DNA from: Streptococcus oralis subsp. tigurinus
Lineage (GTDB): Bacteria > Bacillota > Bacilli > Lactobacillales > Streptococcaceae
Assembly: GCF_002356415.1 (NCBI RefSeq)
Contig: NZ_AP018338.1
Coordinates: 868,001 to 932,000 of the forward strand
Length of the DNA stretch: 64,000 bases
Direction of reading: 5' to 3'
Shown piece after piece: positions 1 to 64,000 of this stretch (positions within the stretch are counted from its first letter, which is position 1; each line of letters opens with the position of its first letter). Under the pieces are notes generated by a model. The model did no database searches. It was given only the letters and a program-made list of their open reading frames with translations, and was not told the DNA's origin. Position numbers and translations under genes: made by a program.

Positions 1-9
1 GCTGGATTC

Positions 10-3000
10 ATGTATTTAAAGGAGATTGAGATTCAGGGATTCAAGTCCTTTGCTGACAAGACCAAGGTCGTCTTTGACCAAGGTGTGACAGCTGTCGTTG
101 GGCCCAATGGTTCTGGGAAGTCAAATATCACAGAAAGTCTACGATGGGCCTTGGGGGAATCCAGTATCAAGAGCCTTCGTGGTGGTAAGATGCCTGACGT
201 TATCTTTGCTGGAACAGAAAGTCGCAAACCACTCAATTATGCCTCTGTTATCGTGACCTTGGACAATGAAGATGGCTTTATCAAGGATGCAGGGCAAGTC
301 ATTAAGGTAGAACGCCATATCTATCGTAGTGGAGATAGTGAGTATCGAATTGATGGCAAGAAAGTCCGTCTGCGCGATGTACATGACCTTTTCTTGGATA
401 CAGGTTTGGGACGGGATTCCTTCTCTATTATTTCCCAAGGGAAGGTTGAGGAGATTTTTAATTCCAAGCCTGAAGAGCGTCGAGCTATTTTTGAAGAAGC
501 TGCTGGAGTTCTTAAATACAAAACTCGTCGAAAAGAAACAGAAAGCAAACTGCAACAAACTCAAGATAATCTAGACCGTTTAGAGGATATTATCTATGAG
601 TTGGACAATCAAATCAAGCCTCTTGCCAAACAAGCTGAGAATGCTCGTAAGTTTCTCGACCTGGATGGTCAACGCAAGGCTATTTACTTGGATGTACTGG
701 TTGCCCAAATCAAGGAAAACAAGGCTGAACTAGAGCTGACAGAAGAAGAACTAACTCAGGTTCAGGAACTTTTGACGAGCTATTACCAAAAGCGTCAAGA
801 GTTGGAAGAAGAAAATCAAACACTTAAAAAGAAACGCCAAGATCTCCAAGCTCAAATGTCCAAAGACCAAGGAAGTTTGATGGATCTGACGAATCTGATA
901 AGTGATTTAGAGCGAAAATTAGCCCTATCGAAGTTGGAATCTGAGCAAGTTGCTCTCAATCAACAAGAAGCACAAGCCCGTTTGGCATCTTTAGAAGATA
1001 AGAGAAAGACTCTAAGTACAGAGAAGGCTGAAAAAGAAGCGAACTTGGCACAGTTAGAGGAAAGTCTAGCTGAAAACAACAAGGAACTCAATCGTTTAGA
1101 GGCAGAATTGCTAGCTTTTTCAGATGATCCTGACCAGATGATCGAGCTCTTGCGTGAACGCTTTGTTGCGCTTTTGCAAGAAGAAGCGGATGTCTCAAAC
1201 CAACTGACCCGCATCGAGAATGAACTAGAGAACAGCCGTCAGCTATCTCAAAAACAAACAGATCAACTTGAGAAACTGAAAGAACAACTGGCTACAGCTA
1301 AAGAAAAGGCCAGTCAGCAAGAGGCTGAACTTGAAACTGCTAAGGAGCAGGTTCAGAAATTATTGGCTGACTACCAAGCTAGTGCCAAGGAGCAAGAGGA
1401 ACAGAAAGTTTCTTACCAAGCCCAGCAGAGCCAACTCTTTGACCGTCTGGATAGTCTCAAAAATAAGCAGGCTAGAGCTCAAAGTTTAGAGAATATCCTT
1501 AGAAATCATAGCAATTTTTACGCGGGTGTTAAGAGTGTTCTCCAAGAAAAAGACCGTCTAGGTGGAATTATTGGTGCAGTCAGTGAGCATCTGACCTTTG
1601 ATGTTCATTATCAAATTGCCCTAGAAATTGCGCTTGGAGCTAGCAGTCAGCACATCATAGTAGAAGATGAGAACGCAGCGACTAAGGCTATTGATTTCCT
1701 CAAGCGCAACAGAGCCGGTCGAGCAACCTTCCTTCCGTTGACGACGATCAAGGCTCGTGCGATTTCGAGTCAGAACCAAGATGCTATCGCATCAAGTCCA
1801 GGCTTCCTTGGAATGGCTGATGAGTTGGTTACTTTTGATACTAGACTAGAAGCCATTTTCAAGAACTTGCTAGCTACGACGGCTATCTTTGATACCGTAG
1901 AACATGCCCGTGCAGCTGCTCGTCAAGTTCGTTACCAGGTTCGTATGGTGACACTGGATGGGACAGAGTTGCGTACAGGGGGTTCCTACGCGGGTGGTGC
2001 CAATCGCCAGAATAACAGTATCTTCATCAAGCCTGAACTGGAACAATTACAAAAAGAAATTGCTGAAGAAGAAGCTAGTCTGCGTTCAGAAGAAGCGACT
2101 TTGAAGACCTTGCAAGATGAGATGGCAGTATTAACAGAAAGATTAGAGGCCATCAAATCTCAGGGTGAGCAAGCTCGTATCCAGGAGCAAGGCTTGTACC
2201 TTGCTTATCAACAAACCAATCAGCAACTAGAAGAGTTAGAAACTCTTTGGAAACTTCAAGAAGAGGAATTAAATCGCCTTTCTGAAGGAGATTGGCAAGC
2301 GGATAAGGAAAAATGCCAGGAGCGCCTTTCTACTATCGCAAGTGAAAAGCAAAATCTGGAAGCTGAGATTGAAGAGATTAAGTCCAATAAAAACGCTATT
2401 CAAGAACGCTATCAAAACTTGCAGGAACAAGTAGCGCAAGCCCGCTTGCTTAAGTCAGAACTGCAAGGACAAAAACGTTACGAAGTGACTGATATTGAAC
2501 GCCTAGGTAAGGAACTGGATAATCTAGATATCGAACAAGAGGAAATCCAGCGCCTCCTCCAAGAAAAGGTTGATAATCTTGAGAAGGTTGATACGGATTT
2601 GCTAAGTCAGCAGGCGGAAGAGGCCAAAACTCAGAAAACAAACCTCCAACAAGATTTGATTCGCAAGCAATTTGAGTTGGATGATATCGAAGGTCAGCTG
2701 GATGATATTGCCAGCCATTTGGATCAAGCTCGTCAGCAAAATGAAGAGTGGATTCGCAAACAAACGCGTGCTGAAGCCAAGAAAGAAAAGATCAGCGAAC
2801 GCTTGCGCTATCTACAAGCTCAATTAACTGACCAGTACCAGATCAGCTATACCGAGGCTCTAGAAAAAGCGCATGAGTTGGAAGATCTCAATCTAGCAGA
2901 GCAAGAGGTTAAAGATCTTGAGAAGGCTATTCGCTCACTCGGTCCAGTCAATTTGGATGCTATTGAACAGTACGAAGAAGTCCACAACCGTTTGGATTTC

Positions 3001-3549
3001 CTAAATAACCAACGAGATGATATTTTGTCTGCGAAAAACCTGCTCCTTGAGACCATCACAGAGATGAATGATGAGGTTAAGGAACGTTTTAAATCAACCT
3101 TTGAGGCTATTCGTGAGTCCTTTAAAGTGACTTTTAGACAGATGTTTGGCGGAGGTCAGGCAGACTTGATATTAACTGAGGGCGACCTTTTAACAGCTGG
3201 TGTAGAGATTTCTGTTCAACCACCAGGTAAGAAAATCCAGTCTCTCAACCTCATGAGTGGTGGTGAAAAAGCCCTATCGGCTCTTGCCTTGTTATTCTCT
3301 ATCATTCGAGTCAAGACTATTCCTTTTGTTATCTTGGATGAGGTAGAGGCGGCACTAGACGAAGCCAATGTTAAACGTTTTGGGGATTATCTCAACCGCT
3401 TTGACAAGGATAGTCAGTTTATCGTCGTAACCCACCGTAAGGGGACGATGGCAGCAGCGGATTCTATCTATGGAGTTACCATGCAAGAATCAGGTGTGTC
3501 TAAGATTGTTTCTGTTAAGTTAAAAGACTTGGAAGAAACAGTAGACTAG
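10..3549 (+). CDS. smc: Chromosome segregation protein SMC
   Basis: This is the ATPase of the bacterial condensin complex (with ScpA and ScpB), which organises the nucleoid and helps separate chromosomes. Seen: 1179 residues, the usual length for this family; Walker A GPNGSGKSN at residues 31-39; two long Gln/Glu/Lys-rich coiled coils around a hinge at roughly 500-680; ABC signature MSGGEKA near 1082; Walker B ILDEVEAALDE near 1108. The ATG lies 10 bases into the window, so its upstream region (rnc in many relatives) is not visible. A terminator follows directly. Nothing is missing or broken, and the identification is secure. Confidence 0.98.
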   Translation: MYLKEIEIQGFKSFADKTKVVFDQGVTAVVGPNGSGKSNITESLRWALGESSIKSLRGGKMPDVIFAGTESRKPLNYASVIVTLDNEDGFIKDAGQVIKVERHIYRSGDSEYRIDGKKVRLRDVHDLFLDTGLGRDSFSIISQGKVEEIFNSKPEERRAIFEEAAGVLKYKTRRKETESKLQQTQDNLDRLEDIIYELDNQIKPLAKQAENARKFLDLDGQRKAIYLDVLVAQIKENKAELELTEEELTQVQELLTSYYQKRQELEEENQTLKKKRQDLQAQMSKDQGSLMDLTNLISDLERKLALSKLESEQVALNQQEAQARLASLEDKRKTLSTEKAEKEANLAQLEESLAENNKELNRLEAELLAFSDDPDQMIELLRERFVALLQEEADVSNQLTRIENELENSRQLSQKQTDQLEKLKEQLATAKEKASQQEAELETAKEQVQKLLADYQASAKEQEEQKVSYQAQQSQLFDRLDSLKNKQARAQSLENILRNHSNFYAGVKSVLQEKDRLGGIIGAVSEHLTFDVHYQIALEIALGASSQHIIVEDENAATKAIDFLKRNRAGRATFLPLTTIKARAISSQNQDAIASSPGFLGMADELVTFDTRLEAIFKNLLATTAIFDTVEHARAAARQVRYQVRMVTLDGTELRTGGSYAGGANRQNNSIFIKPELEQLQKEIAEEEASLRSEEATLKTLQDEMAVLTERLEAIKSQGEQARIQEQGLYLAYQQTNQQLEELETLWKLQEEELNRLSEGDWQADKEKCQERLSTIASEKQNLEAEIEEIKSNKNAIQERYQNLQEQVAQARLLKSELQGQKRYEVTDIERLGKELDNLDIEQEEIQRLLQEKVDNLEKVDTDLLSQQAEEAKTQKTNLQQDLIRKQFELDDIEGQLDDIASHLDQARQQNEEWIRKQTRAEAKKEKISERLRYLQAQLTDQYQISYTEALEKAHELEDLNLAEQEVKDLEKAIRSLGPVNLDAIEQYEEVHNRLDFLNNQRDDILSAKNLLLETITEMNDEVKERFKSTFEAIRESFKVTFRQMFGGGQADLILTEGDLLTAGVEISVQPPGKKIQSLNLMSGGEKALSALALLFSIIRVKTIPFVILDEVEAALDEANVKRFGDYLNRFDKDSQFIVVTHRKGTMAAADSIYGVTMQESGVSKIVSVKLKDLEETVD

Positions 3550-3559
3550 TTAACAAACG

Positions 3560-3588
3560 ATAGCATCTCTTAGGAGGTGCTATTTTTT
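3560..3588 (+). terminator. Terminator after smc
   Basis: ATAGCATCTC pairs with GAGGTGCTAT, with one G-T wobble, and a run of six T follows. Confidence 0.85.
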
Positions 3589-3677
3589 AAAACTAAAGCC
3601 CTAAATTTTCTCTTACGGTCAGTTCAGGCGCAAAAAACGACATTTGGGATTTCCTCTTAGCGAAAAGACTTTCTCTA

Positions 3678-3692
3678 TGATATAATAGTTTC
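3678..3692 (+). promoter_or_regulatory. ribF promoter, predicted leaderless
   Basis: A TG-extended -10 box (TGA then TATAAT at 3681-3686) lies exactly six bases before the ribF ATG at 3693. The expected transcription start therefore falls on the A of the ATG. There is no ribosome-binding site between the box and the start. Confidence 0.7.
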
Positions 3693-4619
3693 ATGATTAC
3701 AACAGTACCTATTAAGAACGAAAAAGATATTGCAGTACCAGGTAATACAGTCCTTGTACTAGGTTATTTTGATGGCATCCACAAGGGGCATCAGAAACTC
3801 TTTGAAGTAGCCAGTAAGGCTTCGATGAAGGATTATCTGCCAGTTGTCGTGATGACCTTTACAGAATCGCCAAAACTTGCCTTACAACCTTACCAACCTG
3901 AACTCATGCTTCACATCGTCAATCATGAGGAACGAGAGCACAAGATGAAGTGGCACGGAGTAGAGGCTCTTTTCCTACTTGACTTTAGTAGCAAATTTGC
4001 TAGTTTAACGGGTCAAGAATTCTTTGATACATATGTTAGAGCTTTAAAACCAGCGATTATTGTAGCAGGATTTGACTATACCTTTGGCTCAGATAAGAAA
4101 ACTGCGGATGAACTGAAGGACTATTTTGATGGAGAGATTATCATTGTTCCTCCAGTTGAGGATGAAAAGGGCAAGATTAGTTCTACACGGATTCGCCAAG
4201 CTATTCTTGATGGAGATGTCAAGGAAGTCAATCATCTGCTCGGCACTCCGCTCCCATCTCGTGGAATGGTCGTTCATGGAAATGCTCGTGGGCGGACTAT
4301 TGGTTATCCAACAGCCAATCTAGTTCTAAGAGACCGAACTTACATGCCAGCAGATGGTGTTTACGTAGTCGATGTGGAAGTGCAGCGTCAGAGATATCGT
4401 GGCATGGCAAGTGTTGGAAAAAATGTTACCTTTGATGGTGAAGAACCACGTTTTGAAGTCAATATTTTCGACTTTTCAGACGATATTTACGGTGAGACAG
4501 TTATGGTCTACTGGCTGGACCGTGTCCGAGATATGGTCAAGTTTGACTCCATCGACGAGCTCGTAGACCAACTCCAGAAAGATGAAGAGATTGCTCGGAA
4601 CTGGAAGGATGGAGAGTAG
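3693..4619 (+). CDS. ribF: Bifunctional riboflavin kinase / FAD synthetase
   Basis: RibF phosphorylates riboflavin to FMN and adenylylates FMN to FAD in the cytoplasm. Seen: 308 residues, the normal length. The N-terminal nucleotidyltransferase half carries GYFDGIHKGHQ near residues 24-34, and the pair STRIR closes this domain. The C-terminal riboflavin kinase half carries GNARGRTIGYPTANL, the flavin and ATP binding segment. It is a single gene between two terminators, with its own promoter that leaves no leader. I see no FMN riboswitch upstream. Confidence 0.95.
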   Translation: MITTVPIKNEKDIAVPGNTVLVLGYFDGIHKGHQKLFEVASKASMKDYLPVVVMTFTESPKLALQPYQPELMLHIVNHEEREHKMKWHGVEALFLLDFSSKFASLTGQEFFDTYVRALKPAIIVAGFDYTFGSDKKTADELKDYFDGEIIIVPPVEDEKGKISSTRIRQAILDGDVKEVNHLLGTPLPSRGMVVHGNARGRTIGYPTANLVLRDRTYMPADGVYVVDVEVQRQRYRGMASVGKNVTFDGEEPRFEVNIFDFSDDIYGETVMVYWLDRVRDMVKFDSIDELVDQLQKDEEIARNWKDGE

Positions 4620-4625
4620 AAGAGT

Positions 4626-4667
4626 TAAAAAAGTGAACCATATTTTGGGTTTGCTTTTTTTATTTTT
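4626..4667 (+). terminator. Terminator after ribF
   Basis: AAAAAAGTGAACC pairs with GGTTTGCTTTTTT (two wobble pairs), followed by more T. Confidence 0.75.
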
Positions 4668-4767
4668 GAAAGAAATTTTTATAGAGAGAAACATAATTGA
4701 AGGTTGATTGAAAACCTATTAAAATAGTGCTATTCATAACTTTAAAAACCAAAGAAAAGAGACTAAT

Positions 4768-4884
4768 ATGATTACAGGAGAATTAAAAAATAATATTGAT
4801 CAGCTGTGGGAAATGCTGTGGACAGAAAGAAATGCAAATCCTCTAACAAATATTGAATATATGATAGAAAGAGCAAAATCATAA
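4768..4884 (+). pseudogene. Remnant of type I restriction methylase HsdM (N-terminus)
   Basis: A 38-codon frame begins MITGELKNNIDQLWEMLW and continues NANPLTNIEYMIE before a stop. This closely resembles the first 30-odd residues of HsdM proteins (MITGELKNKIDQLWE..., with a following NPL..IEQITYLLF). After NIE the match ends, and the roughly 450 residues of methylase that should follow are absent. It is best read as the left edge of a deleted hsd locus. The stretch 4620-5037 holds only this scrap, the HsdS-like scrap beside it and the antitoxin promoter. The alternative, a real 38-residue peptide, is less likely. Confidence 0.6.
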
Positions 4885-4890
4885 TTGGCA

Positions 4891-4955
4891 ATTCAAAAAT
4901 CTTTGGAAGAATTGAAAAACTTAAAAAATCACTTATGCAGGAGTATTTTGGATAA
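4891..4955 (+). pseudogene. Possible HsdS C-terminal remnant
   Basis: Reading with one frame change gives QKSLEELKN then LKKSLMQEYFG and a stop. The ends of HsdS specificity subunits commonly read KLE.LK.LKK.LLQ.MF. Together with the HsdM-like start just upstream, this suggests that the two ends of an hsdM-hsdS block survive after an internal deletion. The match is short and needs a frameshift, so it is tentative. Confidence 0.35.
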
Positions 4956-4988
4956 GATTTGAGATGAGATAGCAGTTTTACACTATCA

Positions 4989-5017
4989 TTGTAATTACCG
5001 TAATTATTTGTTATGAT
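4989..5017 (+). promoter_or_regulatory. Antitoxin promoter with palindromic operator
   Basis: A -35 box TTGTAA (4989-4994), a 17-base spacer and a -10 box TATGAT (5012-5017) precede the antitoxin. The perfect palindrome TAATTAC-C-GTAATTA (4992-5006) overlaps the -35 box and the spacer. This is the expected place for an AbrB/MazE-type antitoxin to repress its own operon. The regulatory role is inferred. Confidence 0.6.
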
Positions 5018-5037
5018 ACTTCAAAGGAGGAAATCAG

Positions 5038-5274
5038 ATGGTAGTAAAAACAAGAAAACAAGGAAATTCAATCACCATTACGATTCCAAGCGAATTCAAT
5101 ATTCCAAGTGGTGTTAAATACGACGCAAAATTGTTACCAAGTGGTGAAATTATCTTTACTCCTGAAGAATTGGATCATCAGGTCTCTTATGTATCTGATG
5201 ATGCCTTTAACTTGAAATTGGATACAGTTTTTGATGAATACGACGATATTTTCAAAGCTTTGGTGGAAAAATGA
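5038..5274 (+). CDS. AbrB/MazE-type antitoxin
   Basis: A small DNA-binding protein of 78 residues. The N-terminal 45 residues form a swapped-hairpin AbrB domain: VKTRKQGNSITITIPSE, then hydrophobic strands ending EIIFTPEE. The acidic C-terminal tail (VFDEYDDIFKALVEK) is typical of antitoxins that wrap their toxin. A strong ribosome site (AAAGGAGG) sits eight bases upstream. The ATG of the next, broken frame overlaps its last codon, the usual coupled antitoxin-toxin layout. The toxin partner is damaged, so this antitoxin is probably an orphan acting only as a repressor. Confidence 0.75.
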   Translation: MVVKTRKQGNSITITIPSEFNIPSGVKYDAKLLPSGEIIFTPEELDHQVSYVSDDAFNLKLDTVFDEYDDIFKALVEK

Positions 5275-5390
5275 CAGTCTATTTAACAGAAAAGCAAATT
5301 GAAAAAATGATAAGCTACTCTAAATGGGTTTCTGAACATTCTATCAGAGAAATGATCAAAAAATAAGATAGTACGCTGGATTGAAATGAG
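5271..5390 (+). pseudogene. Truncated Doc-like (death-on-curing) toxin
   Basis: The frame opens MTVYLTEKQIEKM, like the start of streptococcal Fic/Doc-family toxins. It continues SEHSIREMIKK, stops (TAA at 5364-5366), and the same frame then reads DSTLD. Doc homologues recalled from this group read ...YSP.EMIKVKDSTAL..., so the stop falls inside the conserved segment. The Fic motif (HPFxxGNKR type) and the rest of the protein are missing before the terminator. It overlaps the antitoxin by four bases. Seen: start, stop and missing domain. Inferred: the Doc family. Confidence 0.55.
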
Positions 5391-5404
5391 CATAAGAAAA
5401 AATG

Positions 5405-5458
5405 AAAAGACAATATTAGAATTCTGTAATGCAGAAACTCTGATATTGCCTCTTTTTA
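5405..5458. terminator. Bidirectional terminator
   Basis: Arms AAAAGACAATATTAGAATTCTG and the complementary CAGAA..TCTGATATTGCCTCTTTTT form a long imperfect hairpin between converging units. A run of A on one side and of T on the other lets it serve both strands. Confidence 0.7.
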
Positions 5459-6274
5459 TTAAAACATGCGATATACATAAGGATTTTCTGGTTTATCTAC
5501 TTTTGTGAAACTCTCAACCTCCAGTGTTGGGAGTTTTTGTTTGAGTTCTTTATGGTAGTGGAGGGTCAGGGTTCCGCTAGCGGTGATCCAAGTATTGTCA
5601 GAATACTGGCGTGAGTTCCCCTTGGTCAGGAGTCCATATACTCCAGAGTCTGCGATACAGTGGATGATTCCAAAGCGAAAGAGGAACTGGCTATCTGGAT
5701 GGCTAGGATCGTTATAAACAAAGCCTGTAAACTCTATTCTCTTTCCTTCAAACTCTTGAGGATAGTCATAGAGAACTTCCATGACCTCCATATAGTTATC
5801 GTCTGTAATTTGAATGGTTGGCTGGGAGAGGTATTTGTCAGCTGTAGTCCTCATTTCCTTTTCATAAGCAGATTTGGAAAAATAGGTACTGGTATCGGGT
5901 TTGAGGTATTGACTGGATGTTCCTTCGCTTGCCTGAATAGCAGTATTGATTCCCTCAGCAAGTGGGAAATGATATCCCTTAGCTGATACGGTTCTCGAGT
6001 CCAAACTTACTGTCGGAAAGGCAACCCCAATCAACAGAGGTAGTGACAGTAAAAGGATACTGATTCGTCTAGCTCGACGACTTTCCAAATGGCTGTGAGA
6101 GTTGATTTTTTTGATCCAGATGTAGAATTGGACCAGAGCCAACAGAAGAGAAAGGAACATGGAGATATAGACTAGATAGGAATAGTGGAGGTTAATGTAG
6201 TGACTGAGCTTGCCAGATAGCTGCAGATAAAGGGTCAGAGCAAAATAACCTAGTAGAATGATAAATCGGATCAT
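5459..6274 (-). CDS. TIGR03943-type permease partner (YcgQ-like, DUF1980)
   Basis: A 271-residue protein with two or three hydrophobic segments in the first 100 residues (around 3-20, 32-54 and 70-88) and a large soluble C-terminal domain that is probably extracytoplasmic. The C-terminal part contains GFVYNDPSHPDSQFLFRFGI and IHCIADSGVYGLL, typical of the TIGR03943 / DUF1980 family. It overlaps the upstream permease gene by four bases (ATGA), and the two families are nearly always paired (B. subtilis YcgR-YcgQ). The substrate is not known to me, so I give no function beyond a membrane transport accessory. Confidence 0.8.
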   Translation of the reverse strand: MIRFIILLGYFALTLYLQLSGKLSHYINLHYSYLVYISMFLSLLLALVQFYIWIKKINSHSHLESRRARRISILLLSLPLLIGVAFPTVSLDSRTVSAKGYHFPLAEGINTAIQASEGTSSQYLKPDTSTYFSKSAYEKEMRTTADKYLSQPTIQITDDNYMEVMEVLYDYPQEFEGKRIEFTGFVYNDPSHPDSQFLFRFGIIHCIADSGVYGLLTKGNSRQYSDNTWITASGTLTLHYHKELKQKLPTLEVESFTKVDKPENPYVYRMF

Positions 6275-7176
6275 AGCATCACCCCCATCATGTAAGAATA
6301 AAGCAAAACAAGCACTGTCACGATGCCCATGAATTGCCAGATGAAGTGCGCTTTTAGATAGTGTTTCATCATGAGGAGATTTTTGATATCAAGCATGGGG
6401 CCAATGACCAGAAAAGCAAGGACTGGCGCTAGGCCGAAGCTCGAGAGGAGAGAAGCACCGATAAAGGCGTCCGCCTCGCTACAAAGAGAGAGGAGAAAGG
6501 CTAGAAACATGAGCAAGAGAATCGCAAGGACTGGACTTGCGCTGATAGAGGTCAAGATCCGAGTCGGGACATAGACCTGCACGATAGCCGCAAAGAGACA
6601 GCCAAAGACCAAGTAACGCCCCATATCGAAAAACTCATCAATAGCTTGTATGAAGACCTGAAATACTTTTCTAGCGGGACCCAAGTGTGAAAAGTCATGT
6701 TCATGGCAAGCGATAGGATTCTCTTTTTGAATGGGTTCCTTCCAGAAAAATCCTAGGAAAATTCCAAGCACCAAAGCAATCACAATAGCTCCCAGCGCTC
6801 GCAAGAAGGCAAATTTTATTGAATTGCCAAAGGCAGAATAAGTGGCGAAAAGAACGATAGGATTGATAATGGGAGCAGTCACCAGAAAGGGAACCGCTGT
6901 GTAGCTGGGCACTTTCTTTTCCAGAAAACGATTGATAATTGGAACGATTCCACACTCGCAGGATGGAAAGAGAAAGCCAATGAAGGTACCAAAAAAGATC
7001 CTCCCCCAACGATTGCGAGGAAGAAACTCATAAACTTTATCAGGTGTGATATAGACCTCAATCAATCCCGAAATGAGACTCCCAATCAAGACAAAAGGAA
7101 GGGCTTCAATCATGATGGAAAGAAAGATAGCCCCTGCTTGTAAGATGCTAGGAGGAAGAGATTGGAAAACAGTCAT
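6271..7176 (-). CDS. Permease of the DUF318/ArsP-like family (YcgR-like)
   Basis: A 301-residue integral membrane protein with about eight hydrophobic segments. Family marks are FPSCECGIVPIINRFLEKKVPSY in the first half, including the CEC motif, and SLCSEADAFIGASLL in the second half, which forms the matching internal repeat. It is translationally coupled to the TIGR03943 partner downstream, and its own ATG overlaps the stop of a 44-codon gene upstream. The family includes organoarsenical and other putative exporters. The substrate cannot be read from the sequence. Confidence 0.82.
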   Translation of the reverse strand: MTVFQSLPPSILQAGAIFLSIMIEALPFVLIGSLISGLIEVYITPDKVYEFLPRNRWGRIFFGTFIGFLFPSCECGIVPIINRFLEKKVPSYTAVPFLVTAPIINPIVLFATYSAFGNSIKFAFLRALGAIVIALVLGIFLGFFWKEPIQKENPIACHEHDFSHLGPARKVFQVFIQAIDEFFDMGRYLVFGCLFAAIVQVYVPTRILTSISASPVLAILLLMFLAFLLSLCSEADAFIGASLLSSFGLAPVLAFLVIGPMLDIKNLLMMKHYLKAHFIWQFMGIVTVLVLLYSYMMGVML

Positions 7177-7307
7177 CTATTTTTCTTCTCAACTTTTTCT
7201 TTTTTGTTTTTGTCATCTGGGAAAGTGACTTGTGTTAAGTCAGGAAGTTTGGCGAATTCTTCAAACATCTTGTCCAAGTCATCCGTTTTTGTAAATTTAA
7301 CAGCCAT
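7173..7307 (-). CDS. Small hydrophilic protein, 44 residues
   Basis: The frame starts MAVKFTKTDDLDKMFEEF, continues AKLPDLTQVTFPDD and ends in a Lys-rich tail (KNKKEKVEKKNR). A ribosome site (GAGGTAGG) lies just before the ATG, and a TATAAT (minus strand, about 7335) is upstream. Its stop TGA shares bases with the ATG of the permease gene, so the three genes form one coupled operon. It resembles a short streptococcal family of unknown function (tentatively the one NCBI calls SPJ_0845). The composition is charged and soluble, with no membrane segment. Confidence 0.75.
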   Translation of the reverse strand: MAVKFTKTDDLDKMFEEFAKLPDLTQVTFPDDKNKKEKVEKKNR

Positions 7308-7422
7308 GGGCCTACCTCTTTTCTACATTCTACCTCTATTATACTATTATTTTGTGGAAAAGGGATTATTTTGATAATCAAAGAGGTAAAAAAGGGTAGG
7401 ACGAAACAAGGGCTGTTCCTTA

Positions 7423-7437
7423 TGGTATAATAGATTC
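7423..7437 (+). promoter_or_regulatory. tex promoter, predicted leaderless
   Basis: TGG then TATAAT (7426-7431) ends six bases before the tex ATG at 7438, and there is no ribosome site. Around the start codon the arrangement is the same as at ribF: TATAATAG, two or three bases, then TCATG. Confidence 0.7.
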
Positions 7438-9567
7438 ATGGATAAAAAATATGAAAAAATCTCCCAAGATTTGGGAGTAACCTTAAAGCAAATCGATACT
7501 GTTCTAAGTCTGACGGCTGAGGGGGCGACAATTCCCTTCATCGCGCGTTACCGGAAGGACATGACTGGTAGTCTGGATGAGGTGGCGATTAAGGCTATTA
7601 TTGATCTGGATAAAAGTCTGACAAATCTCAACGACCGTAAAGAAGCTGTCTTGGCTAAGATTCAAGAACAAGGCAAGCTGACCAAGGAATTGGAAGAAGC
7701 TATCCTGGCAGCTGAAAAATTAGCAGACGTAGAAGAACTCTACCTTCCTTATAAGGAGAAACGTCGTACCAAGGCAACCATTGCCCGTGAAGCTGGACTC
7801 TTTCCTCTTGCTCGCTTGATTTTGCAGAATGTAGATGGCTTAGAGAAAGAAGCTGAGAAGTTTGTCTGTGAAGGATTTGCGACTGGTCAAGAAGCCTTGG
7901 CTGGTGCGGTTGATATCTTGGTAGAAGCCTTATCTGAAGATGTGACCTTGCGCTCACTGACCTATCAGGAAGTGTTGAGACACTCTAAAATCACTTCGAA
8001 AGTCAAAGATGAAAGTCTTGATGAAAAGCAAGTTTTCCAGATTTATTATGATTTCTCAGAGACAGTTGGCAATATGCAAGGCTATCGTACCTTGGCACTC
8101 AATCGTGGGGAAAAGCTAGGCGTCTTAAAAGTCGGTTTTGAGCACGCGACAGATCGTATTCTTGCTTTCTTTGCTGCCCGTTTCAAGGTGAAAAATGCCT
8201 ATATAGATGAAGTTGTCCAACAGTCAGTTAAGAAAAAGGTCTTGCCTGCTATTGAGCGACGCATTCGGACAGAATTAACTGAGAAAGCAGAAGAAGGAGC
8301 TATCCAACTTTTTTCTGACAACCTGCGCAATCTCCTATTGGTTGCTCCGCTGAAAGGGCGCGTGGTTCTAGGATTTGACCCTGCTTTTCGTACAGGTGCC
8401 AAACTTGCTGTCGTAGATGCAACAGGGAAAATGCTGACGACTCAAGTCATTTATCCTGTTAAACCAGCCTCAGCTCGTCAAATCGAAGAAGCCAAGAAAG
8501 ATTTGGCAGATTTGATTGGTCAGTACAGTGTCGAAATCATTGCCATCGGAAATGGAACGGCCAGTCGGGAAAGTGAAGCCTTTGTGGCGGAAGTTCTGAA
8601 AGATTTTCCTGAGGTCAGCTATGTTATTGTCAATGAAAGTGGCGCTTCTGTCTACTCTGCCAGCGAACTTGCTCGTCAGGAGTTTCCAGAATTAACTGTT
8701 GAAAAACGCTCTGCTATCTCTATCGCTCGACGTTTGCAAGATCCGCTTGCCGAATTGGTCAAAATTGATCCCAAATCAATCGGTGTCGGGCAATACCAGC
8801 ACGATGTCAGTCAGAAGAAACTGTCTGAAAGTCTGGACTTTGTAGTCGATACCGTGGTCAACCAAGTCGGTGTCAATGTCAATACAGCTAGCCCAGCACT
8901 TCTTTCCCATGTGGCTGGACTCAATAAAACCATTTCTGAAAATATTGTCAAATACCGTGAGGAAGAAGGAAAAATCACTTCACGCGCTCAAATCAAGAAG
9001 GTTCCTCGCCTAGGTGCCAAAGCCTTTGAACAGGCTGCCGGTTTCCTCCGTATTCCTGAAAGTAGCAATATCCTTGATAATACAGGAGTTCACCCAGAAA
9101 ACTATGCTGCGGTTAAGGAGCTCTTCAAACGCTTGGATATCAAGGACTTGAATGAAGAAGCACAAAATAAGCTTAAGTCCCTATCAGTCAAGGAGATGGC
9201 GCAAGAACTGGATCTTGGACCAGAAACGCTTAAAGATATCATTGCCGACCTTCTCAAACCAGGTCGAGATTTCCGCGACTCTTTTGATGCACCTGTTCTT
9301 CGTCAAGATGTCTTGGATATCAAGGATTTAAAAGTCGGCCAGAAGTTGGAAGGTGTGGTGCGTAATGTCGTTGATTTCGGTGCCTTCGTTGATATCGGGA
9401 TTCACGAGGACGGCCTCATTCATATTTCTCATATGAGTCGCAAATTTATCAAACATCCCAGCCAAGTGGTGTCTGTTGGAGATTTGGTAACGGTTTGGGT
9501 TAAGAAAATCGATACTGAACGTGAAAAAGTCAATCTGTCGCTTCTAGCTCCAAATGAATCTAACTGA
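7438..9567 (+). CDS. tex: Tex RNA-binding transcription accessory protein
   Basis: Tex is a conserved cytoplasmic nucleic-acid binding protein that affects transcription and stress survival. Seen: 709 residues, normal length. The N-terminal Tex domain contains [18 protein letters not shown], followed by a YqgF/RNase H-like fold ([19 protein letters not shown]), tandem helix-hairpin-helix units ([38 protein letters not shown]) and a C-terminal S1 domain near residues 635-705 ([21 protein letters not shown]). The next gene, sprT-like, starts inside its last codons. The start at 7438 is fixed by the tight promoter spacing. Confidence 0.96.
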
Positions 9568-9997
9568 GTACGTTCAATCTGTTTCTCTCGAAGACTTTGG
9601 TAGACCTTTTAAACACCAAGCCCAGTGGAATTCTCGTCTGCGAACGACAGGTGGGCGATTTTTCCCCAAGGATGGGCATTTGGACTTTAATCCCAAGGTT
9701 TATAATGAACTTGGTTTGGAGGTTTTTCGGAAAATCGTGCGCCATGAACTCTGTCACTACCACCTTTATTTTCAGAAAAAGGGTTATCGACATAAGGATC
9801 GAGATTTTAAGGAACTTTTGAAAGAAGTGGATGGACTGCGCTTTGTACCATCTTTGAGAGCCCAAAGTAGTTACCTAGTCTATCAGTGTCAATCCTGCCA
9901 GCAATCCTATCAACGCAAGAGGAAGATTGACACGAAACGCTATCTCTGTGGCGTCTGCCGTGGTAAACTTGTCATTTTAAATCGGCCTAAGGACTGA
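9554..9997 (+). CDS. SprT-like zinc metalloprotease-fold protein
   Basis: A 147-residue protein with the HELCHYH zinc motif (HExxH type) near residue 63, in the context [15 protein letters not shown]-terminal zinc ribbon has two Cys pairs (CQSC and CGVC) near residues 112-136. Firmicute members are annotated SprT-like, UPF0357 or YdcK-like; the substrate is unknown. The start codon lies 14 bases inside the end of tex, so the two are translationally coupled, as in many streptococci. Probably soluble and cytoplasmic. Confidence 0.88.
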
Positions 9998-10016
9998 TGT
10001 TTGTGACCCCGTTTCA

Positions 10017-10025
10017 TGCTATACT
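10017..10025 (+). promoter_or_regulatory. Extended -10 promoter of the PspC-domain gene
   Basis: TGC then TATACT (10020-10025), with no well-spaced -35 box. It gives a leader of about 25 bases carrying AAGAGGAAC before the ATG at 10057. Confidence 0.55.
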
Positions 10026-10056
10026 ACTTGTAAGAATACCGAAAGAGGAACAAATC

Positions 10057-10329
10057 ATGAATACAAAATTTTATAAAATGAGACGAAATCGCATGGTGTC
10101 GGGAGTCTTAGCTGGTCTATCAGACAAGTGGAATTTTGATGTAACTCTAGTCCGCTTTCTCTTCGCCATTTTTACCATATCAAATTTTGGAGTTGGTGTG
10201 ATTATTTACATCATCCTCGCCTCTATCCTGCCAACTAAGGAAGAAATCGAAGCAGAAATGTACGGAACAGGACCACGCAAACGCAAGGAAGCCGAGGCCA
10301 TTGATGACAATGATGGGCGGTTTTGGTGA
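10057..10329 (+). CDS. PspC-domain small membrane protein
   Basis: A 90-residue protein starting MNTKFYKMRRNRMVSGVLAGL. PspC domain hallmarks are VSGVLAGLSDKWNFDVTLVRFLF followed by one strongly hydrophobic helix (about residues 36-60, ending LASILPTKEE). The C-terminal tail is charged (PRKRKEAEAIDDNDG). PspC proteins act in envelope stress signalling in other bacteria; here only the domain is visible. An in-frame ATG exists at 9997, but the ribosome site GAGGAAC and the promoter support 10057. A terminator follows. Confidence 0.82.
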   Translation: MNTKFYKMRRNRMVSGVLAGLSDKWNFDVTLVRFLFAIFTISNFGVGVIIYIILASILPTKEEIEAEMYGTGPRKRKEAEAIDDNDGRFW

Positions 10330-10399
10330 GTTGGATTTTGAAATAGTTTATAGATAGTTTCCTTATTTCTCAAAGTCATCAGAAAAAGAAGTGAACCTT

Positions 10400-10427
10400 A
10401 ACCCTTGCATCCGCAAGGGTTTTCTTC
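10400..10427 (+). terminator. Terminator after the PspC-domain gene
   Basis: AACCCTTGC and GCAAGGGTT form a perfect stem with a short loop, followed by TTCTT. Confidence 0.8.
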
Positions 10428-10483
10428 TTGCCTTTCTTTTATGGTAAAATATTGATAGCAAAATTACTTGATTTTCTTCAATC

Positions 10484-10497
10484 TTACAAAAATGTAA
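10484..10497 (+). promoter_or_regulatory. BceR-type operator
   Basis: TTACA-AAAA-TGTAA fits the TNACA-N4-TGTAA motif described for BceR-like response regulators of Firmicutes. The surrounding bases extend the palindrome (ATCTTACAAAAATGTAAGAT). It lies about 70 bases before the probable start of the transporter operon, with a weak -10 (TAAACT) at 10551-10556. No sensor kinase or regulator gene is adjacent, so the controlling two-component system would be encoded elsewhere. Confidence 0.6.
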
Positions 10498-10585
10498 GAT
10501 TAAAGTCTCTTTTGTAAGGTTAGGTTATGGCAAGCCGCCTTTTTTTGCGATAAACTAGACTCATAAAGAACAAAGGAGCAAAACC

Positions 10586-10696
10586 ATGAAAAGAATTTTA
10601 CAAAAGAAAACAAGAAAACCAAGTCAAAAAGATATCGAGCGTGTTCAACTGGGATGCGCTATGATGCAAGCACAGTTTCAAATGATGGGATATTAA
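10586..10696 (+). CDS. Small basic protein, 36 residues, heading the Bce-type operon
   Basis: The frame starts MKRILQKKTRKPSQKDIE and ends VQLGCAMMQAQFQMMGY. It has a good ribosome site (AAAGGAGCAAAACC) and ends 13 bases before the ABC ATPase gene. The N-terminal half is strongly basic and the C-terminal half is Met/Gln-rich. I do not recognise the family. The position, right after the operator and with its own ribosome site, argues that it is translated with the transporter, perhaps as a modulator; that role is a guess. Confidence 0.6.
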   Translation: MKRILQKKTRKPSQKDIERVQLGCAMMQAQFQMMGY

Positions 10697-10709
10697 GAAG
10701 GAGAAAATC

Positions 10710-11468
10710 ATGACACTTTTAGATGTAAAACACGTTCAAAAAATCTATAAAACACGTTTTCAAGGCAACCAAGTAGAAGCACTTAAAGACATTCACTTTA
10801 CCGTAGAAAAGGGTGACTATGTTGCCATCATGGGAGAGTCTGGTTCTGGGAAATCAACCCTGCTCAACATCCTAGCTATGCTGGATAAACCAACTCGAGG
10901 TCAGGTTTACTTAAACGGAACAGACACAGCCACTATTAAAAATTCACAGGCTTCGAGTTTCCGTCGTGAGAAGTTGGGATTTGTCTTCCAAGACTTTAAC
11001 TTGCTAGATACCCTGTCTGTTAAGGACAATATCTTGCTTCCGTTAGTTCTATCACGAAAACCTATTACGGAGATGATGAAGAAATTGGTAGTGACAGCTG
11101 AAAATTTGGGCATCAACCAATTGCAAGAGAAGTACCCTTACGAGATCTCAGGTGGTCAAAAGCAGCGGGTAGCAGTAGCACGCGCCATCATCACTGAACC
11201 TGAAATTCTCCTTGCGGATGAGCCAACAGGAGCTCTTGACTCCAAGTCATCTGCAGCTCTTCTAGATGTTTTTGATGAAATCAATGAACGCGGTCAAACC
11301 ATTCTCATGGTAACTCACTCAACGGCGGCAGCCAGCAGGGCCAAACGCGTTCTCTTTATCAAAGACGGCATTCTTTACAACCAAATCTACCGTGGAGACA
11401 AGACAGAGCGTCAGATGTTCCAAGAAATCTCTGATACTTTGACTGTCATGGCAAGCGAGGTGAATTAG
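10710..11468 (+). CDS. Bce-type ABC transporter ATPase
   Basis: The cytoplasmic ATPase of an antimicrobial peptide detoxification transporter (BceA-like). Seen: 252 residues; Walker A MGESGSGKST; Q-loop VFQDFNLLDTLSV; signature ISGGQKQR; Walker B ILLADEPTGALD; switch His in MVTHST. The permease gene follows after one base. In pneumococcus a homologous pair (recalled as SP_0913-SP_0912) confers bacitracin and lantibiotic resistance under a remote two-component system, which agrees with the operator upstream. Substrate specificity here is inferred. Confidence 0.9.
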   Translation: MTLLDVKHVQKIYKTRFQGNQVEALKDIHFTVEKGDYVAIMGESGSGKSTLLNILAMLDKPTRGQVYLNGTDTATIKNSQASSFRREKLGFVFQDFNLLDTLSVKDNILLPLVLSRKPITEMMKKLVVTAENLGINQLQEKYPYEISGGQKQRVAVARAIITEPEILLADEPTGALDSKSSAALLDVFDEINERGQTILMVTHSTAAASRAKRVLFIKDGILYNQIYRGDKTERQMFQEISDTLTVMASEVN

Positions 11469-11469
11469 T

Positions 11470-13458
11470 ATGTTCCGATTGACCAATAAGTTAGCGGTGT
11501 CAAACTTAATCAAAAACCGCAAACTCTACTATCCCTTTGCCTTAGCTGTTCTCTTAGCAGTGACCATCACCTATCTCTTTTATTCATTGTCACTTAATCC
11601 TAACATTGGCAAGATCCGAGGGGGAGAAACTATCTCTATGACCCTGGCTCTCGGTATGGTGGTTGTTACCATCGCTTCTGGAATTATTGTCCTGTATGCC
11701 AATAGTTTTGTCATGAAGAACCGCTCCAAGGAGCTGGGTGTATATGGTATGCTGGGTCTTGAAAAGCGCCATTTGATCAGTATGGTTTTTAAGGAGCTTC
11801 TTATTTTTGGTTCCTTAACCTTGACAGCTGGTCTCGGCCTAGGAGCTCTCTTTGATAAGCTAATCTTTGCCCTTCTTCTGAAGCTGATGAAGATGAAAGT
11901 GGAACTCGTTTCGACTTTCCAACCAATTGTCTTTATCCTAGTTCTCATCGTCTTTGGAGCTATCTTCCTAGGTCTAATTTTTATCAATGCCTTTCGCATC
12001 GCACGCATGAATGCCCTTCAGCTCTCTCGTGAAAAAGCCAGTGGTGAGAAAAAAGGACGTTTCTTAGGCCTTCAAACCATTCTAGGTCTAATCAGTTTGG
12101 GAGCTGGTTATTACCTAGCAGTTACAGTTGAAAATCCACTTTCTGCTGTTCTGATTTTCTTCGTAGCAGTTTTGTTAGTAATTTTGGGAACTTATCTTCT
12201 CTTCAATGCAGGAATCACAGTTTTCCTACAAATCTTGAAGAAAAACAAGCGTTATTATTACCAACCTAACAACATGATTTCTGTATCCAATCTCATTTTT
12301 CGTATGAAGAAAAATGCGGTTGGTCTGGCGACGATTGCTATTCTTTCAACCATGGTCTTGGTGACAATGTCTGCTGCAACGAGTATCTTTAAAGGCTCTG
12401 AAACTTTCAAGAAAGTCATGAATCCACATGATTTTGGAATTACAGGACAGAATATTGAAAAAGAAGACATAAATAAACTCCTAGACCAGTATGCTAGTGA
12501 TAAGGGATTGACTGTTACAAAGAAAGAAGTTCTTACATACAGTAGCTTTGGTGTAGCAAATCAAGAAGGTACGAAATTAACAATCTTTGACAAAGGTCAA
12601 AACCGTGTTCAACCGAAAACTGTTTTTATGGTCTTTGACCAAAAAGACTATGAGAATATGACGGGGCAAAAACTCGCACTTTCAGGAAAGGAAGTTGGAT
12701 TGTTTACTAAAAACAAAGAACTTCAAGGACAGAAAGAACTGACTCTAAATAACCAGACCTACACGATCAAAGAAGAAATCAAAAAAGATTTTATTCTTGA
12801 ACATGTCCCAAATCAGTACAATATTCTAACTTCGGACTATAACTATCTGGTTGTTCCTGACCTACAAGTCTTTCTTGACCAGCATCCTAATTCTTCCATC
12901 TTTAATCAATACTACGGTGGTATGAATGTAACAGCTAGTGAGGAAGAGCAACTCAAACTTGCCAACGACTATTCAAAATTCCTTGGTGATTTTAATAGAG
13001 AATTAAGCAAAGAAGGAAGCTATGTTTACGGAAGCAATCTAGCTGATAGCAGTGCGCAGATGAGTGCTCTCTTTGGTGGAGTCTTCTTCATCGGTATCTT
13101 CCTCTCTATCATCTTTATGGTGGGAACAGTTCTTGTCATCTACTACAAACAAATCTCTGAAGGCTATGAAGACCGTGAACGCTTTATCATTTTGCAAAAA
13201 GTCGGTCTCGATCAAAAGCAAATCAAGCAAACCATTAATAAACAGGTCCTAACTGTTTTCTTCCTCCCTTTGCTCTTTGCCTTCCTACACCTTGCCTTTG
13301 CCTATCATATGCTTAGCCTCATTCTAAAAGTCATTGGGGTACTAGATGCAACCATGATGTTGACCGTTACACTTTCCATTTGTGCTATCTTCCTCATCGT
13401 CTATGTCTTGATCTTTATGATTACCTCAAGAAGCTACCGCAAGATTGTGCAAATGTAA
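11470..13458 (+). CDS. Bce-type ABC transporter permease
   Basis: A 662-residue FtsX-family permease (BceB-like). Hydrophobic segments occur near residues 18-38, 55-80, 108-135, 150-175, 200-215, 225-250 and 285-305. A large extracellular domain of roughly 200 residues (about 310-525) follows, then three C-terminal helices. This ten-helix layout with the big loop between helices 7 and 8 is diagnostic of peptide-antibiotic sensing transporters. It works with the adjacent ATPase. It is intact, and a terminator follows directly. Confidence 0.9.
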   Translation: MFRLTNKLAVSNLIKNRKLYYPFALAVLLAVTITYLFYSLSLNPNIGKIRGGETISMTLALGMVVVTIASGIIVLYANSFVMKNRSKELGVYGMLGLEKRHLISMVFKELLIFGSLTLTAGLGLGALFDKLIFALLLKLMKMKVELVSTFQPIVFILVLIVFGAIFLGLIFINAFRIARMNALQLSREKASGEKKGRFLGLQTILGLISLGAGYYLAVTVENPLSAVLIFFVAVLLVILGTYLLFNAGITVFLQILKKNKRYYYQPNNMISVSNLIFRMKKNAVGLATIAILSTMVLVTMSAATSIFKGSETFKKVMNPHDFGITGQNIEKEDINKLLDQYASDKGLTVTKKEVLTYSSFGVANQEGTKLTIFDKGQNRVQPKTVFMVFDQKDYENMTGQKLALSGKEVGLFTKNKELQGQKELTLNNQTYTIKEEIKKDFILEHVPNQYNILTSDYNYLVVPDLQVFLDQHPNSSIFNQYYGGMNVTASEEEQLKLANDYSKFLGDFNRELSKEGSYVYGSNLADSSAQMSALFGGVFFIGIFLSIIFMVGTVLVIYYKQISEGYEDRERFIILQKVGLDQKQIKQTINKQVLTVFFLPLLFAFLHLAFAYHMLSLILKVIGVLDATMMLTVTLSICAIFLIVYVLIFMITSRSYRKIVQM

Positions 13459-13463
13459 AAAAG

Positions 13464-13494
13464 ATACCTCGATATTTATCGAGGTATTTCTTTA
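13464..13494 (+). terminator. Terminator between bceB-like and VIT-type genes
   Basis: ATACCTCGAT-ATTT-ATCGAGGTAT is a perfect ten-base-pair stem followed by TTCTTT. It lies between converging genes and may serve both. Confidence 0.85.
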
Positions 13495-13496
13495 TC

Positions 13497-14192
13497 TTAA
13501 ATGCTAAAGAGTTGTCCCAAGAGGAAGGTTACGCCCATGGTCAGAAGTCCGATACAGAGGTTGCGGATCATAGCTGTTTTCGTAGGAGCCTTGCCTAGTT
13601 TAGCACTGGTATAGCCAGTGACGAGAAGGGAAAGGGCCACGATAAAAACAGTAGCAGGAATACGATAGTCACTTGGAAAGACGGTGATTGAAAGCATGGG
13701 AGGAAGACTTCCCAGTACAAAGGCAATAAAGCTAGAGATAGCAGCATGCCAAGGATTGGTAAATTCTTCGTACTCGATACCGTATTTTTCCTCAACCAAG
13801 GCTTTGAGTGGATTTTTTAAAAAGGCCTTGTTGGTCAAAAGTTGGGCGGACGTTTCACACTCACCGTTTTGAAGATAGGCAGCATAGAGGGATTGTTTTG
13901 CAGATTCGATGTCCTTATCCAAGAGCAACTGTTCTCTGGCAACAGCGGCTTCTTCCGTGTCTTTCTGAGTGGATACAGAGACATATTCGCCACCGGCCAT
14001 AGAGAAAGCACCAGCGAGGATAGCCGCTAAACCTGATAAAAAGATAATCCAGATATTGCTTGTCGCACTGGCAACGCCGATAACGACTCCAGCGATGGAA
14101 ATAATTCCATCATTGGCACCCAGAACACCTGCGCGTAGGATATTGAGTCGTCCTGCAAAGTTAGCATCAATTTCATGTTTTATTTCTGTCAT
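13497..14192 (-). CDS. VIT1/CCC1-family transporter
   Basis: A 231-residue membrane protein of the VIT1/CCC1 (DUF125) family, whose members move iron or manganese. Seen: GRLNILRAGVLGANDGIISIAGVVIGV, the signature first helix; MAGGEYVSVSTQKD, the loop between helices 2 and 3; and three more C-terminal hydrophobic segments. An upstream in-frame ATG at 14240 exists, but AGAAAGGAG six bases before 14192 marks the real start (MTEIKHEID). It is transcribed alone. Substrate is not readable from the sequence. Confidence 0.87.
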   Translation of the reverse strand: MTEIKHEIDANFAGRLNILRAGVLGANDGIISIAGVVIGVASATSNIWIIFLSGLAAILAGAFSMAGGEYVSVSTQKDTEEAAVAREQLLLDKDIESAKQSLYAAYLQNGECETSAQLLTNKAFLKNPLKALVEEKYGIEYEEFTNPWHAAISSFIAFVLGSLPPMLSITVFPSDYRIPATVFIVALSLLVTGYTSAKLGKAPTKTAMIRNLCIGLLTMGVTFLLGQLFSI

Positions 14193-14349
14193 AGTCATCT
14201 CCTTTCTCTCCATTATAGAGAAAAGAGTAGGGGAATACAAACTTTTTAAACTATCTGAAAAAAGTTCTACGATTCTAATTTTTAGGTCCTTTGAAGTTTC
14301 TCCGAAAAAGTAGTGCTATCCTACTGTACTAGAACTTTTTAAACTTATC

Positions 14350-14358
14350 TATGGTATA
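14350..14358 (+). promoter_or_regulatory. Promoter of the HAD-HAD-ftsY operon
   Basis: A TATGGTATAATAG extended -10 lies about 40 bases upstream of the first HAD gene, leaving a leader with the ribosome-like site TTGGAGAA. Confidence 0.6.
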
Positions 14359-14397
14359 ATAGAAGATAGATTTATCAATTGGAGAATAAAGGATTTT

Positions 14398-15189
14398 ATG
14401 ATTAAACTTGTAGCAACGGATATGGACGGAACCTTTCTTGACGGAAAGGGGCGGTTTGATATGGAACGCCTCAAAAACGTACTTGCTTCTTACAAGGAAA
14501 AGGGGATTTATTTTGCAGTGGCTTCAGGTCGTGGTATTCTGTCCCTAAAAAAGTTGTTTGCGGATGTGCGTGATGAAGTGATTTTTATAGCTGAAAACGG
14601 GAGCTATGTTGAGTTTCATGGTGAGGATATGTATGAGGCTACTATGTCTCGGGATTTTTACTTGAGCACTTTTGAAGCTTTAAAGAAATCACCCTATTTT
14701 GATGAAAGAAAAATGCTCTTGACTGGGAAAAAAGCTTGTTATGTTTTGGAAACAGTGGATGAGACCTATCTCATGTTTAGCCGTCACTACAATGAAAATA
14801 TTCAAAAAGTAGCAAGTTTAGAAGATATCACGGATGAGATTTTTAAATTCACTACTAACTTTACTGAAGAAACGATAGTAGCTGGTGAGGCCTGGGTCAA
14901 CGAAAATGTTCCTGGTGTGAAAGCCATGACCACAGGTTTTGAATCCATCGATATTGTCTTAGACTATGTTGATAAGGGTGTGGCTATTGTTGAGCTAGCA
15001 AAAAAACTGGATCTAACCATGGATCAGGTTATGGCTTTTGGCGATAATCTCAATGACCTGCACATGATGCAGGTTGTTGGACATCCAATCGCTCCTGAAA
15101 ATGCGCGACCAGAGATTTTAGAATTAGCAGAGAGAGTGATTGGGCACCATAAGGACCAGTCAGTGATGGCTTATATGGAGGGCTTGTAA
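14398..15189 (+). CDS. Cof-type HAD-IIB hydrolase
   Basis: A 263-residue haloacid dehalogenase-superfamily phosphatase. Motif I VATDMDGTFLD is at residues 5-15; the class IIB cap follows (VASGRG for motif II); motif IV is near 214 (MAFGDNLNDLHMM). Such proteins dephosphorylate sugar phosphates or cofactors such as FMN and PLP; the exact substrate cannot be read. Its stop overlaps the start of the second HAD gene (TAATG), so the pair is coupled, and ftsY follows in the same direction. Confidence 0.9.
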   Translation: MIKLVATDMDGTFLDGKGRFDMERLKNVLASYKEKGIYFAVASGRGILSLKKLFADVRDEVIFIAENGSYVEFHGEDMYEATMSRDFYLSTFEALKKSPYFDERKMLLTGKKACYVLETVDETYLMFSRHYNENIQKVASLEDITDEIFKFTTNFTEETIVAGEAWVNENVPGVKAMTTGFESIDIVLDYVDKGVAIVELAKKLDLTMDQVMAFGDNLNDLHMMQVVGHPIAPENARPEILELAERVIGHHKDQSVMAYMEGL

Positions 15190-16007
15190 TGGCGGATATT
15201 AAATTGATTGCATTGGATTTGGATGGTACTTTGCTGACAACGGATAAAAAGCTAACAGATCGTACCAAGGAAGTCCTCAAAGCTGCGCGTGACCGTGGCA
15301 TCAAGGTCGTTCTGACAACAGGTCGTCCTTTGAAGGCTATGGATTTCTTTCTCCATGAGCTAGGGACTGATGGTCAGGAGGACGAGTACACCATCACCTT
15401 TAATGGTGGTCTAGTGCAAAAAAACACAGGAGAGATTCTCGATAAAACAGTCTTTTCAATCGACGATGTAGCACGATTGTACGAGGAAACTGAAAAACTC
15501 GGACTTCCGTTAGATGCCATTTCAGAAGGAACCGTCTATCAAATTCAGTCAGACCAAGAAAGTCTCTATGCTAAGTTCAACCCAGCCCTGACTTTCGTAC
15601 CTGTCGCTTTTGAAGATCTATCTAGTCAGATGACGTATAATAAATGTGTGACTGCCTTTGCCCAAGAACCTTTGGATGCGGCGATTCAACAGATTTCTCC
15701 TGAATTGTTTGACCAATACGAAATCTTCAAATCGCGTGAACTCTTATTGGAATGGTCGCCGAAAAACGTCCACAAGGCAACAGGTTTAGCGAAATTAATT
15801 AAACACTTAGGAATCGATCAAAGTCAAGTCATGGCTTGTGGTGACGAGGCCAATGACCTTTCCATGATTGAGTGGGCAGGTCTAGGAGTTGCCATGCAAA
15901 ATGCAGTTCCAGCAGTTAAGGCAGTTGCAAATGTGATTACTCCGATGACCAACGACGAGGAAGCCGTTGCCTGGGCTATCGAAGAATATGTGCTAAAGGA
16001 GAGTTAA
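15189..16007 (+). CDS. Cof-type HAD-IIB hydrolase (YidA-like)
   Basis: A 272-residue HAD phosphatase with motif I IALDLDGTLLTTDKKL, motif II VLTTGRPL, a cap starting around 85, and the Mg-binding motif MACGDEANDLSMIEWAG near 218. It resembles E. coli YidA sugar phosphatase. It is a distinct protein from its neighbour rather than a recent duplication, since the caps differ. Its stop is three bases before ftsY. Substrate unknown. Confidence 0.9.
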   Translation: MADIKLIALDLDGTLLTTDKKLTDRTKEVLKAARDRGIKVVLTTGRPLKAMDFFLHELGTDGQEDEYTITFNGGLVQKNTGEILDKTVFSIDDVARLYEETEKLGLPLDAISEGTVYQIQSDQESLYAKFNPALTFVPVAFEDLSSQMTYNKCVTAFAQEPLDAAIQQISPELFDQYEIFKSRELLLEWSPKNVHKATGLAKLIKHLGIDQSQVMACGDEANDLSMIEWAGLGVAMQNAVPAVKAVANVITPMTNDEEAVAWAIEEYVLKES

Positions 16008-16010
16008 AAA

Positions 16011-17282
16011 ATGGGATTATTTGACCGTTTATTCGGAAAAAAAGAAGAGCCAAAAATCGAAGATGTTGTAAAAGAAGCACTGGAAAATCTTGATTTGTCA
16101 GAAGAGGTCGAAGAAACAGCGACGGACAAAGTGGAAGAAACACCTGCTCAAGAAGAACTTCCTCAGATCTCGACAGAAGAAGTTATTGAACCAGAAGCAG
16201 TCGAGGAAACTGCTCAGGAAGAGCTTGAGCTAGAATCTGATGAACTGGAACAATTCCAAGAGCCGGAAGAAATTCTAGAAGAAGAGAACCAAGAAACTGT
16301 AGAAACTGAAGAAGAGCTCGCGTCTGAAGTCGTAGAAGAAAGTCCTCAGGTTGAAGAAACCGTTCAGGAAAAATATGACCGTAGTCTCAAAAAAACCCGT
16401 ACGGGATTCGGTGCTCGTTTGAATGCCTTCTTTGCCAACTTTCGTTCTGTCGATGAAGAATTCTTCGAGGAATTGGAAGAACTGCTTATCATGAGCGACG
16501 TTGGTGTGCAAGTCGCTTCAAACTTAACAGAAGAACTACGCTATGAAGCCAAACTCGAAAACGCTAAGAAGCCTGACGCACTTCGTCGTGTCATTATCGA
16601 GAAATTGGTTGAACTCTATGAGAAGGATGGCAACTATGATGAACAAATCCACTTCCAAGATGGTTTGACAGTCATGCTCTTTGTTGGTGTTAATGGTGTT
16701 GGGAAAACAACTTCTATCGGGAAATTGGCTCATCGCTACAAACAAGCTGGAAAGAAAGTCATGTTGGTTGCGGCAGATACCTTCCGTGCTGGAGCTGTTG
16801 CCCAGCTAGCTGAATGGGGCCGACGTGTGGATGTTCCTGTTGTGACGGGGCCTGAAAAGGCTGATCCAGCAAGTGTGGTCTTTGATGGGATGGAACGTGC
16901 TGTAGCAGAAGGGATTGATATTCTCATGATTGATACAGCAGGTCGTTTGCAAAACAAGGACAACCTTATGGCCGAGTTGGAAAAGATTGGTCGCATTATC
17001 AAGCGTGTCGTTCCAGAGGCACCCCATGAAACCTTCCTGGCCCTTGATGCGTCAACTGGACAGAATGCCTTGGTACAAGCTAAGGAATTTTCTAAGATAA
17101 CACCATTGACAGGAATTGTTTTGACAAAAATTGATGGAACTGCCCGAGGTGGTGTTGTACTAGCCATTCGAGAAGAACTCAATATCCCTGTAAAATTGAT
17201 CGGTTTTGGTGAAAAAATCGATGATATCGGTGAATTTAACTCTGAAAACTTTATGAAGGGTCTCTTAGAAGGCTTGGTTTAA
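16011..17282 (+). CDS. ftsY: Signal recognition particle receptor FtsY
   Basis: FtsY docks SRP-ribosome complexes at the membrane for co-translational insertion. Seen: 423 residues. An amphipathic start (MGLFDRLFGKK) is followed by a long Glu-rich acidic A domain to about residue 120. The N domain follows, then the GTPase G domain with GVNGVGKTTSIGKLA near 225, DTAGRLQNKDNL near 305 and TKIDGTARGG near 370. It is the last gene of the HAD-HAD-ftsY unit, and a terminator follows. Confidence 0.97.
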   Translation: MGLFDRLFGKKEEPKIEDVVKEALENLDLSEEVEETATDKVEETPAQEELPQISTEEVIEPEAVEETAQEELELESDELEQFQEPEEILEEENQETVETEEELASEVVEESPQVEETVQEKYDRSLKKTRTGFGARLNAFFANFRSVDEEFFEELEELLIMSDVGVQVASNLTEELRYEAKLENAKKPDALRRVIIEKLVELYEKDGNYDEQIHFQDGLTVMLFVGVNGVGKTTSIGKLAHRYKQAGKKVMLVAADTFRAGAVAQLAEWGRRVDVPVVTGPEKADPASVVFDGMERAVAEGIDILMIDTAGRLQNKDNLMAELEKIGRIIKRVVPEAPHETFLALDASTGQNALVQAKEFSKITPLTGIVLTKIDGTARGGVVLAIREELNIPVKLIGFGEKIDDIGEFNSENFMKGLLEGLV

Positions 17283-17295
17283 TAGAAAATAAATA

Positions 17296-17326
17296 ATCCT
17301 GCAAGATACACTTGCAGGATATTTTT
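17296..17326. terminator. Terminator between ftsY and zwf
   Basis: ATCCTGCAAG-ATACA-CTTGCAGGAT is a perfect stem followed by ATTTTT on the plus strand. It lies between converging genes. Confidence 0.88.
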
Positions 17327-17327
17327 G

Positions 17328-18815
17328 TTATTCTAAACGACCTTCTTCACGATAGGCGATATCTGGTTGCCAAGTCCATTTAGCTCCAAACTTCTCTAGT
17401 AAGTCAAAGCTAGCTTGTGGGCCCATACTTCCAGCTTTATAATCGTAGAGTGGAGCTCCATTTTCAGCCCAGAGCTTTTCGATACGGTCAATCAATTTCC
17501 AAGAAGCACTCACCTCGTCCCAGTGGCTAAAGTTGGTTGAGTTGTTGTTCAAAACATCGTAGATTAATTTCTCGTAAGGATCTGGTGAGGCCCCAGTAGC
17601 AGTAGCATCTGTACGGTAATCCAGAGAGCTTGGTGCTAGGTTAAATTCTTCACCGACTTGCTTCCCATTGAGGCTGAGTGAGAAGCCTTCAGTTGGTTGG
17701 ATATAGATTGTCAAAATGTTTGGAGCAAGAGGCTCTCCAAAGATAGAGTCCATTTGCTTAAAGACGATATTGACATGAGTGCCTTTTTCTGTCAGGCGTT
17801 TACCAGTACGGAAGAAGAAGGGAATACCACGGAAACGATCGCTATCTACAAAGAAGGCGCCAGATGCAAAGGTTTCTGTTGTAGATTCAGGATCGACATT
17901 TGGCTCGCTTCGATAGGAAATGTATTTCATACCATCGATTTTACCAGAGCGGTACTGACCACGGATAAACTGTTCTTTCAATTCTTCCTCAGTTGGATGA
18001 TAGAGGTTTTTAAAGACCTTTATCTTTTCAGCACGAATCTCATCCTTTGTAAAGCTAGCTGGTTTGTCCATGGCTAGAAGAGAGAGGAGTTGGAGTGTAT
18101 GGTTTTGCACCATATCACGAAGGGCACCTGATTCATCATAGTAGCCACCACGTTCTTCAACACCTAGACGCTCAGCAAATGTAATCTGAACATTATCAAT
18201 ATGATCGCGATTCCAAACATTTTCAAAAATCATATTGGCAAAGCGGACTGCAAAAATACTCTGAATCATCTCTTTACCTAGGTAGTGGTCAATACGGTAA
18301 ATTTGCTCCTCGTCGAAGGTAGCAAGAAGTTCTTCATTGAGTTGTTTAGCAGTAGCATAGTCTGTACCGAAAGGTTTCTCGACAATCAAACGTTCAAAGC
18401 CTTTTCCGTCTACGATTTGCTCTGACTTGAGGTGTTTGGCGATAGTCCCAAAGAATTGTGGAGCCATAGAGAGGAAGAAGAGCTTGTTGTGCTCGGTTTG
18501 GTATTTTTCGTTTAACTCAGCCTGAAGTTTGCGTAATTCGATGTAGTGTTCGGTATCATTGACATCATGACTTTGATAGTAAAAATGACTAGCAAAAGAT
18601 TGAGCTTCTTCTACGCTATCTGCCAAATCAAGAATGGATTCGACTACAACAGACTCAAAATATTCCTTACTCCAAGGTCTACGAGCCGTTCCGATAACAG
18701 CAAAATGATCAGACAAATTACCTGATTTATAGAGTCTGAAAAGGGAAGGGTAGAGTTTGCGTTTAGCTAAATCTCCACTCGCACCGAAAATTGTAACAAT
18801 AACCTTTGATGACAT
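17328..18815 (-). CDS. zwf: Glucose-6-phosphate 1-dehydrogenase
   Basis: Zwf oxidises glucose 6-phosphate with NADP+ and opens the oxidative pentose phosphate pathway. Seen: 495 residues, normal length; Rossmann motif IFGASGDLAKRKLYPSL at 9-25; EKPFGTD; and the active-site segment RIDHYLGKE near 175. It is the only pentose-phosphate gene here, flanked by terminators, and so forms a single-gene unit. The start MSSKVIVTIFGASGD matches relatives. Confidence 0.97.
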   Translation of the reverse strand: MSSKVIVTIFGASGDLAKRKLYPSLFRLYKSGNLSDHFAVIGTARRPWSKEYFESVVVESILDLADSVEEAQSFASHFYYQSHDVNDTEHYIELRKLQAELNEKYQTEHNKLFFLSMAPQFFGTIAKHLKSEQIVDGKGFERLIVEKPFGTDYATAKQLNEELLATFDEEQIYRIDHYLGKEMIQSIFAVRFANMIFENVWNRDHIDNVQITFAERLGVEERGGYYDESGALRDMVQNHTLQLLSLLAMDKPASFTKDEIRAEKIKVFKNLYHPTEEELKEQFIRGQYRSGKIDGMKYISYRSEPNVDPESTTETFASGAFFVDSDRFRGIPFFFRTGKRLTEKGTHVNIVFKQMDSIFGEPLAPNILTIYIQPTEGFSLSLNGKQVGEEFNLAPSSLDYRTDATATGASPDPYEKLIYDVLNNNSTNFSHWDEVSASWKLIDRIEKLWAENGAPLYDYKAGSMGPQASFDLLEKFGAKWTWQPDIAYREEGRLE

Positions 18816-18924
18816 CTAGCTACCTAATTTCTATATTTTTTCCTAGTTGGACTAGGGATGAGATTTTCTCATTTTCATAGTCTATATTTTATCATAATTT
18901 TCAAAAAAATCAAAAATCCAATAC

Positions 18925-18960
18925 GCAATTAAAAAACTGTAAGGAGAACCTTACAGTTTT
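18925..18960 (-). terminator. Terminator after glnQ-like gene
   Basis: On the minus strand AAAACTGTAAG pairs with CTTACAGTTTT, followed by a T run (TTTTTTAATTG). Confidence 0.85.
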
Positions 18961-18963
18961 GTT

Positions 18964-19704
18964 TTATACATTTAAGACCTTATCCAAGAACTCTTTTAGA
19001 CGAGGGTGTTGCGGGTTATCGAAGATTTGATCTGGAGTTCCATCTTCCAGGAATTCGCCATCAGCCGTAAAGATAACACGGTTGGCCACCTGACGAGCAA
19101 ATCCCATCTCATGGGTTACGATAATCATGGTCATGCCTTGTTCCGCCAATTCCTTCATAACATTCAGTACATCTCCGACCATCTCAGGGTCAAGAGCGGA
19201 AGTTGGCTCATCAAAGAGCATGATGTCTGGATTCATGGCAAGTCCACGAGCGATGGCCACACGTTGTTTCTGACCACCTGATAGGCTATCTGGGTTGGCA
19301 TTAGCTTTATCTGCTAGTCCAACCTTTTCAAGCAACTCCATCCCTAATTTCTCGGCTTCTTCTTTGGTCATCCGTTTGTGTTCAATAGGAGCAAAAGTGA
19401 TATTCTCTAGAACGGACATGTGAGGGAAGAGGTTGAAATGTTGGAAAACCATTCCTACGTTCTCACGAACATGGTCGACATTGGTTGATTTGTCAGTCAA
19501 ATCATAACCATTCACAGTGATGTGACCACTCGTTACCTCCTCGAGAAGGTTAAGGCTGCGGAGGAAAGTGGATTTACCAGAACCAGAAGGACCGATGATA
19601 CAGACAACATTCCCTTCATAGAACTTAGTAGTAATGCCTTTTAAAACTTCATTTTTTCCATAATACTTATGCAAATCATTTACATCAATTTTTAGTTTTG
19701 CCAT
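18964..19704 (-). CDS. glnQ: Polar amino acid (glutamine-type) ABC transporter ATPase
   Basis: A 246-residue ATPase with Walker [10 protein letters not shown] at about 36-44, Q-loop [16 protein letters not shown], signature LSGGQKQR, Walker [17 protein letters not shown] and switch His in IVTHEMGFA. It powers the fused permease encoded just upstream, the two genes sharing one base. The family takes up polar amino acids; glutamine is the likely substrate given the GlnPH-like partner. Confidence 0.93.
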
Positions 19705-21869
19705 TAACGAATCCTCTTTTCTAAGCGTTTCGCTAGTCTAGTCAAAAGCGTGATAATTACAAGATAGAAGATAGCAAGGATTGCATACATCTTGAAACTT
19801 TGGTAGTTACGGGCGATGATGATCTTACCAGTTTGGAAGAGTTCCACCAAACCAATAGCAGATACGATGGTTGTATCTTTAAGAGCGATAACGAATTGGT
19901 TGACGAAGTTTGGCAACATCAATTTAGTCGCTTGTGGCAAGATAATCTTTCGCATGGTTTTTCCATAAGAGATACCAAGACTGCGACTGGCCTCCATTTG
20001 CCCAACTGGAACAGCTTGGATCCCACCACGAACAATTTCAGCGATATAAGCAGCTGCATTGAGTGAGAGGGCGATAGTACCAGCTACAAAGTCATTGATT
20101 GGACTTTGTTGGCCTGTAATCGACTCGATGAAGTTTGGAATACCCCAGAAAATGAAGGCTGCAAGAATCATCAATGGAATACCACGGATAACGTCAACGA
20201 AAATCTCAGAGATCAGACGAAGAGATTTGTATGGGCTGACGCTAAACATACCGAAGATAATACCGATGACAATGGCAATTGCAAATGAAATAAGCGCTAG
20301 AGCAAGTGTGATTCCAAGTCCACTAAGAAGTTGTTTGTAGTTGTTTTGAAGCAAGCCCCAGATAGTGGTTTCGTCAACCGTACTTGTAGAGTCAGATGAT
20401 GTTTCGCTAGCTAGGTACTTGTCAAGAATCTTTTGGAATTCTCCGTTAGCTTTGAGGTTCGCAAGTCCGTTATTGAACATCTGGATCAATTCTGGATTTG
20501 TTCCTTTTTTAACCGCAAAGGCTGTTTCACCGATTGGAGTTCCAGCGATTGGCGTTTTCAATTTTTGCCCTTGGCTGATAGAATATTTGAGAACTGGCTC
20601 ATCATCCATCACGGCATCAATAGATCCAGTATTCAGACTGTCATACATAGAAGCGCCATCTGCGAAAGTTTTAATCTTATAGCCGTATTTGCTTTGATTT
20701 TCAGTAAGGAACGTTTGAGAAGCAGTCCCGTTTTTAACACCGACAGTTTTATCCTTGAGGTCTTCATAAGAAGCAATGGTGCTTGATTCTTTTACACCGA
20801 GAATCGTATTTGCTGTGTAGTATGATTCTGAGAAGTCGAAGGTTTCCTTACGGGCATCCGTTACAGACATACCAGCAATGATACCATCTGCTTGTCCTGC
20901 TTGTACAGCACTAATGGCTGCGTCAAATCCTGGGTTGGTAATCTCAATTTCAAAACCTTGATCTTTGGCAATAGCCTTGATGAGGTCCATATCAATACCA
21001 GTGTATTGATTGCTTGAATTTTGAAAGACGAATGGGGCGAAAGATGAGTCGCTGGCAATAATGTACTTGCTTTTCACAGGAGTAGCTTTTTGTCCAGCAG
21101 CAGTAGTTATTGTTGGGCTTGCCGTAGTTTTAGAAGCCGTCCACTTTTGGATGATTTGCTCCAAGCTACCATCCTTCTTCATTTGTGCTAGGGCTTCGTT
21201 AAACTCGGTAACCAAGTGTTCATACTTGCTCCCTTTCTTGACACCAAAGGCAAAGCTTCCAACAGCCTCACCATCCATATTGATGCTGAGATCTTGTCCT
21301 TGGTTAATCGCATACTCAATAACAGGTTTGTCATCCATGATGGCATTTACAGCACCAGCACTTAGACTGTTATTCATCAAATCACCTGTATCAAAAGTTT
21401 TGATAGAGAAACCGTATTTATCTTTGATACTTTCGAGGAAACGTTGAGCGGCAGTTCCGTTCTTAACTCCAACTGTTTTCCCACTGAGTTCCTCATATTT
21501 GGTGATTTTATTTGCCTTAGTGGTAGCAATGACAACTTTTGTATCATAATAGGTATCAGACATGGTAAAGACATTTTCACGTTCTTTTGTTTTTGTCATA
21601 CCTGCCATAATAGCATCTGCTTGACCTGACTGCACTGCATTTACGGCTGCGTCAAAGCCGGGATAAGACATTTGGATGTTCCATCCTTTGATTTCTGCGA
21701 CTTTATTGATAATATCAACATCAATCCCTTTGTAGGTTTGATCTGAATCTTTAAACTCAAAAGGTGCGTAAGCTGTATCAGACACAATCTTAACAGTATC
21801 AGCTTTTGCCATACCTAGTGAGAAAATGGGAAATAAAATGAGCAAACATGCTAGTATTTTTTTCTTCAT
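19704..21869 (-). CDS. Glutamine-type ABC transporter, two substrate-binding domains fused to permease
   Basis: A 721-residue fusion, as in GlnPH of lactic acid bacteria. It has a signal peptide or anchor ([23 protein letters not shown]). Two tandem periplasmic-binding-type domains follow at about residues 23-250 and 270-485, each containing a [22 protein letters not shown] or [25 protein letters not shown] segment and VGVKNGTA. The permease is at 505-720 with the EAA-type loop [19 protein letters not shown]. Two binding domains per chain give up to four receptors per transporter. It works with the ATPase gene that follows. Confidence 0.93.
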
Positions 21870-22007
21870 TTTTAGTCTCCTTTTCCGAATATTTTTCCAT
21901 TATACCAGAAAAAAAGTGAAAAGGCAAATTTTATGAATTTTATGTAAGGAAATATAACATGAACTGCACATTCTTATCAGTTTGGAGAAGAGTCTGAAAA
22001 ACAAATT

Positions 22008-22019
22008 TATGGTAAAATA
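22008..22019 (+). promoter_or_regulatory. uvrB promoter
   Basis: TTTATGGTAAAATAG is a TG-extended -10 box (TGG then TAAAAT), giving a leader of about 25 bases with the weak site GATGAGG before the ATG. No LexA/DinR-type box was recognised. Confidence 0.5.
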
Positions 22020-22049
22020 GAAGGATAGAAAAAAGCAGATGAGGCAATC

Positions 22050-24038
22050 ATGATAAATCGAATTACAGATAATAAATTTAAACTAGTATCAAAATACCAA
22101 CCTTCAGGAGATCAACCACAAGCGATTGAGCAGTTGGTTGACAATATCGAGGGTGGAGAAAAGGCTCAGATTTTGATGGGGGCGACGGGTACAGGGAAGA
22201 CCTACACCATGAGTCAGGTCATTTCCAAAGTCAATAAACCTACTTTGGTCATTGCCCATAACAAAACCCTAGCTGGTCAGCTCTACGGAGAGTTTAAGGA
22301 ATTTTTCCCTGAGAATGCTGTTGAGTACTTCGTATCCTACTATGATTATTATCAACCCGAGGCCTATGTGCCTTCTAGTGATACCTACATTGAGAAGGAT
22401 AGCTCGGTCAATGACGAGATTGATAAGCTCCGTCACTCAGCGACTTCAGCCCTTCTGGAGCGCAATGATGTCATCGTTGTGGCTTCAGTCTCTTGTATCT
22501 ATGGTTTGGGTTCGCCCAAGGAATACGCTGATAGCGTGGTTAGTCTGCGTCCAGGTCTTGAGATTTCTCGTGATAAACTTTTGAATGACTTGGTCGATAT
22601 TCAGTTTGAACGTAACGATATTGATTTCCAACGGGGAAGATTTCGTGTTCGTGGGGATGTGGTGGAGATTTTCCCAGCTTCCCGAGATGAACACGCTTTT
22701 CGAGTAGAGTTTTTCGGGGATGAAATTGATCGTATCCGTGAAGTTGAGGCTTTGACAGGTCAGGTATTGGGAGAAGTGGATCATTTGGCGATTTTCCCTG
22801 CCACTCACTTTGTGACCAATGATGACCACATGGAAGTTGCGATTGCGAAAATTCAAGCAGAATTAGAAGAGCAGTTAGCCGTCTTTGAGAAGGAAGGCAA
22901 ACTGCTAGAAGCCCAGCGTTTGAAACAGCGAACAGAGTATGATATTGAGATGTTACGTGAGATGGGCTATACCAATGGTGTTGAAAACTACTCACGCCAC
23001 ATGGATGGTCGTAGCGAAGGAGAGCCTCCTTATACGCTTCTTGACTTCTTCCCAGATGATTTCTTGATTATGATTGATGAAAGTCACATGACTATGGGGC
23101 AAATAAAGGGCATGTACAATGGTGACCGTTCTCGTAAGGAAATGTTAGTGAATTATGGTTTCCGCTTGCCGTCTGCCTTGGACAATCGTCCCCTCCGTCG
23201 TGAAGAGTTTGAAAGCCATGTCCATCAGATTGTTTACGTTTCAGCGACACCAGGTGACTATGAAAATGAACAGACGGAGACAGTGATTGAGCAAATCATT
23301 CGTCCGACAGGGCTTCTAGACCCAGAGGTGGAAGTTCGTCCGACTATGGGACAGATTGATGACCTCCTAGGTGAAATCAATGCCCGTGTTGAAAAGAACG
23401 AACGAACCTTTATTACCACCTTGACTAAGAAAATGGCAGAAGACTTGACCGACTACTTCAAGGAAATGGGCATCAAAGTCAAGTACATGCACTCGGACAT
23501 CAAGACCTTGGAGCGGACGGAGATTATCCGTGACCTACGCTTGGGTGTCTTTGATGTTTTGGTTGGAATCAACCTGCTCCGCGAAGGGATTGACGTACCT
23601 GAAGTAAGTTTGGTTGCTATTCTAGATGCTGACAAGGAAGGCTTCCTTCGTAACGAACGTGGCCTCATCCAGACCATTGGACGTGCTGCCCGTAATAGCG
23701 AAGGACATGTTATCATGTACGCTGATACCATGACTCAGTCTATGCAACGTGCCATAGATGAAACGGCCCGTCGTCGGAAAATCCAGATGGCTTATAATGA
23801 AGAACATGGCATTGTACCTCAGACAATCAAGAAAGAAATTCGTGACTTGATTGCCGTGACCAAGGCAGTTGCTAAAGAAGAGGACAAGGAAGTCGATATC
23901 AACAGCCTCAACAAACAAGAGCGTAAAGAACTCGTCAAGAAACTAGAAAAACAAATGCAAGAAGCCGTCGAAGTGCTTGACTTTGAATTGGCGGCCCAGA
24001 TTCGTGATATGATGCTGGAAGTCAAGGCGTTGGGGTAG
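22050..24038 (+). CDS. uvrB: Excinuclease ABC subunit B
   Basis: UvrB is the damage-verifying helicase of nucleotide excision repair. It is loaded by UvrA and binds UvrC for incision. Seen: 662 residues; Walker [12 protein letters not shown] near 42; the beta-hairpin region [21 protein letters not shown] near 92-112; [21 protein letters not shown]; helicase motif [11 protein letters not shown]; and a C-terminal UVR motif (about 620-655) that contacts UvrC. A single gene with its own promoter. Confidence 0.98.
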
Positions 24039-24118
24039 AGAGGCCCTTAAGTCAAATTTAATTAGCCAAATTGCTATGCCCTTGTTTCAGTAGTCTAGAT
24101 ATGAAGAAAACGGTGAAA

Positions 24119-24619
24119 ATGAATAAAAGAAATTCAAATACAAAAAAGAATCTATCAAGGAAAGAAAGTTTTCAGCATTGGCTAGATTCTCATAAAATTA
24201 TAGGTTTCTTCTTAGTCCTTTTTCTAATCTTAGGAATAGGACTAGGTATTAATTTTATTTTTGAAAGCCTCCCACTTCCTTTACTATACAGAGATATTAA
24301 CTATAGTTTTCCATTATATGCAAATCTTTTTTGTCTGGTCTACAGAATATTTGACTATTGGTTTCTAGATTTATCCAGGTTAAGGATGACTCTAACCAGA
24401 TTTGCTGGATTGTTCATCTATCTTAATAGTATCGGTTTAGTGGTCCATCTGTTTTTCGGAGTTAGTGGGAAAAACAGTAAAGGGATTTTACCATCTCTTT
24501 TATCACTAGATTATCGCTACATCTGGTTTCCTATCGCAACTTACATGCTATTCTTTTTCTTAGGATTGGTCATTTTAATTCTTGCTAAACATTTAGAAAA
24601 GAAGAAATTGAAGAAATGA
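24119..24619 (+). CDS. Small integral membrane protein, unknown function
   Basis: A hydrophobic protein of 166 residues from ATG 24119 (MNKRNSN). It has about four helices (near residues 27-47, 60-82, 92-115 and 138-160), a basic N-terminus and a Lys-rich C-terminus (KHLEKKKLKK). I do not recognise a family. In-frame ATGs at 24071 and 24101 are possible starts, but GGTGA close to 24119 favours the later one. It lies between uvrB and a Nudix gene with no obvious link to either. Codon use is AT-richer than uvrB. Confidence 0.6.
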   Translation: MNKRNSNTKKNLSRKESFQHWLDSHKIIGFFLVLFLILGIGLGINFIFESLPLPLLYRDINYSFPLYANLFCLVYRIFDYWFLDLSRLRMTLTRFAGLFIYLNSIGLVVHLFFGVSGKNSKGILPSLLSLDYRYIWFPIATYMLFFFLGLVILILAKHLEKKKLKK

Positions 24620-24784
24620 TTGTAATACCTCTTTCATCTATTCTTGTCAATATAGGCCATTATATATAATTATCACTGTCAGAGTATCTTATCATAATAC
24701 CATGACTTAGTTAATGCTTTTATCGTGAAATCCCCAAAAATTCAACAAAAATATATTTTAATAACTTAGAAAGCGAGCGAATCC

Positions 24785-25252
24785 ATGTCTCGATCCCAAT
24801 CAACTATTTTAACCAATATCTGTCTAATTGAAGACTTTAAAAATCAACGTGTAGTTATGCAATATCGGTCTCCTGAAGAGAATCGCTGGTCTGGTTATGC
24901 CTTTCCTGGAGGCCATGTAGAAAATGGAGAGTCTTTCGCAGAGTCTGTCATACGTGAAATCTACGAAGAAACTGGCCTGACTATTCAGAATCCCCAACTG
25001 GTTGGCATTAAAAATTGGCCTCTGGACTCAGGTGAGCGCTACATCGTCTTTTGCTATAAGGCGACAGAGTTTAGTGGAAATCTCCAATCTTCAGAAGAAG
25101 GAGAAGTATCTTGGGTGCAAAAAGACCAGATTCCAAATTTGGATCTGGCCTATGATATGTTGCCTTTGATGGAAATGATGGAAGCACCTGACAAGTCTGA
25201 GTTCTTCTATCGTCACCGTACAGAGGACGGCTGGGAGAAAGAAATTTTCTAG
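24785..25252 (+). CDS. Nudix hydrolase (MutT-like)
   Basis: A 155-residue Nudix protein with a complete Nudix box (GGHVENGESFAESVIREIYEETGL) near residues 40-63, matching GX5EX7REUXEEXGU. Annotated relatives are 8-oxo-dGTP diphosphatases, but the substrate cannot be fixed from sequence. Its 3' end overlaps the convergent niaR by four bases. The 165 bases upstream (24620-24784) hold no gene or strong motif that I can see. Confidence 0.88.
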   Translation: MSRSQSTILTNICLIEDFKNQRVVMQYRSPEENRWSGYAFPGGHVENGESFAESVIREIYEETGLTIQNPQLVGIKNWPLDSGERYIVFCYKATEFSGNLQSSEEGEVSWVQKDQIPNLDLAYDMLPLMEMMEAPDKSEFFYRHRTEDGWEKEIF

Positions 25253-25764
25253 TCTTTTACCAAATAACCTAACTGATCCAAGGCCTCCTCGATATAGTGG
25301 AGGTCTTGTTGTGTCTCGGCTTCAACAAGGTGGTAATGGATGCCGTCTGTCAATTCAGAAAGGGGTCTAAAGTCTGAATTCTCGACTTGTTCCAGAAAGT
25401 GCTGGACATCTCGGCGGCAGGTGAGTTTGAGGTGGGTTTCAATTTCACCATAAACGGGATGATCGATTAAGATATTTTGAACGCGTCCGCCATTATCTAC
25501 AATGGCTAGAAGTTCCTGCCCGATTTCTTCCAGTTCATGTTTCACTTTAAAGAGTTTGTGGACGTAGGGACTGGCATCATTTTCTTTGTAGATATAACCA
25601 CGATTGGTGGATAGGATAGGAGCCCCATCTGCTCGGAGAATAGCGATATCCTGTACAATGACTTGGCGCGTAACATGAAAGTGTTCAGCCAAGGTTTGAC
25701 CATTGAGAGCTTTTGGCGCCTCTTTTAATAGTTTGAGAAGAGCTTGTTTGCGATCCGTTGTCAT
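25249..25764 (-). CDS. niaR: Niacin-responsive repressor NiaR
   Basis: NiaR (YrxA family) represses NAD biosynthesis and niacin uptake genes when niacin is present. Seen: 171 residues; an N-terminal HTH_11 domain (NGQTLAEHFHVTRQVIVQDIAILRADG) at about 18-45; and a 3H ligand-binding domain with conserved histidines (PYVHKLFKVKHELEEI, HLKLTCRRDVQHF, GIHYHLVEAE). It is 11 bases downstream of the niacin transporter gene, so regulator and target are probably co-transcribed. Confidence 0.9.
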   Translation of the reverse strand: MTTDRKQALLKLLKEAPKALNGQTLAEHFHVTRQVIVQDIAILRADGAPILSTNRGYIYKENDASPYVHKLFKVKHELEEIGQELLAIVDNGGRVQNILIDHPVYGEIETHLKLTCRRDVQHFLEQVENSDFRPLSELTDGIHYHLVEAETQQDLHYIEEALDQLGYLVKD

Positions 25765-25775
25765 AGTTTTTCCTT

Positions 25776-26303
25776 TTAGCGACGTTTTCGAAGCACTTTA
25801 TAGACAGCTAGTGCTAATGTATAGTCTACCATACTATGGACAATTGTGCCAAAGCCAACTAGGACGAAGAGAACATAAAACATATTTTCAACGTTTGTCC
25901 CTGAAGTAGCATAGAAGATGATACAAGCTAGTACTTCAGCGATAGCGTGAACAACACCCAAAACAAAGTTAAAAATCCAAGATGCCTTTGGTTTATCCAA
26001 GGTTTCAGGGAATTTCTTTAAGTACAAAGCCCCCAAAGTACCAAAAACGATGTGAGAAAAGGCGCGTAGGACAATAACCATAGGGTAGCCTGCCATCAGA
26101 AAACCAAGACTAGAAGCAATAATCACAAAAGCAGCCATCAAAGGCGAAAGAAACATGGCGATAAAGATGGGGATATGACTTCCTAAAGTGTAAGAAGCCG
26201 GTGGGATAACGATTTTAAAAGGCATAATGATTGGAATCAAAATCGCTATTGCAGTGAGTAGGGCAGTCATAGTCATAAACTGCGTTTTTTTCCGTATATC
26301 CAT
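25776..26303 (-). CDS. niaX: Niacin ECF transporter S component
   Basis: A 175-residue membrane protein, the substrate-binding subunit of an energy-coupling factor transporter; the shared EcfA/A'/T module is not in this window. Seen: six hydrophobic segments and the N-terminal FMTMTALLTAIAILIP and PASYTLGSHIPIFIAMFLSP patterns of the NiaX type. The GGAGG site five bases before the ATG at 26303 fixes the start; an upstream ATG at 26315 overlaps that site. The niacin assignment rests on co-location with niaR. Confidence 0.85.
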   Translation of the reverse strand: MDIRKKTQFMTMTALLTAIAILIPIIMPFKIVIPPASYTLGSHIPIFIAMFLSPLMAAFVIIASSLGFLMAGYPMVIVLRAFSHIVFGTLGALYLKKFPETLDKPKASWIFNFVLGVVHAIAEVLACIIFYATSGTNVENMFYVLFVLVGFGTIVHSMVDYTLALAVYKVLRKRR

Positions 26304-26317
26304 AAGAACCTCCATTT

Positions 26318-26353
26318 ATCTGTATATACACAAGTATAGTACAATAAACAAGA
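26318..26353 (-). promoter_or_regulatory. niaX promoter with palindromic operator
   Basis: On the minus strand TTGTTT, a 17-base spacer and TATATA form a promoter. The perfect palindrome TGTATATACA (26321-26330) covers the -10 box, so a bound repressor would block polymerase. The adjacent NiaR is the natural candidate; I cannot confirm the motif against known NiaR sites. Confidence 0.5.
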
Positions 26354-26439
26354 CAATAAAGCAAGGATTTACTTGGGTTTATAGGTCGTTTTTTAGTTAA
26401 AAGTTGGTAAAGACTTCACAAAAAAGAAACTACTTCAAA

Positions 26440-26471
26440 CAAAATCTCCACCTTCAGGACGAAAGTGGAGT
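26440..26471 (-). terminator. Terminator after the ECF S component
   Basis: CTCCAC and GTGGAG form the stem with a longer loop, followed by ATTTTGTTT on the minus strand. Confidence 0.7.
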
Positions 26472-26478
26472 TGTTTTT

Positions 26479-27042
26479 TTATTTCTTCAAGGTTTCGAGA
26501 CGTGGGACAATCATTACAGTCAAGATGGCTGAGATAACCAATTCGGCGATTGAGTTTGTAGAGATAACAGTTGCTAGGAGTTTTTGGATATTCCCATCAA
26601 AGACATTTCCAAAAAGGTAGAAAATTCCACCAAGTACAAAGACTGTGTTGGTAAGTGAACCAAGGGCACCAGCTAAAATCAGACCAGTTTTATTTTTCAT
26701 CAGTTTATAAACTAGATAAGGAGTTAAACCAATCAAAATACGTGGAACGATAGCTATGATAGCTGAGTAGATGTTTCCGTTTGGTACAAATGGGGAGAAG
26801 AGGTAACTTGTCGGTAGAATCGTAATCGTGTTAACCGTCAAGCTAAGTAGTCCCATTAAAAATCCAAGTGTAACCCCAACGCGTGGACCGTAAATAATAC
26901 TTGCAATAATAACAGGAACATGCACGATAGTTGGTTTAATTGGGAATGGGAATAGATTAAATAAGAGAGAGCTTAGAAAGTGAATGACCAACATGGTCGC
27001 AAAAAAGATAGCAATTGGGGCAATATTAGATCGTTTTTTCAT
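26479..27042 (-). CDS. ECF transporter S component, probably pantothenate
   Basis: A 187-residue membrane protein with six hydrophobic segments, starting KKRSNIAPIAIFFATMLVIHF and containing VPVIIASIIYGPRVGVTLGFLMGLLS, the loop pattern of ECF S components. Its 5' end overlaps coaC by 17 bases, and coaC and coaB turn pantothenate derivatives into CoA. Substrate is inferred from this coupling (PanT-like); the sequence alone would only give ECF S component. It depends on an EcfAA'T module located elsewhere. Confidence 0.82.
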   Translation of the reverse strand: MKKRSNIAPIAIFFATMLVIHFLSSLLFNLFPFPIKPTIVHVPVIIASIIYGPRVGVTLGFLMGLLSLTVNTITILPTSYLFSPFVPNGNIYSAIIAIVPRILIGLTPYLVYKLMKNKTGLILAGALGSLTNTVFVLGGIFYLFGNVFDGNIQKLLATVISTNSIAELVISAILTVMIVPRLETLKK

Positions 27043-27577
27043 TGAGAGTTTCCTTTATTCTTTCTAAAATAATATCAAGGTCTGCCAAAGCTCCCCTTCC
27101 GTAGTCTCCACAAGCAAGTAAGGATTCTTTTGGAGAGATAAGCTTGTAACCATATGTTTCTAAAGTTTTAAGGTTTGTTTGAGTTGCCGGATGGTCATAC
27201 ATTTTTGTATTCATAGCAGGAGCAAGTAGTTTAGGAATGTTTTGGGGTAAAGATAACGCTGTACTAGTCACCATGTTGTCCGCAAAGCCATGTGCTAGTT
27301 TTGCAATGGTGTTAGCTGTGGCAGGGGCCACGATAAATAAATCCGTTTCTTTACCAAGTTGGATATGATTGACCTGATCAGGATAGGGTTCCTTCATGAC
27401 ATCCAAGTGGACAGGATTCTGTGATAAGACCTGTAGTGTCAAAGGTTGGATAAACTCTGTAGCAGCCTGAGTCATTAAGACAGTGACTTGATGGCCTTGT
27501 TTTTTTAGAGAACTGACTAAATCTGCCGACTTGTAAGAGGCGATTGACCCAGTTACAGCCAAGAGAATGTTTGCCAT
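27026..27577 (-). CDS. coaC: Phosphopantothenoylcysteine decarboxylase
   Basis: CoaC is an FMN enzyme that decarboxylates 4'-phosphopantothenoylcysteine to 4'-phosphopantetheine in CoA synthesis. Seen: 183 residues; N-terminal flavoprotein motif LLAVTGSIASYKSADLV; the catalytic His in VNHIQL; the PAMNTKMY motif; and the substrate clamp with its reactive Cys in LLACGDYGRG. In streptococci CoaB and CoaC are separate proteins, unlike the fused Dfp of many bacteria, and that is the case here. Confidence 0.95.
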   Translation of the reverse strand: MANILLAVTGSIASYKSADLVSSLKKQGHQVTVLMTQAATEFIQPLTLQVLSQNPVHLDVMKEPYPDQVNHIQLGKETDLFIVAPATANTIAKLAHGFADNMVTSTALSLPQNIPKLLAPAMNTKMYDHPATQTNLKTLETYGYKLISPKESLLACGDYGRGALADLDIILERIKETLNEKTI

Positions 27578-27588
27578 AGCTTTCCTTT

Positions 27589-28278
27589 CTATGAATGATA
27601 GGATTGAATCTTTTCAAGGAGGAGTTCTGCAATTTCTTCTTTAGTATGAACCGTTTGAAGATGATCTTTCTCAACAAAGATTGCACGATGTTGGTTTGCT
27701 GAAATTTGAGTCAGATCATTTGCAATGATTAAGTCTGCTTGGTTCTTGATAAGACTTTTTCTAGCAATGTCAACCAGATGATCTTCGTTAACATCAACTA
27801 GCAGTTTGAAACCAATCAGATGAATAGCTGGATTCCATTCCTTGACTAGAGAGATGATTTTGGGTGTTTTTTTCAGGAATAAAACCTGAACCTCATCAGT
27901 TGAAGAAATCTTAGTTTGATGATTTTGCTTGCTTAAAAATTCTTCTAGATTGGAGCTAGCCTGAACTTCCTCAAGCCCTGTCATATAAACAGGAGTGTAG
28001 TCGGACACAGCCATTGAGTGGATCAAGACCTGATAATCCTTGACACGTTCTTGCATTTCTAGTAGAAGCTCGTGGGTATTGGTAATTTCTCGAATACTTA
28101 GGTTGGGATGGGATTCTGGCTTCAGAGATCGTTTTGTCGTTATCAAACAAACTTCATGTCCTGCAGCAAGCAAAGTTTCAGTGATGATTTTCCCCAGGCG
28201 ACCTGTAGAATGGTTAGTGATAGCGCGGACGCTATCGATAGCTTCACTGGTACCGCCTGACGTAACTAAAATTTTCAT
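27589..28278 (-). CDS. coaB: Phosphopantothenate--cysteine ligase
   Basis: CoaB joins cysteine to 4'-phosphopantothenate with nucleotide activation. Seen: 229 residues; start MKILVTSGGTSEAIDSVRAITNHSTGRLG, the nucleotide-binding and dimer segment; then HSMAVSDYTP; and FKLLVD and NDLTQISANQH in the C-terminal half. It is the first gene of the coaB-coaC-S component operon, 11 bases before coaC. It is separate from coaC rather than fused. Confidence 0.95.
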   Translation of the reverse strand: MKILVTSGGTSEAIDSVRAITNHSTGRLGKIITETLLAAGHEVCLITTKRSLKPESHPNLSIREITNTHELLLEMQERVKDYQVLIHSMAVSDYTPVYMTGLEEVQASSNLEEFLSKQNHQTKISSTDEVQVLFLKKTPKIISLVKEWNPAIHLIGFKLLVDVNEDHLVDIARKSLIKNQADLIIANDLTQISANQHRAIFVEKDHLQTVHTKEEIAELLLEKIQSYHS

Positions 28279-28468
28279 AGGACTATTGTACCAAAAAATA
28301 AAATAGAATCAAAAGAAAGCGTTTGTTTTTTTCATCTAATTTTCCAGAAAGATTATAGTTTTTGGCTATAAAAACTTATAAAAAGTAAAAAAGATGACTA
28401 AAATCGGCCTTAAAACTTGATGTTTATAAACTTTACTAAGCTTTTTGTATGTGAAAAACCTTTTTTTG

Positions 28469-28477
28469 TGTTATAAT
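28469..28477 (+). promoter_or_regulatory. fhs promoter
   Basis: TGT then TATAAT (28472-28477) is a TG-extended -10 box; the -35 is weak. The leader carries GAGGTTAGAGGAG. No riboswitch structure was recognised in the 232 bases between coaB and fhs. Confidence 0.6.
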
Positions 28478-28510
28478 GAATTATCATATAAGAGGTTAGA
28501 GGAGTTTTGA

Positions 28511-30181
28511 ATGAAAACAGATATTGAGATCGCACAGAGTATTGAGTTGAAGCCAATCGTTGATGTTGTGGAGAAACTTGGTATTTCTTACGATGATTTG
28601 GAGTTGTATGGAAAGTACAAGGCTAAGCTCACCTTTGATAAAATTCGTGCAGTTGAGAGCAATCCAGTTGGTAAGTTGATTTTGGTGACAGCTATCAACC
28701 CAACACCAGCAGGTGAAGGAAAATCAACTATTACCATTGGTCTTGCGGATTCCTTAAACAAGATTGGTAAGAAAACCATGATTGCCATTCGCGAACCGTC
28801 ACTTGGTCCAGTAATGGGGATTAAGGGTGGTGCAGCCGGTGGTGGTTATGCCCAAGTGTTGCCAATGGAGGACATCAATCTCCACTTTACTGGAGACATG
28901 CATGCCATTACAACTGCTAATAATGCCCTTTCTGCCTTGATTGACAACCACTTGCACCAAGGAAATGAGCTGGGAATTGACCAACGTCGTATTCTCTGGA
29001 AGCGTGTCGTGGACTTGAACGACCGTGCGCTGCGCCATGTAACCGTTGGTCTTGGTGGTCCTCTAAATGGTATTCCACGTGAGGATGGATTTGATATCAC
29101 AGTTGCTTCTGAAATCATGGCTATTCTTTGCTTGGCAACGGATATCGAGGACTTGAAACGTCGTTTGGCCAATATCGTTATTGGATACCGCTATGACCGT
29201 ACTCCTGTTTCTGTAGGTGATTTGCAGGTTGAAGGTGCTTTGGCTCTGATCTTGAAGGATGCCATTAAACCAAACCTTGTTCAGACAATTTACGGTACAC
29301 CTGCCTTTGTACATGGTGGTCCATTTGCCAATATCGCTCACGGTTGTAACTCTGTTTTGGCGACAAGCACAGCCCTACGCTTGGCTGATTATACGGTTAC
29401 TGAAGCTGGTTTTGGTGCAGACCTCGGTGCTGAGAAATTCCTTGATATCAAGACCCCAAACTTGCCAACTTCTCCAGATGCGGTAGTCATCGTCGCAACC
29501 CTTCGTGCCCTCAAGATGAATGGTGGCGTTGCTAAAGATGCTTTGACAGAAGAAAACGTAGAAGCAGTTCGAGCAGGTTTTGCTAACTTAAAACGCCACG
29601 TTGAAAATATCCGTAAATTTGGAGTGCCTGCAGTTGTCGCGATTAACGAATTTGTCTCTGATACAGAAGCTGAAATCGCAGCTTTGAAGGAACTTTGTGC
29701 TTCTATTGATGTGCCAGTTGAGTTGGCTAGTGTCTGGGCTGATGGCGCAGAAGGTGGTGTAGCACTTGCCGAAACACTTGTCAAGACTATCTCTGATAAT
29801 CCAGCCAACTACACTCGTCTTTATGACAATGACCTTTCTGTCCAAGAAAAGATTGAAAAGATTGTTACTGAAATCTACCGTGGTAGCAAAGTGAACTTTG
29901 AGAAGAAAGCTCAAACTCAAATTGCCCAAATCGTTCAGAATGGATGGGACAAATTGCCAATCTGTATGGCTAAAACTCAGTACAGTTTTTCTGACAATCC
30001 GAATGCACTTGGAGCACCAGAAAACTTTGAAATTACCATTCGTGAATTGGTACCAAAATTAGGTGCAGGCTTCATCGTAGCCTTAACTGGTGATGTTATG
30101 ACCATGCCAGGACTTCCAAAACGTCCAGCCGCTCTCAACATGGATGTTGAAAGCGATGGAACAGTTCTAGGCTTGTTCTAG
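28511..30181 (+). CDS. fhs: Formate--tetrahydrofolate ligase
   Basis: Fhs makes 10-formyl-tetrahydrofolate from formate, ATP and THF, feeding purine synthesis and initiator tRNA formylation. Seen: 556 residues, normal length; P-loop-like [18 protein letters not shown] near 66-83; [35 protein letters not shown], the highly conserved core; and the C-terminal [16 protein letters not shown]. Strong ribosome site AGAGGAG. It is a single gene ending in its own terminator. Confidence 0.98.
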
Positions 30182-30198
30182 TATATTGCAATTGATTT

Positions 30199-30240
30199 CA
30201 AATGAGTTTGGAAAAGCTATCCAAGCTCATTTTCGATTTT
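30199..30240 (+). terminator. Terminator after fhs
   Basis: AAATGAGTTTGG pairs with CCAAGCTCATTT (one mismatch), followed by TCGATTTT. Confidence 0.7.
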
Positions 30241-30254
30241 AGAAAGAGAAATAT

Positions 30255-30767
30255 ATGTCAACGATTCGAACAGTAAGGGAGTCTGATATTCCAGACCTAC
30301 TTGCTATTTATGCTCCCTATGTCCTTAATACAGCCATTACATTTGAATACGAGGTGCCAAGTGTTGAGGAATTTCAAAGAAGAGTTCAAAAGACCTTGCT
30401 TAAATATCCTTATCTAGTGCTAGTGGAAGAAGGCAAAATTTTGGGATATGCCTATGCTTCCACCTATTATGATAGGAGAGCCTATGATTGGTCAGTCGAA
30501 GTCTCAATTTACTTGAATCAAGAAGCCAAAGGTCAAGGGTTAGGGAGTCTACTCTATGACTGTCTGGAGGAAGAACTAGAGTCTAGAGGTTACTTACGCT
30601 TCTTAGCTTGTATTGCTTTACCGAATGATAGAAGCATTTCTCTTCACCAAAAGAGAGGCTATGAACAAGTAGCTCATTTCCCTAAGATAGGCTATAAGTT
30701 TGGAAAATGGCATGATATTGTTTGGATGCAAAAGTCATTGACTCCTCCTGATGATATGAAAGAGTAG
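30255..30767 (+). CDS. GNAT N-acetyltransferase (phosphinothricin acetyltransferase-like)
   Basis: A 170-residue GNAT enzyme. Seen: TIRTVRESDIPDLLAIYAPYVLNTAITFEYEVPS, typical of the Pat/YwnH group; acetyl-CoA binding segment YLNQEAKGQGLGSLLYDCLEEE near 92-113; and KRGYEQVAHFPKIGYKFGKWHDIVWMQK at the C-terminus. Members acetylate amino groups of methionine sulfone-like compounds or phosphinothricin; the natural substrate here is unknown. It starts 14 bases after the fhs terminator. Confidence 0.87.
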   Translation: MSTIRTVRESDIPDLLAIYAPYVLNTAITFEYEVPSVEEFQRRVQKTLLKYPYLVLVEEGKILGYAYASTYYDRRAYDWSVEVSIYLNQEAKGQGLGSLLYDCLEEELESRGYLRFLACIALPNDRSISLHQKRGYEQVAHFPKIGYKFGKWHDIVWMQKSLTPPDDMKE

Positions 30768-30855
30768 AATTCCACACGCAACCAGTCTAGGTAAAGATAT
30801 TTTCCTTGAATTCTGATATAATAGAAATATTGACTTCAAGAGTAAGGAAGAGAAA

Positions 30856-33147
30856 ATGAACGCATTATTGAATGGAATGAATGACCGTCAGGCTGAGGCG
30901 GTGCAAGCGACAGAAGGCCCCTTGTTAATTATGGCGGGTGCCGGGTCAGGAAAGACCCGTGTTTTGACCCACCGCATTGCCTATCTGATTGATGAAAAGA
31001 TGGTCAATCCTTGGAATATCTTGGCCATTACCTTTACCAACAAGGCTGCGCGTGAGATGAAAGAGCGTGCTTATGGTCTTAATCCAGCTACTCAGGACTG
31101 TCTGATTGCGACTTTTCACTCCATGTGTGTTCGTATTCTGCGTCGCGATGCGGATCATATCGGCTACAATCGTAATTTCACCATTGTAGATCCCGGTGAA
31201 CAACGAACCCTTATGAAACGCATTCTCAAGCAGTTAAACTTGGATCCGAAAAAATGGAATGAACGGACAATCTTGGGTTCCATTTCCAATGCTAAGAATG
31301 ACTTGATTGATGATGTGGCTTATGCAGATCAAGCTGGAGATATGTACACGCAAATCGTGGCTCAATGTTACACAGCCTATCAGAAAGAGCTTCGTCAGTC
31401 TGAGTCCGTTGACTTTGATGATTTAATCATGTTGACCCTGCGTCTCTTTGATCAAAATCCTGATGTCTTGACCTACTACCAGCAGAAGTTCCAATACATC
31501 CACGTTGATGAGTACCAAGATACCAACCATGCCCAGTACCAACTAGTCAAACTATTGGCATCTCGCTTTAAAAATATCTGTGTAGTTGGGGATGCAGACC
31601 AGTCTATCTACGGTTGGCGCGGTGCGGATATGCAGAATATCTTGGATTTCGAAAAGGATTATCCTCAAGCTAAGGTTGTCTTGTTAGAAGAAAATTATCG
31701 TTCAACCAAAACCATTCTGCAAGCTGCCAATGATGTTATTAAAAACAATAAAAATCGTCATCCTAAGAATCTCTGGACTCAGAATGCTGATGGGGAGCAG
31801 ATTATTTACTATCGTGCCAATGACGAACAAGATGAGGCTGTATTTGTAGCCAAAACCATTGATGAACTTAGTCGCAGTCAAAATTTCCTTCACAAGGATT
31901 TTGCAGTTCTCTATCGGACTAATGCGCAATCTCGTACTATTGAGGAAGCCTTGCTCAAGTCCAATATTCCTTACACTATGGTTGGTGGAACCAAGTTCTA
32001 CAGCCGTAAGGAAATTCGTGACATTATCGCCTACCTCAACCTCATTGCTAATCTGAGTGACAATATCAGTTTTGAGCGGATTATCAACGAACCAAAACGT
32101 GGAATTGGGCCAGGAACGGTTGAGAAAATCCGTGATTTTGCGAATATGCAGGACATGTCCATGCTAGATGCTTCTGCAAACATCATGTTGTCTGGCATCA
32201 AAGGAAAAGCAGCCCAGTCAATTTGGGACTTTGCCAATATGATTTTGGATTTGCGAGAGCAACTGGACCAATTAAGCATTACAGAGTTGGTTGAGGCCGT
32301 CCTAGAAAAAACAGGTTACGTCGAGATTCTAAATGCCCAAGCAACCTTGGAAAGTAAGGCTCGGGTTGAAAACATCGAAGAGTTCCTATCAGTTACTAAG
32401 AATTTTGACGACAATCCCGATAGTCAAGAAGAGGAAACTGGCTTGGATAAGCTCAGTCGTTTCTTGAATGACTTGGCCTTGATTACAGACACAGACTCTG
32501 GTAGTCAGGAGACATCTGAAGTAACCTTGATGACCTTGCATGCTGCTAAGGGGCTTGAGTTTCCAGTCGTCTTTATCATTGGGATGGAGGAAAATGTCTT
32601 TCCGCTTAGTCGAGCGGCTGAGGAACCTGATGAACTGGAAGAAGAACGCCGTTTAGCCTATGTCGGTATCACGCGCGCTGAGAAAATCCTCTATCTGACC
32701 AATGCCAACTCACGCTTGCTTTTCGGTCGTACAAGCTATAACCGTCCAACACGTTTCATCAATGAAATTAGCTCTGACTTGCTTGAGTATCAAGGTTTGG
32801 CTCGTCCGGCAAATACCAGTTTCAAGGCTTCTTATAGCAGTGGTGGAATTGCTTTCGGTCAAGGTATGAGCTTAGCTCAGGCCCTTCAAGAACGGAAACG
32901 CAATGTCGCACCAAGCTCTATCCAGTCAAGTGGTCTCCCATTTGGACAGTTTGTAGCCGGAAATAAAAAAGATTCGACTGATACAAGTTGGTCTATTGGA
33001 GATATTGCACTTCACAAAAAGTGGGGTGAAGGAACAGTTCTTGAAGTGTCGAGTAGTGGCGCTACTCAGGAATTGAAAATCAATTTCCCAGAAGTGGGTC
33101 TGAAAAAACTCCTAGCGAGTGTGGCCCCAATTGAGAAAAAAATCTAA
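30856..33147 (+). CDS. pcrA: ATP-dependent DNA helicase PcrA
   Basis: PcrA is the SF1A 3'-5' helicase for repair and rolling-circle replication in Gram-positive bacteria. Seen: 763 residues; Walker A MAGAGSGKTRVLTHRIAYL near 27; DEYQDTNHAQYQL (motif II); GDADQSIYGWRGAD (motif III); LMTLHAAKGLEFPVVFIIGMEE (motif V); YVGITRAEK (motif VI); and a C-terminal Tudor-like segment (IALHKKWGEGTVLEV) that binds RNA polymerase in relatives. Its promoter (GATATAATAG, about 30814-30823) gives a leader with AAGGAAGAG. Confidence 0.97.
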   Translation: MNALLNGMNDRQAEAVQATEGPLLIMAGAGSGKTRVLTHRIAYLIDEKMVNPWNILAITFTNKAAREMKERAYGLNPATQDCLIATFHSMCVRILRRDADHIGYNRNFTIVDPGEQRTLMKRILKQLNLDPKKWNERTILGSISNAKNDLIDDVAYADQAGDMYTQIVAQCYTAYQKELRQSESVDFDDLIMLTLRLFDQNPDVLTYYQQKFQYIHVDEYQDTNHAQYQLVKLLASRFKNICVVGDADQSIYGWRGADMQNILDFEKDYPQAKVVLLEENYRSTKTILQAANDVIKNNKNRHPKNLWTQNADGEQIIYYRANDEQDEAVFVAKTIDELSRSQNFLHKDFAVLYRTNAQSRTIEEALLKSNIPYTMVGGTKFYSRKEIRDIIAYLNLIANLSDNISFERIINEPKRGIGPGTVEKIRDFANMQDMSMLDASANIMLSGIKGKAAQSIWDFANMILDLREQLDQLSITELVEAVLEKTGYVEILNAQATLESKARVENIEEFLSVTKNFDDNPDSQEEETGLDKLSRFLNDLALITDTDSGSQETSEVTLMTLHAAKGLEFPVVFIIGMEENVFPLSRAAEEPDELEEERRLAYVGITRAEKILYLTNANSRLLFGRTSYNRPTRFINEISSDLLEYQGLARPANTSFKASYSSGGIAFGQGMSLAQALQERKRNVAPSSIQSSGLPFGQFVAGNKKDSTDTSWSIGDIALHKKWGEGTVLEVSSSGATQELKINFPEVGLKKLLASVAPIEKKI

Positions 33148-33161
33148 TTTTTCATCCTTCT

Positions 33162-33169
33162 CACGAATA
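33162..33169 (+). promoter_or_regulatory. ComX-type competence box before radC
   Basis: CACGAATA, with a T-rich stretch upstream (TTTTTCATCCTTCT), differs by one base from the ComX (SigX) combox TACGAATA and lies 20 bases before the radC start. In pneumococcus radC belongs to the late competence genes, so the box is probably functional. Confidence 0.65.
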
Positions 33170-33189
33170 ATAAAGTGAGGAGGATTTTT

Positions 33190-33870
33190 ATGTACAGTAT
33201 TTCATTCCAAGAAGATTCACTTTTGCCAAGAGAAAGACTAGTTAAAGAAGGAGTAGAGGCTCTGAGCAATCAAGAATTGCTAGCTATACTACTCAGAACT
33301 GGAACACGTCAGGCAAATGTTTTTGAAATTTCCCAAAAAGTCTTGAACAATTTGACTAGTTTAACTGATCTGAAAAAAATGACCCTGCAGGAATTGCAGA
33401 GTCTGTCTGGTATTGGACGGATTAAGGCCATTGAACTACAAGCGGTGATTGAACTGGGACATCGTATTCACAAACATGAAACCCTTGAGATGGAAAGTAT
33501 TCTCAGCAGTCAAAAGCTAGCTAAGAAAATGCAACAGGAACTCGGCGATAAAAAACAAGAGCACCTAGTGGCGCTCTATCTCAATACTCAAAATCAAATC
33601 ATTCATCAGCAAACTATTTTTATCGGATCTGCGACACGTAGTATTGCTGAACCGAGGGAAATCCTTCACTATGCTATTAAGCATATGGCGACTTCTGTTA
33701 TTTTAGTCCACAATCATCCATCAGGCGCAGTAGCACCTAGCCGAAATGATGATCATGTAACCAAGTTAGTCAAGGAAGCCTGTGAACTGATGGGACTGGT
33801 GTTTCTGGATCATCTGATTGTCTCTCACTCTGATTACTTTAGTTACCGTGAAAAGACGGATTTGATTTAA
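33190..33870 (+). CDS. radC: RadC-family JAB-domain protein
   Basis: A 226-residue protein of the RadC/UPF0758 family, late-competence induced in pneumococcus; biochemical role unsettled. Seen: an N-terminal helix-hairpin-helix ([22 protein letters not shown]) at about 60-82, then a JAB/MPN domain with the metal motif [15 protein letters not shown] (HxH and Asp) near 175-190. A GTG at 33175 lies in frame, but it overlaps the AGGAGG site that serves the ATG at 33190, so the latter is the start. Confidence 0.93.
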
Positions 33871-33884
33871 GATTGCACATGATC

Positions 33885-34367
33885 TTACTCAATTACTTTT
33901 AAAACATAGGAATCTACTTCTGCCATATTGATAACAGGAAGAGGTTTTATCGTGGGTACAAGTAAATCTTCTTGAACGATAAAGTTGACAATCGAATTGA
34001 AATCTTCGATTTTATAATATCTTTTTTTATGAATGAGAATATCTCTGTAAAAGTAAAGACGTGAATGAAATTTACTTTTTAGTTTAGCATCTGCCTTTTT
34101 ACAAAATAGTTTTGCCTTTTTAGACATTTCTTTCAGCTGTTTTTCTTTTTGAGATAGTTTATCGAAATTCTCTTTATTCTTAGAAAAAGATTGGTAACTT
34201 TCCGCTGTTAAAAGTCTATAGAGATTAGAAAGATGAAAGCAAACCCTTATTTCTTTTTCATTGTTTGATAAGAAAAGATTAGCTTCCTTTTCCTTATAAG
34301 ATATGAAAACATTAGCTTCTATATCTCTCAAAATCTCATGAGTAGAAGGTATTTTAATTTCATTCAT
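33885..34367 (-). CDS. Orphan Lys-rich protein, unknown function
   Basis: A 160-residue frame, MNEIKIPSTHEILRD onward, rich in Lys, Glu and aromatic residues. The central helical stretch (NKENFDKLSQKEKQLKEMSKKAK) looks like a short coiled coil, followed by FHSRLYFYRDILIHKKRYYKIEDF. There is no signal peptide or membrane helix, and I do not recognise a family. It is AT-rich compared with its neighbours and sits between radC and the amidotransferase gene, which I recall as adjacent in pneumococcus, so it may be an insertion. The ribosome site is weak (TAGGTTATT). Probably real but unproven. Confidence 0.55.
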   Translation of the reverse strand: MNEIKIPSTHEILRDIEANVFISYKEKEANLFLSNNEKEIRVCFHLSNLYRLLTAESYQSFSKNKENFDKLSQKEKQLKEMSKKAKLFCKKADAKLKSKFHSRLYFYRDILIHKKRYYKIEDFNSIVNFIVQEDLLVPTIKPLPVINMAEVDSYVLKVIE

Positions 34368-34390
34368 GATTAATAACCTATTTATAAGTC

Positions 34391-35080
34391 CTAGAGTTCG
34401 TTAACAACATAGTCAAACAGCGTTTTATCTTTGGGGCGGTTTTCAAAGAGAAATTCAGGATGCCATTGAACACCAAGATAAGGGAAGCCGTCCGTAGTTG
34501 TCACAGCCTCAATGATTCCATCTTTAGGATCATGTGCTACAACCTTAAGATTTGAGGCTAGATCTTTAATGCTCTGGTGGTGGAAGGAGTTGATGTGAGA
34601 GATTTCTCCATAGATTTCTCGGAGAATCGTATCAGGTTCCGTTACGAGGCGTTGGGTCGTGTATTCGGCTGAACAATCCTGCCAGTGGTCTTCGATATCT
34701 TGGTGAAGCGTTCCTCCCATAGCAACATTAAAGAGCTGGGTACCTCGACAAACAGAGAAGATTGGCTTTTTCTGCTTGATAGCTTCCCTAATCAGAGCTA
34801 ATTCAAACTGGTCTCTTTGAAGGTGGTAGTCATCACTATCAATAGCCTTTGGTTCACCATAGTATTTTGGATCAACATTTTGCCCACCCGTTAGGATGAG
34901 CTTATCAATGATATTGATGTAATGGGTAGCCATTTCTTGATCACCAATCGGTAGGATGATTGGAATTCCGCCAGCGTCCTTGACTCCTTCAACAAAGCCC
35001 TTTGCTGCATAGCTCATCATGATGTTATCATCTGGATGAGCTTTTTCATTTCCTGTAATCCCAATAACTGGTTTTTTCAT
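34391..35080 (-). CDS. Class I glutamine amidotransferase-like hydrolase (peptidase C26)
   Basis: A 229-residue protein of the gamma-glutamyl-gamma-aminobutyrate hydrolase group. The catalytic Cys is in SVCRGTQLFNVAMGG near 113, and the His/Glu pair is in LGVQWHPEF near 205. The start MKKPVIGITGNE and ILTGGQNVDPKYYGEP are family hallmarks. It hydrolyses gamma-glutamyl amide bonds; the substrate in streptococci is not established to my knowledge. It follows rex with a 15-base gap and is probably co-transcribed. Confidence 0.9.
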   Translation of the reverse strand: MKKPVIGITGNEKAHPDDNIMMSYAAKGFVEGVKDAGGIPIILPIGDQEMATHYINIIDKLILTGGQNVDPKYYGEPKAIDSDDYHLQRDQFELALIREAIKQKKPIFSVCRGTQLFNVAMGGTLHQDIEDHWQDCSAEYTTQRLVTEPDTILREIYGEISHINSFHHQSIKDLASNLKVVAHDPKDGIIEAVTTTDGFPYLGVQWHPEFLFENRPKDKTLFDYVVNEL

Positions 35081-35095
35081 AAATGCTTTCGCTTT

Positions 35096-35737
35096 CTAAT
35101 CCTCTTTACGCATAAAATAGAGGAGGGTTTGGAGTTCGCTTGTCAAATCGACATACTGAACGACCACATCTTTTGGAAGGTGGAGGTGAACAGGGGAAAA
35201 ACTGAGAATACCTTTTATACCTGCATCGACCAAAAGATTGGCGACTTCTTGTGATTTAACACTTGGAACAGTTAGGATAGCAGTTTTAACATCTGCCTCT
35301 TTGATTTTTTCTTTAATTTGAGAGATACCATAGATTGGAATTCCATCAGGTGTCTGGGTTCCAACTTCTGGATGGTTATCTAGGTCAAATGCCATGATGA
35401 TTTTCATCTTGTTACGCTCATGGAAGCGATAGTGGAGAAGGGCATGCCCCATATTTCCAATCCCGACCAGCATAACATTTGTAATGGAGTTATCATTTAG
35501 GAGATCAGCAAAAAAATTCATCAATTTTTTGACATCGTAACCAAAACCACGACGACCTAGTTCGCCAAAATAGGAAAAATCACGACGAACAGTCGCAGAA
35601 TCGATACCGATAGCCTCTGCAATTTGCTTGGAGTTGGCACGTTCGATTTTCTCGGCATGAAATCTCTTGAAAATTCGATAGTAGAGAGAGAGTCTTTTTG
35701 CTGTTGCTTTTGGAATAGCAGACTGTTTATCTTTCAC
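35096..35737 (-). CDS. rex: Redox-sensing transcriptional repressor Rex
   Basis: Rex senses the NADH/NAD+ ratio and represses fermentation and respiration genes when NADH is low. Seen: 213 residues; an N-terminal winged helix ([33 protein letters not shown]) at about 37-70; Rossmann motif [14 protein letters not shown] near 90; and a C-terminal domain-swapping helix. The start codon is GTG, preceded by AAGGTTGTGG. A Rex-box-like sequence lies 40 bases upstream. Confidence 0.95.
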
Positions 35738-35776
35738 AAAACCACAACCTTTCTATTCTTCTATTTTATAGAAACA

Positions 35777-35794
35777 TTGTGAAAAAATCAACAA
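35777..35794 (-). promoter_or_regulatory. Rex-box-like site upstream of rex
   Basis: TTGTGAAAAAATCAACAA has one perfect TTGTGA half-site and an imperfect second half (consensus TTGTGA-N6-TCACAA; two mismatches). Its position before rex suggests autoregulation. Tentative. Confidence 0.4.
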
Positions 35795-35830
35795 AAACAA
35801 GAAAAAACTAAGAAAATCTTAGTTTTAGTT

Positions 35831-36034
35831 TTAAAAATTAGCTTGTGATAGAAAACGGTAGAGATCTCCGACCAATCCTTGATAGATAACTTTATCATCA
35901 AAGGTTAATGAAGTGACTAGGAATGTATCTGGAAGAGTTACACAACCTGATAGAGATAACATAAGCTCTTCGTAATTTTCAAATTCAAGGGTACGCTCTA
36001 CTTGATAACTATCTTGATAGGTAAGTTGATACAT
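35831..36034 (-). CDS. DUF4649 family protein
   Basis: A small soluble protein of 67 residues from ATG 36034 (MYQLTYQDSYQVERTL), containing SLSGCVTLPDTFLVTSLTF and ending DLYRFLSQANF. It matches the streptococcal DUF4649 family, which is found beside cysteine desulfurase and DUF1831 genes. A TTG at 36040 would add two residues, but relatives begin at the Met used here. Function unknown; the setting hints at sulfur transfer. Confidence 0.8.
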   Translation of the reverse strand: MYQLTYQDSYQVERTLEFENYEELMLSLSGCVTLPDTFLVTSLTFDDKVIYQGLVGDLYRFLSQANF

Positions 36035-36040
36035 AGCCAA

Positions 36041-36388
36041 TTATCTTTCTTCTTTTGTGAAGATTCCGCGTTCTACAAGGCTGTCCATGAGAAAGTAGAA
36101 TTTTTCTTGGTGAATATGGTGATCTTCTGATTTAAAGATATTCACCAAACGAAGGCCTGACTTGTCAGTGATGTTGAGTTTAGCACCTGTAAGGTCTTTA
36201 TTGATGATGATTTTTAGGTTGAAGCCTTCACCGCTGTTAGGTACTTTCTCAAGCAGACGAGTTAGTTCGAAGTTTCCAACTTTTGTTTCAAAGAAAGTAT
36301 TATCTTTCAGTGTGAACTTTTTGACAGTTGGGCTAAGTGTGTAGTCGTAGCGGCAGTTTTGTAGTTTAATGGTTTTTTCGAATGCCAT
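36041..36388 (-). CDS. DUF1831 family protein
   Basis: A 115-residue protein from ATG 36388 (MAFEKTIKLQNC). The family is restricted to Firmicutes and is regularly found directly after a NifS-type cysteine desulfurase. GGAGATTAATCTA just before the start is the ribosome site; an ATG at 36403 overlaps it. Soluble, no known motif. The desulfurase stop lies five bases before this start, so translation is coupled. Function unknown, possibly a partner of the desulfurase. Confidence 0.82.
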   Translation of the reverse strand: MAFEKTIKLQNCRYDYTLSPTVKKFTLKDNTFFETKVGNFELTRLLEKVPNSGEGFNLKIIINKDLTGAKLNITDKSGLRLVNIFKSEDHHIHQEKFYFLMDSLVERGIFTKEER

Positions 36389-36392
36389 TAGA

Positions 36393-37508
36393 TTAATCTC
36401 CAATAATATTTTTTAAGGTTTGTGCGAGTTGTTTCAGTTCTTCCTCAGTGTTAAGAGGAGACAGGCTGATACGGACAGATTCTTTCAAACGATGCGAATC
36501 TGGTCCATAAAATGCTTTAAGCACATGACTGGTTTGTACAACACCAGCGGTACAAGCTGAACCGGTAGAAATTGAAATTCCTTCAAGGTCTAACCGTAGC
36601 AAGAGCAAATCATTTTTTTGACCAGGAAAGCCAATATTGACAACATAAGGAAGCTGGTATTGGCTTTCGTTGAGATAGTATTCTAGATCTGCAATCTCAT
36701 CTAGAAAAGCAGATTTTAATCCCTCTAGTTTTTGGTAATGTTCAGCTTGCTGCTCTAAGTCCTCTTTAAGAGCAGCGACCATGCCTACAATGGCAGCGAG
36801 GTTTTCTGTTCCAGCCCGTTTCTTTTGTTCTTGGTCTCCACCGTGAAGATAGGAATCAAAGTCCGCGGAAGAAGCATAAAGAAAGCCGATTCCCTTTGGT
36901 CCATGGAATTTGTGGGCAGAAGCACTGAGGAAATCAATTCCCAATTCCTCAGGATGGATAGGAACTTTTCCGATAGCTTGAACAGCATCTACATGATAAG
37001 CCGCAGGATGCTCTTTTAAAACACGTCCAATCTCAGCGATAGGTAAGAGACTGCCCGTTTCATTATTAGCATACATAGTGGAAACGAGAATAGTATCGTC
37101 ACGTAAGGCCTCTTGAATTTGCTGGGGAGTAATTTCTTGATTTACTGGTTGGATGATAGTCGCTTCAAAGCCAAAATGTTGCACCAGATAATCGATAGTC
37201 TCAAGCACAGAATGATGTTCAATAGCTGTCGTGATGATATGTTTTCCACGATTTTGATGACGGAGACAATAGCCAATAATAGCTGTATTGTTGCTTTCTG
37301 TACCGCCAGACGTAAAAAAGATATGTTGAGATTTTGTCCCCAATAACTGGGCTAGTTCCTGACGGGCTTCTCGCAAGAGTTTGCCAGCCTGTCGACCATG
37401 ACTATGAATACTAGAAGGATTACCGTGGGTTTCTTGCATGACCCTGGTCATTTCTGAAATAGCAACTGCTGACATAGGAGTCGTAGCAGCATTGTCCAAA
37501 TAAATCAA
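36393..37508 (-). CDS. Cysteine desulfurase (NifS/IscS-like)
   Basis: A 371-residue PLP enzyme that removes sulfur from cysteine for transfer to tRNA thiolation or other acceptors. Seen: MIYLDNAATTPMS at the start; the PLP lysine in SASAHKFHGPKGIGFLY near 205; and the catalytic Cys in STGSACTAGVVQTSHVL near 326. The start codon is TTG, preceded by AAGGTGA; no ATG fits. It heads the DUF1831-DUF4649 set, and prs lies ten bases upstream, so all four may share a transcript. Confidence 0.93.
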   Translation of the reverse strand: MIYLDNAATTPMSAVAISEMTRVMQETHGNPSSIHSHGRQAGKLLREARQELAQLLGTKSQHIFFTSGGTESNNTAIIGYCLRHQNRGKHIITTAIEHHSVLETIDYLVQHFGFEATIIQPVNQEITPQQIQEALRDDTILVSTMYANNETGSLLPIAEIGRVLKEHPAAYHVDAVQAIGKVPIHPEELGIDFLSASAHKFHGPKGIGFLYASSADFDSYLHGGDQEQKKRAGTENLAAIVGMVAALKEDLEQQAEHYQKLEGLKSAFLDEIADLEYYLNESQYQLPYVVNIGFPGQKNDLLLLRLDLEGISISTGSACTAGVVQTSHVLKAFYGPDSHRLKESVRISLSPLNTEEELKQLAQTLKNIIGD

Positions 37509-37517
37509 AGAATCACC

Positions 37518-38477
37518 TTATTTCTTTTTGTTGTAAGCAAAGAGTGGGCTGACTGGTTTTCTTTCATGGATGCGGACGATCGCATCTCCGATTAACTCGC
37601 TAGCAGTAATGTAACATACATTTTCAGGAGTTCTTTCTTTGGTTGCTACGGAGTCTGTCACTAGGATTTCTTTGATGTTTGTAGCGTCAAGGAGGTCTGC
37701 TGCACCTTCAACAAATAAACCGTGACTAGAAACTGCATAAATCTCAGTTGCACCTTCACGTTCAACGATTTTGGCAGCTTCAGAGAAAGTACGACCAGTA
37801 TTTAGGATATCGTCAATCAAGATAGCTTTCTTGCCTTCAACATCCCCAATGATATAGCCTTCGTTACGATTAGAATCGTCTTGGGCGTAGTCAATGATAG
37901 CGATAGGAGCATCAAGGTATTCAGCCAAACTACGTGCACGTTTAACACCAGAGTTCTTTGGACTGACAACAACAACATCGGAGCCAAGGAGTCCTTTATC
38001 ACAGTAGTGCTTAGCAAATAGAGGAACAGTATAAAGATTATCTACAGGAATATCAAAGAAACCTTGGACCTGAACAGCATGGAGATCAAGCGTTAGAACA
38101 CGACTTACACCAGCTTTGACAAGCATATTGGCAACTAGTTTTGCAGTGAGGGGTTCGCGAGAAGAAGCGATACGATCCTGACGCGCATAACCAAAGTAAG
38201 GAAGGACAACGTTGATACTATGAGCACTTGCGCGTACACAAGCATCAACCATGATTAATAATTCCATCAAGTGGTTGCTAACGGGGTAGCTGGTTGACTG
38301 GATGATGTAAACATCGTAACCACGGACACTTTCTTCGATGTTGACCTGGATTTCTCCGTCAGAAAATTGACGAGAGGATAATTTTCCGAGAGGTACACCA
38401 ACTGTATCAGCAATCTTTTGAGCGATTTCTGGGTTAGAGTTTAGGGTGAAAAGTTTCATGTTGTTTCTATCTGACAT
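37518..38477 (-). CDS. prs: Ribose-phosphate pyrophosphokinase
   Basis: Prs makes PRPP from ribose 5-phosphate and ATP for purine, pyrimidine, NAD, His and Trp synthesis. Seen: 319 residues from ATG 38477 ([15 protein letters not shown]); [27 protein letters not shown]; and the PRPP loop [18 protein letters not shown] near 215-232. An upstream ATG at 38534 would add a basic 19-residue tail not found in relatives. The order prs then cysteine desulfurase matches pneumococcus as recalled. Confidence 0.95.
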
Positions 38478-38588
38478 TATAGACCGTCCTCTGTAAACTT
38501 TGCGAATCTTCTTTGAGAAAGTTTTGTTTTTCAAAGCCAGATTCTTTTATTTTTATCTTTTCTATTCTACCAAAAAAAGGAGATTATT

Positions 38589-39158
38589 TCAGCTTTTTTT
38601 CATGCTTTTAATAAAACGAATTAATTTTGATGGAGCTTTCTGATAAGTTATTTGATTATCATCTAAAAATCTCTGAAAATCGGCTTTCCCTTTTTCATGG
38701 TCGGTGACTTCAAGCTCGAGTTCATAGTCCGTTTGGTCAAAGTAGTGACTTTCATCTAAGGCCATTAAGCCAATTTCTGTTTTCGTTTCATAACGAAGGG
38801 TTGAAAGGCAGCCTAAAACAAGCCAGTCATGACTTTCAATACCAATTTTAGCAAGCTTTTCTAGAACGAGCCCTTGAGGTAGTTTTTGTTTTTCTAGGTA
38901 TGATTCAGCTTCTGGAAGAGTTAGTTTCTGGTTGTATTCCATATTTCCTACAGTTTGAGGAACTTTTAAGGTCAATTCCGCCCAATCTGCAAAAGTGCGA
39001 ATGCGCATGGCAACCTTCTTTTCACGCAATTGAAAATCTGGTGTGTCAATGTAGTAGTTTTTCTGAAGGACGGATTGGATATGGGAAAACTGTTTTTTTA
39101 GATGATCATATTCCTCTTTTTTCAGAAGTGTTTTCAATTCTATTTCTAAATGTTTCAT
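38589..39158 (-). CDS. CYTH-domain protein (triphosphate tunnel enzyme family)
   Basis: A 189-residue protein with the CYTH signature ExExK near the start (LEIELKTLL), VAMRIRTFADWAELTLK in the middle and YELELEVTDHEKGKADF near 145. CYTH proteins bind triphosphorylated compounds in a charged tunnel, and members act as inorganic triphosphatases or thiamine triphosphatases. It is divergent from relQ, with 128 bases between the two starts. This pairing with a (p)ppGpp synthetase is conserved in streptococci as recalled. The substrate here is not known. Confidence 0.88.
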   Translation of the reverse strand: MKHLEIELKTLLKKEEYDHLKKQFSHIQSVLQKNYYIDTPDFQLREKKVAMRIRTFADWAELTLKVPQTVGNMEYNQKLTLPEAESYLEKQKLPQGLVLEKLAKIGIESHDWLVLGCLSTLRYETKTEIGLMALDESHYFDQTDYELELEVTDHEKGKADFQRFLDDNQITYQKAPSKLIRFIKSMKKS

Positions 39159-39192
39159 TTTTTCAACCTTTTCTATATCTTTGAAAGCGATT

Positions 39193-39202
39193 TATGGTAT
39201 AA
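39193..39202 (+). promoter_or_regulatory. relQ promoter
   Basis: TTTATGGTATAATGG is a TG-extended -10 box. It predicts a leader of about 80 bases before the relQ start at 39287. Confidence 0.55.
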
Positions 39203-39286
39203 TGGACAATGTATTTATTGTATACGAATGTACTGAAAAAATCAAAGATTTTCGACAGAGCAATCAAACATTACAAGGGAGAGAGT

Positions 39287-39958
39287 ATGACCATAGAATG
39301 GGAAGAATTTTTAGATCCTTACATTCAGGCTGTTGGTGAATTGAAGATTAAACTTCGAGGAATTCGCAAACAGTATCGTAAGCAAAATAAGCATTCTCCG
39401 ATTGAGTTTGTAACGGGTCGGGTAAAACCGATTGAAAGTATCAAAGAAAAGATGGCTCGTCGAGGAATTACATATGCAAGTCTAGAACATGATCTGCAAG
39501 ATATTGCGGGTTTACGTGTCATGGTTCAGTTTGTTGATGACGTTAAAGAGGTAGTTGAGATTCTACGTAAACGCCAAGATATGAGAGTCGTTCAGGAACG
39601 AGACTATATCACTCATCGTAAGGCTTCAGGTTATCGTTCTTATCACGTGGTTGTCGAATACACGGTTGATACGATCAACGGAGCGAAGACGATTTTGGCG
39701 GAAATTCAAATACGGACTTTAGCCATGAATTTCTGGGCTACGATTGAACACTCGCTCAATTATAAATATCAGGGCGATTTTCCAGAAGAAATCAGGAAAA
39801 GGCTGGAAATCACGGCCAAAATAGCCTATCAACTGGATGAAGAAATGGGTAAGATTCGTGATGATATCCAGGAAGCGCAGGCTCTCTTTGATCCATTGAG
39901 CAGAAAACTAAACGATGGTGTAGGAAATAGTGACGATACAGATGAAGAATACAGGTAA
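39287..39958 (+). CDS. relQ: Small alarmone synthetase RelQ
   Basis: A single-domain (p)ppGpp synthetase of 223 residues, lacking the HD hydrolase and regulatory domains of long RSH proteins. Seen: [17 protein letters not shown] near 80; the nucleotide-binding loop [18 protein letters not shown] near 115; and [23 protein letters not shown] near 145. Start ATG 39287 follows AAGGGAGAGAGT; an upstream ATG at 39209 would add residues not found in the family. Its 3' end overlaps nadK, so alarmone and NADP synthesis genes are linked. Confidence 0.95.
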
Positions 39959-40760
39959 ACGAGTTGACCTCATAGCAAATAGAAAACCTCAGAGTCAGAA
40001 GGTCTTGCATGAGCTGAGGGAAAAACTAAAGAAACAACATTTTATACTGAATGATACCAATCCCGACATCGTCATTTCGATTGGTGGTGACGGGATGCTT
40101 TTGTCTGCCTTTCACAAGTATGAGAATCAGTTAGACAAGGTTCGATTTGTAGGTGTTCATACAGGGCATTTGGGATTTTACACAGATTATCGTGATTTTG
40201 AGCTGGATCAGTTGGTGACCAATCTTCTGCTAGACACTGGTGCCAAAGTTTCCTATCCTGTTTTGAATGTCAAGGTAACGCTTGAAAATGGAGAAGTGAA
40301 AATCTTCCGGGCCTTAAATGAAGCGAGTATCCGTCGATCAGACCGGACCATGGTGGCAGATATCATCATTAACCATGTTCCGTTCGAGCGATTTCGTGGA
40401 GATGGAGTGACTGTTTCAACGCCGACGGGAAGTACTGCCTACAACAAGTCCTTGGGTGGAGCTGTCTTGCATCCGACTATTGAAGCCTTGCAGTTGACGG
40501 AGATAGCGAGTCTTAACAACCGAGTCTATCGCACTTTGGGATCATCGATCATTATTCCCAAAAAAGATAAGATTGAACTCTTACCGACACGCAATGATTA
40601 CCATACGATATCAGTCGATAACAGCGTCTATTCATTCCGTAATATCGAACGGATTGAGTATCAAATCGACCATCACAAGATTCACTTTGTAGCAACACCA
40701 AGTCACACTAGTTTCTGGAATCGTGTCAAAGATGCCTTCATCGGCGAGGTGGACGAATGA
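39942..40760 (+). CDS. nadK: NAD kinase
   Basis: NadK (PpnK) phosphorylates NAD to NADP. Seen: 272 residues from ATG 39942 ([13 protein letters not shown]), the start used by pneumococcal relatives; the GGDGML motif near 48-53; [10 protein letters not shown]; and [20 protein letters not shown] near 150. An ATG four codons earlier exists. It overlaps relQ by 17 bases and the rluD-like gene by four, so the three genes form one coupled operon. Confidence 0.95.
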
Positions 40761-41647
40761 GGTTCGAATTTATCGCAGATGAACATGTCAAGGTCAAAAC
40801 CTTTCTGAAGAAACACGAGGTTTCTAAAGGACTGTTGGCTAAGATAAAGTTTCGAGGTGGGGCTATCCTAGTCAATAATCAACCTCAGAATGCGACTTAT
40901 CTCTTAGATATTGGAGATAGGGTTACCATTGACATCCCAGCAGAGGAAGGCTTTGAAACCCTTGAAGCAATCGACCGTTCCTTAGATATCTTGTATGAGG
41001 ATGACCATTTTCTGGTTTTGAATAAGCCTTATGGAGTTGCTTCCATTCCCAGTGTTAATCATTCTAATACCATTGCGAATTTTATCAAAGGCTACTATGT
41101 TAAACAGGGATATGAAAATCAGCAGGTTCATATCGTGACCAGACTTGATCGAGATACATCAGGTTTGATGCTCTTTGCCAAGCACGGTTATGCTCATGCA
41201 CGATTAGACAAGCAACTACAACGAAAGTCTATCGAAAAACGTTATTTCGCTTTGGTTAAGGGCAATGGGGATTTGGAGCCTGAAGGGGAGATTATCGCCC
41301 CGATTGCTCGTGATGTGGACTCCATTATCACGAGACGGGTTGCTAAAGGTGGAAAATACGCCCATACATCTTACAAAGTTGTAGCGTCTTATGAGGATAT
41401 TCACTTGGTTGATATTCAACTGCATACTGGGCGAACCCATCAGATTCGTGTTCATTTTTCACATATTGGTTTTCCCTTACTTGGAGATGACCTCTATGGT
41501 GGAAGTTTAGAGCATGGCATAGAGCGTCAAGCGCTACATTGCCATTTCTTATCTTTTTATCATCCTTTTCTTGAAGAACAGTTGGAAATATCATCTCCAC
41601 TGCCAGATGATTTTAAGAATTTAATAACTAAGTTATCAATTAATTAA
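40757..41647 (+). CDS. RluD-type pseudouridine synthase
   Basis: A 296-residue RluA-family enzyme that converts uridine to pseudouridine, probably in 23S rRNA. Seen: an S4-like N-terminus (residues 1-70); [12 protein letters not shown] near 90; the catalytic Asp in [21 protein letters not shown] near 130; and [23 protein letters not shown] near 215. The exact target uridine cannot be read. The start overlaps the nadK stop (ATGA). Confidence 0.93.
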
Positions 41648-41664
41648 TATTAAAGGAGAAACTC

Positions 41665-42639
41665 ATGGAAGTTTTTGAAAGTCTAAAAACCAACCTAGTT
41701 GGTAAAAATGTACGCATCGTTCTCCCTGAAGGGAAAGAACCTCGTATCCTCCAAGCTACAAAACGTTTGGTTAAAGAAACAGATGTTATCCCAGTATTGC
41801 TTGGTAACCCTGAAAAAATCAAAATCTACCTTGAAATCGAAGGAATCACTGAAGGTTACGAAGTTATCGACCCTGACCACTACGCTAAGTTTGACGAAAT
41901 GGTTGCTGCGCTCGTTGAACGTCGTAACGGTAAGATATCAGAAGAAGAAGCTGTTAGACTCTTGCGTGAAGACGTTAACTACTTTGGTGTAATGCTAGTA
42001 TATATGGGCTTGGTTGACGGTATGGTTTCAGGTGCACTTCACTCAACTGCTGCAACAGTTCGTCCAGCCCTTCAAATCATTAAAACTCGTCCTAATGTTA
42101 CTCGTACTTCAGGTGCCTTCTTGATGACTCGTGGTTCAGAACGTTATCTTTTCGGAGACTGTGCGATCAACATTAATCCTGATGCAGATGCCTTAGCTGA
42201 AATTGCTATTAACTCAGCAATCACTGCGAAAATGTTTGGTATCGAACCCAAAATTGCTATGTTGAGCTATTCTACTAAAGGTTCTGGTTTTGGTGAGAAC
42301 GTTGATAAGGTAGTAGCAGCTACACAACGTGCGCACGAACTACGTCCAGACCTTGAAATCGATGGGGAATTGCAATTTGACGCTGCCTTCCACCCTGAAA
42401 CAGCAGCTTTGAAAGCTCCAGGAAGTAAAGTAGCTGGACAAGCAACTGTATTCATCTTTCCAAGTATCGAAGCAGGAAATATCGGTTACAAGATTGCAGA
42501 ACGTCTTGGTGGTTTCTCGGCTGTAGGTCCTGTTCTGCAAGGTTTGAACAAGCCAGTAAACGACCTTTCTCGTGGATGTAACTCTGATGATGTTTACAAG
42601 TTGACCCTTATCACTGCTGCCCAAGCAGTTCATCAATAA
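41665..42639 (+). CDS. pta: Phosphate acetyltransferase
   Basis: Pta interconverts acetyl-CoA and acetyl phosphate, the step before acetate kinase in mixed-acid fermentation. Seen: 324 residues, the short Gram-positive form without N-terminal regulatory domains; start MEVFESLKTNLVG; DGMVSGALHSTAATVRPALQII near 120; and GSKVAGQATVFIFPSIEAGNIGYKI near 253. A strong ribosome site AAAGGAGAA sits 17 bases after the rluD-like stop. A terminator follows. Confidence 0.97.
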   Translation: MEVFESLKTNLVGKNVRIVLPEGKEPRILQATKRLVKETDVIPVLLGNPEKIKIYLEIEGITEGYEVIDPDHYAKFDEMVAALVERRNGKISEEEAVRLLREDVNYFGVMLVYMGLVDGMVSGALHSTAATVRPALQIIKTRPNVTRTSGAFLMTRGSERYLFGDCAININPDADALAEIAINSAITAKMFGIEPKIAMLSYSTKGSGFGENVDKVVAATQRAHELRPDLEIDGELQFDAAFHPETAALKAPGSKVAGQATVFIFPSIEAGNIGYKIAERLGGFSAVGPVLQGLNKPVNDLSRGCNSDDVYKLTLITAAQAVHQ

Positions 42640-42644
42640 GAAAT

Positions 42645-42676
42645 AGACCTCTTTCCCTATGGGAAGGGGCTTTTTA
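42645..42676 (+). terminator. Terminator after pta
   Basis: CTCTTTCCC and GGGAAGGGG form the stem with a three-base loop, followed by CTTTTT. Confidence 0.75.
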
Positions 42677-42707
42677 GTACTGAGAAAAGGACAGTTAGAA
42701 GCTTCTA

Positions 42708-42722
42708 TGTTATACTAGATAT
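42708..42722 (+). promoter_or_regulatory. mutY promoter, predicted leaderless
   Basis: TGT then TATACT (42711-42716) ends six bases before the ATG at 42723, with no ribosome site in between. Confidence 0.65.
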
Positions 42723-43898
42723 ATGTTAGATTTGAAAGAACATGGTGTTGACATGTGGCCAGAGGAGAAGATCATTTCATTTCGTGAAAAACTCCTCAAG
42801 TGGTATGATGAAAACAAGCGAGATTTACCTTGGCGGAGAAGTAAAAATCCTTATCACATCTGGGTATCTGAAATCATGCTGCAGCAGACCAGAGTGGATA
42901 CAGTTATTCCATACTACGAACGATTCTTGGACTGGTTCCCAACTGTTGAAAGTCTGGCGAATGCCCCTGAAGAGCGTCTACTGAAGGCTTGGGAAGGATT
43001 GGGCTATTATTCTCGAGTACGCAATATGCAGGCTGCAGCCCAGCAGATTATGGCTGACTTTGGGGGTCAATTTCCAAACACCTATGAAGGAATTTTTAGT
43101 TTGAAAGGGATTGGACCATACACTGCGGGAGCTATTTCTAGTATCGCTTTTAACTTGCCTGAGCCAGCTGTCGATGGCAATGTCATGCGAGTTTTGGCAC
43201 GTTTGTTTGAGGTTAATCATGATATCGGAGTTCCCAGCAATCGAAAGATTTTCCAAGCTATGATGGAAATCTTGATTGATCCGAAACGACCAGGTGATTT
43301 TAACCAAGCACTGATGGATTTAGGTTCTGACATAGAGGCACCAGTTAACCCTCGACCAGAAGAAAGCCCTATTAAGGAATTTAGCGCAGCCTATCAGAAT
43401 GGGACCATGGATGTATATCCGATTAAAGAACCCAAGAAAAAGCCTCTCCCAATTTATCTCAAGGCTTTGGTTGTACGCAATGACCGTGGTCAATATCTAC
43501 TTGAGAAAAATGAAAGCGAAAAACTGCTAGCTGGATTTTGGCATTTCCCCTTGATTGAAGTTGATGATTTCTCAAGTGATGACGATCAGCTAGATCTCTT
43601 TTCTCAAGTCACAGAGGAAAGCAGAGCATTTGGACCAAGTCCTCAAGAAAACTTTGAGCAGGATTATGATTTAGAAGTGAATTGGTCCCAGCAAGTATTT
43701 GACCAGGTAAAGCATGTATTTAGTCATCGGAAATGGCATATTCAAATCCAAGCTGGCCAGGTGACAGAAACAAAGCAGTTTTCGGACAGAGAAATTCGTT
43801 GGGTTTCTCCTCAGGAGTTTTCTGATTATCCACTTGCGAAACCTCAACAAAAAATTTGGCAGGCTTATAAAACAACTTTTGAAGATAAAGGCCTATAG
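42723..43898 (+). CDS. mutY: A/G-specific adenine glycosylase MutY, without iron-sulfur cluster
   Basis: MutY removes adenine mispaired with 8-oxoguanine. Seen: 391 residues; the catalytic Glu in WVSEIMLQQTRVDTVIPYY near 45; helix-hairpin-helix LKGIGPYTAGAISSIAF near 125; the catalytic Asp in AVDGNVMRVLARLF near 142; and a C-terminal Nudix-like 8-oxoG recognition domain (about 240-385). Where the family normally has four Cys for a 4Fe-4S cluster (after ALMDLG), this protein reads SDIEAPVNPRPEESPIKEF with no Cys. The glycosylase core is otherwise intact, so it is probably an active cluster-free form. Confidence 0.94.
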   Translation: MLDLKEHGVDMWPEEKIISFREKLLKWYDENKRDLPWRRSKNPYHIWVSEIMLQQTRVDTVIPYYERFLDWFPTVESLANAPEERLLKAWEGLGYYSRVRNMQAAAQQIMADFGGQFPNTYEGIFSLKGIGPYTAGAISSIAFNLPEPAVDGNVMRVLARLFEVNHDIGVPSNRKIFQAMMEILIDPKRPGDFNQALMDLGSDIEAPVNPRPEESPIKEFSAAYQNGTMDVYPIKEPKKKPLPIYLKALVVRNDRGQYLLEKNESEKLLAGFWHFPLIEVDDFSSDDDQLDLFSQVTEESRAFGPSPQENFEQDYDLEVNWSQQVFDQVKHVFSHRKWHIQIQAGQVTETKQFSDREIRWVSPQEFSDYPLAKPQQKIWQAYKTTFEDKGL

Positions 43899-43927
43899 TA
43901 GCCATTTGTACCTTCTTTGCATTTTTT

Positions 43928-43936
43928 TGTTATAAT
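43928..43936 (+). promoter_or_regulatory. vicRKX promoter
   Basis: TGT then TATAAT (43931-43936), an extended -10 box. A short leader with AAAAGGTGA serves vicR at 43958. Confidence 0.65.
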
Positions 43937-43957
43937 AGATAGAGAAAAGGTGATAAA

Positions 43958-44665
43958 ATGAAAAAAATATTAATTGTAGATGATGAGAAACCAATCTCAG
44001 ATATTATTAAGTTTAATATGGCCAAGGAAGGTTATGAAGTCGTTACAGCCTTCAATGGTCGTGAGGCAATCGAGCTATTTGAAGCTGAGCAACCGGATAT
44101 TATTATCCTCGACTTGATGCTACCTGAAATTGATGGTTTAGAAGTTGCTAAAGCTATTCGTAAGACTAGTAGCGTGCCGATTATCATGCTATCAGCTAAG
44201 GATAGCGAGTTTGACAAGGTTATTGGTTTAGAGTTAGGTGCAGATGATTATGTTACAAAACCTTTCTCAAACCGTGAGTTGCAAGCACGAGTCAAGGCCC
44301 TACTTCGTCGTACGGATCTAGTTTCTGTGGATAGCCAAGAGTCTGATGAGAAGAAGACGCAGCCTTTACAAATTGGTGATTTGGAAATCGTTCCAGATGC
44401 TTACGTGGCTAAGAAATATGGTGAGGAATTAGATTTAACCCACCGTGAGTTTGAACTCTTGTATCACTTGGCGTCTCATATTGGTCAAGTGATTACGCGT
44501 GAACACTTGCTTGAGACTGTATGGGGTTATGACTATTTTGGTGATGTTCGTACTGTGGACGTGACCATTAGACGCTTGCGTGAGAAAATAGAAGACACTC
44601 CAAGTCGCCCAGAGTACATTCTCACACGTCGTGGTGTTGGATACTATATGAGAAAAAATGATTGA
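43958..44665 (+). CDS. vicR: Response regulator VicR (WalR)
   Basis: VicR is the essential OmpR-type regulator of cell wall metabolism genes. Seen: 235 residues; a receiver domain with VDDEKPIS, phospho-acceptor Asp in [13 protein letters not shown] near 52, and TKPF; and a C-terminal winged helix (about 135-232) with [23 protein letters not shown]. It overlaps vicK by eight bases. Confidence 0.97.
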
Positions 44666-46007
44666 AGATATTAGACAAACTATTCTGACCAGCGATTTTA
44701 TCTTTATCCTGATTTTACTTGGCTTTATCCTGGTGGTGACCTTGCTGTTACTGGAAAATCGTCGGGATAATATCCGTCTGAAGGAGATAAATCAAAAGGT
44801 TAAGGACTTGATTGCAGGTGATTATTCTCAAGTTTTGGACTTGCAAGGAAGTACAGAAATCACCAATATCACCAATAATCTGAACGATTTGTCAGAAGTT
44901 ATTCGTTTGACCCAAGAAAATCTGGAACAAGAGAGTAAACGATTGAACAGTATTCTTTCTTACATGACAGATGGCGTTCTTGCGACCAATCGCCGTGGCC
45001 AGATTACCATGATTAACGATATGGCCAAGAAACAGCTCGGTGTGCAGAAAGAAGATGTTCTGAATAAAAGCATCCTCGAATTGCTTAAGATAGAAGATGA
45101 GTATGAGCTGCGTGACCTGATTACACAGATTCCTGAGTTGACGATTGACTCCCAGGATGTGAATGGGGAATACCTGAGCCTTCGTGTACGTTTTGCTCTG
45201 GTTCGTCGTGAGTCAGGTTTCATCTCTGGTTTGGTTGCCGTTTTACATGATACGACCGAACAGGAGAAGGAAGAGCGTGAGCGAAGACTCTTTGTTTCGA
45301 ACGTGAGTCACGAGTTGCGAACTCCTTTGACCAGTGTTAAATCTTATCTTGAAGCCTTGGACGAGGGAGCTCTGTATGATCCTGTTGCTCCTGATTTTAT
45401 CAAGGTTTCACTCGATGAAACCAACCGTATGATGCGGATGGTAACAGATCTCTTGCATCTCTCTCGTATTGATAATACGACAAGTCAGCTAGATGTGGAA
45501 TTGATTAATTTTACAGCATTCATCACCTTTATTCTCAACCGCTTTGATAAGATGAGAAGTCAGGATGACGAGAAAAAATATGAACTTGTTAGAGATTATC
45601 CAATTAATTCAGTTTGGATTGAGATTGATACCGATAAGATGACTCAGGTGATTGATAATATTCTTAACAATGCAATCAAGTACTCACCAGATGGCGGCAA
45701 AATTACTGTTAGCATGAAGACCACTGATGACCAGATGATTTTATCCATCAAAGACCAAGGTCTAGGTATTCCAAAGCAAGATTTGCCGAAGATCTTTGAC
45801 CGCTTCTATCGTGTGGATCGTGCAAGAAGCCGGGCTCAAGGTGGAACTGGTCTAGGTCTAGCCATCGCAAAAGAAATCATCAAACAACACAATGGCTTTA
45901 TATGGGCCAAAAGTGAATACGGTAAGGGATCGACCTTTACCATAGTGCTCCCTTATGATAAGGATGCCGTAAAAGAAGAAATATGGGAGGACGAAATAGA
46001 AGACTAG
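44658..46007 (+). CDS. vicK: Sensor histidine kinase VicK (WalK)
   Basis: The membrane kinase partner of VicR. Seen: 449 residues. The streptococcal form has one N-terminal helix (about 12-32) and almost no extracellular part. It is followed by a HAMP domain (35-85), a PAS domain (about 95-205), HisKA with the phospho-His in [21 protein letters not shown] near 218, the N-box [14 protein letters not shown] near 335, and G boxes DQGLGIP and GGTGLGLAI. Other Firmicutes have a two-helix version with an extracellular loop. vicX follows after one base. Confidence 0.96.
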
Positions 46008-46008
46008 A

Positions 46009-46818
46009 ATGAGTGAAAAAGGCTTTAAATACAGTATTTTAGCATCAGGTTCCAGTGGAAATTCCTTTTATCTGGAAACCCCAAAAAAGAAAATCCTAGT
46101 GGATGCGGGCTTGTCTGGTAAGAAAATTTCAAGTCTGCTAGCTGAAATCAATCGCAAACCTGAAGATCTGGATGCGATTCTGATTACGCATGAGCACTCA
46201 GATCATATCCATGGGGTCGGTGTATTGGCTCGTAAATATGGTATGGATCTTTACGCCAATGAAAAGACTTGGCAGGCTATGGAGAATAGTAAGTATCTTG
46301 GCAAGATAGACTCTTCACAAAAGCATATTTTTGAAATGGGTAAAACCAAAACCTTTGGTGATATCGACATTGAGAGTTTTGGTGTTAGCCATGATGCGGC
46401 AGCACCACAGTTTTATCGTTTTATGAAGGATGATAAGAGTTTTGTCATGTTGACTGACACAGGTTATGTTAGTGATCGTATGGCAGGAATTGTTGAAAAT
46501 GCGGATGGTTACCTCATCGAGTCCAACCACGATGTAGAAATCTTACGAGCTGGATCTTATGCTTGGCGACTCAAACAGCGTATCCTATCTGATCTCGGTC
46601 ACCTTTCTAACGAAGACGGTGCTGAGGCCATGATTCGTGCCATGGGAAATCGTACCAAGAAAATCTACCTTGGCCACTTGTCCAAAGAGAACAATATCAA
46701 GGAGCTGGCTCATATGACCATGGTCAATCAGCTAGCCCAAGCTGATCTGGGAGTCGGAGTAGACTTTAAGGTTTATGATACCTCACCAGATACCGCAACT
46801 CCATTAACAGATATATAA
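46009..46818 (+). CDS. vicX: MBL-fold metallohydrolase VicX (WalJ/YycJ)
   Basis: A 269-residue metallo-beta-lactamase-fold protein; the homologue YycJ/WalJ of other Firmicutes is reported as an exonuclease in mismatch repair. Seen: ASGSSGNSFYLET at the start, metal motif THEHSDHIHGVG near 60-71, TDTGYV near 140, and LGHLSKENN near 222. It ends in a terminator that is nearly identical to the one closing the restriction-like island. Confidence 0.94.
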   Translation: MSEKGFKYSILASGSSGNSFYLETPKKKILVDAGLSGKKISSLLAEINRKPEDLDAILITHEHSDHIHGVGVLARKYGMDLYANEKTWQAMENSKYLGKIDSSQKHIFEMGKTKTFGDIDIESFGVSHDAAAPQFYRFMKDDKSFVMLTDTGYVSDRMAGIVENADGYLIESNHDVEILRAGSYAWRLKQRILSDLGHLSNEDGAEAMIRAMGNRTKKIYLGHLSKENNIKELAHMTMVNQLAQADLGVGVDFKVYDTSPDTATPLTDI

Positions 46819-46842
46819 AAAAGAAGGCGAGTGCCTTCTTTT
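46817..46842 (+). terminator. Terminator after vicX (left copy of a repeated hairpin)
   Basis: AAGAAGGC-GAGT-GCCTTCTTTT, preceded by A residues. A 26-base copy differing only in the loop (GAGA) lies at 52050-52075 after the restriction-like island. Confidence 0.9.
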
Positions 46843-46925
46843 CTTATGTTTAGCTATTATTTTCTACTCCAAACACGATCTAAAATATGATATAATAAGG
46901 TTTATAGTACGAGAAAGGTTGCCTT

Positions 46926-48800
46926 ATGACGATAGATATTAGTGAAGAAAAGTTGGCTTTGGAGTCTGCTGACTTATTAAAAATTCTTTTAAAAGATCGA
47001 ACGACAAAGAAAAATATTGTTTGGGCAACGCATTCTTATGAATTGTTGGGAAAGGGATTTGCTTCAAGTGACCGCATTACTCCAAGTAGGGTGACGGGAA
47101 ACTATGCAAACTTGATTCAACCCCGATCAGAAAAGTCCAAGTATGAACAAAAAGACCGAACCAAGATTAGAGCCGAAGTCTTTACGCCAACTTGGTTGGT
47201 TGAAAAGCAAAATGGCTACGTGGAAGCTGAACTTGAAGCTCTAGCTCTTGAAGATTATATCCAAGTCCGCTGGCTAGAAATCACCTGTGGTGAAGCACCT
47301 TATATGGTTTCTCGCTATGATACAGTGATTGGTGAGGAAATTCCATTATCTGAGCGAGTTGGTTTTCTTGATAGAAAATTGCAACGCATTAGTCGTGAGG
47401 TCTCAGATGAAGCCACCTTCTATAAGCTTGTAAAAAAAGCTTATCGATCTTCTTATGGATATGAGTATCAAGGAGATTCTCTGCTTTTGGCGCGTGAAAA
47501 TCTTTTAGCAACATTTGAGGACTACTATCTTGCAAAGACTGGCAATCAACCGACCTTAGAGCAAAAGAAAGAAATTGCGACTATTATATCCTACAATGTC
47601 TTTCAGATGGATGGACTGAAAAAAATTAGTCCTTACTCAGCTACACAAGAGCAATCTCAACAACTAAGCTTGTTTTCAGATGAGCTAGAAGTTCAAGAAG
47701 TAGAAGAATCTAAAACCCAAATCAAAAACTGGAAAAAGAATAAAATGATAGGTTTTGAGAGCCTATCAAGCGAGGAAAGTGAAATGAAATTTGATGTCGT
47801 GATAGGAAATCCGCCGTATCAGGAAGAATTACAAGGGACAAGTGATAAACCAATATATCATCATTTCATGGATGAATCTTATAAGATTAGTAGAAAATCA
47901 GTATTAATAACACCTGCTAGATTTTTATTTAAAGCTGGGAAAACACCAAAATCATGGAATGAAAAAATGCTGTTGAATGAACATTTCAAAGTCATGTATT
48001 ATGTTCAAGATTCTTCAAAAGTTTTTCCTGGTACGGATATTAAAGGCGGAGTAACGATTAGTTACCATGATAATGATAGAGTTTTTGGAGCAATAAAAAC
48101 ATATACTCCTTTTACTGAATTGAATGAAATCTTACAGTTAGTTATTAACCATAAAATTTTTAAACCAATTACTCCGATTATTTATTTACAAAATAAATTT
48201 AATTTAGATGCTGTTTATAGTGATTATCCAGAGTTGCGGTTTGTTATTGGTAGTGATGGAAAAGAGAAACGTCTTACTACATCAATTTTTGAACAACTTC
48301 CATTATTTACAGATATAACACAATCAGATGATGATATTAAAATACTAGGACTAATCAAAAATAAACGTCAGTATAAATATATAAATAAAAAATATATTGA
48401 GAAACATGGAAATTTGAATAAATATAAAGTATTGTTACCTAAGTCCAATGGGAGTGGGGCGATTGGCGAAGTCCTATCGACCCCACTCGTGGGTACCCCA
48501 CTCGTGGGTTATACACAATCTTTTATTTCTTTTGGTAATTTTGATTTAGAAGTTGAAGCTGAAAACTGTCTAAAATATATTAAAACAACATTTTGTAGAA
48601 CATTGTTAGGGACTCTTAAGATTACTCAGGATAATAATAAAGATACTTGGCAAAATGTCCCTCTCCAAGACTTTACGGTCAATTCGGACATTGATTGGAC
48701 ACAATCAGTGGCTGATATTGACCGCCAGCTCTATCAAAAATATGGTCTTTCTCCAGAGCATATAGCTTTTATTAAAATACATGTGAAGGAGATGGATTGA
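46926..48800 (+). CDS. Eco57I-like N6-adenine DNA methyltransferase
   Basis: A 624-residue gamma-class adenine methylase of the Eco57I-like type. Motif X is VFTPTWLV near 85-92; motif I is ITCGEAPYM near 119 (degenerate but placed correctly); motif IV is NPPY at 295-298, in DVVIGNPPYQEE. The C-terminal third (about 370-620) should be the target-recognition part; it is AT-rich and contains a 15-base tandem repeat (TPLVG twice). A ribosome-like AAAGGTTG precedes the ATG, and a promoter (TATAAT, about 46892) lies upstream. It overlaps the helicase gene by one base. Probably modifies DNA for the adjacent nuclease. Confidence 0.88.
   Translation: MTIDISEEKLALESADLLKILLKDRTTKKNIVWATHSYELLGKGFASSDRITPSRVTGNYANLIQPRSEKSKYEQKDRTKIRAEVFTPTWLVEKQNGYVEAELEALALEDYIQVRWLEITCGEAPYMVSRYDTVIGEEIPLSERVGFLDRKLQRISREVSDEATFYKLVKKAYRSSYGYEYQGDSLLLARENLLATFEDYYLAKTGNQPTLEQKKEIATIISYNVFQMDGLKKISPYSATQEQSQQLSLFSDELEVQEVEESKTQIKNWKKNKMIGFESLSSEESEMKFDVVIGNPPYQEELQGTSDKPIYHHFMDESYKISRKSVLITPARFLFKAGKTPKSWNEKMLLNEHFKVMYYVQDSSKVFPGTDIKGGVTISYHDNDRVFGAIKTYTPFTELNEILQLVINHKIFKPITPIIYLQNKFNLDAVYSDYPELRFVIGSDGKEKRLTTSIFEQLPLFTDITQSDDDIKILGLIKNKRQYKYINKKYIEKHGNLNKYKVLLPKSNGSGAIGEVLSTPLVGTPLVGYTQSFISFGNFDLEVEAENCLKYIKTTFCRTLLGTLKITQDNNKDTWQNVPLQDFTVNSDIDWTQSVADIDRQLYQKYGLSPEHIAFIKIHVKEMD
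48480..48509 (+). repeat. 15-base tandem repeat inside the methylase gene
   Basis: Two exact copies of ACCCCACTCGTGGGT, each self-complementary (CCCAC/GTGGG), lie in frame and encode TPLVG twice. Gain or loss of a copy would change the protein by five residues without a frameshift. Confidence 0.9.
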
Positions 48801-51800
48801 TGGTAGAAATTAAAACTTCTAAAGAGATTCATCCTAAAATCTATGCCTACACCACTCCTACGGTAACTAGTAATGAGGGCTGGATTAAGATTGGTTATAC
48901 AGAGCGTGATGTCACGCAACGGATTAAAGAACAAACGCATACTGCTCATATAGATACTGATGTCTTATGGACTGGGGATGCAGCCTATACGGAAGAACCT
49001 GATAAAGGAAAAACTTTTAAGGACCATGATTTCCACCATTTCCTTTCTTTTCATGATGTGGAACGTCGTCCCAAGACTGAATGGTTTTACTTTAATGGAA
49101 CTCCTGAAAAATCTAAAAATCTTTTTGATAAGTTTGTTCAGCATGATTTGTCAGGTTATCAGCCTGGTCAAGGACAGGACTATACCTTACGACAAGAGCA
49201 AGAAGAGGCAGTTTCTAAAACTTTAGCTTATTTCAAGAATCATCTAGGAGGTAAGTTTCTCTGGAATGCCAAGCCACGTTTTGGTAAAACCTTATCTACC
49301 TATGACCTAGCTCGTCGAATGGATGCTGTCAATGTCCTAATCGTAACCAACAGACCTGCAATAGCTAACTCATGGTATGATGATTTTGAAAAATTCATAG
49401 CTGGTCAAACGACTTATAAGTTTGTTTCAGAAACAGACAGTCTTAAAAATCGGCCAACCTTGTCACGAAAAGAATTTGTTGGTATTTTAGATGACGATGT
49501 AAGACAACTTGCTTTTATCAGTCTCCAAGACTTGAAAGGCTCTGCTTATCTTGGTGGAGAGCACAATAAACTCAAATGGGTAACCGACCTACATTGGGAC
49601 TTGTTGGTTATCGATGAAGCTCACGAAGGAGTTGCTACCTTCAAGACAGATCAGGCTTTTAATAAGATTCGTCGAAACTTTACCTTGCATCTATCAGGAA
49701 CTCCATTTAAGGCACTAGCTAAGGGAGAATTTACCGAGGAGCAGATCTACAACTGGTCTTACGCTGATGAGCAGGCAGCTAAAACAACTTGGTCACCTGA
49801 TCAAGAAGAGGAAAATCCATATGAGAGCTTGCCTCAGTTAAATCTCTTTACCTATCAAATGTCTCAGATGATTGGAGAGGAGTTAGAAAAAGGGGCTCAA
49901 CTCGATGGAGAGAACATCGACTATGCTTTTGACTTGAGTGAGTTCTTCGCAACAGATGATAAAGGGAAATTTATCCATGAGCAAGATGTCAGAAATTGGT
50001 TAGAGACTTTATCAAGCAATGAAAAGTATCCATTTTCAACCAAAGAACTTCGTAATGAACTCAAGCATACTTTGTGGCTCTTAGAACGTGTAGCCTCAGC
50101 AAAAGCCTTAAAAGTACTGCTAGAGGAACATCCCATCTATGAAAACTATGAGATTGTGTTAGCTGCTGGTGACGGGCGTATGTCTGAGGAAGATGATAAG
50201 GTTAAACTCAAATCCCTAGACTTGGTTAGAAAAGCGGTAGCAGAGAATGACAAAACCATTACCCTATCCGTCGGTCAATTGACGACAGGTGTGACGATCC
50301 CTGAATGGACAGGCGTATTGATGTTATCAAACTTAAAATCACCTGCCATTTATATGCAAGCTGCCTTTCGTGCACAAAACCCTTACTCATGGAGCGATAA
50401 CAAAGGAAATCACTTCCGCAAAGAAAGAGCCTATGTATTTGACTTTGCGCCAGAAAGAACCCTGATTCTCTTTGATGAGTTTGCGAACAACTTATCACTT
50501 GCGACTGCAGGAGGTGGTGGAACTTCCGCAACTCGTGAAGAGAACATCAGAGAACTCTTAAATTTCTTCCCTGTCATAGCAGAAGACCGTGCAGGTAAGA
50601 TGGTTGAAATTGATGCTAAGGCAGTTCTGACTATACCGCGTCAAATAAAAGCTAGGGAAGTCCTCAAACGAGGGTTTATGTCTAATCTCTTATTTGATAA
50701 TATCAGCGGCATTTTCCAAGCCAGTCAAACCGTTCTAGACATCTTAAATGAACTACCAGTTGAAAAGGAAGGAAAGTTACAAACATCATCGGATCTACTA
50801 GACTTTTCAGGTGTTACAGTGGATGATGAGGGCAATGCAGTGGTTGACCATGAAATCGTGGTCAATCAACAAGCACGACTTTTTGGTGAAAAAATTTATG
50901 GGCTTGGTGAGTCTGTTGCTGAATTAGTCACAAAAGATGAGGAAAGAACTCAAAAACAGCTGGTCAATGACTTGAGTAAGACCGTTTCTTCAGTAATTGT
51001 AGAGGAATTGAAGGCTGGATATGATCTGAAAACTCGGGAAACAGATCAAATCAAGAAACAAATTGCAGCAACATTTGAGAACGAAGTTCGAAAAAATGAG
51101 ATTGAACGTAAAATTTCTGAAGCTCATATCAAGGAAGAGTTGCAACAACAACTCAAGGAAACAAATGATAAGGAACAGAAAGATAAGATTCAAGAAGATC
51201 TTGAAAAACGTATAGAAGAAAATAATCTCATTCACAAAGAAAAACTAGAACAAACACTCAAAAATGAAGTGGAAAAAATGCCTGAGAAGTTCATCGAACA
51301 GGTTGAGATAAAACGTGTAGAGCAGTTGAAACAATCAGCTCAGGATGAGATTCGGGACCATCTTCGAGGATTTGCACGAACAATCCCTAGTTTTATCATG
51401 GCCTACGGTGATCAATCTCTAACACTTGATAATTTTGACATCTTTGTTCCTGAGCATGTCTTCTTTGAAGTGACTGGTATTACGATTGACCAATTTCGTT
51501 ATTTGAGAGATGGTGGGCAAGATTTTGCAGGACATCTCTTTGATCGAGCAACATTCGATGAAGCTATTCAAGAATTTCTTCGCAAGAAAGAGGAGTTGGC
51601 GGATTATTTTAAAGATCAAAAAGAAGATATCTTTGACTATATTCCACCACAAAAAACCAACCAAATTTTCACTCCTAAACGGGTAGTGAAGAGAATGGTG
51701 GATGACCTTGAAAAAGAAAATCCAGGAATCTTTGATGATCCGTCTAAGACATTCATTGATTTGTACATGAAGTCAGGTCTCTATATTGCAGAGCTTGTTA

Positions 51801-52051
51801 AGCGGCTATATAACAGCAATGGCTTGAAAGAAGCTTTTCCAAATCCTGAAGAACGCTTAAAACATATCCTAGAAAACCAAGTTTATGGATTTGCACCGTC
51901 CGAAATTATCTATAACATTTCCACTAATTTTATCTTTGGAAATCTCTCTCAAGATATCAGTAGAAAGAACTTTGTTTTAGAAGACACCATTCCAGCTGCC
52001 AAAGAAGGTAGGATTCAGGAATTGGTGGATAAATATTTTGAATATAATTAA
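48800..52051 (+). CDS. GIY-YIG nuclease / SF2 helicase / degenerate methylase-like protein
   Basis: A 1083-residue protein from ATG 48800, which overlaps the methylase stop (TGATG); AAGGAG is upstream. Domains in order: a T5orf172-type GIY-YIG nuclease at about 10-100 (YAY at 15-17, IKIGYT with Tyr33, Arg41, Glu94); an SF2 helicase at about 125-580 with PRFGKT at 159-164, DEAH at 272-275, SGTP at 299-302 and QAAFRAQ at 520-526; a Gln/Glu/Lys-rich coiled coil at about 690-850; and a C-terminal domain with FTPKRVVKRMVDDL (957-) and FIDLYMKSGLYIAEL (985-) like methylase motifs X and I but no NPPY. It is predicted to translocate on DNA and cut it. Confidence 0.87.
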   Translation: MVEIKTSKEIHPKIYAYTTPTVTSNEGWIKIGYTERDVTQRIKEQTHTAHIDTDVLWTGDAAYTEEPDKGKTFKDHDFHHFLSFHDVERRPKTEWFYFNGTPEKSKNLFDKFVQHDLSGYQPGQGQDYTLRQEQEEAVSKTLAYFKNHLGGKFLWNAKPRFGKTLSTYDLARRMDAVNVLIVTNRPAIANSWYDDFEKFIAGQTTYKFVSETDSLKNRPTLSRKEFVGILDDDVRQLAFISLQDLKGSAYLGGEHNKLKWVTDLHWDLLVIDEAHEGVATFKTDQAFNKIRRNFTLHLSGTPFKALAKGEFTEEQIYNWSYADEQAAKTTWSPDQEEENPYESLPQLNLFTYQMSQMIGEELEKGAQLDGENIDYAFDLSEFFATDDKGKFIHEQDVRNWLETLSSNEKYPFSTKELRNELKHTLWLLERVASAKALKVLLEEHPIYENYEIVLAAGDGRMSEEDDKVKLKSLDLVRKAVAENDKTITLSVGQLTTGVTIPEWTGVLMLSNLKSPAIYMQAAFRAQNPYSWSDNKGNHFRKERAYVFDFAPERTLILFDEFANNLSLATAGGGGTSATREENIRELLNFFPVIAEDRAGKMVEIDAKAVLTIPRQIKAREVLKRGFMSNLLFDNISGIFQASQTVLDILNELPVEKEGKLQTSSDLLDFSGVTVDDEGNAVVDHEIVVNQQARLFGEKIYGLGESVAELVTKDEERTQKQLVNDLSKTVSSVIVEELKAGYDLKTRETDQIKKQIAATFENEVRKNEIERKISEAHIKEELQQQLKETNDKEQKDKIQEDLEKRIEENNLIHKEKLEQTLKNEVEKMPEKFIEQVEIKRVEQLKQSAQDEIRDHLRGFARTIPSFIMAYGDQSLTLDNFDIFVPEHVFFEVTGITIDQFRYLRDGGQDFAGHLFDRATFDEAIQEFLRKKEELADYFKDQKEDIFDYIPPQKTNQIFTPKRVVKRMVDDLEKENPGIFDDPSKTFIDLYMKSGLYIAELVKRLYNSNGLKEAFPNPEERLKHILENQVYGFAPSEIIYNISTNFIFGNLSQDISRKNFVLEDTIPAAKEGRIQELVDKYFEYN

Positions 52052-52075
52052 AAAAGAAGGCGAGAGCCTTCTTTT
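52050..52075. terminator. Terminator between the restriction-like island and the thioredoxin-like gene (right copy)
   Basis: AAGAAGGC-GAGA-GCCTTCTTTT, with A residues before and T residues after, between converging genes. It differs from the 46817 copy only in the loop. Confidence 0.9.
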
Positions 52076-52083
52076 GTTGTCTT

Positions 52084-52431
52084 TTACAATCCTGCAAATT
52101 CTTTGATTTCTTCTGCTGACATGGAAGAGTCGCAACGGACATTGATTTGGCCATCAGCAACATGAACGAATCCCGGAACAGTTGGGATACCATAGCGTGA
52201 ACGGAAATCTTGCAAAGCATTGAGTTGGCTAGGTTCTTCGCTATTGATGAAGTAGATGTGGGCTTTGGTTTCAGCTACGACACCTGCCAATGTGCCTGCA
52301 AATTTACGGCAGTAAGGGCAAGTTTTACGGCCAATAAAGAAGGTTGCTGTTTCTTTATTATCGAGTGCTTCTTGCGCACGCGCAACTGTAGTGACTTCAA
52401 GGTCTTTGATATTATCTAAAAATTGTTCCAT
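52084..52431 (-). CDS. Thioredoxin-fold protein (bacteriocin transport accessory-like)
   Basis: A 115-residue thioredoxin-fold protein with the active-site CPYC in FIGRKTCPYCRKFAG near 33-47 and the cis-Pro region GIPTVPGFVHVADG near 84. There is no signal peptide, so it is cytoplasmic. Pneumococcal homologues are annotated bacteriocin transport accessory protein (Bta) and lie next to pgm, as here, but no bacteriocin gene is near; general disulfide or redox work is the safer reading. Confidence 0.83.
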   Translation of the reverse strand: MEQFLDNIKDLEVTTVARAQEALDNKETATFFIGRKTCPYCRKFAGTLAGVVAETKAHIYFINSEEPSQLNALQDFRSRYGIPTVPGFVHVADGQINVRCDSSMSAEEIKEFAGL

Positions 52432-52505
52432 GAGATTACCTCGCTTTCATTGATAAGTCTAGTATGCCATAAAGTTTCTAAAAATGCTTAGATTTGATAC
52501 GAAAA

Positions 52506-52534
52506 AAAGATGAGACTGGTTGGTCTCATCTTTT
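52506..52534 (-). terminator. Terminator after pgm
   Basis: On the minus strand AGATGAGAC pairs with GTCTCATCT, followed by seven T residues. Confidence 0.88.
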
Positions 52535-52542
52535 ATAGGGCT

Positions 52543-54261
52543 TTATTTTACAAAGGCATTGATTTCAGCTTCGATATTAGCAATCTTAGCTTGTGAATCT
52601 TCATTACTTTCACCCACAACGGCAATGTAGAACTTGATTTTTGGTTCAGTACCGGAAGGACGAACGGCAATCCATGAACCATCAGCAAGTGTGTATTTCA
52701 AAACATCACTTGGAGGAGTTGTCAAGTTTGTAACAGTACCATCAGCAGCAGTAGCAGTTTGAGCCTTGAAGTCTTCTACGACAGTGATAGTTGTTGCGTT
52801 CCATTCTTTTGGAGCATTGTTACGGAACTTAGCCATGATTTCCTTGATTTGTTCTGCACCATCAACACCAGAAAGGGTAACAGAGATAGTCTTTTCAGCG
52901 TAGTAGCCGTATTCTTTGTAGATTTCTTCGATACCGTCAGCAAGTGTCAAACCACGTGAACGGTAGTAGGCAGCAAGCTCAGCAACGACAAGAACGGCTT
53001 GGATAGCATCTTTATCACGTACGAATGGCTTAATCAAGTAACCGAAGCTTTCTTCAAATCCCATCATGTAAGTGTGATTGTGTTTTTCTTCAAATTCTTG
53101 AATTTTTTCAGCGATAAATTTGAAACCAGTCAAAACGTTGAACATGGTTGCGCCGTAGCTTTCAGCAATTTTCGTTACCAAGTCAGTTGAAACGATTGAT
53201 TTGCAGAGAGCAGCATTTTCAGGAAGAGTTCCAGCATTTTTGTGGGCTTCCAAGATGTATTTAGCCATGATAGCACCGATTTGGTTACCTGAAAGGTTAA
53301 GGTAGCTACCATCTTTTTGAAGAACTTCAACACCAACACGGTCAGCGTCAGGGTCAGTTGCAACAAGCACATCTGCACCAACTTGACGACCAAGTTCTTC
53401 AGCAAGGGCGAAGGCTGCTTGGCTTTCTGGGTTTGGAGATTTTACAGTTGAGAAGTCAGGATCAGCAGTTGCTTGTGCTTCAACAACTTGAACAGAGTCA
53501 AATCCTGCTTGAGCAAGAGCACGACGAGCCAACATTTCACCCGTACCATGAAGTGGTGTGTAGACAATCTTCATGTCTTTACCGAATTCTTCAATCAAGG
53601 TTGGGTTGATGTTTACGTCCTTAACTTCTTTAAGATATTCAACATCGACAGCTTCGCCAATGACTTCAATCAAGCCAGAAGCTTTTTCTGCTTCGACATC
53701 AGCAACTTCCACAGCGAATGGATTTTCGATAGCACGAATGTAAGTGGTCAAAGCATCTGCATCATGTGGAGGCATTTGTCCACCGTCTTCTCCATAAACC
53801 TTGTAACCGTTAAATGGAGCAGGATTGTGGCTGGCAGTAATCATGATACCTGCGAAACAGTTGAGGTGACGAACAGCGAATGAGAGTTCTGGAGTTGGAC
53901 GGAGGCTTTCAAATACGTAAGATTTGATACCGTGTTTAGCAAGAACTGCTGCAGATTCAAAGGCAAACTCAGGTGAGAAGTGACGGCTATCATAGGCAAT
54001 CGCCACACCACGTTCTTTTTCATTTCCACCTTTTGATTCAATCAAACGAGCCAAACCTTCGGTAGCTTGACGAACAACGTAGATGTTGATGCGGTTTGTA
54101 CCAGCACCGATCAAACCACGCATACCAGCAGTGCCAAATTCAAGATTGGTATAAAAGGCATCTTCCTTAGTTTTTTCGTCCATATTTTCCAAATCTTGAC
54201 GAAGGTAGTCTGGAAGGCCGGTAAAATCGACCCATTTTTGATAATTTTCTTGGTAAGTCAT
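52543..54261 (-). CDS. pgm: Phosphoglucomutase (alpha-D-phosphohexomutase family)
   Basis: Interconverts glucose 6-phosphate and glucose 1-phosphate, supplying UDP-glucose for capsule, glycolipid and glycogen-like polymers. Seen: 572 residues; phosphoserine loop MITASHNPAPFNGYKVYG near 140; Mg loop DPDADRVG near 302; sugar-binding GFEESFGYL near 398; and the phosphate-binding RPSGTEPKIKFY near the C-terminus. Ribosome site AAAGGAG. Its promoter (TATAAT at 54298-54303 on the minus strand) has a cre-like sequence right after the -10 box. Confidence 0.96.
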   Translation of the reverse strand: MTYQENYQKWVDFTGLPDYLRQDLENMDEKTKEDAFYTNLEFGTAGMRGLIGAGTNRINIYVVRQATEGLARLIESKGGNEKERGVAIAYDSRHFSPEFAFESAAVLAKHGIKSYVFESLRPTPELSFAVRHLNCFAGIMITASHNPAPFNGYKVYGEDGGQMPPHDADALTTYIRAIENPFAVEVADVEAEKASGLIEVIGEAVDVEYLKEVKDVNINPTLIEEFGKDMKIVYTPLHGTGEMLARRALAQAGFDSVQVVEAQATADPDFSTVKSPNPESQAAFALAEELGRQVGADVLVATDPDADRVGVEVLQKDGSYLNLSGNQIGAIMAKYILEAHKNAGTLPENAALCKSIVSTDLVTKIAESYGATMFNVLTGFKFIAEKIQEFEEKHNHTYMMGFEESFGYLIKPFVRDKDAIQAVLVVAELAAYYRSRGLTLADGIEEIYKEYGYYAEKTISVTLSGVDGAEQIKEIMAKFRNNAPKEWNATTITVVEDFKAQTATAADGTVTNLTTPPSDVLKYTLADGSWIAVRPSGTEPKIKFYIAVVGESNEDSQAKIANIEAEINAFVK

Positions 54262-54284
54262 AGAGTATCTCCTTTATCTATTGC

Positions 54285-54298
54285 TTTGATCGCTTTCA
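54285..54298 (-). promoter_or_regulatory. cre-like site at the pgm promoter
   Basis: On the minus strand TGAAAGCGATCAAA directly follows the -10 box TATAAT. It matches the first ten positions of catabolite-response elements (TGWAANCGNT) but not the final CA. CcpA control is possible but weakly supported. Confidence 0.35.
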
Positions 54299-54476
54299 TT
54301 ATATCACGATTTGATATTTTAGTAAAACGTTAGCATAACTTAAAATGTTGGAAATTTACTTTTATTTCATTGTAGAAGAATAGCCCAATACGCTTTCTAA
54401 TGAAAAAGAAGATGAATAGTTCGGGTTTATGACTCAAACTTTTTTCATTGCAATTGTGCAAAAGAGAAAAAGATAG

Positions 54477-54488
54477 TAAAATGGATGT
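54477..54488 (+). promoter_or_regulatory. ABC-F gene promoter, predicted leaderless
   Basis: TAAAAT (54477-54482) ends six bases before the ATG at 54489. No TG extension and no clear ribosome site. Confidence 0.55.
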
Positions 54489-56390
54489 ATGATTATTTTA
54501 CAAGCTAATAAAATTGAACGCTCTTTTGCTGGAGAGGTTCTTTTTGATCATATCAATCTGCAAGTAGATGAACGAGACAGAATAGCCCTCGTTGGAAAAA
54601 ATGGAGCAGGTAAGTCTACTCTTTTGAAGATTTTGGTTGGGGAAGAGGAGCCAACCAGTGGAGAAATTAATAAGAAAAAAGATATTTCTCTATCTTACCT
54701 AGCCCAAGATAGCCGTTTTGAGTCTGAAAATACCATCTACGATGAGATGCTTCATGTCTTTGATGACTTACGTCGGACGGAGAAACAACTTCGTCATATG
54801 GAGTTATTGATGGGTGAAAAGTCTGGTGAGGATTTGGAGAAGCTGATGTCAGATTACGACCGCTTATCTGAGAATTTTCGCCAAGCAGGTGGCTTTACCT
54901 ACGAAGCTGATATCCGCGCTATCTTGAATGGTTTCAAGTTTGACGAGTCTATGTGGCAGATGAAAATTGCTGAGCTTTCAGGTGGTCAAAATACTCGTCT
55001 TGCACTGGCTAAAATGCTCCTTGAAAAGCCAAATCTCTTGGTCTTGGACGAGCCTACCAACCACTTGGATATCGAAACCATAGCCTGGCTAGAGAATTAT
55101 TTGGTGAACTATAGCGGTGCCCTCATTATTGTCAGTCACGACCGTTACTTTTTGGACAAGGTTGCGACGGTTACACTCGATTTGACTAAGCATTCCTTGG
55201 ATCGTTATGTAGGCAATTACTCTCGTTTTGTTGAGTTAAAGGAGCAAAAGATAGCTACTGAGGCAAAAAACTATGAAAAGCAACAGAAGGAAATCGCGGC
55301 TCTAGAAGACTTTGTCAATCGCAATCTAGTCCGAGCTTCAACGACCAAACGTGCTCAATCTCGCCGTAAACAACTGGAAAAAATGGAGCGTTTGGACAAG
55401 CCTGAAGCTGGCAAGAAATCAGCCAATATGACCTTCCAGTCTGAAAAAACGTCGGGAAATGTCGTTTTGACTGTTGAAAATGCGGCTATTGGCTATGATG
55501 GGGAAATATTGTCAGAACCTATCAACCTAGACCTTCGTAAGATGAATGCTGTCGCTATCGTTGGTCCAAATGGCATTGGCAAATCAACCCTTATCAAGTC
55601 TATTGTGGATCAGATTCCTTTTATCAAGGGAGAAAAGCGCTTTGGGGCCAATGTTGAGGTGGGTTACTATGACCAAACCCAAAGCAAGCTGACAGCAAGT
55701 AATACGGTACTTGATGAACTCTGGAATGATTTTAAACTGACACCAGAAGTTGAAATTCGCAACCGCCTTGGTGCCTTCCTCTTCTCTGGTGATGATGTTA
55801 AGAAATCAGTAGGCATGCTGTCAGGTGGCGAGAAAGCTCGTTTACTGCTTGCCAAACTTTCAATGGAAAACAATAACTTCTTGATTCTGGATGAGCCAAC
55901 CAACCATTTGGATATTGATAGCAAGGAAGTGTTAGAAAATGCCCTGATTGACTTTGACGGAACCCTTCTTTTTGTCAGCCACGACCGTTACTTTATCAAT
56001 CGTGTAGCCACTCATGTACTGGAATTGTCTGAGAATGGCTCAACCCTCTACCTTGGAGATTACGACTACTATGTTGAGAAGAAAGCAGAAGTAGAAATGA
56101 GTCAGACAGAGGAAGCTTCAACTAGCAATCAAGCAAAAGAACCGAGCCCATTCAATGACTACCAGGCCCAGAAAGAAAGTCAAAAAGAAGTTCGCAAACT
56201 CATGCGTCAAATTGAGAGTTTGGAAGCTGAAATCGAAGAGTTAGAAAGTCAAAGCCAGGCTATTTCTGAACAGATGTTGGAGACAAACGATGCTGAAAAA
56301 CTCATGGAATTGCAGACTGAACTGGACAAAATCAGCCATCGTCAGGAAGAAGCTATGCTTGAGTGGGAAGAATTATCGGAGCAGGTGTAA
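54489..56390 (+). CDS. ABC-F ATPase (YdiF-like)
   Basis: A 633-residue cytoplasmic protein with two ABC domains and no membrane part, of the ribosome-associated ABC-F type. Seen: Walker A VGKNGAGKST at about 36-45 and VGPNGIGKST near 358; signatures LSGGQNTR and LSGGEKAR; Walker B LLVLDEPTNHLD and FLILDEPTNHLD; an interdomain linker (about 240-310) rich in Lys and Arg; and a C-terminal coiled coil (about 555-630). Such proteins act in translation; no resistance phenotype can be read from the sequence. The Rgg gene follows after three bases. Confidence 0.9.
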   Translation: MIILQANKIERSFAGEVLFDHINLQVDERDRIALVGKNGAGKSTLLKILVGEEEPTSGEINKKKDISLSYLAQDSRFESENTIYDEMLHVFDDLRRTEKQLRHMELLMGEKSGEDLEKLMSDYDRLSENFRQAGGFTYEADIRAILNGFKFDESMWQMKIAELSGGQNTRLALAKMLLEKPNLLVLDEPTNHLDIETIAWLENYLVNYSGALIIVSHDRYFLDKVATVTLDLTKHSLDRYVGNYSRFVELKEQKIATEAKNYEKQQKEIAALEDFVNRNLVRASTTKRAQSRRKQLEKMERLDKPEAGKKSANMTFQSEKTSGNVVLTVENAAIGYDGEILSEPINLDLRKMNAVAIVGPNGIGKSTLIKSIVDQIPFIKGEKRFGANVEVGYYDQTQSKLTASNTVLDELWNDFKLTPEVEIRNRLGAFLFSGDDVKKSVGMLSGGEKARLLLAKLSMENNNFLILDEPTNHLDIDSKEVLENALIDFDGTLLFVSHDRYFINRVATHVLELSENGSTLYLGDYDYYVEKKAEVEMSQTEEASTSNQAKEPSPFNDYQAQKESQKEVRKLMRQIESLEAEIEELESQSQAISEQMLETNDAEKLMELQTELDKISHRQEEAMLEWEELSEQV

Positions 56391-56393
56391 GAA

Positions 56394-57257
56394 ATGGAAC
56401 ATCTTGGAAAGGTATTTTGTGAATTTCGAACAAGTGGGAAGTACTCCTTAAAAGAGGCAGCAGGTGAATCATGTTCAACCTCTCAGTTATCTCGCTTCGA
56501 GCTTGGGGAGTCTGATCTAGCAGTTTCTCGTTTCTTTGATATTTTGGACAATATTCATGTGACCATTGAAAATTTCATGGACAAGGCTAGGGATTTTCAA
56601 AATCACGAACATGTTTCCTTAATGGCACAGATTATTCCGCTTTACTACTCAAATGATATTGCAGGTTTTCAAAAGCTTCAAAAGGAACAGCTCAAGAAAG
56701 CAAAGAGTTCGACCAATCCCCTCTATTTTGAGCTGAATTGGATTTTGCTACAAGGTCTGATTTGTCAAAGAGATGCTCGTTACACGATGAGTCAGAGTGA
56801 TTTGGAAAAGGTAGCAGATTATCTTTTTCAAACAGAAGAATGGACCATGTATGAGTTGATCCTTTTTGGCAATCTCTATACTTTCTACAATGTGGACTAT
56901 GTGGCTCGGATTGGCAGAGAAGTCATGGAGCGAGAGGAGTACTATAAAGAAATTGGTCGCCATCGAAAACTCGTTTTGATTTTAGCTCTTAACTGTTACC
57001 AGCATTGTTTGGAGAACCGTTCTTTTGCAAATGCGGACTATTTTGAGGGCTATGTGGAGAAGTTGATTGGAAATGGTATCAAGCTTTATGAGCGCAATAT
57101 CTTCCATTATCTCAAAGGTTTTACCCTCTACCAGAGAGACTTGAAAGAAGAAGGTTGTAGTCAGATGCAGGAGGCTATGCATATTTTTGAAGTACTTGGA
57201 CTTCCAGAGCAAGTGGCTTACTATCAGGAACATTATGAAAAATTTGTAAATGCTTAA
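56394..57257 (+). CDS. Rgg/MutR-family transcriptional regulator
   Basis: A 287-residue regulator. The N-terminal HTH (residues 5-60) contains SLKEAAGESCSTSQLSRFELGESDLAVSRFFDIL; the long helical C-terminal domain (70-285) carries TPR-like repeats typical of Rgg proteins, which often bind small hydrophobic peptides. I see no convincing peptide gene beside it. It follows the ABC-F gene after three bases, so it may be co-transcribed with it. The broken MFS gene downstream, with an inverted repeat before its promoter, is the likely target. Confidence 0.88.
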   Translation: MEHLGKVFCEFRTSGKYSLKEAAGESCSTSQLSRFELGESDLAVSRFFDILDNIHVTIENFMDKARDFQNHEHVSLMAQIIPLYYSNDIAGFQKLQKEQLKKAKSSTNPLYFELNWILLQGLICQRDARYTMSQSDLEKVADYLFQTEEWTMYELILFGNLYTFYNVDYVARIGREVMEREEYYKEIGRHRKLVLILALNCYQHCLENRSFANADYFEGYVEKLIGNGIKLYERNIFHYLKGFTLYQRDLKEEGCSQMQEAMHIFEVLGLPEQVAYYQEHYEKFVNA

Positions 57258-57277
57258 ATTTCCCAAATAAGGGAAAT
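57258..57277 (+). promoter_or_regulatory. Inverted repeat upstream of the MFS gene, possible Rgg operator
   Basis: ATTTCCC-AAATAA-GGGAAAT is a perfect 7-base inverted repeat just upstream of a promoter with an extended -10 (TGA then TACAAT, 57303-57308) and a poor -35. The spacing suits an activator such as the neighbouring Rgg protein. The link is inferred. Confidence 0.45.
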
Positions 57278-57337
57278 ATGAAGGAACTCCTTTCAGTTTT
57301 GATACAATAGTTTCAAAATTTGAGAGGAGCTTTTTAT

Positions 57338-58517
57338 ATGAATCGACATGCAATCCAGTTGATTAGTCGTGGTGCGATTAATAAGATAGGAAATATGCTC
57401 TATGATTATGGAAACAGTGTTTGGTTAGCATCAATAGGGACGATAGGACAGACTGTTCTTGGGATTTATCAGATTTCTGAACTCGTCACATCGATTCTGG
57501 TCAATCCCTTTGGTGGAGTGATTTCAGACCGCTTTTTCGCGTCGCAAAATTTTGATGACGACGGACTTGATTTGTGGTATTCTCTGTTTAGCTATTTCTT
57601 TCATAAGAAATGATAGCTTGATGATTGCTGCTCTGATCTTCGCAAATATTGTTCAGGCGATTGCCTTTGCATTTTCTCGTACAGCCAATAAAGCCATTAT
57701 AACTGAGGTAGTAGAGAAAGACGAGATTGTGACCTATAATGCTCGCTTAGAGCTCGTTTTGCAGGTTGTAGGTGTTAGCTCTCCTATACTTTCTTTCATC
57801 GTTTTACAATTTGCCAGTCTCCATATGACACTTGTTTTAGATGCCATTAGCTTTTTCATCGCATTTACTTTAGTAGCTTTCCTTCCCAAAAAAGAGACTC
57901 AGGAATAAGAGAAAAAGACTTTCAGCTGGAAAAATATTTTTGCTGATATGAAAGAAGGACTTGGCTATATCTGGCACCAGCAAGAGATCTTTTTCCTTTT
58001 GTTAGTGGCTTCCAGTGTTAATTTCTTTTTTGCGGCTTTTGAATTTCTCCTCCCTTTTTCAAATCGACTATACGGGGTAGAAGGAGCTTATGCAAGTATT
58101 TTGACTATGGGGGCAATTGGTTCCATTATTGGAGCTCTTCTTGCTAGTAAGATAAAAGCAAGTGTTCATAGCCTTTTGGTTTTACTAGCTTTGACTGGAG
58201 TTGGAGTTTTTATGATGGGATTACCACTGCCAACTTTTCTTTCCTTTTCTGGAAATTTAGTTTGTGAACTGTTTATGACGATTTTTAATATTCACTTTTT
58301 TACTCAGGTGCAAACCAAGGTTGAGGGAGAATACTTGGGGAGAGTCCTAAGCACAATTTTTACCTTAGCCATCCTATTTATGCCGATTGCAAAAGGCCTT
58401 ATGACGGTGCTACCAAGTGTACATCTCTCTTCTTTTCTGATAATTGGAAGCGGGGTTATTGTCCTGTCTTGTTTCTCCCTCGTTTATGTGCGAAGTCGTT
58501 TTGAAAAAAAGGTATAA
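57338..58517 (+). pseudogene. MFS transporter, broken by a frameshift and a stop
   Basis: Three consecutive frames add up to one roughly 390-residue MFS efflux protein: MNRHAIQLISRGAINKIGN to VISDRF, then SRRKILMTTDLICGIL to PKKETQE, then KTFSWKNIFADMKEGLGYIWHQQ to the end. An extra T in a run of five (57533-57537) causes the first break; removing it restores SDRFSRRKILMTTD, the usual MFS loop 2-3 motif. The second is an in-frame TAA at 57906-57908. About a dozen hydrophobic segments remain readable. With two lesions it is unlikely to be a sequencing error alone. Confidence 0.85.
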
Positions 58518-58591
58518 ATCCCCTTTCTTTAAAAAAATTTCACTATTAACTATTTTTCAGCCCTTCTCCATTGTGAGGAGGGCTTGGTTTG

Positions 58592-60565
<1,974 letters not shown>

Positions 60566-60714
60566 AGAATAGTTGAAAACTAGATGTTAGATAGTATGGA
60601 ACTATCTCTCCTGATGTGTTTTTATATCTATTAAAGCTATTCTATATTGTGCTGAAATTCCCGTTAAATTCTTCAGCATGACTTAAAAATTAAAATTAGG
60701 AATTAGGAAAAGTA

Positions 60715-63000
60715 ATGTATAGATACCCTGTAGTCATCCATTTTCACCGAAAAAATGGGGATTATGATGCTTGTTCATTCAGTAGAAAACAGGCGGATAT
60801 TAAAGAAAATTTGTATTATGAAAATGACTATTTTGGAGCAAAATTCTCCTTTACAGTTACAAGTGCAGAAAGGCTCGATACTCTGACCTTTTCTATCGAA
60901 ATCGATGGAAAGACAAAGGACTATCTCCTGCGGTTTAACCATTATCCACTGTTGACTGAGGTTTGGATTTTGGATGGTGATGAGACAGTTTATTATTCTG
61001 AAAATCCAGCCATTGCAAGTCCTTACTATAAAGATCAAAACCCGTTTGCTTTTGATAAAGCCTTTCACAGTGAAAGTTTTGATCATCATTGGGGATACCA
61101 AGGAGAGTTAGGTTATAGTATCTCAGACTACCAGACAAGCTTTAAACTCTGGGCTCCAACAGCTACAGCAGTCCAAGTGGTTGTTTATGAAAATACAAGT
61201 AACGACGCGCCGATTTGGAAAACCTTTAATCTTGAGCGTGGGAATAGCTATTCATACAGCCATAAGTACAATACTATTGGTGTTTGGAGTGTAGACCTGG
61301 ATGAAAATCTTGCAGGTAAAGCCTATCAGTATCAGATTGAGTTTCCGCACCACCAGACTTTGACACGAGACCCATACACTATCGCTACAAGTTCTGACGG
61401 GAAACGTTCTGTTATCCTCTCTCAGCAAGATAGACAAGTAGAAGGATTCAAAGTCAAACATGGGACAGATGCTCCTTGGCGTTTGGAGAACCCATGTAAA
61501 GCCGTTATCTGTGAGATGCACATTCGTGATTTTACAAAATCACCGACATCTGGAGTTCCAGAAAACCTTCGAGGGACCTTCCTTGGGGCTGCCCAGACTG
61601 GAACAGTTAACCAGTATGGTCAAGCAACTGCCTTTGACTATATCAAAGAACTTGGCTGTAATTATGTTCAGCTCCAACCAATCTTTGATCGCCATAAGGA
61701 ATACGACGAGGACGGGAATGTAACTTATAACTGGGGTTATGACCCTCAAAACTACAATGCGCCAGAACCAAGTTTCTCTAGCAATCCAGATGATCCAGGA
61801 CAGGTTATTCGAGATCTCAAAGCCATGATTCAGGCTTATCATGATGCAGGAATCGGTGTCATTATGGATGTCGTTTACAACCATACCTTCTCAACAGTTG
61901 ATGCACCTTTCCAAACAACTGTTCCTGATTATTACTATCGTATGAATCCAGATGGAACCTTCCAAAACGGCACAGGTGTAGGAAATGAAACCGCAAGCGA
62001 ACACGAAATGTACCGCAAGTATATGATTGACTCACTCCTTTATTGGGTGAAAGAATACAATATTGACGGCTTCCGTTTCGACTTGATGGGAATTCACGAT
62101 GTTAAAACCATGCAGGCAATTCGCTGGGCGTTAGATGAAGTCGATCCGCGTATTCTCACTTATGGAGAAGGTTGGGATATGGGGACAGGTCTTGCACCTT
62201 ATGACAAGGCCAAGAAGGATAATGCCTACCAGATGCCAAATATTGGATTTTTCAACGATGATCAGCGAGATGCCATCAAAGGAGGAGAAGTTTATGGCTC
62301 AATCAAGGCAGGATTTGTTAGTGGTGCAGCTACAGAACCAATCGTAGCCAAAGCCATTCTTGGTAGTCGAGAGTTGGGCTCATATCTTAGCCCAAACCAA
62401 ATCCTTAACTATGTGGAGGCCCATGATAATTACAACTTGCATGATTTGTTAGTAACCCTTCATCCAAATCACAGTTCAGATAAGATTATGCGCCAAGTTG
62501 AGACAGCAACAGCGATGAGCATTCTCATGCAAGGGATGTCCTTTATAGAGCTGGGTCAAGAATTTGGCCGCACTAAACTCCTTGCTACTGGAGAAAATGG
62601 CGAGCTGACTGCGGCAGATAGAGAACGGGCTATGAACAGCTACAATGCTCCAGATAGTGTCAACCAGGTCAACTGGGATTTAATCAATGAGAGACAAGAG
62701 AGCATTAACTTTATTCGCCAGATTATTCGCCTGAAAACACAGACCAGTGCCTTCTCCTATCCTACATACGAAGAAGTTTACCGTCATGTTTTTGTCCATA
62801 CAGCTGCTGAAAATAGTGGGTGGATTGTTTACGAAATTCACGGTGGACCAGAGCACTTATTGGTAGTCTTTAATGCGAAAGGGACTTCCTTCTACTTTGA
62901 GAATGCAGGAAATCTTGAAATGCTGGTGTCTAATAGTCGTTCTAAAGAATCAAATGTGATTGATGATACCAGTGTCGTAGTCTTAAAAGTACTCTCGTAA
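60715..63000 (+). CDS. pulA: Type I pullulanase, intracellular
   Basis: A 761-residue GH13 debranching enzyme that cleaves alpha-1,6 bonds of pullulan and glycogen. Seen: an N-terminal domain (1-120); CBM48-like segment (about 125-230, FKLWAPTATAVQVVVYE); the type I pullulanase signature YNWGYDPQNYNAPE near 342; catalytic Asp in DGFRFDLMGIHD near 450; catalytic Glu in TYGEGWDMG near 480; and VEAHDNYNL. There is no signal peptide or cell wall anchor, unlike the surface pullulanase SpuA, so it acts on glycogen-like or imported glucans inside the cell. Confidence 0.95.
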   Translation: MYRYPVVIHFHRKNGDYDACSFSRKQADIKENLYYENDYFGAKFSFTVTSAERLDTLTFSIEIDGKTKDYLLRFNHYPLLTEVWILDGDETVYYSENPAIASPYYKDQNPFAFDKAFHSESFDHHWGYQGELGYSISDYQTSFKLWAPTATAVQVVVYENTSNDAPIWKTFNLERGNSYSYSHKYNTIGVWSVDLDENLAGKAYQYQIEFPHHQTLTRDPYTIATSSDGKRSVILSQQDRQVEGFKVKHGTDAPWRLENPCKAVICEMHIRDFTKSPTSGVPENLRGTFLGAAQTGTVNQYGQATAFDYIKELGCNYVQLQPIFDRHKEYDEDGNVTYNWGYDPQNYNAPEPSFSSNPDDPGQVIRDLKAMIQAYHDAGIGVIMDVVYNHTFSTVDAPFQTTVPDYYYRMNPDGTFQNGTGVGNETASEHEMYRKYMIDSLLYWVKEYNIDGFRFDLMGIHDVKTMQAIRWALDEVDPRILTYGEGWDMGTGLAPYDKAKKDNAYQMPNIGFFNDDQRDAIKGGEVYGSIKAGFVSGAATEPIVAKAILGSRELGSYLSPNQILNYVEAHDNYNLHDLLVTLHPNHSSDKIMRQVETATAMSILMQGMSFIELGQEFGRTKLLATGENGELTAADRERAMNSYNAPDSVNQVNWDLINERQESINFIRQIIRLKTQTSAFSYPTYEEVYRHVFVHTAAENSGWIVYEIHGGPEHLLVVFNAKGTSFYFENAGNLEMLVSNSRSKESNVIDDTSVVVLKVLS

Positions 63001-63011
63001 ATTAATGTTCT

Positions 63012-63042
63012 GAAAAGGTTTAGATTAACTAGACCTTTTTTG
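63012..63042 (+). terminator. Terminator after pulA
   Basis: AAAAGGTTTAG pairs with CTAGACCTTTT (one mismatch) around ATTAA, followed by T residues. Confidence 0.75.
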
Positions 63043-63103
63043 ATTTTTATTGAAAAACCAATATCTAATAGGAATAAAATTCAAATAATTTGAAGAATCA
63101 AGT

Positions 63104-63132
63104 TTGTGAAAAAAATATCAATATTTTCACAA
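63104..63132 (+). promoter_or_regulatory. Inverted repeat upstream of the gapN promoter, Rex-like half-sites
   Basis: TTGTGAAAA and TTTTCACAA form a perfect inverted repeat around an 11-base spacer, ending seven bases before the -35 box TTGTAA (63139-63144; -10 TAAAAT 63161-63166, TG-extended, 16-base spacer). The half-sites match Rex boxes, but the spacing is too long for a single canonical Rex dimer. Confidence 0.45.
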
Positions 63133-63197
63133 AAAGGGTTGTAATTTTCTGAAAATTTGATAAAATAAGTTTTAATCATTTTCAGGAGGAAGAGAAT

Positions 63198-64000
63198 TTG
63201 ACAAATTATCAGAATTTAGTGAATGGAAAATGGAAATCATCAGAGAACAAGATTACGATCTATTCTCCTATCAATCAAGAAAAACTAGGTACAGTACCCG
63301 CTATGAGTCAGTCTGAAGTAGATGAGGCTATGAAAGCTGCGCGTGCAGCTCTCCCAGCATGGCGTGATTTAGCACCAGTTGAGCGTGCAGCCTATTTACA
63401 TAAGACAGCAGATATTTTAGAACGTGATAAAGAAAAAATTGGTACAATTCTTGCCAAAGAGGTTGCAAAAGGGATTAAAGCAGCCATTGGAGAAGTAGTA
63501 CGTACAGCAGATTTGATTCGTTTTGCTGCTGAGGAAGGTCTCCGTATTACTGGACAAGCAATGGAAGGTGGCGGTTTTGAAGCTGCAAGTAAAAACAAAC
63601 TAGCCGTTGTCCATCGTGAGCCAGTTGGTGTTGTTTTAGCTATCGCGCCATTTAACTACCCAGTCAATCTTTCTGGATCCAAGATTGCTCCGGCTCTGAT
63701 TGCAGGAAATGTCGTTATGTTTAAGCCACCAACGCAAGGATCTATTTCTGGTCTCTTGCTAGCTAAAGCATTTGACGAAGCAGGAATCCCAGCAGGTGTC
63801 TTCAATACCATCACTGGACGAGGTTCTGAGATCGGAGACTACATCATTGAACACAAGGAAGTTAACTTCATTAACTTTACGGGTTCAACACCGATTGGTG
63901 AGCGTATTGGTCGTTTAGCTGGTATGCGCCCGATTATGCTTGAACTTGGTGGGAAAGATGCAGCAATCGTTTTAGAAGATGCAGATTTAGAGAATGCAGC
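63198..64000 (+). CDS. gapN: NADP-dependent glyceraldehyde-3-phosphate dehydrogenase, 5' part
   Basis: GapN is the non-phosphorylating enzyme that oxidises glyceraldehyde 3-phosphate to 3-phosphoglycerate and supplies NADPH. The window ends after 267 codons. Seen: TNYQNLVNGKWKSSENKITIYSPINQE; EGGGFEAASKNKLAVVHREPVG; IAPFNYPVNLSGSKIAPAL; the NADP loop FTGSTPIGERIGRLAG; and the catalytic Glu in MLELGGKDAA. The catalytic Cys lies beyond the edge. The start codon is TTG at 63198, set by AGGAGGAAG upstream; no in-frame ATG is available before the conserved N-terminus. Confidence 0.93.
   Translation, partial: MTNYQNLVNGKWKSSENKITIYSPINQEKLGTVPAMSQSEVDEAMKAARAALPAWRDLAPVERAAYLHKTADILERDKEKIGTILAKEVAKGIKAAIGEVVRTADLIRFAAEEGLRITGQAMEGGGFEAASKNKLAVVHREPVGVVLAIAPFNYPVNLSGSKIAPALIAGNVVMFKPPTQGSISGLLLAKAFDEAGIPAGVFNTITGRGSEIGDYIIEHKEVNFINFTGSTPIGERIGRLAGMRPIMLELGGKDAAIVLEDADLENA

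Follow-up and report, generated by a model that had tools for sequence, protein, structure and literature searches.

A probable rearranged DrdVI-family restriction-modification pair in Streptococcus oralis subsp. tigurinus

The window analysed here, a stretch of 64,000 nucleotides from Streptococcus oralis subsp. tigurinus (contig NZ_AP018338.1), contains two intact genes on the forward strand, P1 and P2. They encode a predicted adenine methylase of 624 amino acids (positions 46926 to 48800) and a predicted nuclease-translocase of 1083 amino acids (48800 to 52051). Both genes run in the same direction and overlap by one base at the junction TGATG, where the ATG of P2 starts at 48800; the earlier note had also described the methylase gene and the gene of a 1083-residue protein as overlapping. 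Upstream of P1, Pfam identifies genes for a histidine kinase and for a protein of the metallo-beta-lactamase fold, which we take to be VicK and VicX; a convergent thioredoxin-like gene lies downstream of P2. A 26-bp terminator-like sequence with a stem-loop, located by pattern scan, occurs twice in the window as direct repeats flanking the module: on the left at 46817 to 46842, after the vicX-like gene, and on the right at 52050 to 52075, between P2 and the thioredoxin-like gene. An Rfam search of the window and of the related locus of Streptococcus sp. WB01_FAA12 (L007) gave no match.

Among plasmids, tblastn brought up pDrdVI, which belongs to Deinococcus wulumuqiensis 479. We describe the proteins by four modules: A, a half-methylase that keeps the acids typical of a SAM site; CAT, consisting of NPPY and the recognition domain; KSG, a second half-methylase with the first motif K[ST]G; and C, the nuclease-motor. 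P1 is an A-CAT fusion and P2 a C-KSG fusion. Module A (P1 1-281, 46926 to 47768, forward strand), delimited by BLAST, motif columns and the strands of the P1 model, resembles M1.DrdVI and is 27% identical to the first pDrdVI gene (BLAST, 1e-7; P1 76-231) and 47% identical to Pped_A (2e-80). It carries motif X as EVFTP (84-88), motif I as LEITCGEAPY (117-126), the motif II acid E180 and motif III D229, with predicted strands at 116-119, 176-180 and 225-227. Motif I reads CGEAPY in the window lineage, compared to the usual CGSGxF, which counts against the explanation that we favor below. Module CAT (P1 284-624, 47775 to 48800, forward strand), delimited by BLAST and model strands, comprises the NPPY catalytic half and the target recognition domain and matches the second pDrdVI gene with 27% identity (BLAST, 1.7e-27; P1 287-624 to residues 201-535). 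Its NPPY lies at 295-298, the model places strands at 289-294, 322-330, 354-360 and 376-382, and residues 386-460 form a hypervariable stretch. The Eco57I-like methylase with NPPY proposed in the earlier note is recovered by HMM search (Pfam Eco57I, 1.3e-20). Two type II methylase models of PADLOC adjoin on P1 (best stretches 104-281 and 284-623), and this back-to-back match marks the joint between two modules. In the structure prediction, A and CAT form a single, complete methylase fold, and P1 is therefore likely to be the whole modification enzyme. Sequence searches of solved structures matched nothing with either P1 alone or a P1 profile.

P2 begins with a putative T5orf172 or GIY-YIG-like domain (residues 1-110, 48800 to 49129, forward strand), recognised from Pfam, relatives and topology. 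The T5orf172 match reaches 19.4 of 20 bits in the window protein, under the Pfam gathering score; the domain is found in 28 of 42 aligned family members, and Y15, K30, G32, R41 and E94 are invariant across 14 N-termini. It is on this combination of a sub-threshold match, relatives and invariant residues that we term the domain GIY-YIG-like. A PDB profile search with the domain reached no GIY-YIG structure, and its weak matches to the fimbrial subunit Mfa2 (0.0086) and to RIB57 (0.11) were taken as chance. The second part, a two-lobed SF2 helicase-type motor (127-575, 49178 to 50524, forward strand), is supported by Pfam ResIII (6.6e-15), fold and conserved columns, and holds the motifs KPRFGKT (158-164), DEAH (272-275), SGTP (299-302) and QAAFRAQ (520-526). 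Residues 9-633 of P2 are 34% identical to the third pDrdVI gene (BLAST, 7.5e-97). We could discern no recognition domain in P2. The C-terminal end is formed by the KSG half-methylase (941-1083, 51620 to 52048, forward strand), identified by profile-profile match, motif counts, conservation and strands. The motor and the methylase-like end assigned to P2 by the earlier note are thus upheld, and its T5orf172 call is borne out in most aligned family members while staying below threshold in the window protein. One PADLOC model, REase_MTase_IIG, matches P1 and P2 alike (2.9e-25 and 2.2e-25), and because this single model covers both proteins a one-chain form exists. Sequence searches of solved structures gave no match with P2 alone and reached only UvrB with a P2 profile.

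The KSG half shows FTP at 957-959, DLYMKSG at 987-993 and A1032 in place of the motif II acid, and is devoid of NPPY. Its relationship to module A is supported by profile-profile comparison (probability 97.4%, E 1.4e-11). The first glycine of motif I is K in 112 of 113 sequences and the motif II acid is missing from all 116 distinct sequences (116/116), while position 987, the acid of motif I, holds D in 108 of 112 and E in 3 of 112. Across 35 rows with less than 70% overall identity to P2, mean conservation amounts to 0.70 for KSG 941-1046, 0.34 for the tail 1047-1083, 0.61 for the motor (127-575), 0.45 for the GIY domain and 0.20 for residues 661-850; residues 851-940 are well kept, as are nuclease, motor and KSG. 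Taken with its variable 37-residue tail, the entire KSG part (941-1083) scores 0.61, equal to the motor, so conservation alone fails to single out KSG. In sliding windows of 106 residues, conservation peaks at 0.71 in the KSG core and at 0.70 in the motor, so the core is conserved as tightly as the best part of the motor. Of the 52 loci with the window layout, 51 retain K[ST]G (the exception, L093, reads KSA); parting from CAT has therefore not relaxed KSG. KSG may bind SAM or another ligand, and such conservation, the retained acid at 987 and the direct fusion of KSG to CAT in the DrdVI, Pediococcus and Lysinibacillus layouts would also suit a DrdVI-family system in which KSG is a second active or regulatory, SAM- or ligand-binding half. 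P2 would then sense the cofactor or complete a methylase, and modification would need both proteins. We regard this as fairly unlikely, as the lysine in motif I and the lost motif II acid argue against it, and module A has both acids and already pairs with CAT in the P1 model.

The insertion site was traced by comparing the vicX-like and thioredoxin-like genes in their best 100 and 98 rows, which place 84 pairs on one contig. Among these best rows, 76 pairs lie within 10 kb: 39 less than 60 bp apart, 26 at 60-3999 bp and 11 at 4 kb or more. All 11 of the widest pairs enclose the system described here, in broken form in G127. Among the matches listed, the close form occurs in 20 genomes, beside vicX in 16 of 20 and elsewhere in G073 and G007; for G190 and G210, the vicX matches lie outside the best rows compared. 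In six cases where the site is empty, the matches to the two flanks share 33-41 bases, which cover the terminator-like sequence. Of 284 same-genus genomes, 63 contain a relative of P2, whatever its layout and with scraps counted (E 1e-30), and 53 contain a relative of P1 (E 1e-40). In 26 genomes of the best rows, the vicX-thioredoxin interval is occupied by different inserts, which measure 0.9-3 kb and in most cases about 0.9 or 1.4-1.6 kb. Four further loci (L127, L128, L129, L126) hold remnants of the P2 KSG end at 86-93% identity, and three of the four contain internal stops. They sit in genomes lacking a full copy of the window form, with a 62% copy elsewhere in G231, and those of G229 and G065 lie far from vicX.

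The regions of P1 differ strongly in their variability. Median identity to 128 relatives is 0.93 for A, 0.71 for residues 284-385, 0.29 for 386-460, 0.54 for 461-545 and 0.78 for 546-624, and G+C falls from 0.408 in the window to 0.295 in P1 386-545. In L007, which shares sequence with the P2 relative of G225 at C1:176392, P2 is 0.95-0.99 identical per region, with just 0.23 in P1 386-460. As a counter-case, L131 is evenly 0.80-0.81 identical across P1 1-545, with no sign of a swapped recognition domain. Apart from such relatives, identity and G+C show a pattern typical of recognition-domain swapping. It also bears on the view that the system is worn out or orphaned, P1 acting as an epigenetic regulator and P2 having lost cleavage, as others propose for DnmA of B. 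subtilis (PMC9973331). Besides this precedent, decayed copies in the genus are in line with such a fate, P2 being split over two frames in G127 and the KSG-end scraps of G229, G193 and G065 carrying stops. The window genes are nevertheless intact, aligned relatives conserve the residues of the nuclease, the motor and NPPY, and in several relatives the recognition domain varies beside a constant partner, as active restriction predicts; we judge a worn-out system to be quite unlikely.

The arrangement of the modules varies widely across the family. The family itself is widespread: at least 584 of at least 596 candidate genome-contig stretches encode a relative. Profiles for A, CAT, KSG, motor and GIY domain, built from six systems, were used to scan 117 sequences, comprising the window, 5 plasmid loci, 80 genome-contig loci and 31 from genome searches; the window locus appears three times, and L007 = L089, L008 = L103 and L009 = L099 twice each. 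Writing a slash between genes and a hyphen within fusions, the window layout A-CAT / C-KSG accounts for 52 of the 117, its own locus counted three times and a few others twice. A / CAT / C-KSG follows with 21/117 and CAT / C-KSG with 13/117, many of them cut before A. The remaining layouts are A / C-KSG-CAT (6/117), C-KSG alone (5/117), A / C-KSG / CAT (3/117), A-CAT / C (3/117, contig ends), A / KSG-CAT / C (2/117, DrdVI and Variovorax), A / CAT / CAT / C-KSG (2/117), A / C (2/117, contig ends) and single cases (8/117). Of the 80 genome-contig loci, 55 extend at least 3 kb upstream and at least 1.5 kb downstream of the motor gene, and 54 of these 55 hold all five profiles; L042 is the single locus without A and CAT. 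Within the genus alone we find A-CAT / C-KSG, A / C-KSG-CAT (L117-L120) and A / C-KSG / CAT (L121-L123).

On a quick motor tree of 106 loci, the position of CAT changes 18 times (shuffled mean 37.8), and its starred branches require the state "fused to A" to change at least 9 times and "own gene" at least 10 times. If a midpoint root is assumed, the KSG-CAT form sits on the deepest branches. The tree was built on loci that have module A and a single CAT class, leaving out cut contigs, loci with two CAT classes and scraps. Several loci enter it more than once, their sequences being shared (window = L001 = L087, L009 = L099, L014 = L122, L092 = L132, L093 = L133, L095 = L134, L105 = L131), the motors of L014 and L122 and of L009 and L099 being identical, while L090 and L091 (G113/G120) are near-copies. 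L125 is a cut fragment whose long branch is unreliable.

Several loci carry additional features. Two CAT modules, possibly spare specificities, are present in L072, L078 and L019, and in L019 the CAT at 1949-2863 lies on the opposite strand. We considered an invertible specificity switch for this locus and rejected it: the locus has short inverted arms with 75-79% complementarity, so no recent inversion has taken place. An Abi_2 family gene (1.4e-40) is inserted between the P1 and P2 homologues of L007 (6023-6973), and gaps of similar size separate the homologues in L008, L097 and L100-L104. In L049, a YhcG/DUF1016 PDDEXK nuclease gene (5910-6980) lies between CAT and the nuclease-motor gene, and on a Bifidobacterium longum plasmid (L004, 2648-3832) an IS256 transposase gene lies between A and a CAT without its NPPY start. 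P2 relatives also occur in the phage records MT835780, MT835565, PV036449, MK250019 and MK250029, three from human faeces and two being Lak phages with distant motors (24% identical).

All DrdVI modules are thus present at the locus, as judged by sequence, with CAT fused to A, the SAM-type half, and not to KSG. We consider it probable that P1 and P2 form a restriction-modification pair of the DrdVI family (split type IIG) with rearranged modules, P1 methylating and P2 docking, translocating and cutting. At an asymmetric site, P1 would mark one strand by methylating a single adenine. KSG would be a non-catalytic docking copy of A, clamping P2 to the methylase and recognition module, a contact that would be covalent in KSG-CAT layouts and made in trans in the window; this is the simplest reading of the half-methylase on the nuclease-motor. 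Type ISP enzymes translocate and cleave upon collision of two complexes. By resemblance to them, an unmethylated site would start the motor, P2 would move along DNA with ATP, and its GIY-YIG-like domain would cut when two complexes meet. The differing gene arrangements suggest that a hand-over between marking and cutting is likely. More speculatively, CAT could serve two rival partners, with A giving methylation and a SAM-blind KSG licensing the nuclease-motor. The choice to mark or cut would then be a physical exchange of half-methylases, either pairing having been frozen repeatedly by gene fusion. We hold this elaboration to be unlikely.

A central question in the study of ATP-dependent restriction enzymes is how a methylase bound at its site passes control to a nuclease that translocates. 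A catalytic half naturally fused to A, to KSG or to neither provides ready-made separation experiments on this step. The variable recognition domain combined with a near-constant motor would also point to a barrier that limits gene transfer among streptococci. Defence surveys may count the parts apart, because the PADLOC models give them two names, type II methylase and type IIG enzyme.

Type ISP enzymes such as LlaGI and LlaBIII are single chains with an Mrr-type nuclease, and the earlier note had likened the locus to them. The apparent likeness lies in a motor followed by a methylase fold, LlaBIII being the best solved Foldseek relative of P2 (E 2.2e-14, 1037 columns); the fold matches cover motor, coupler and methylase fold, but with a large rmsd at full length. 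The window instead has two chains, and the nuclease-type matches of P2 are T5orf172 and MUG113, with no Mrr family among the matches listed, in agreement with the note's proposal of a split restriction-like pair with a different nuclease. Nuclease type and chain layout rule out plain type ISP membership. A type ISP relative merely split into two chains with a changed nuclease is also very improbable: a simple split leaves one half-methylase pair, while the window has two N-terminal halves, A and KSG, and type ISP lacks the extra one. Every module, moreover, matches DrdVI genes, whereas the sequence profiles reached no ISP chain. Type III Res subunits carry a C-terminal PD-ExK nuclease; P2 ends in the KSG half-methylase, where no nuclease family matched with E values up to 0.1, and we rejected Mod/Res membership.

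Looser analogues are OspHL35III and DnmA-YeeB-YeeC, which on our own reading of the accounts (PMC4752239, PMC9973331) form one group and likewise bring together a methylase-TRD, a translocase/helicase and a GIY-YIG or T5orf172 protein. They differ in having three separate proteins, an MmeI-like methylase and an unfused nuclease and motor, which are fused in P2. According to PMC9973331, the B. subtilis system (methylase, helicase, T5orf172) did not protect against phages when its authors tested it, and Vibrio crassostreae reportedly becomes more sensitive to some phages when dnmA and yeeB are deleted. Closer systems, by description only, include MaeIV of Methanococcus aeolicus (M1-M2.MaeIV; PMC10113651) and, in PMC4996451, Btr188ORF1790 and Btr188ORF1760 of Bibersteinia trehalosi, with an M1.DrdVI-like N-terminus, an M2.DrdVI-like C-terminus and a GIY-YIG gene, described as fragmented and inactive. 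Our literature searches, with REBASE and supplements outside their range, returned no account of module shuffling beyond this remark and a general sentence in PMC4752239 that type IIG-like systems arise when endonuclease, methylase and translocase domains are permuted in various ways. On this little-described family, they returned no papers other than those on DrdVI.

The closest relative is DrdVI itself. M1-2.DrdVI is a type IIG system placing 6mA in GCAGCC, its M1 and M2 were cloned together and expressed in E. coli (PMC6430315), and its nuclease gene is described as a fusion of translocase and nuclease. Both systems hold A, KSG, CAT and the nuclease-motor in one tight locus, with every module matched by sequence: the window has the M1-like half-methylase, the M2-like NPPY and recognition module and, in P2, the fused GIY-YIG-like nuclease and translocase. 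They differ in that DrdVI is arranged as A / KSG-CAT / C and the window as A-CAT / C-KSG, the NPPY and recognition parts being attached to the other partner. Because the arrangement differs inside the DrdVI family, we treat it as a variant trait and not a defining one. The earlier note was unsure whether this exact layout had been described, and named prior cataloguing under a restriction class as grounds for refutation; such cataloguing applies to the family, as DrdVI (PMC6430315). Since the parts of P1 and P2 match all three pDrdVI genes and DrdVI is published, the kind is already known, and by sequence the window pair is a rearranged member of this named family.
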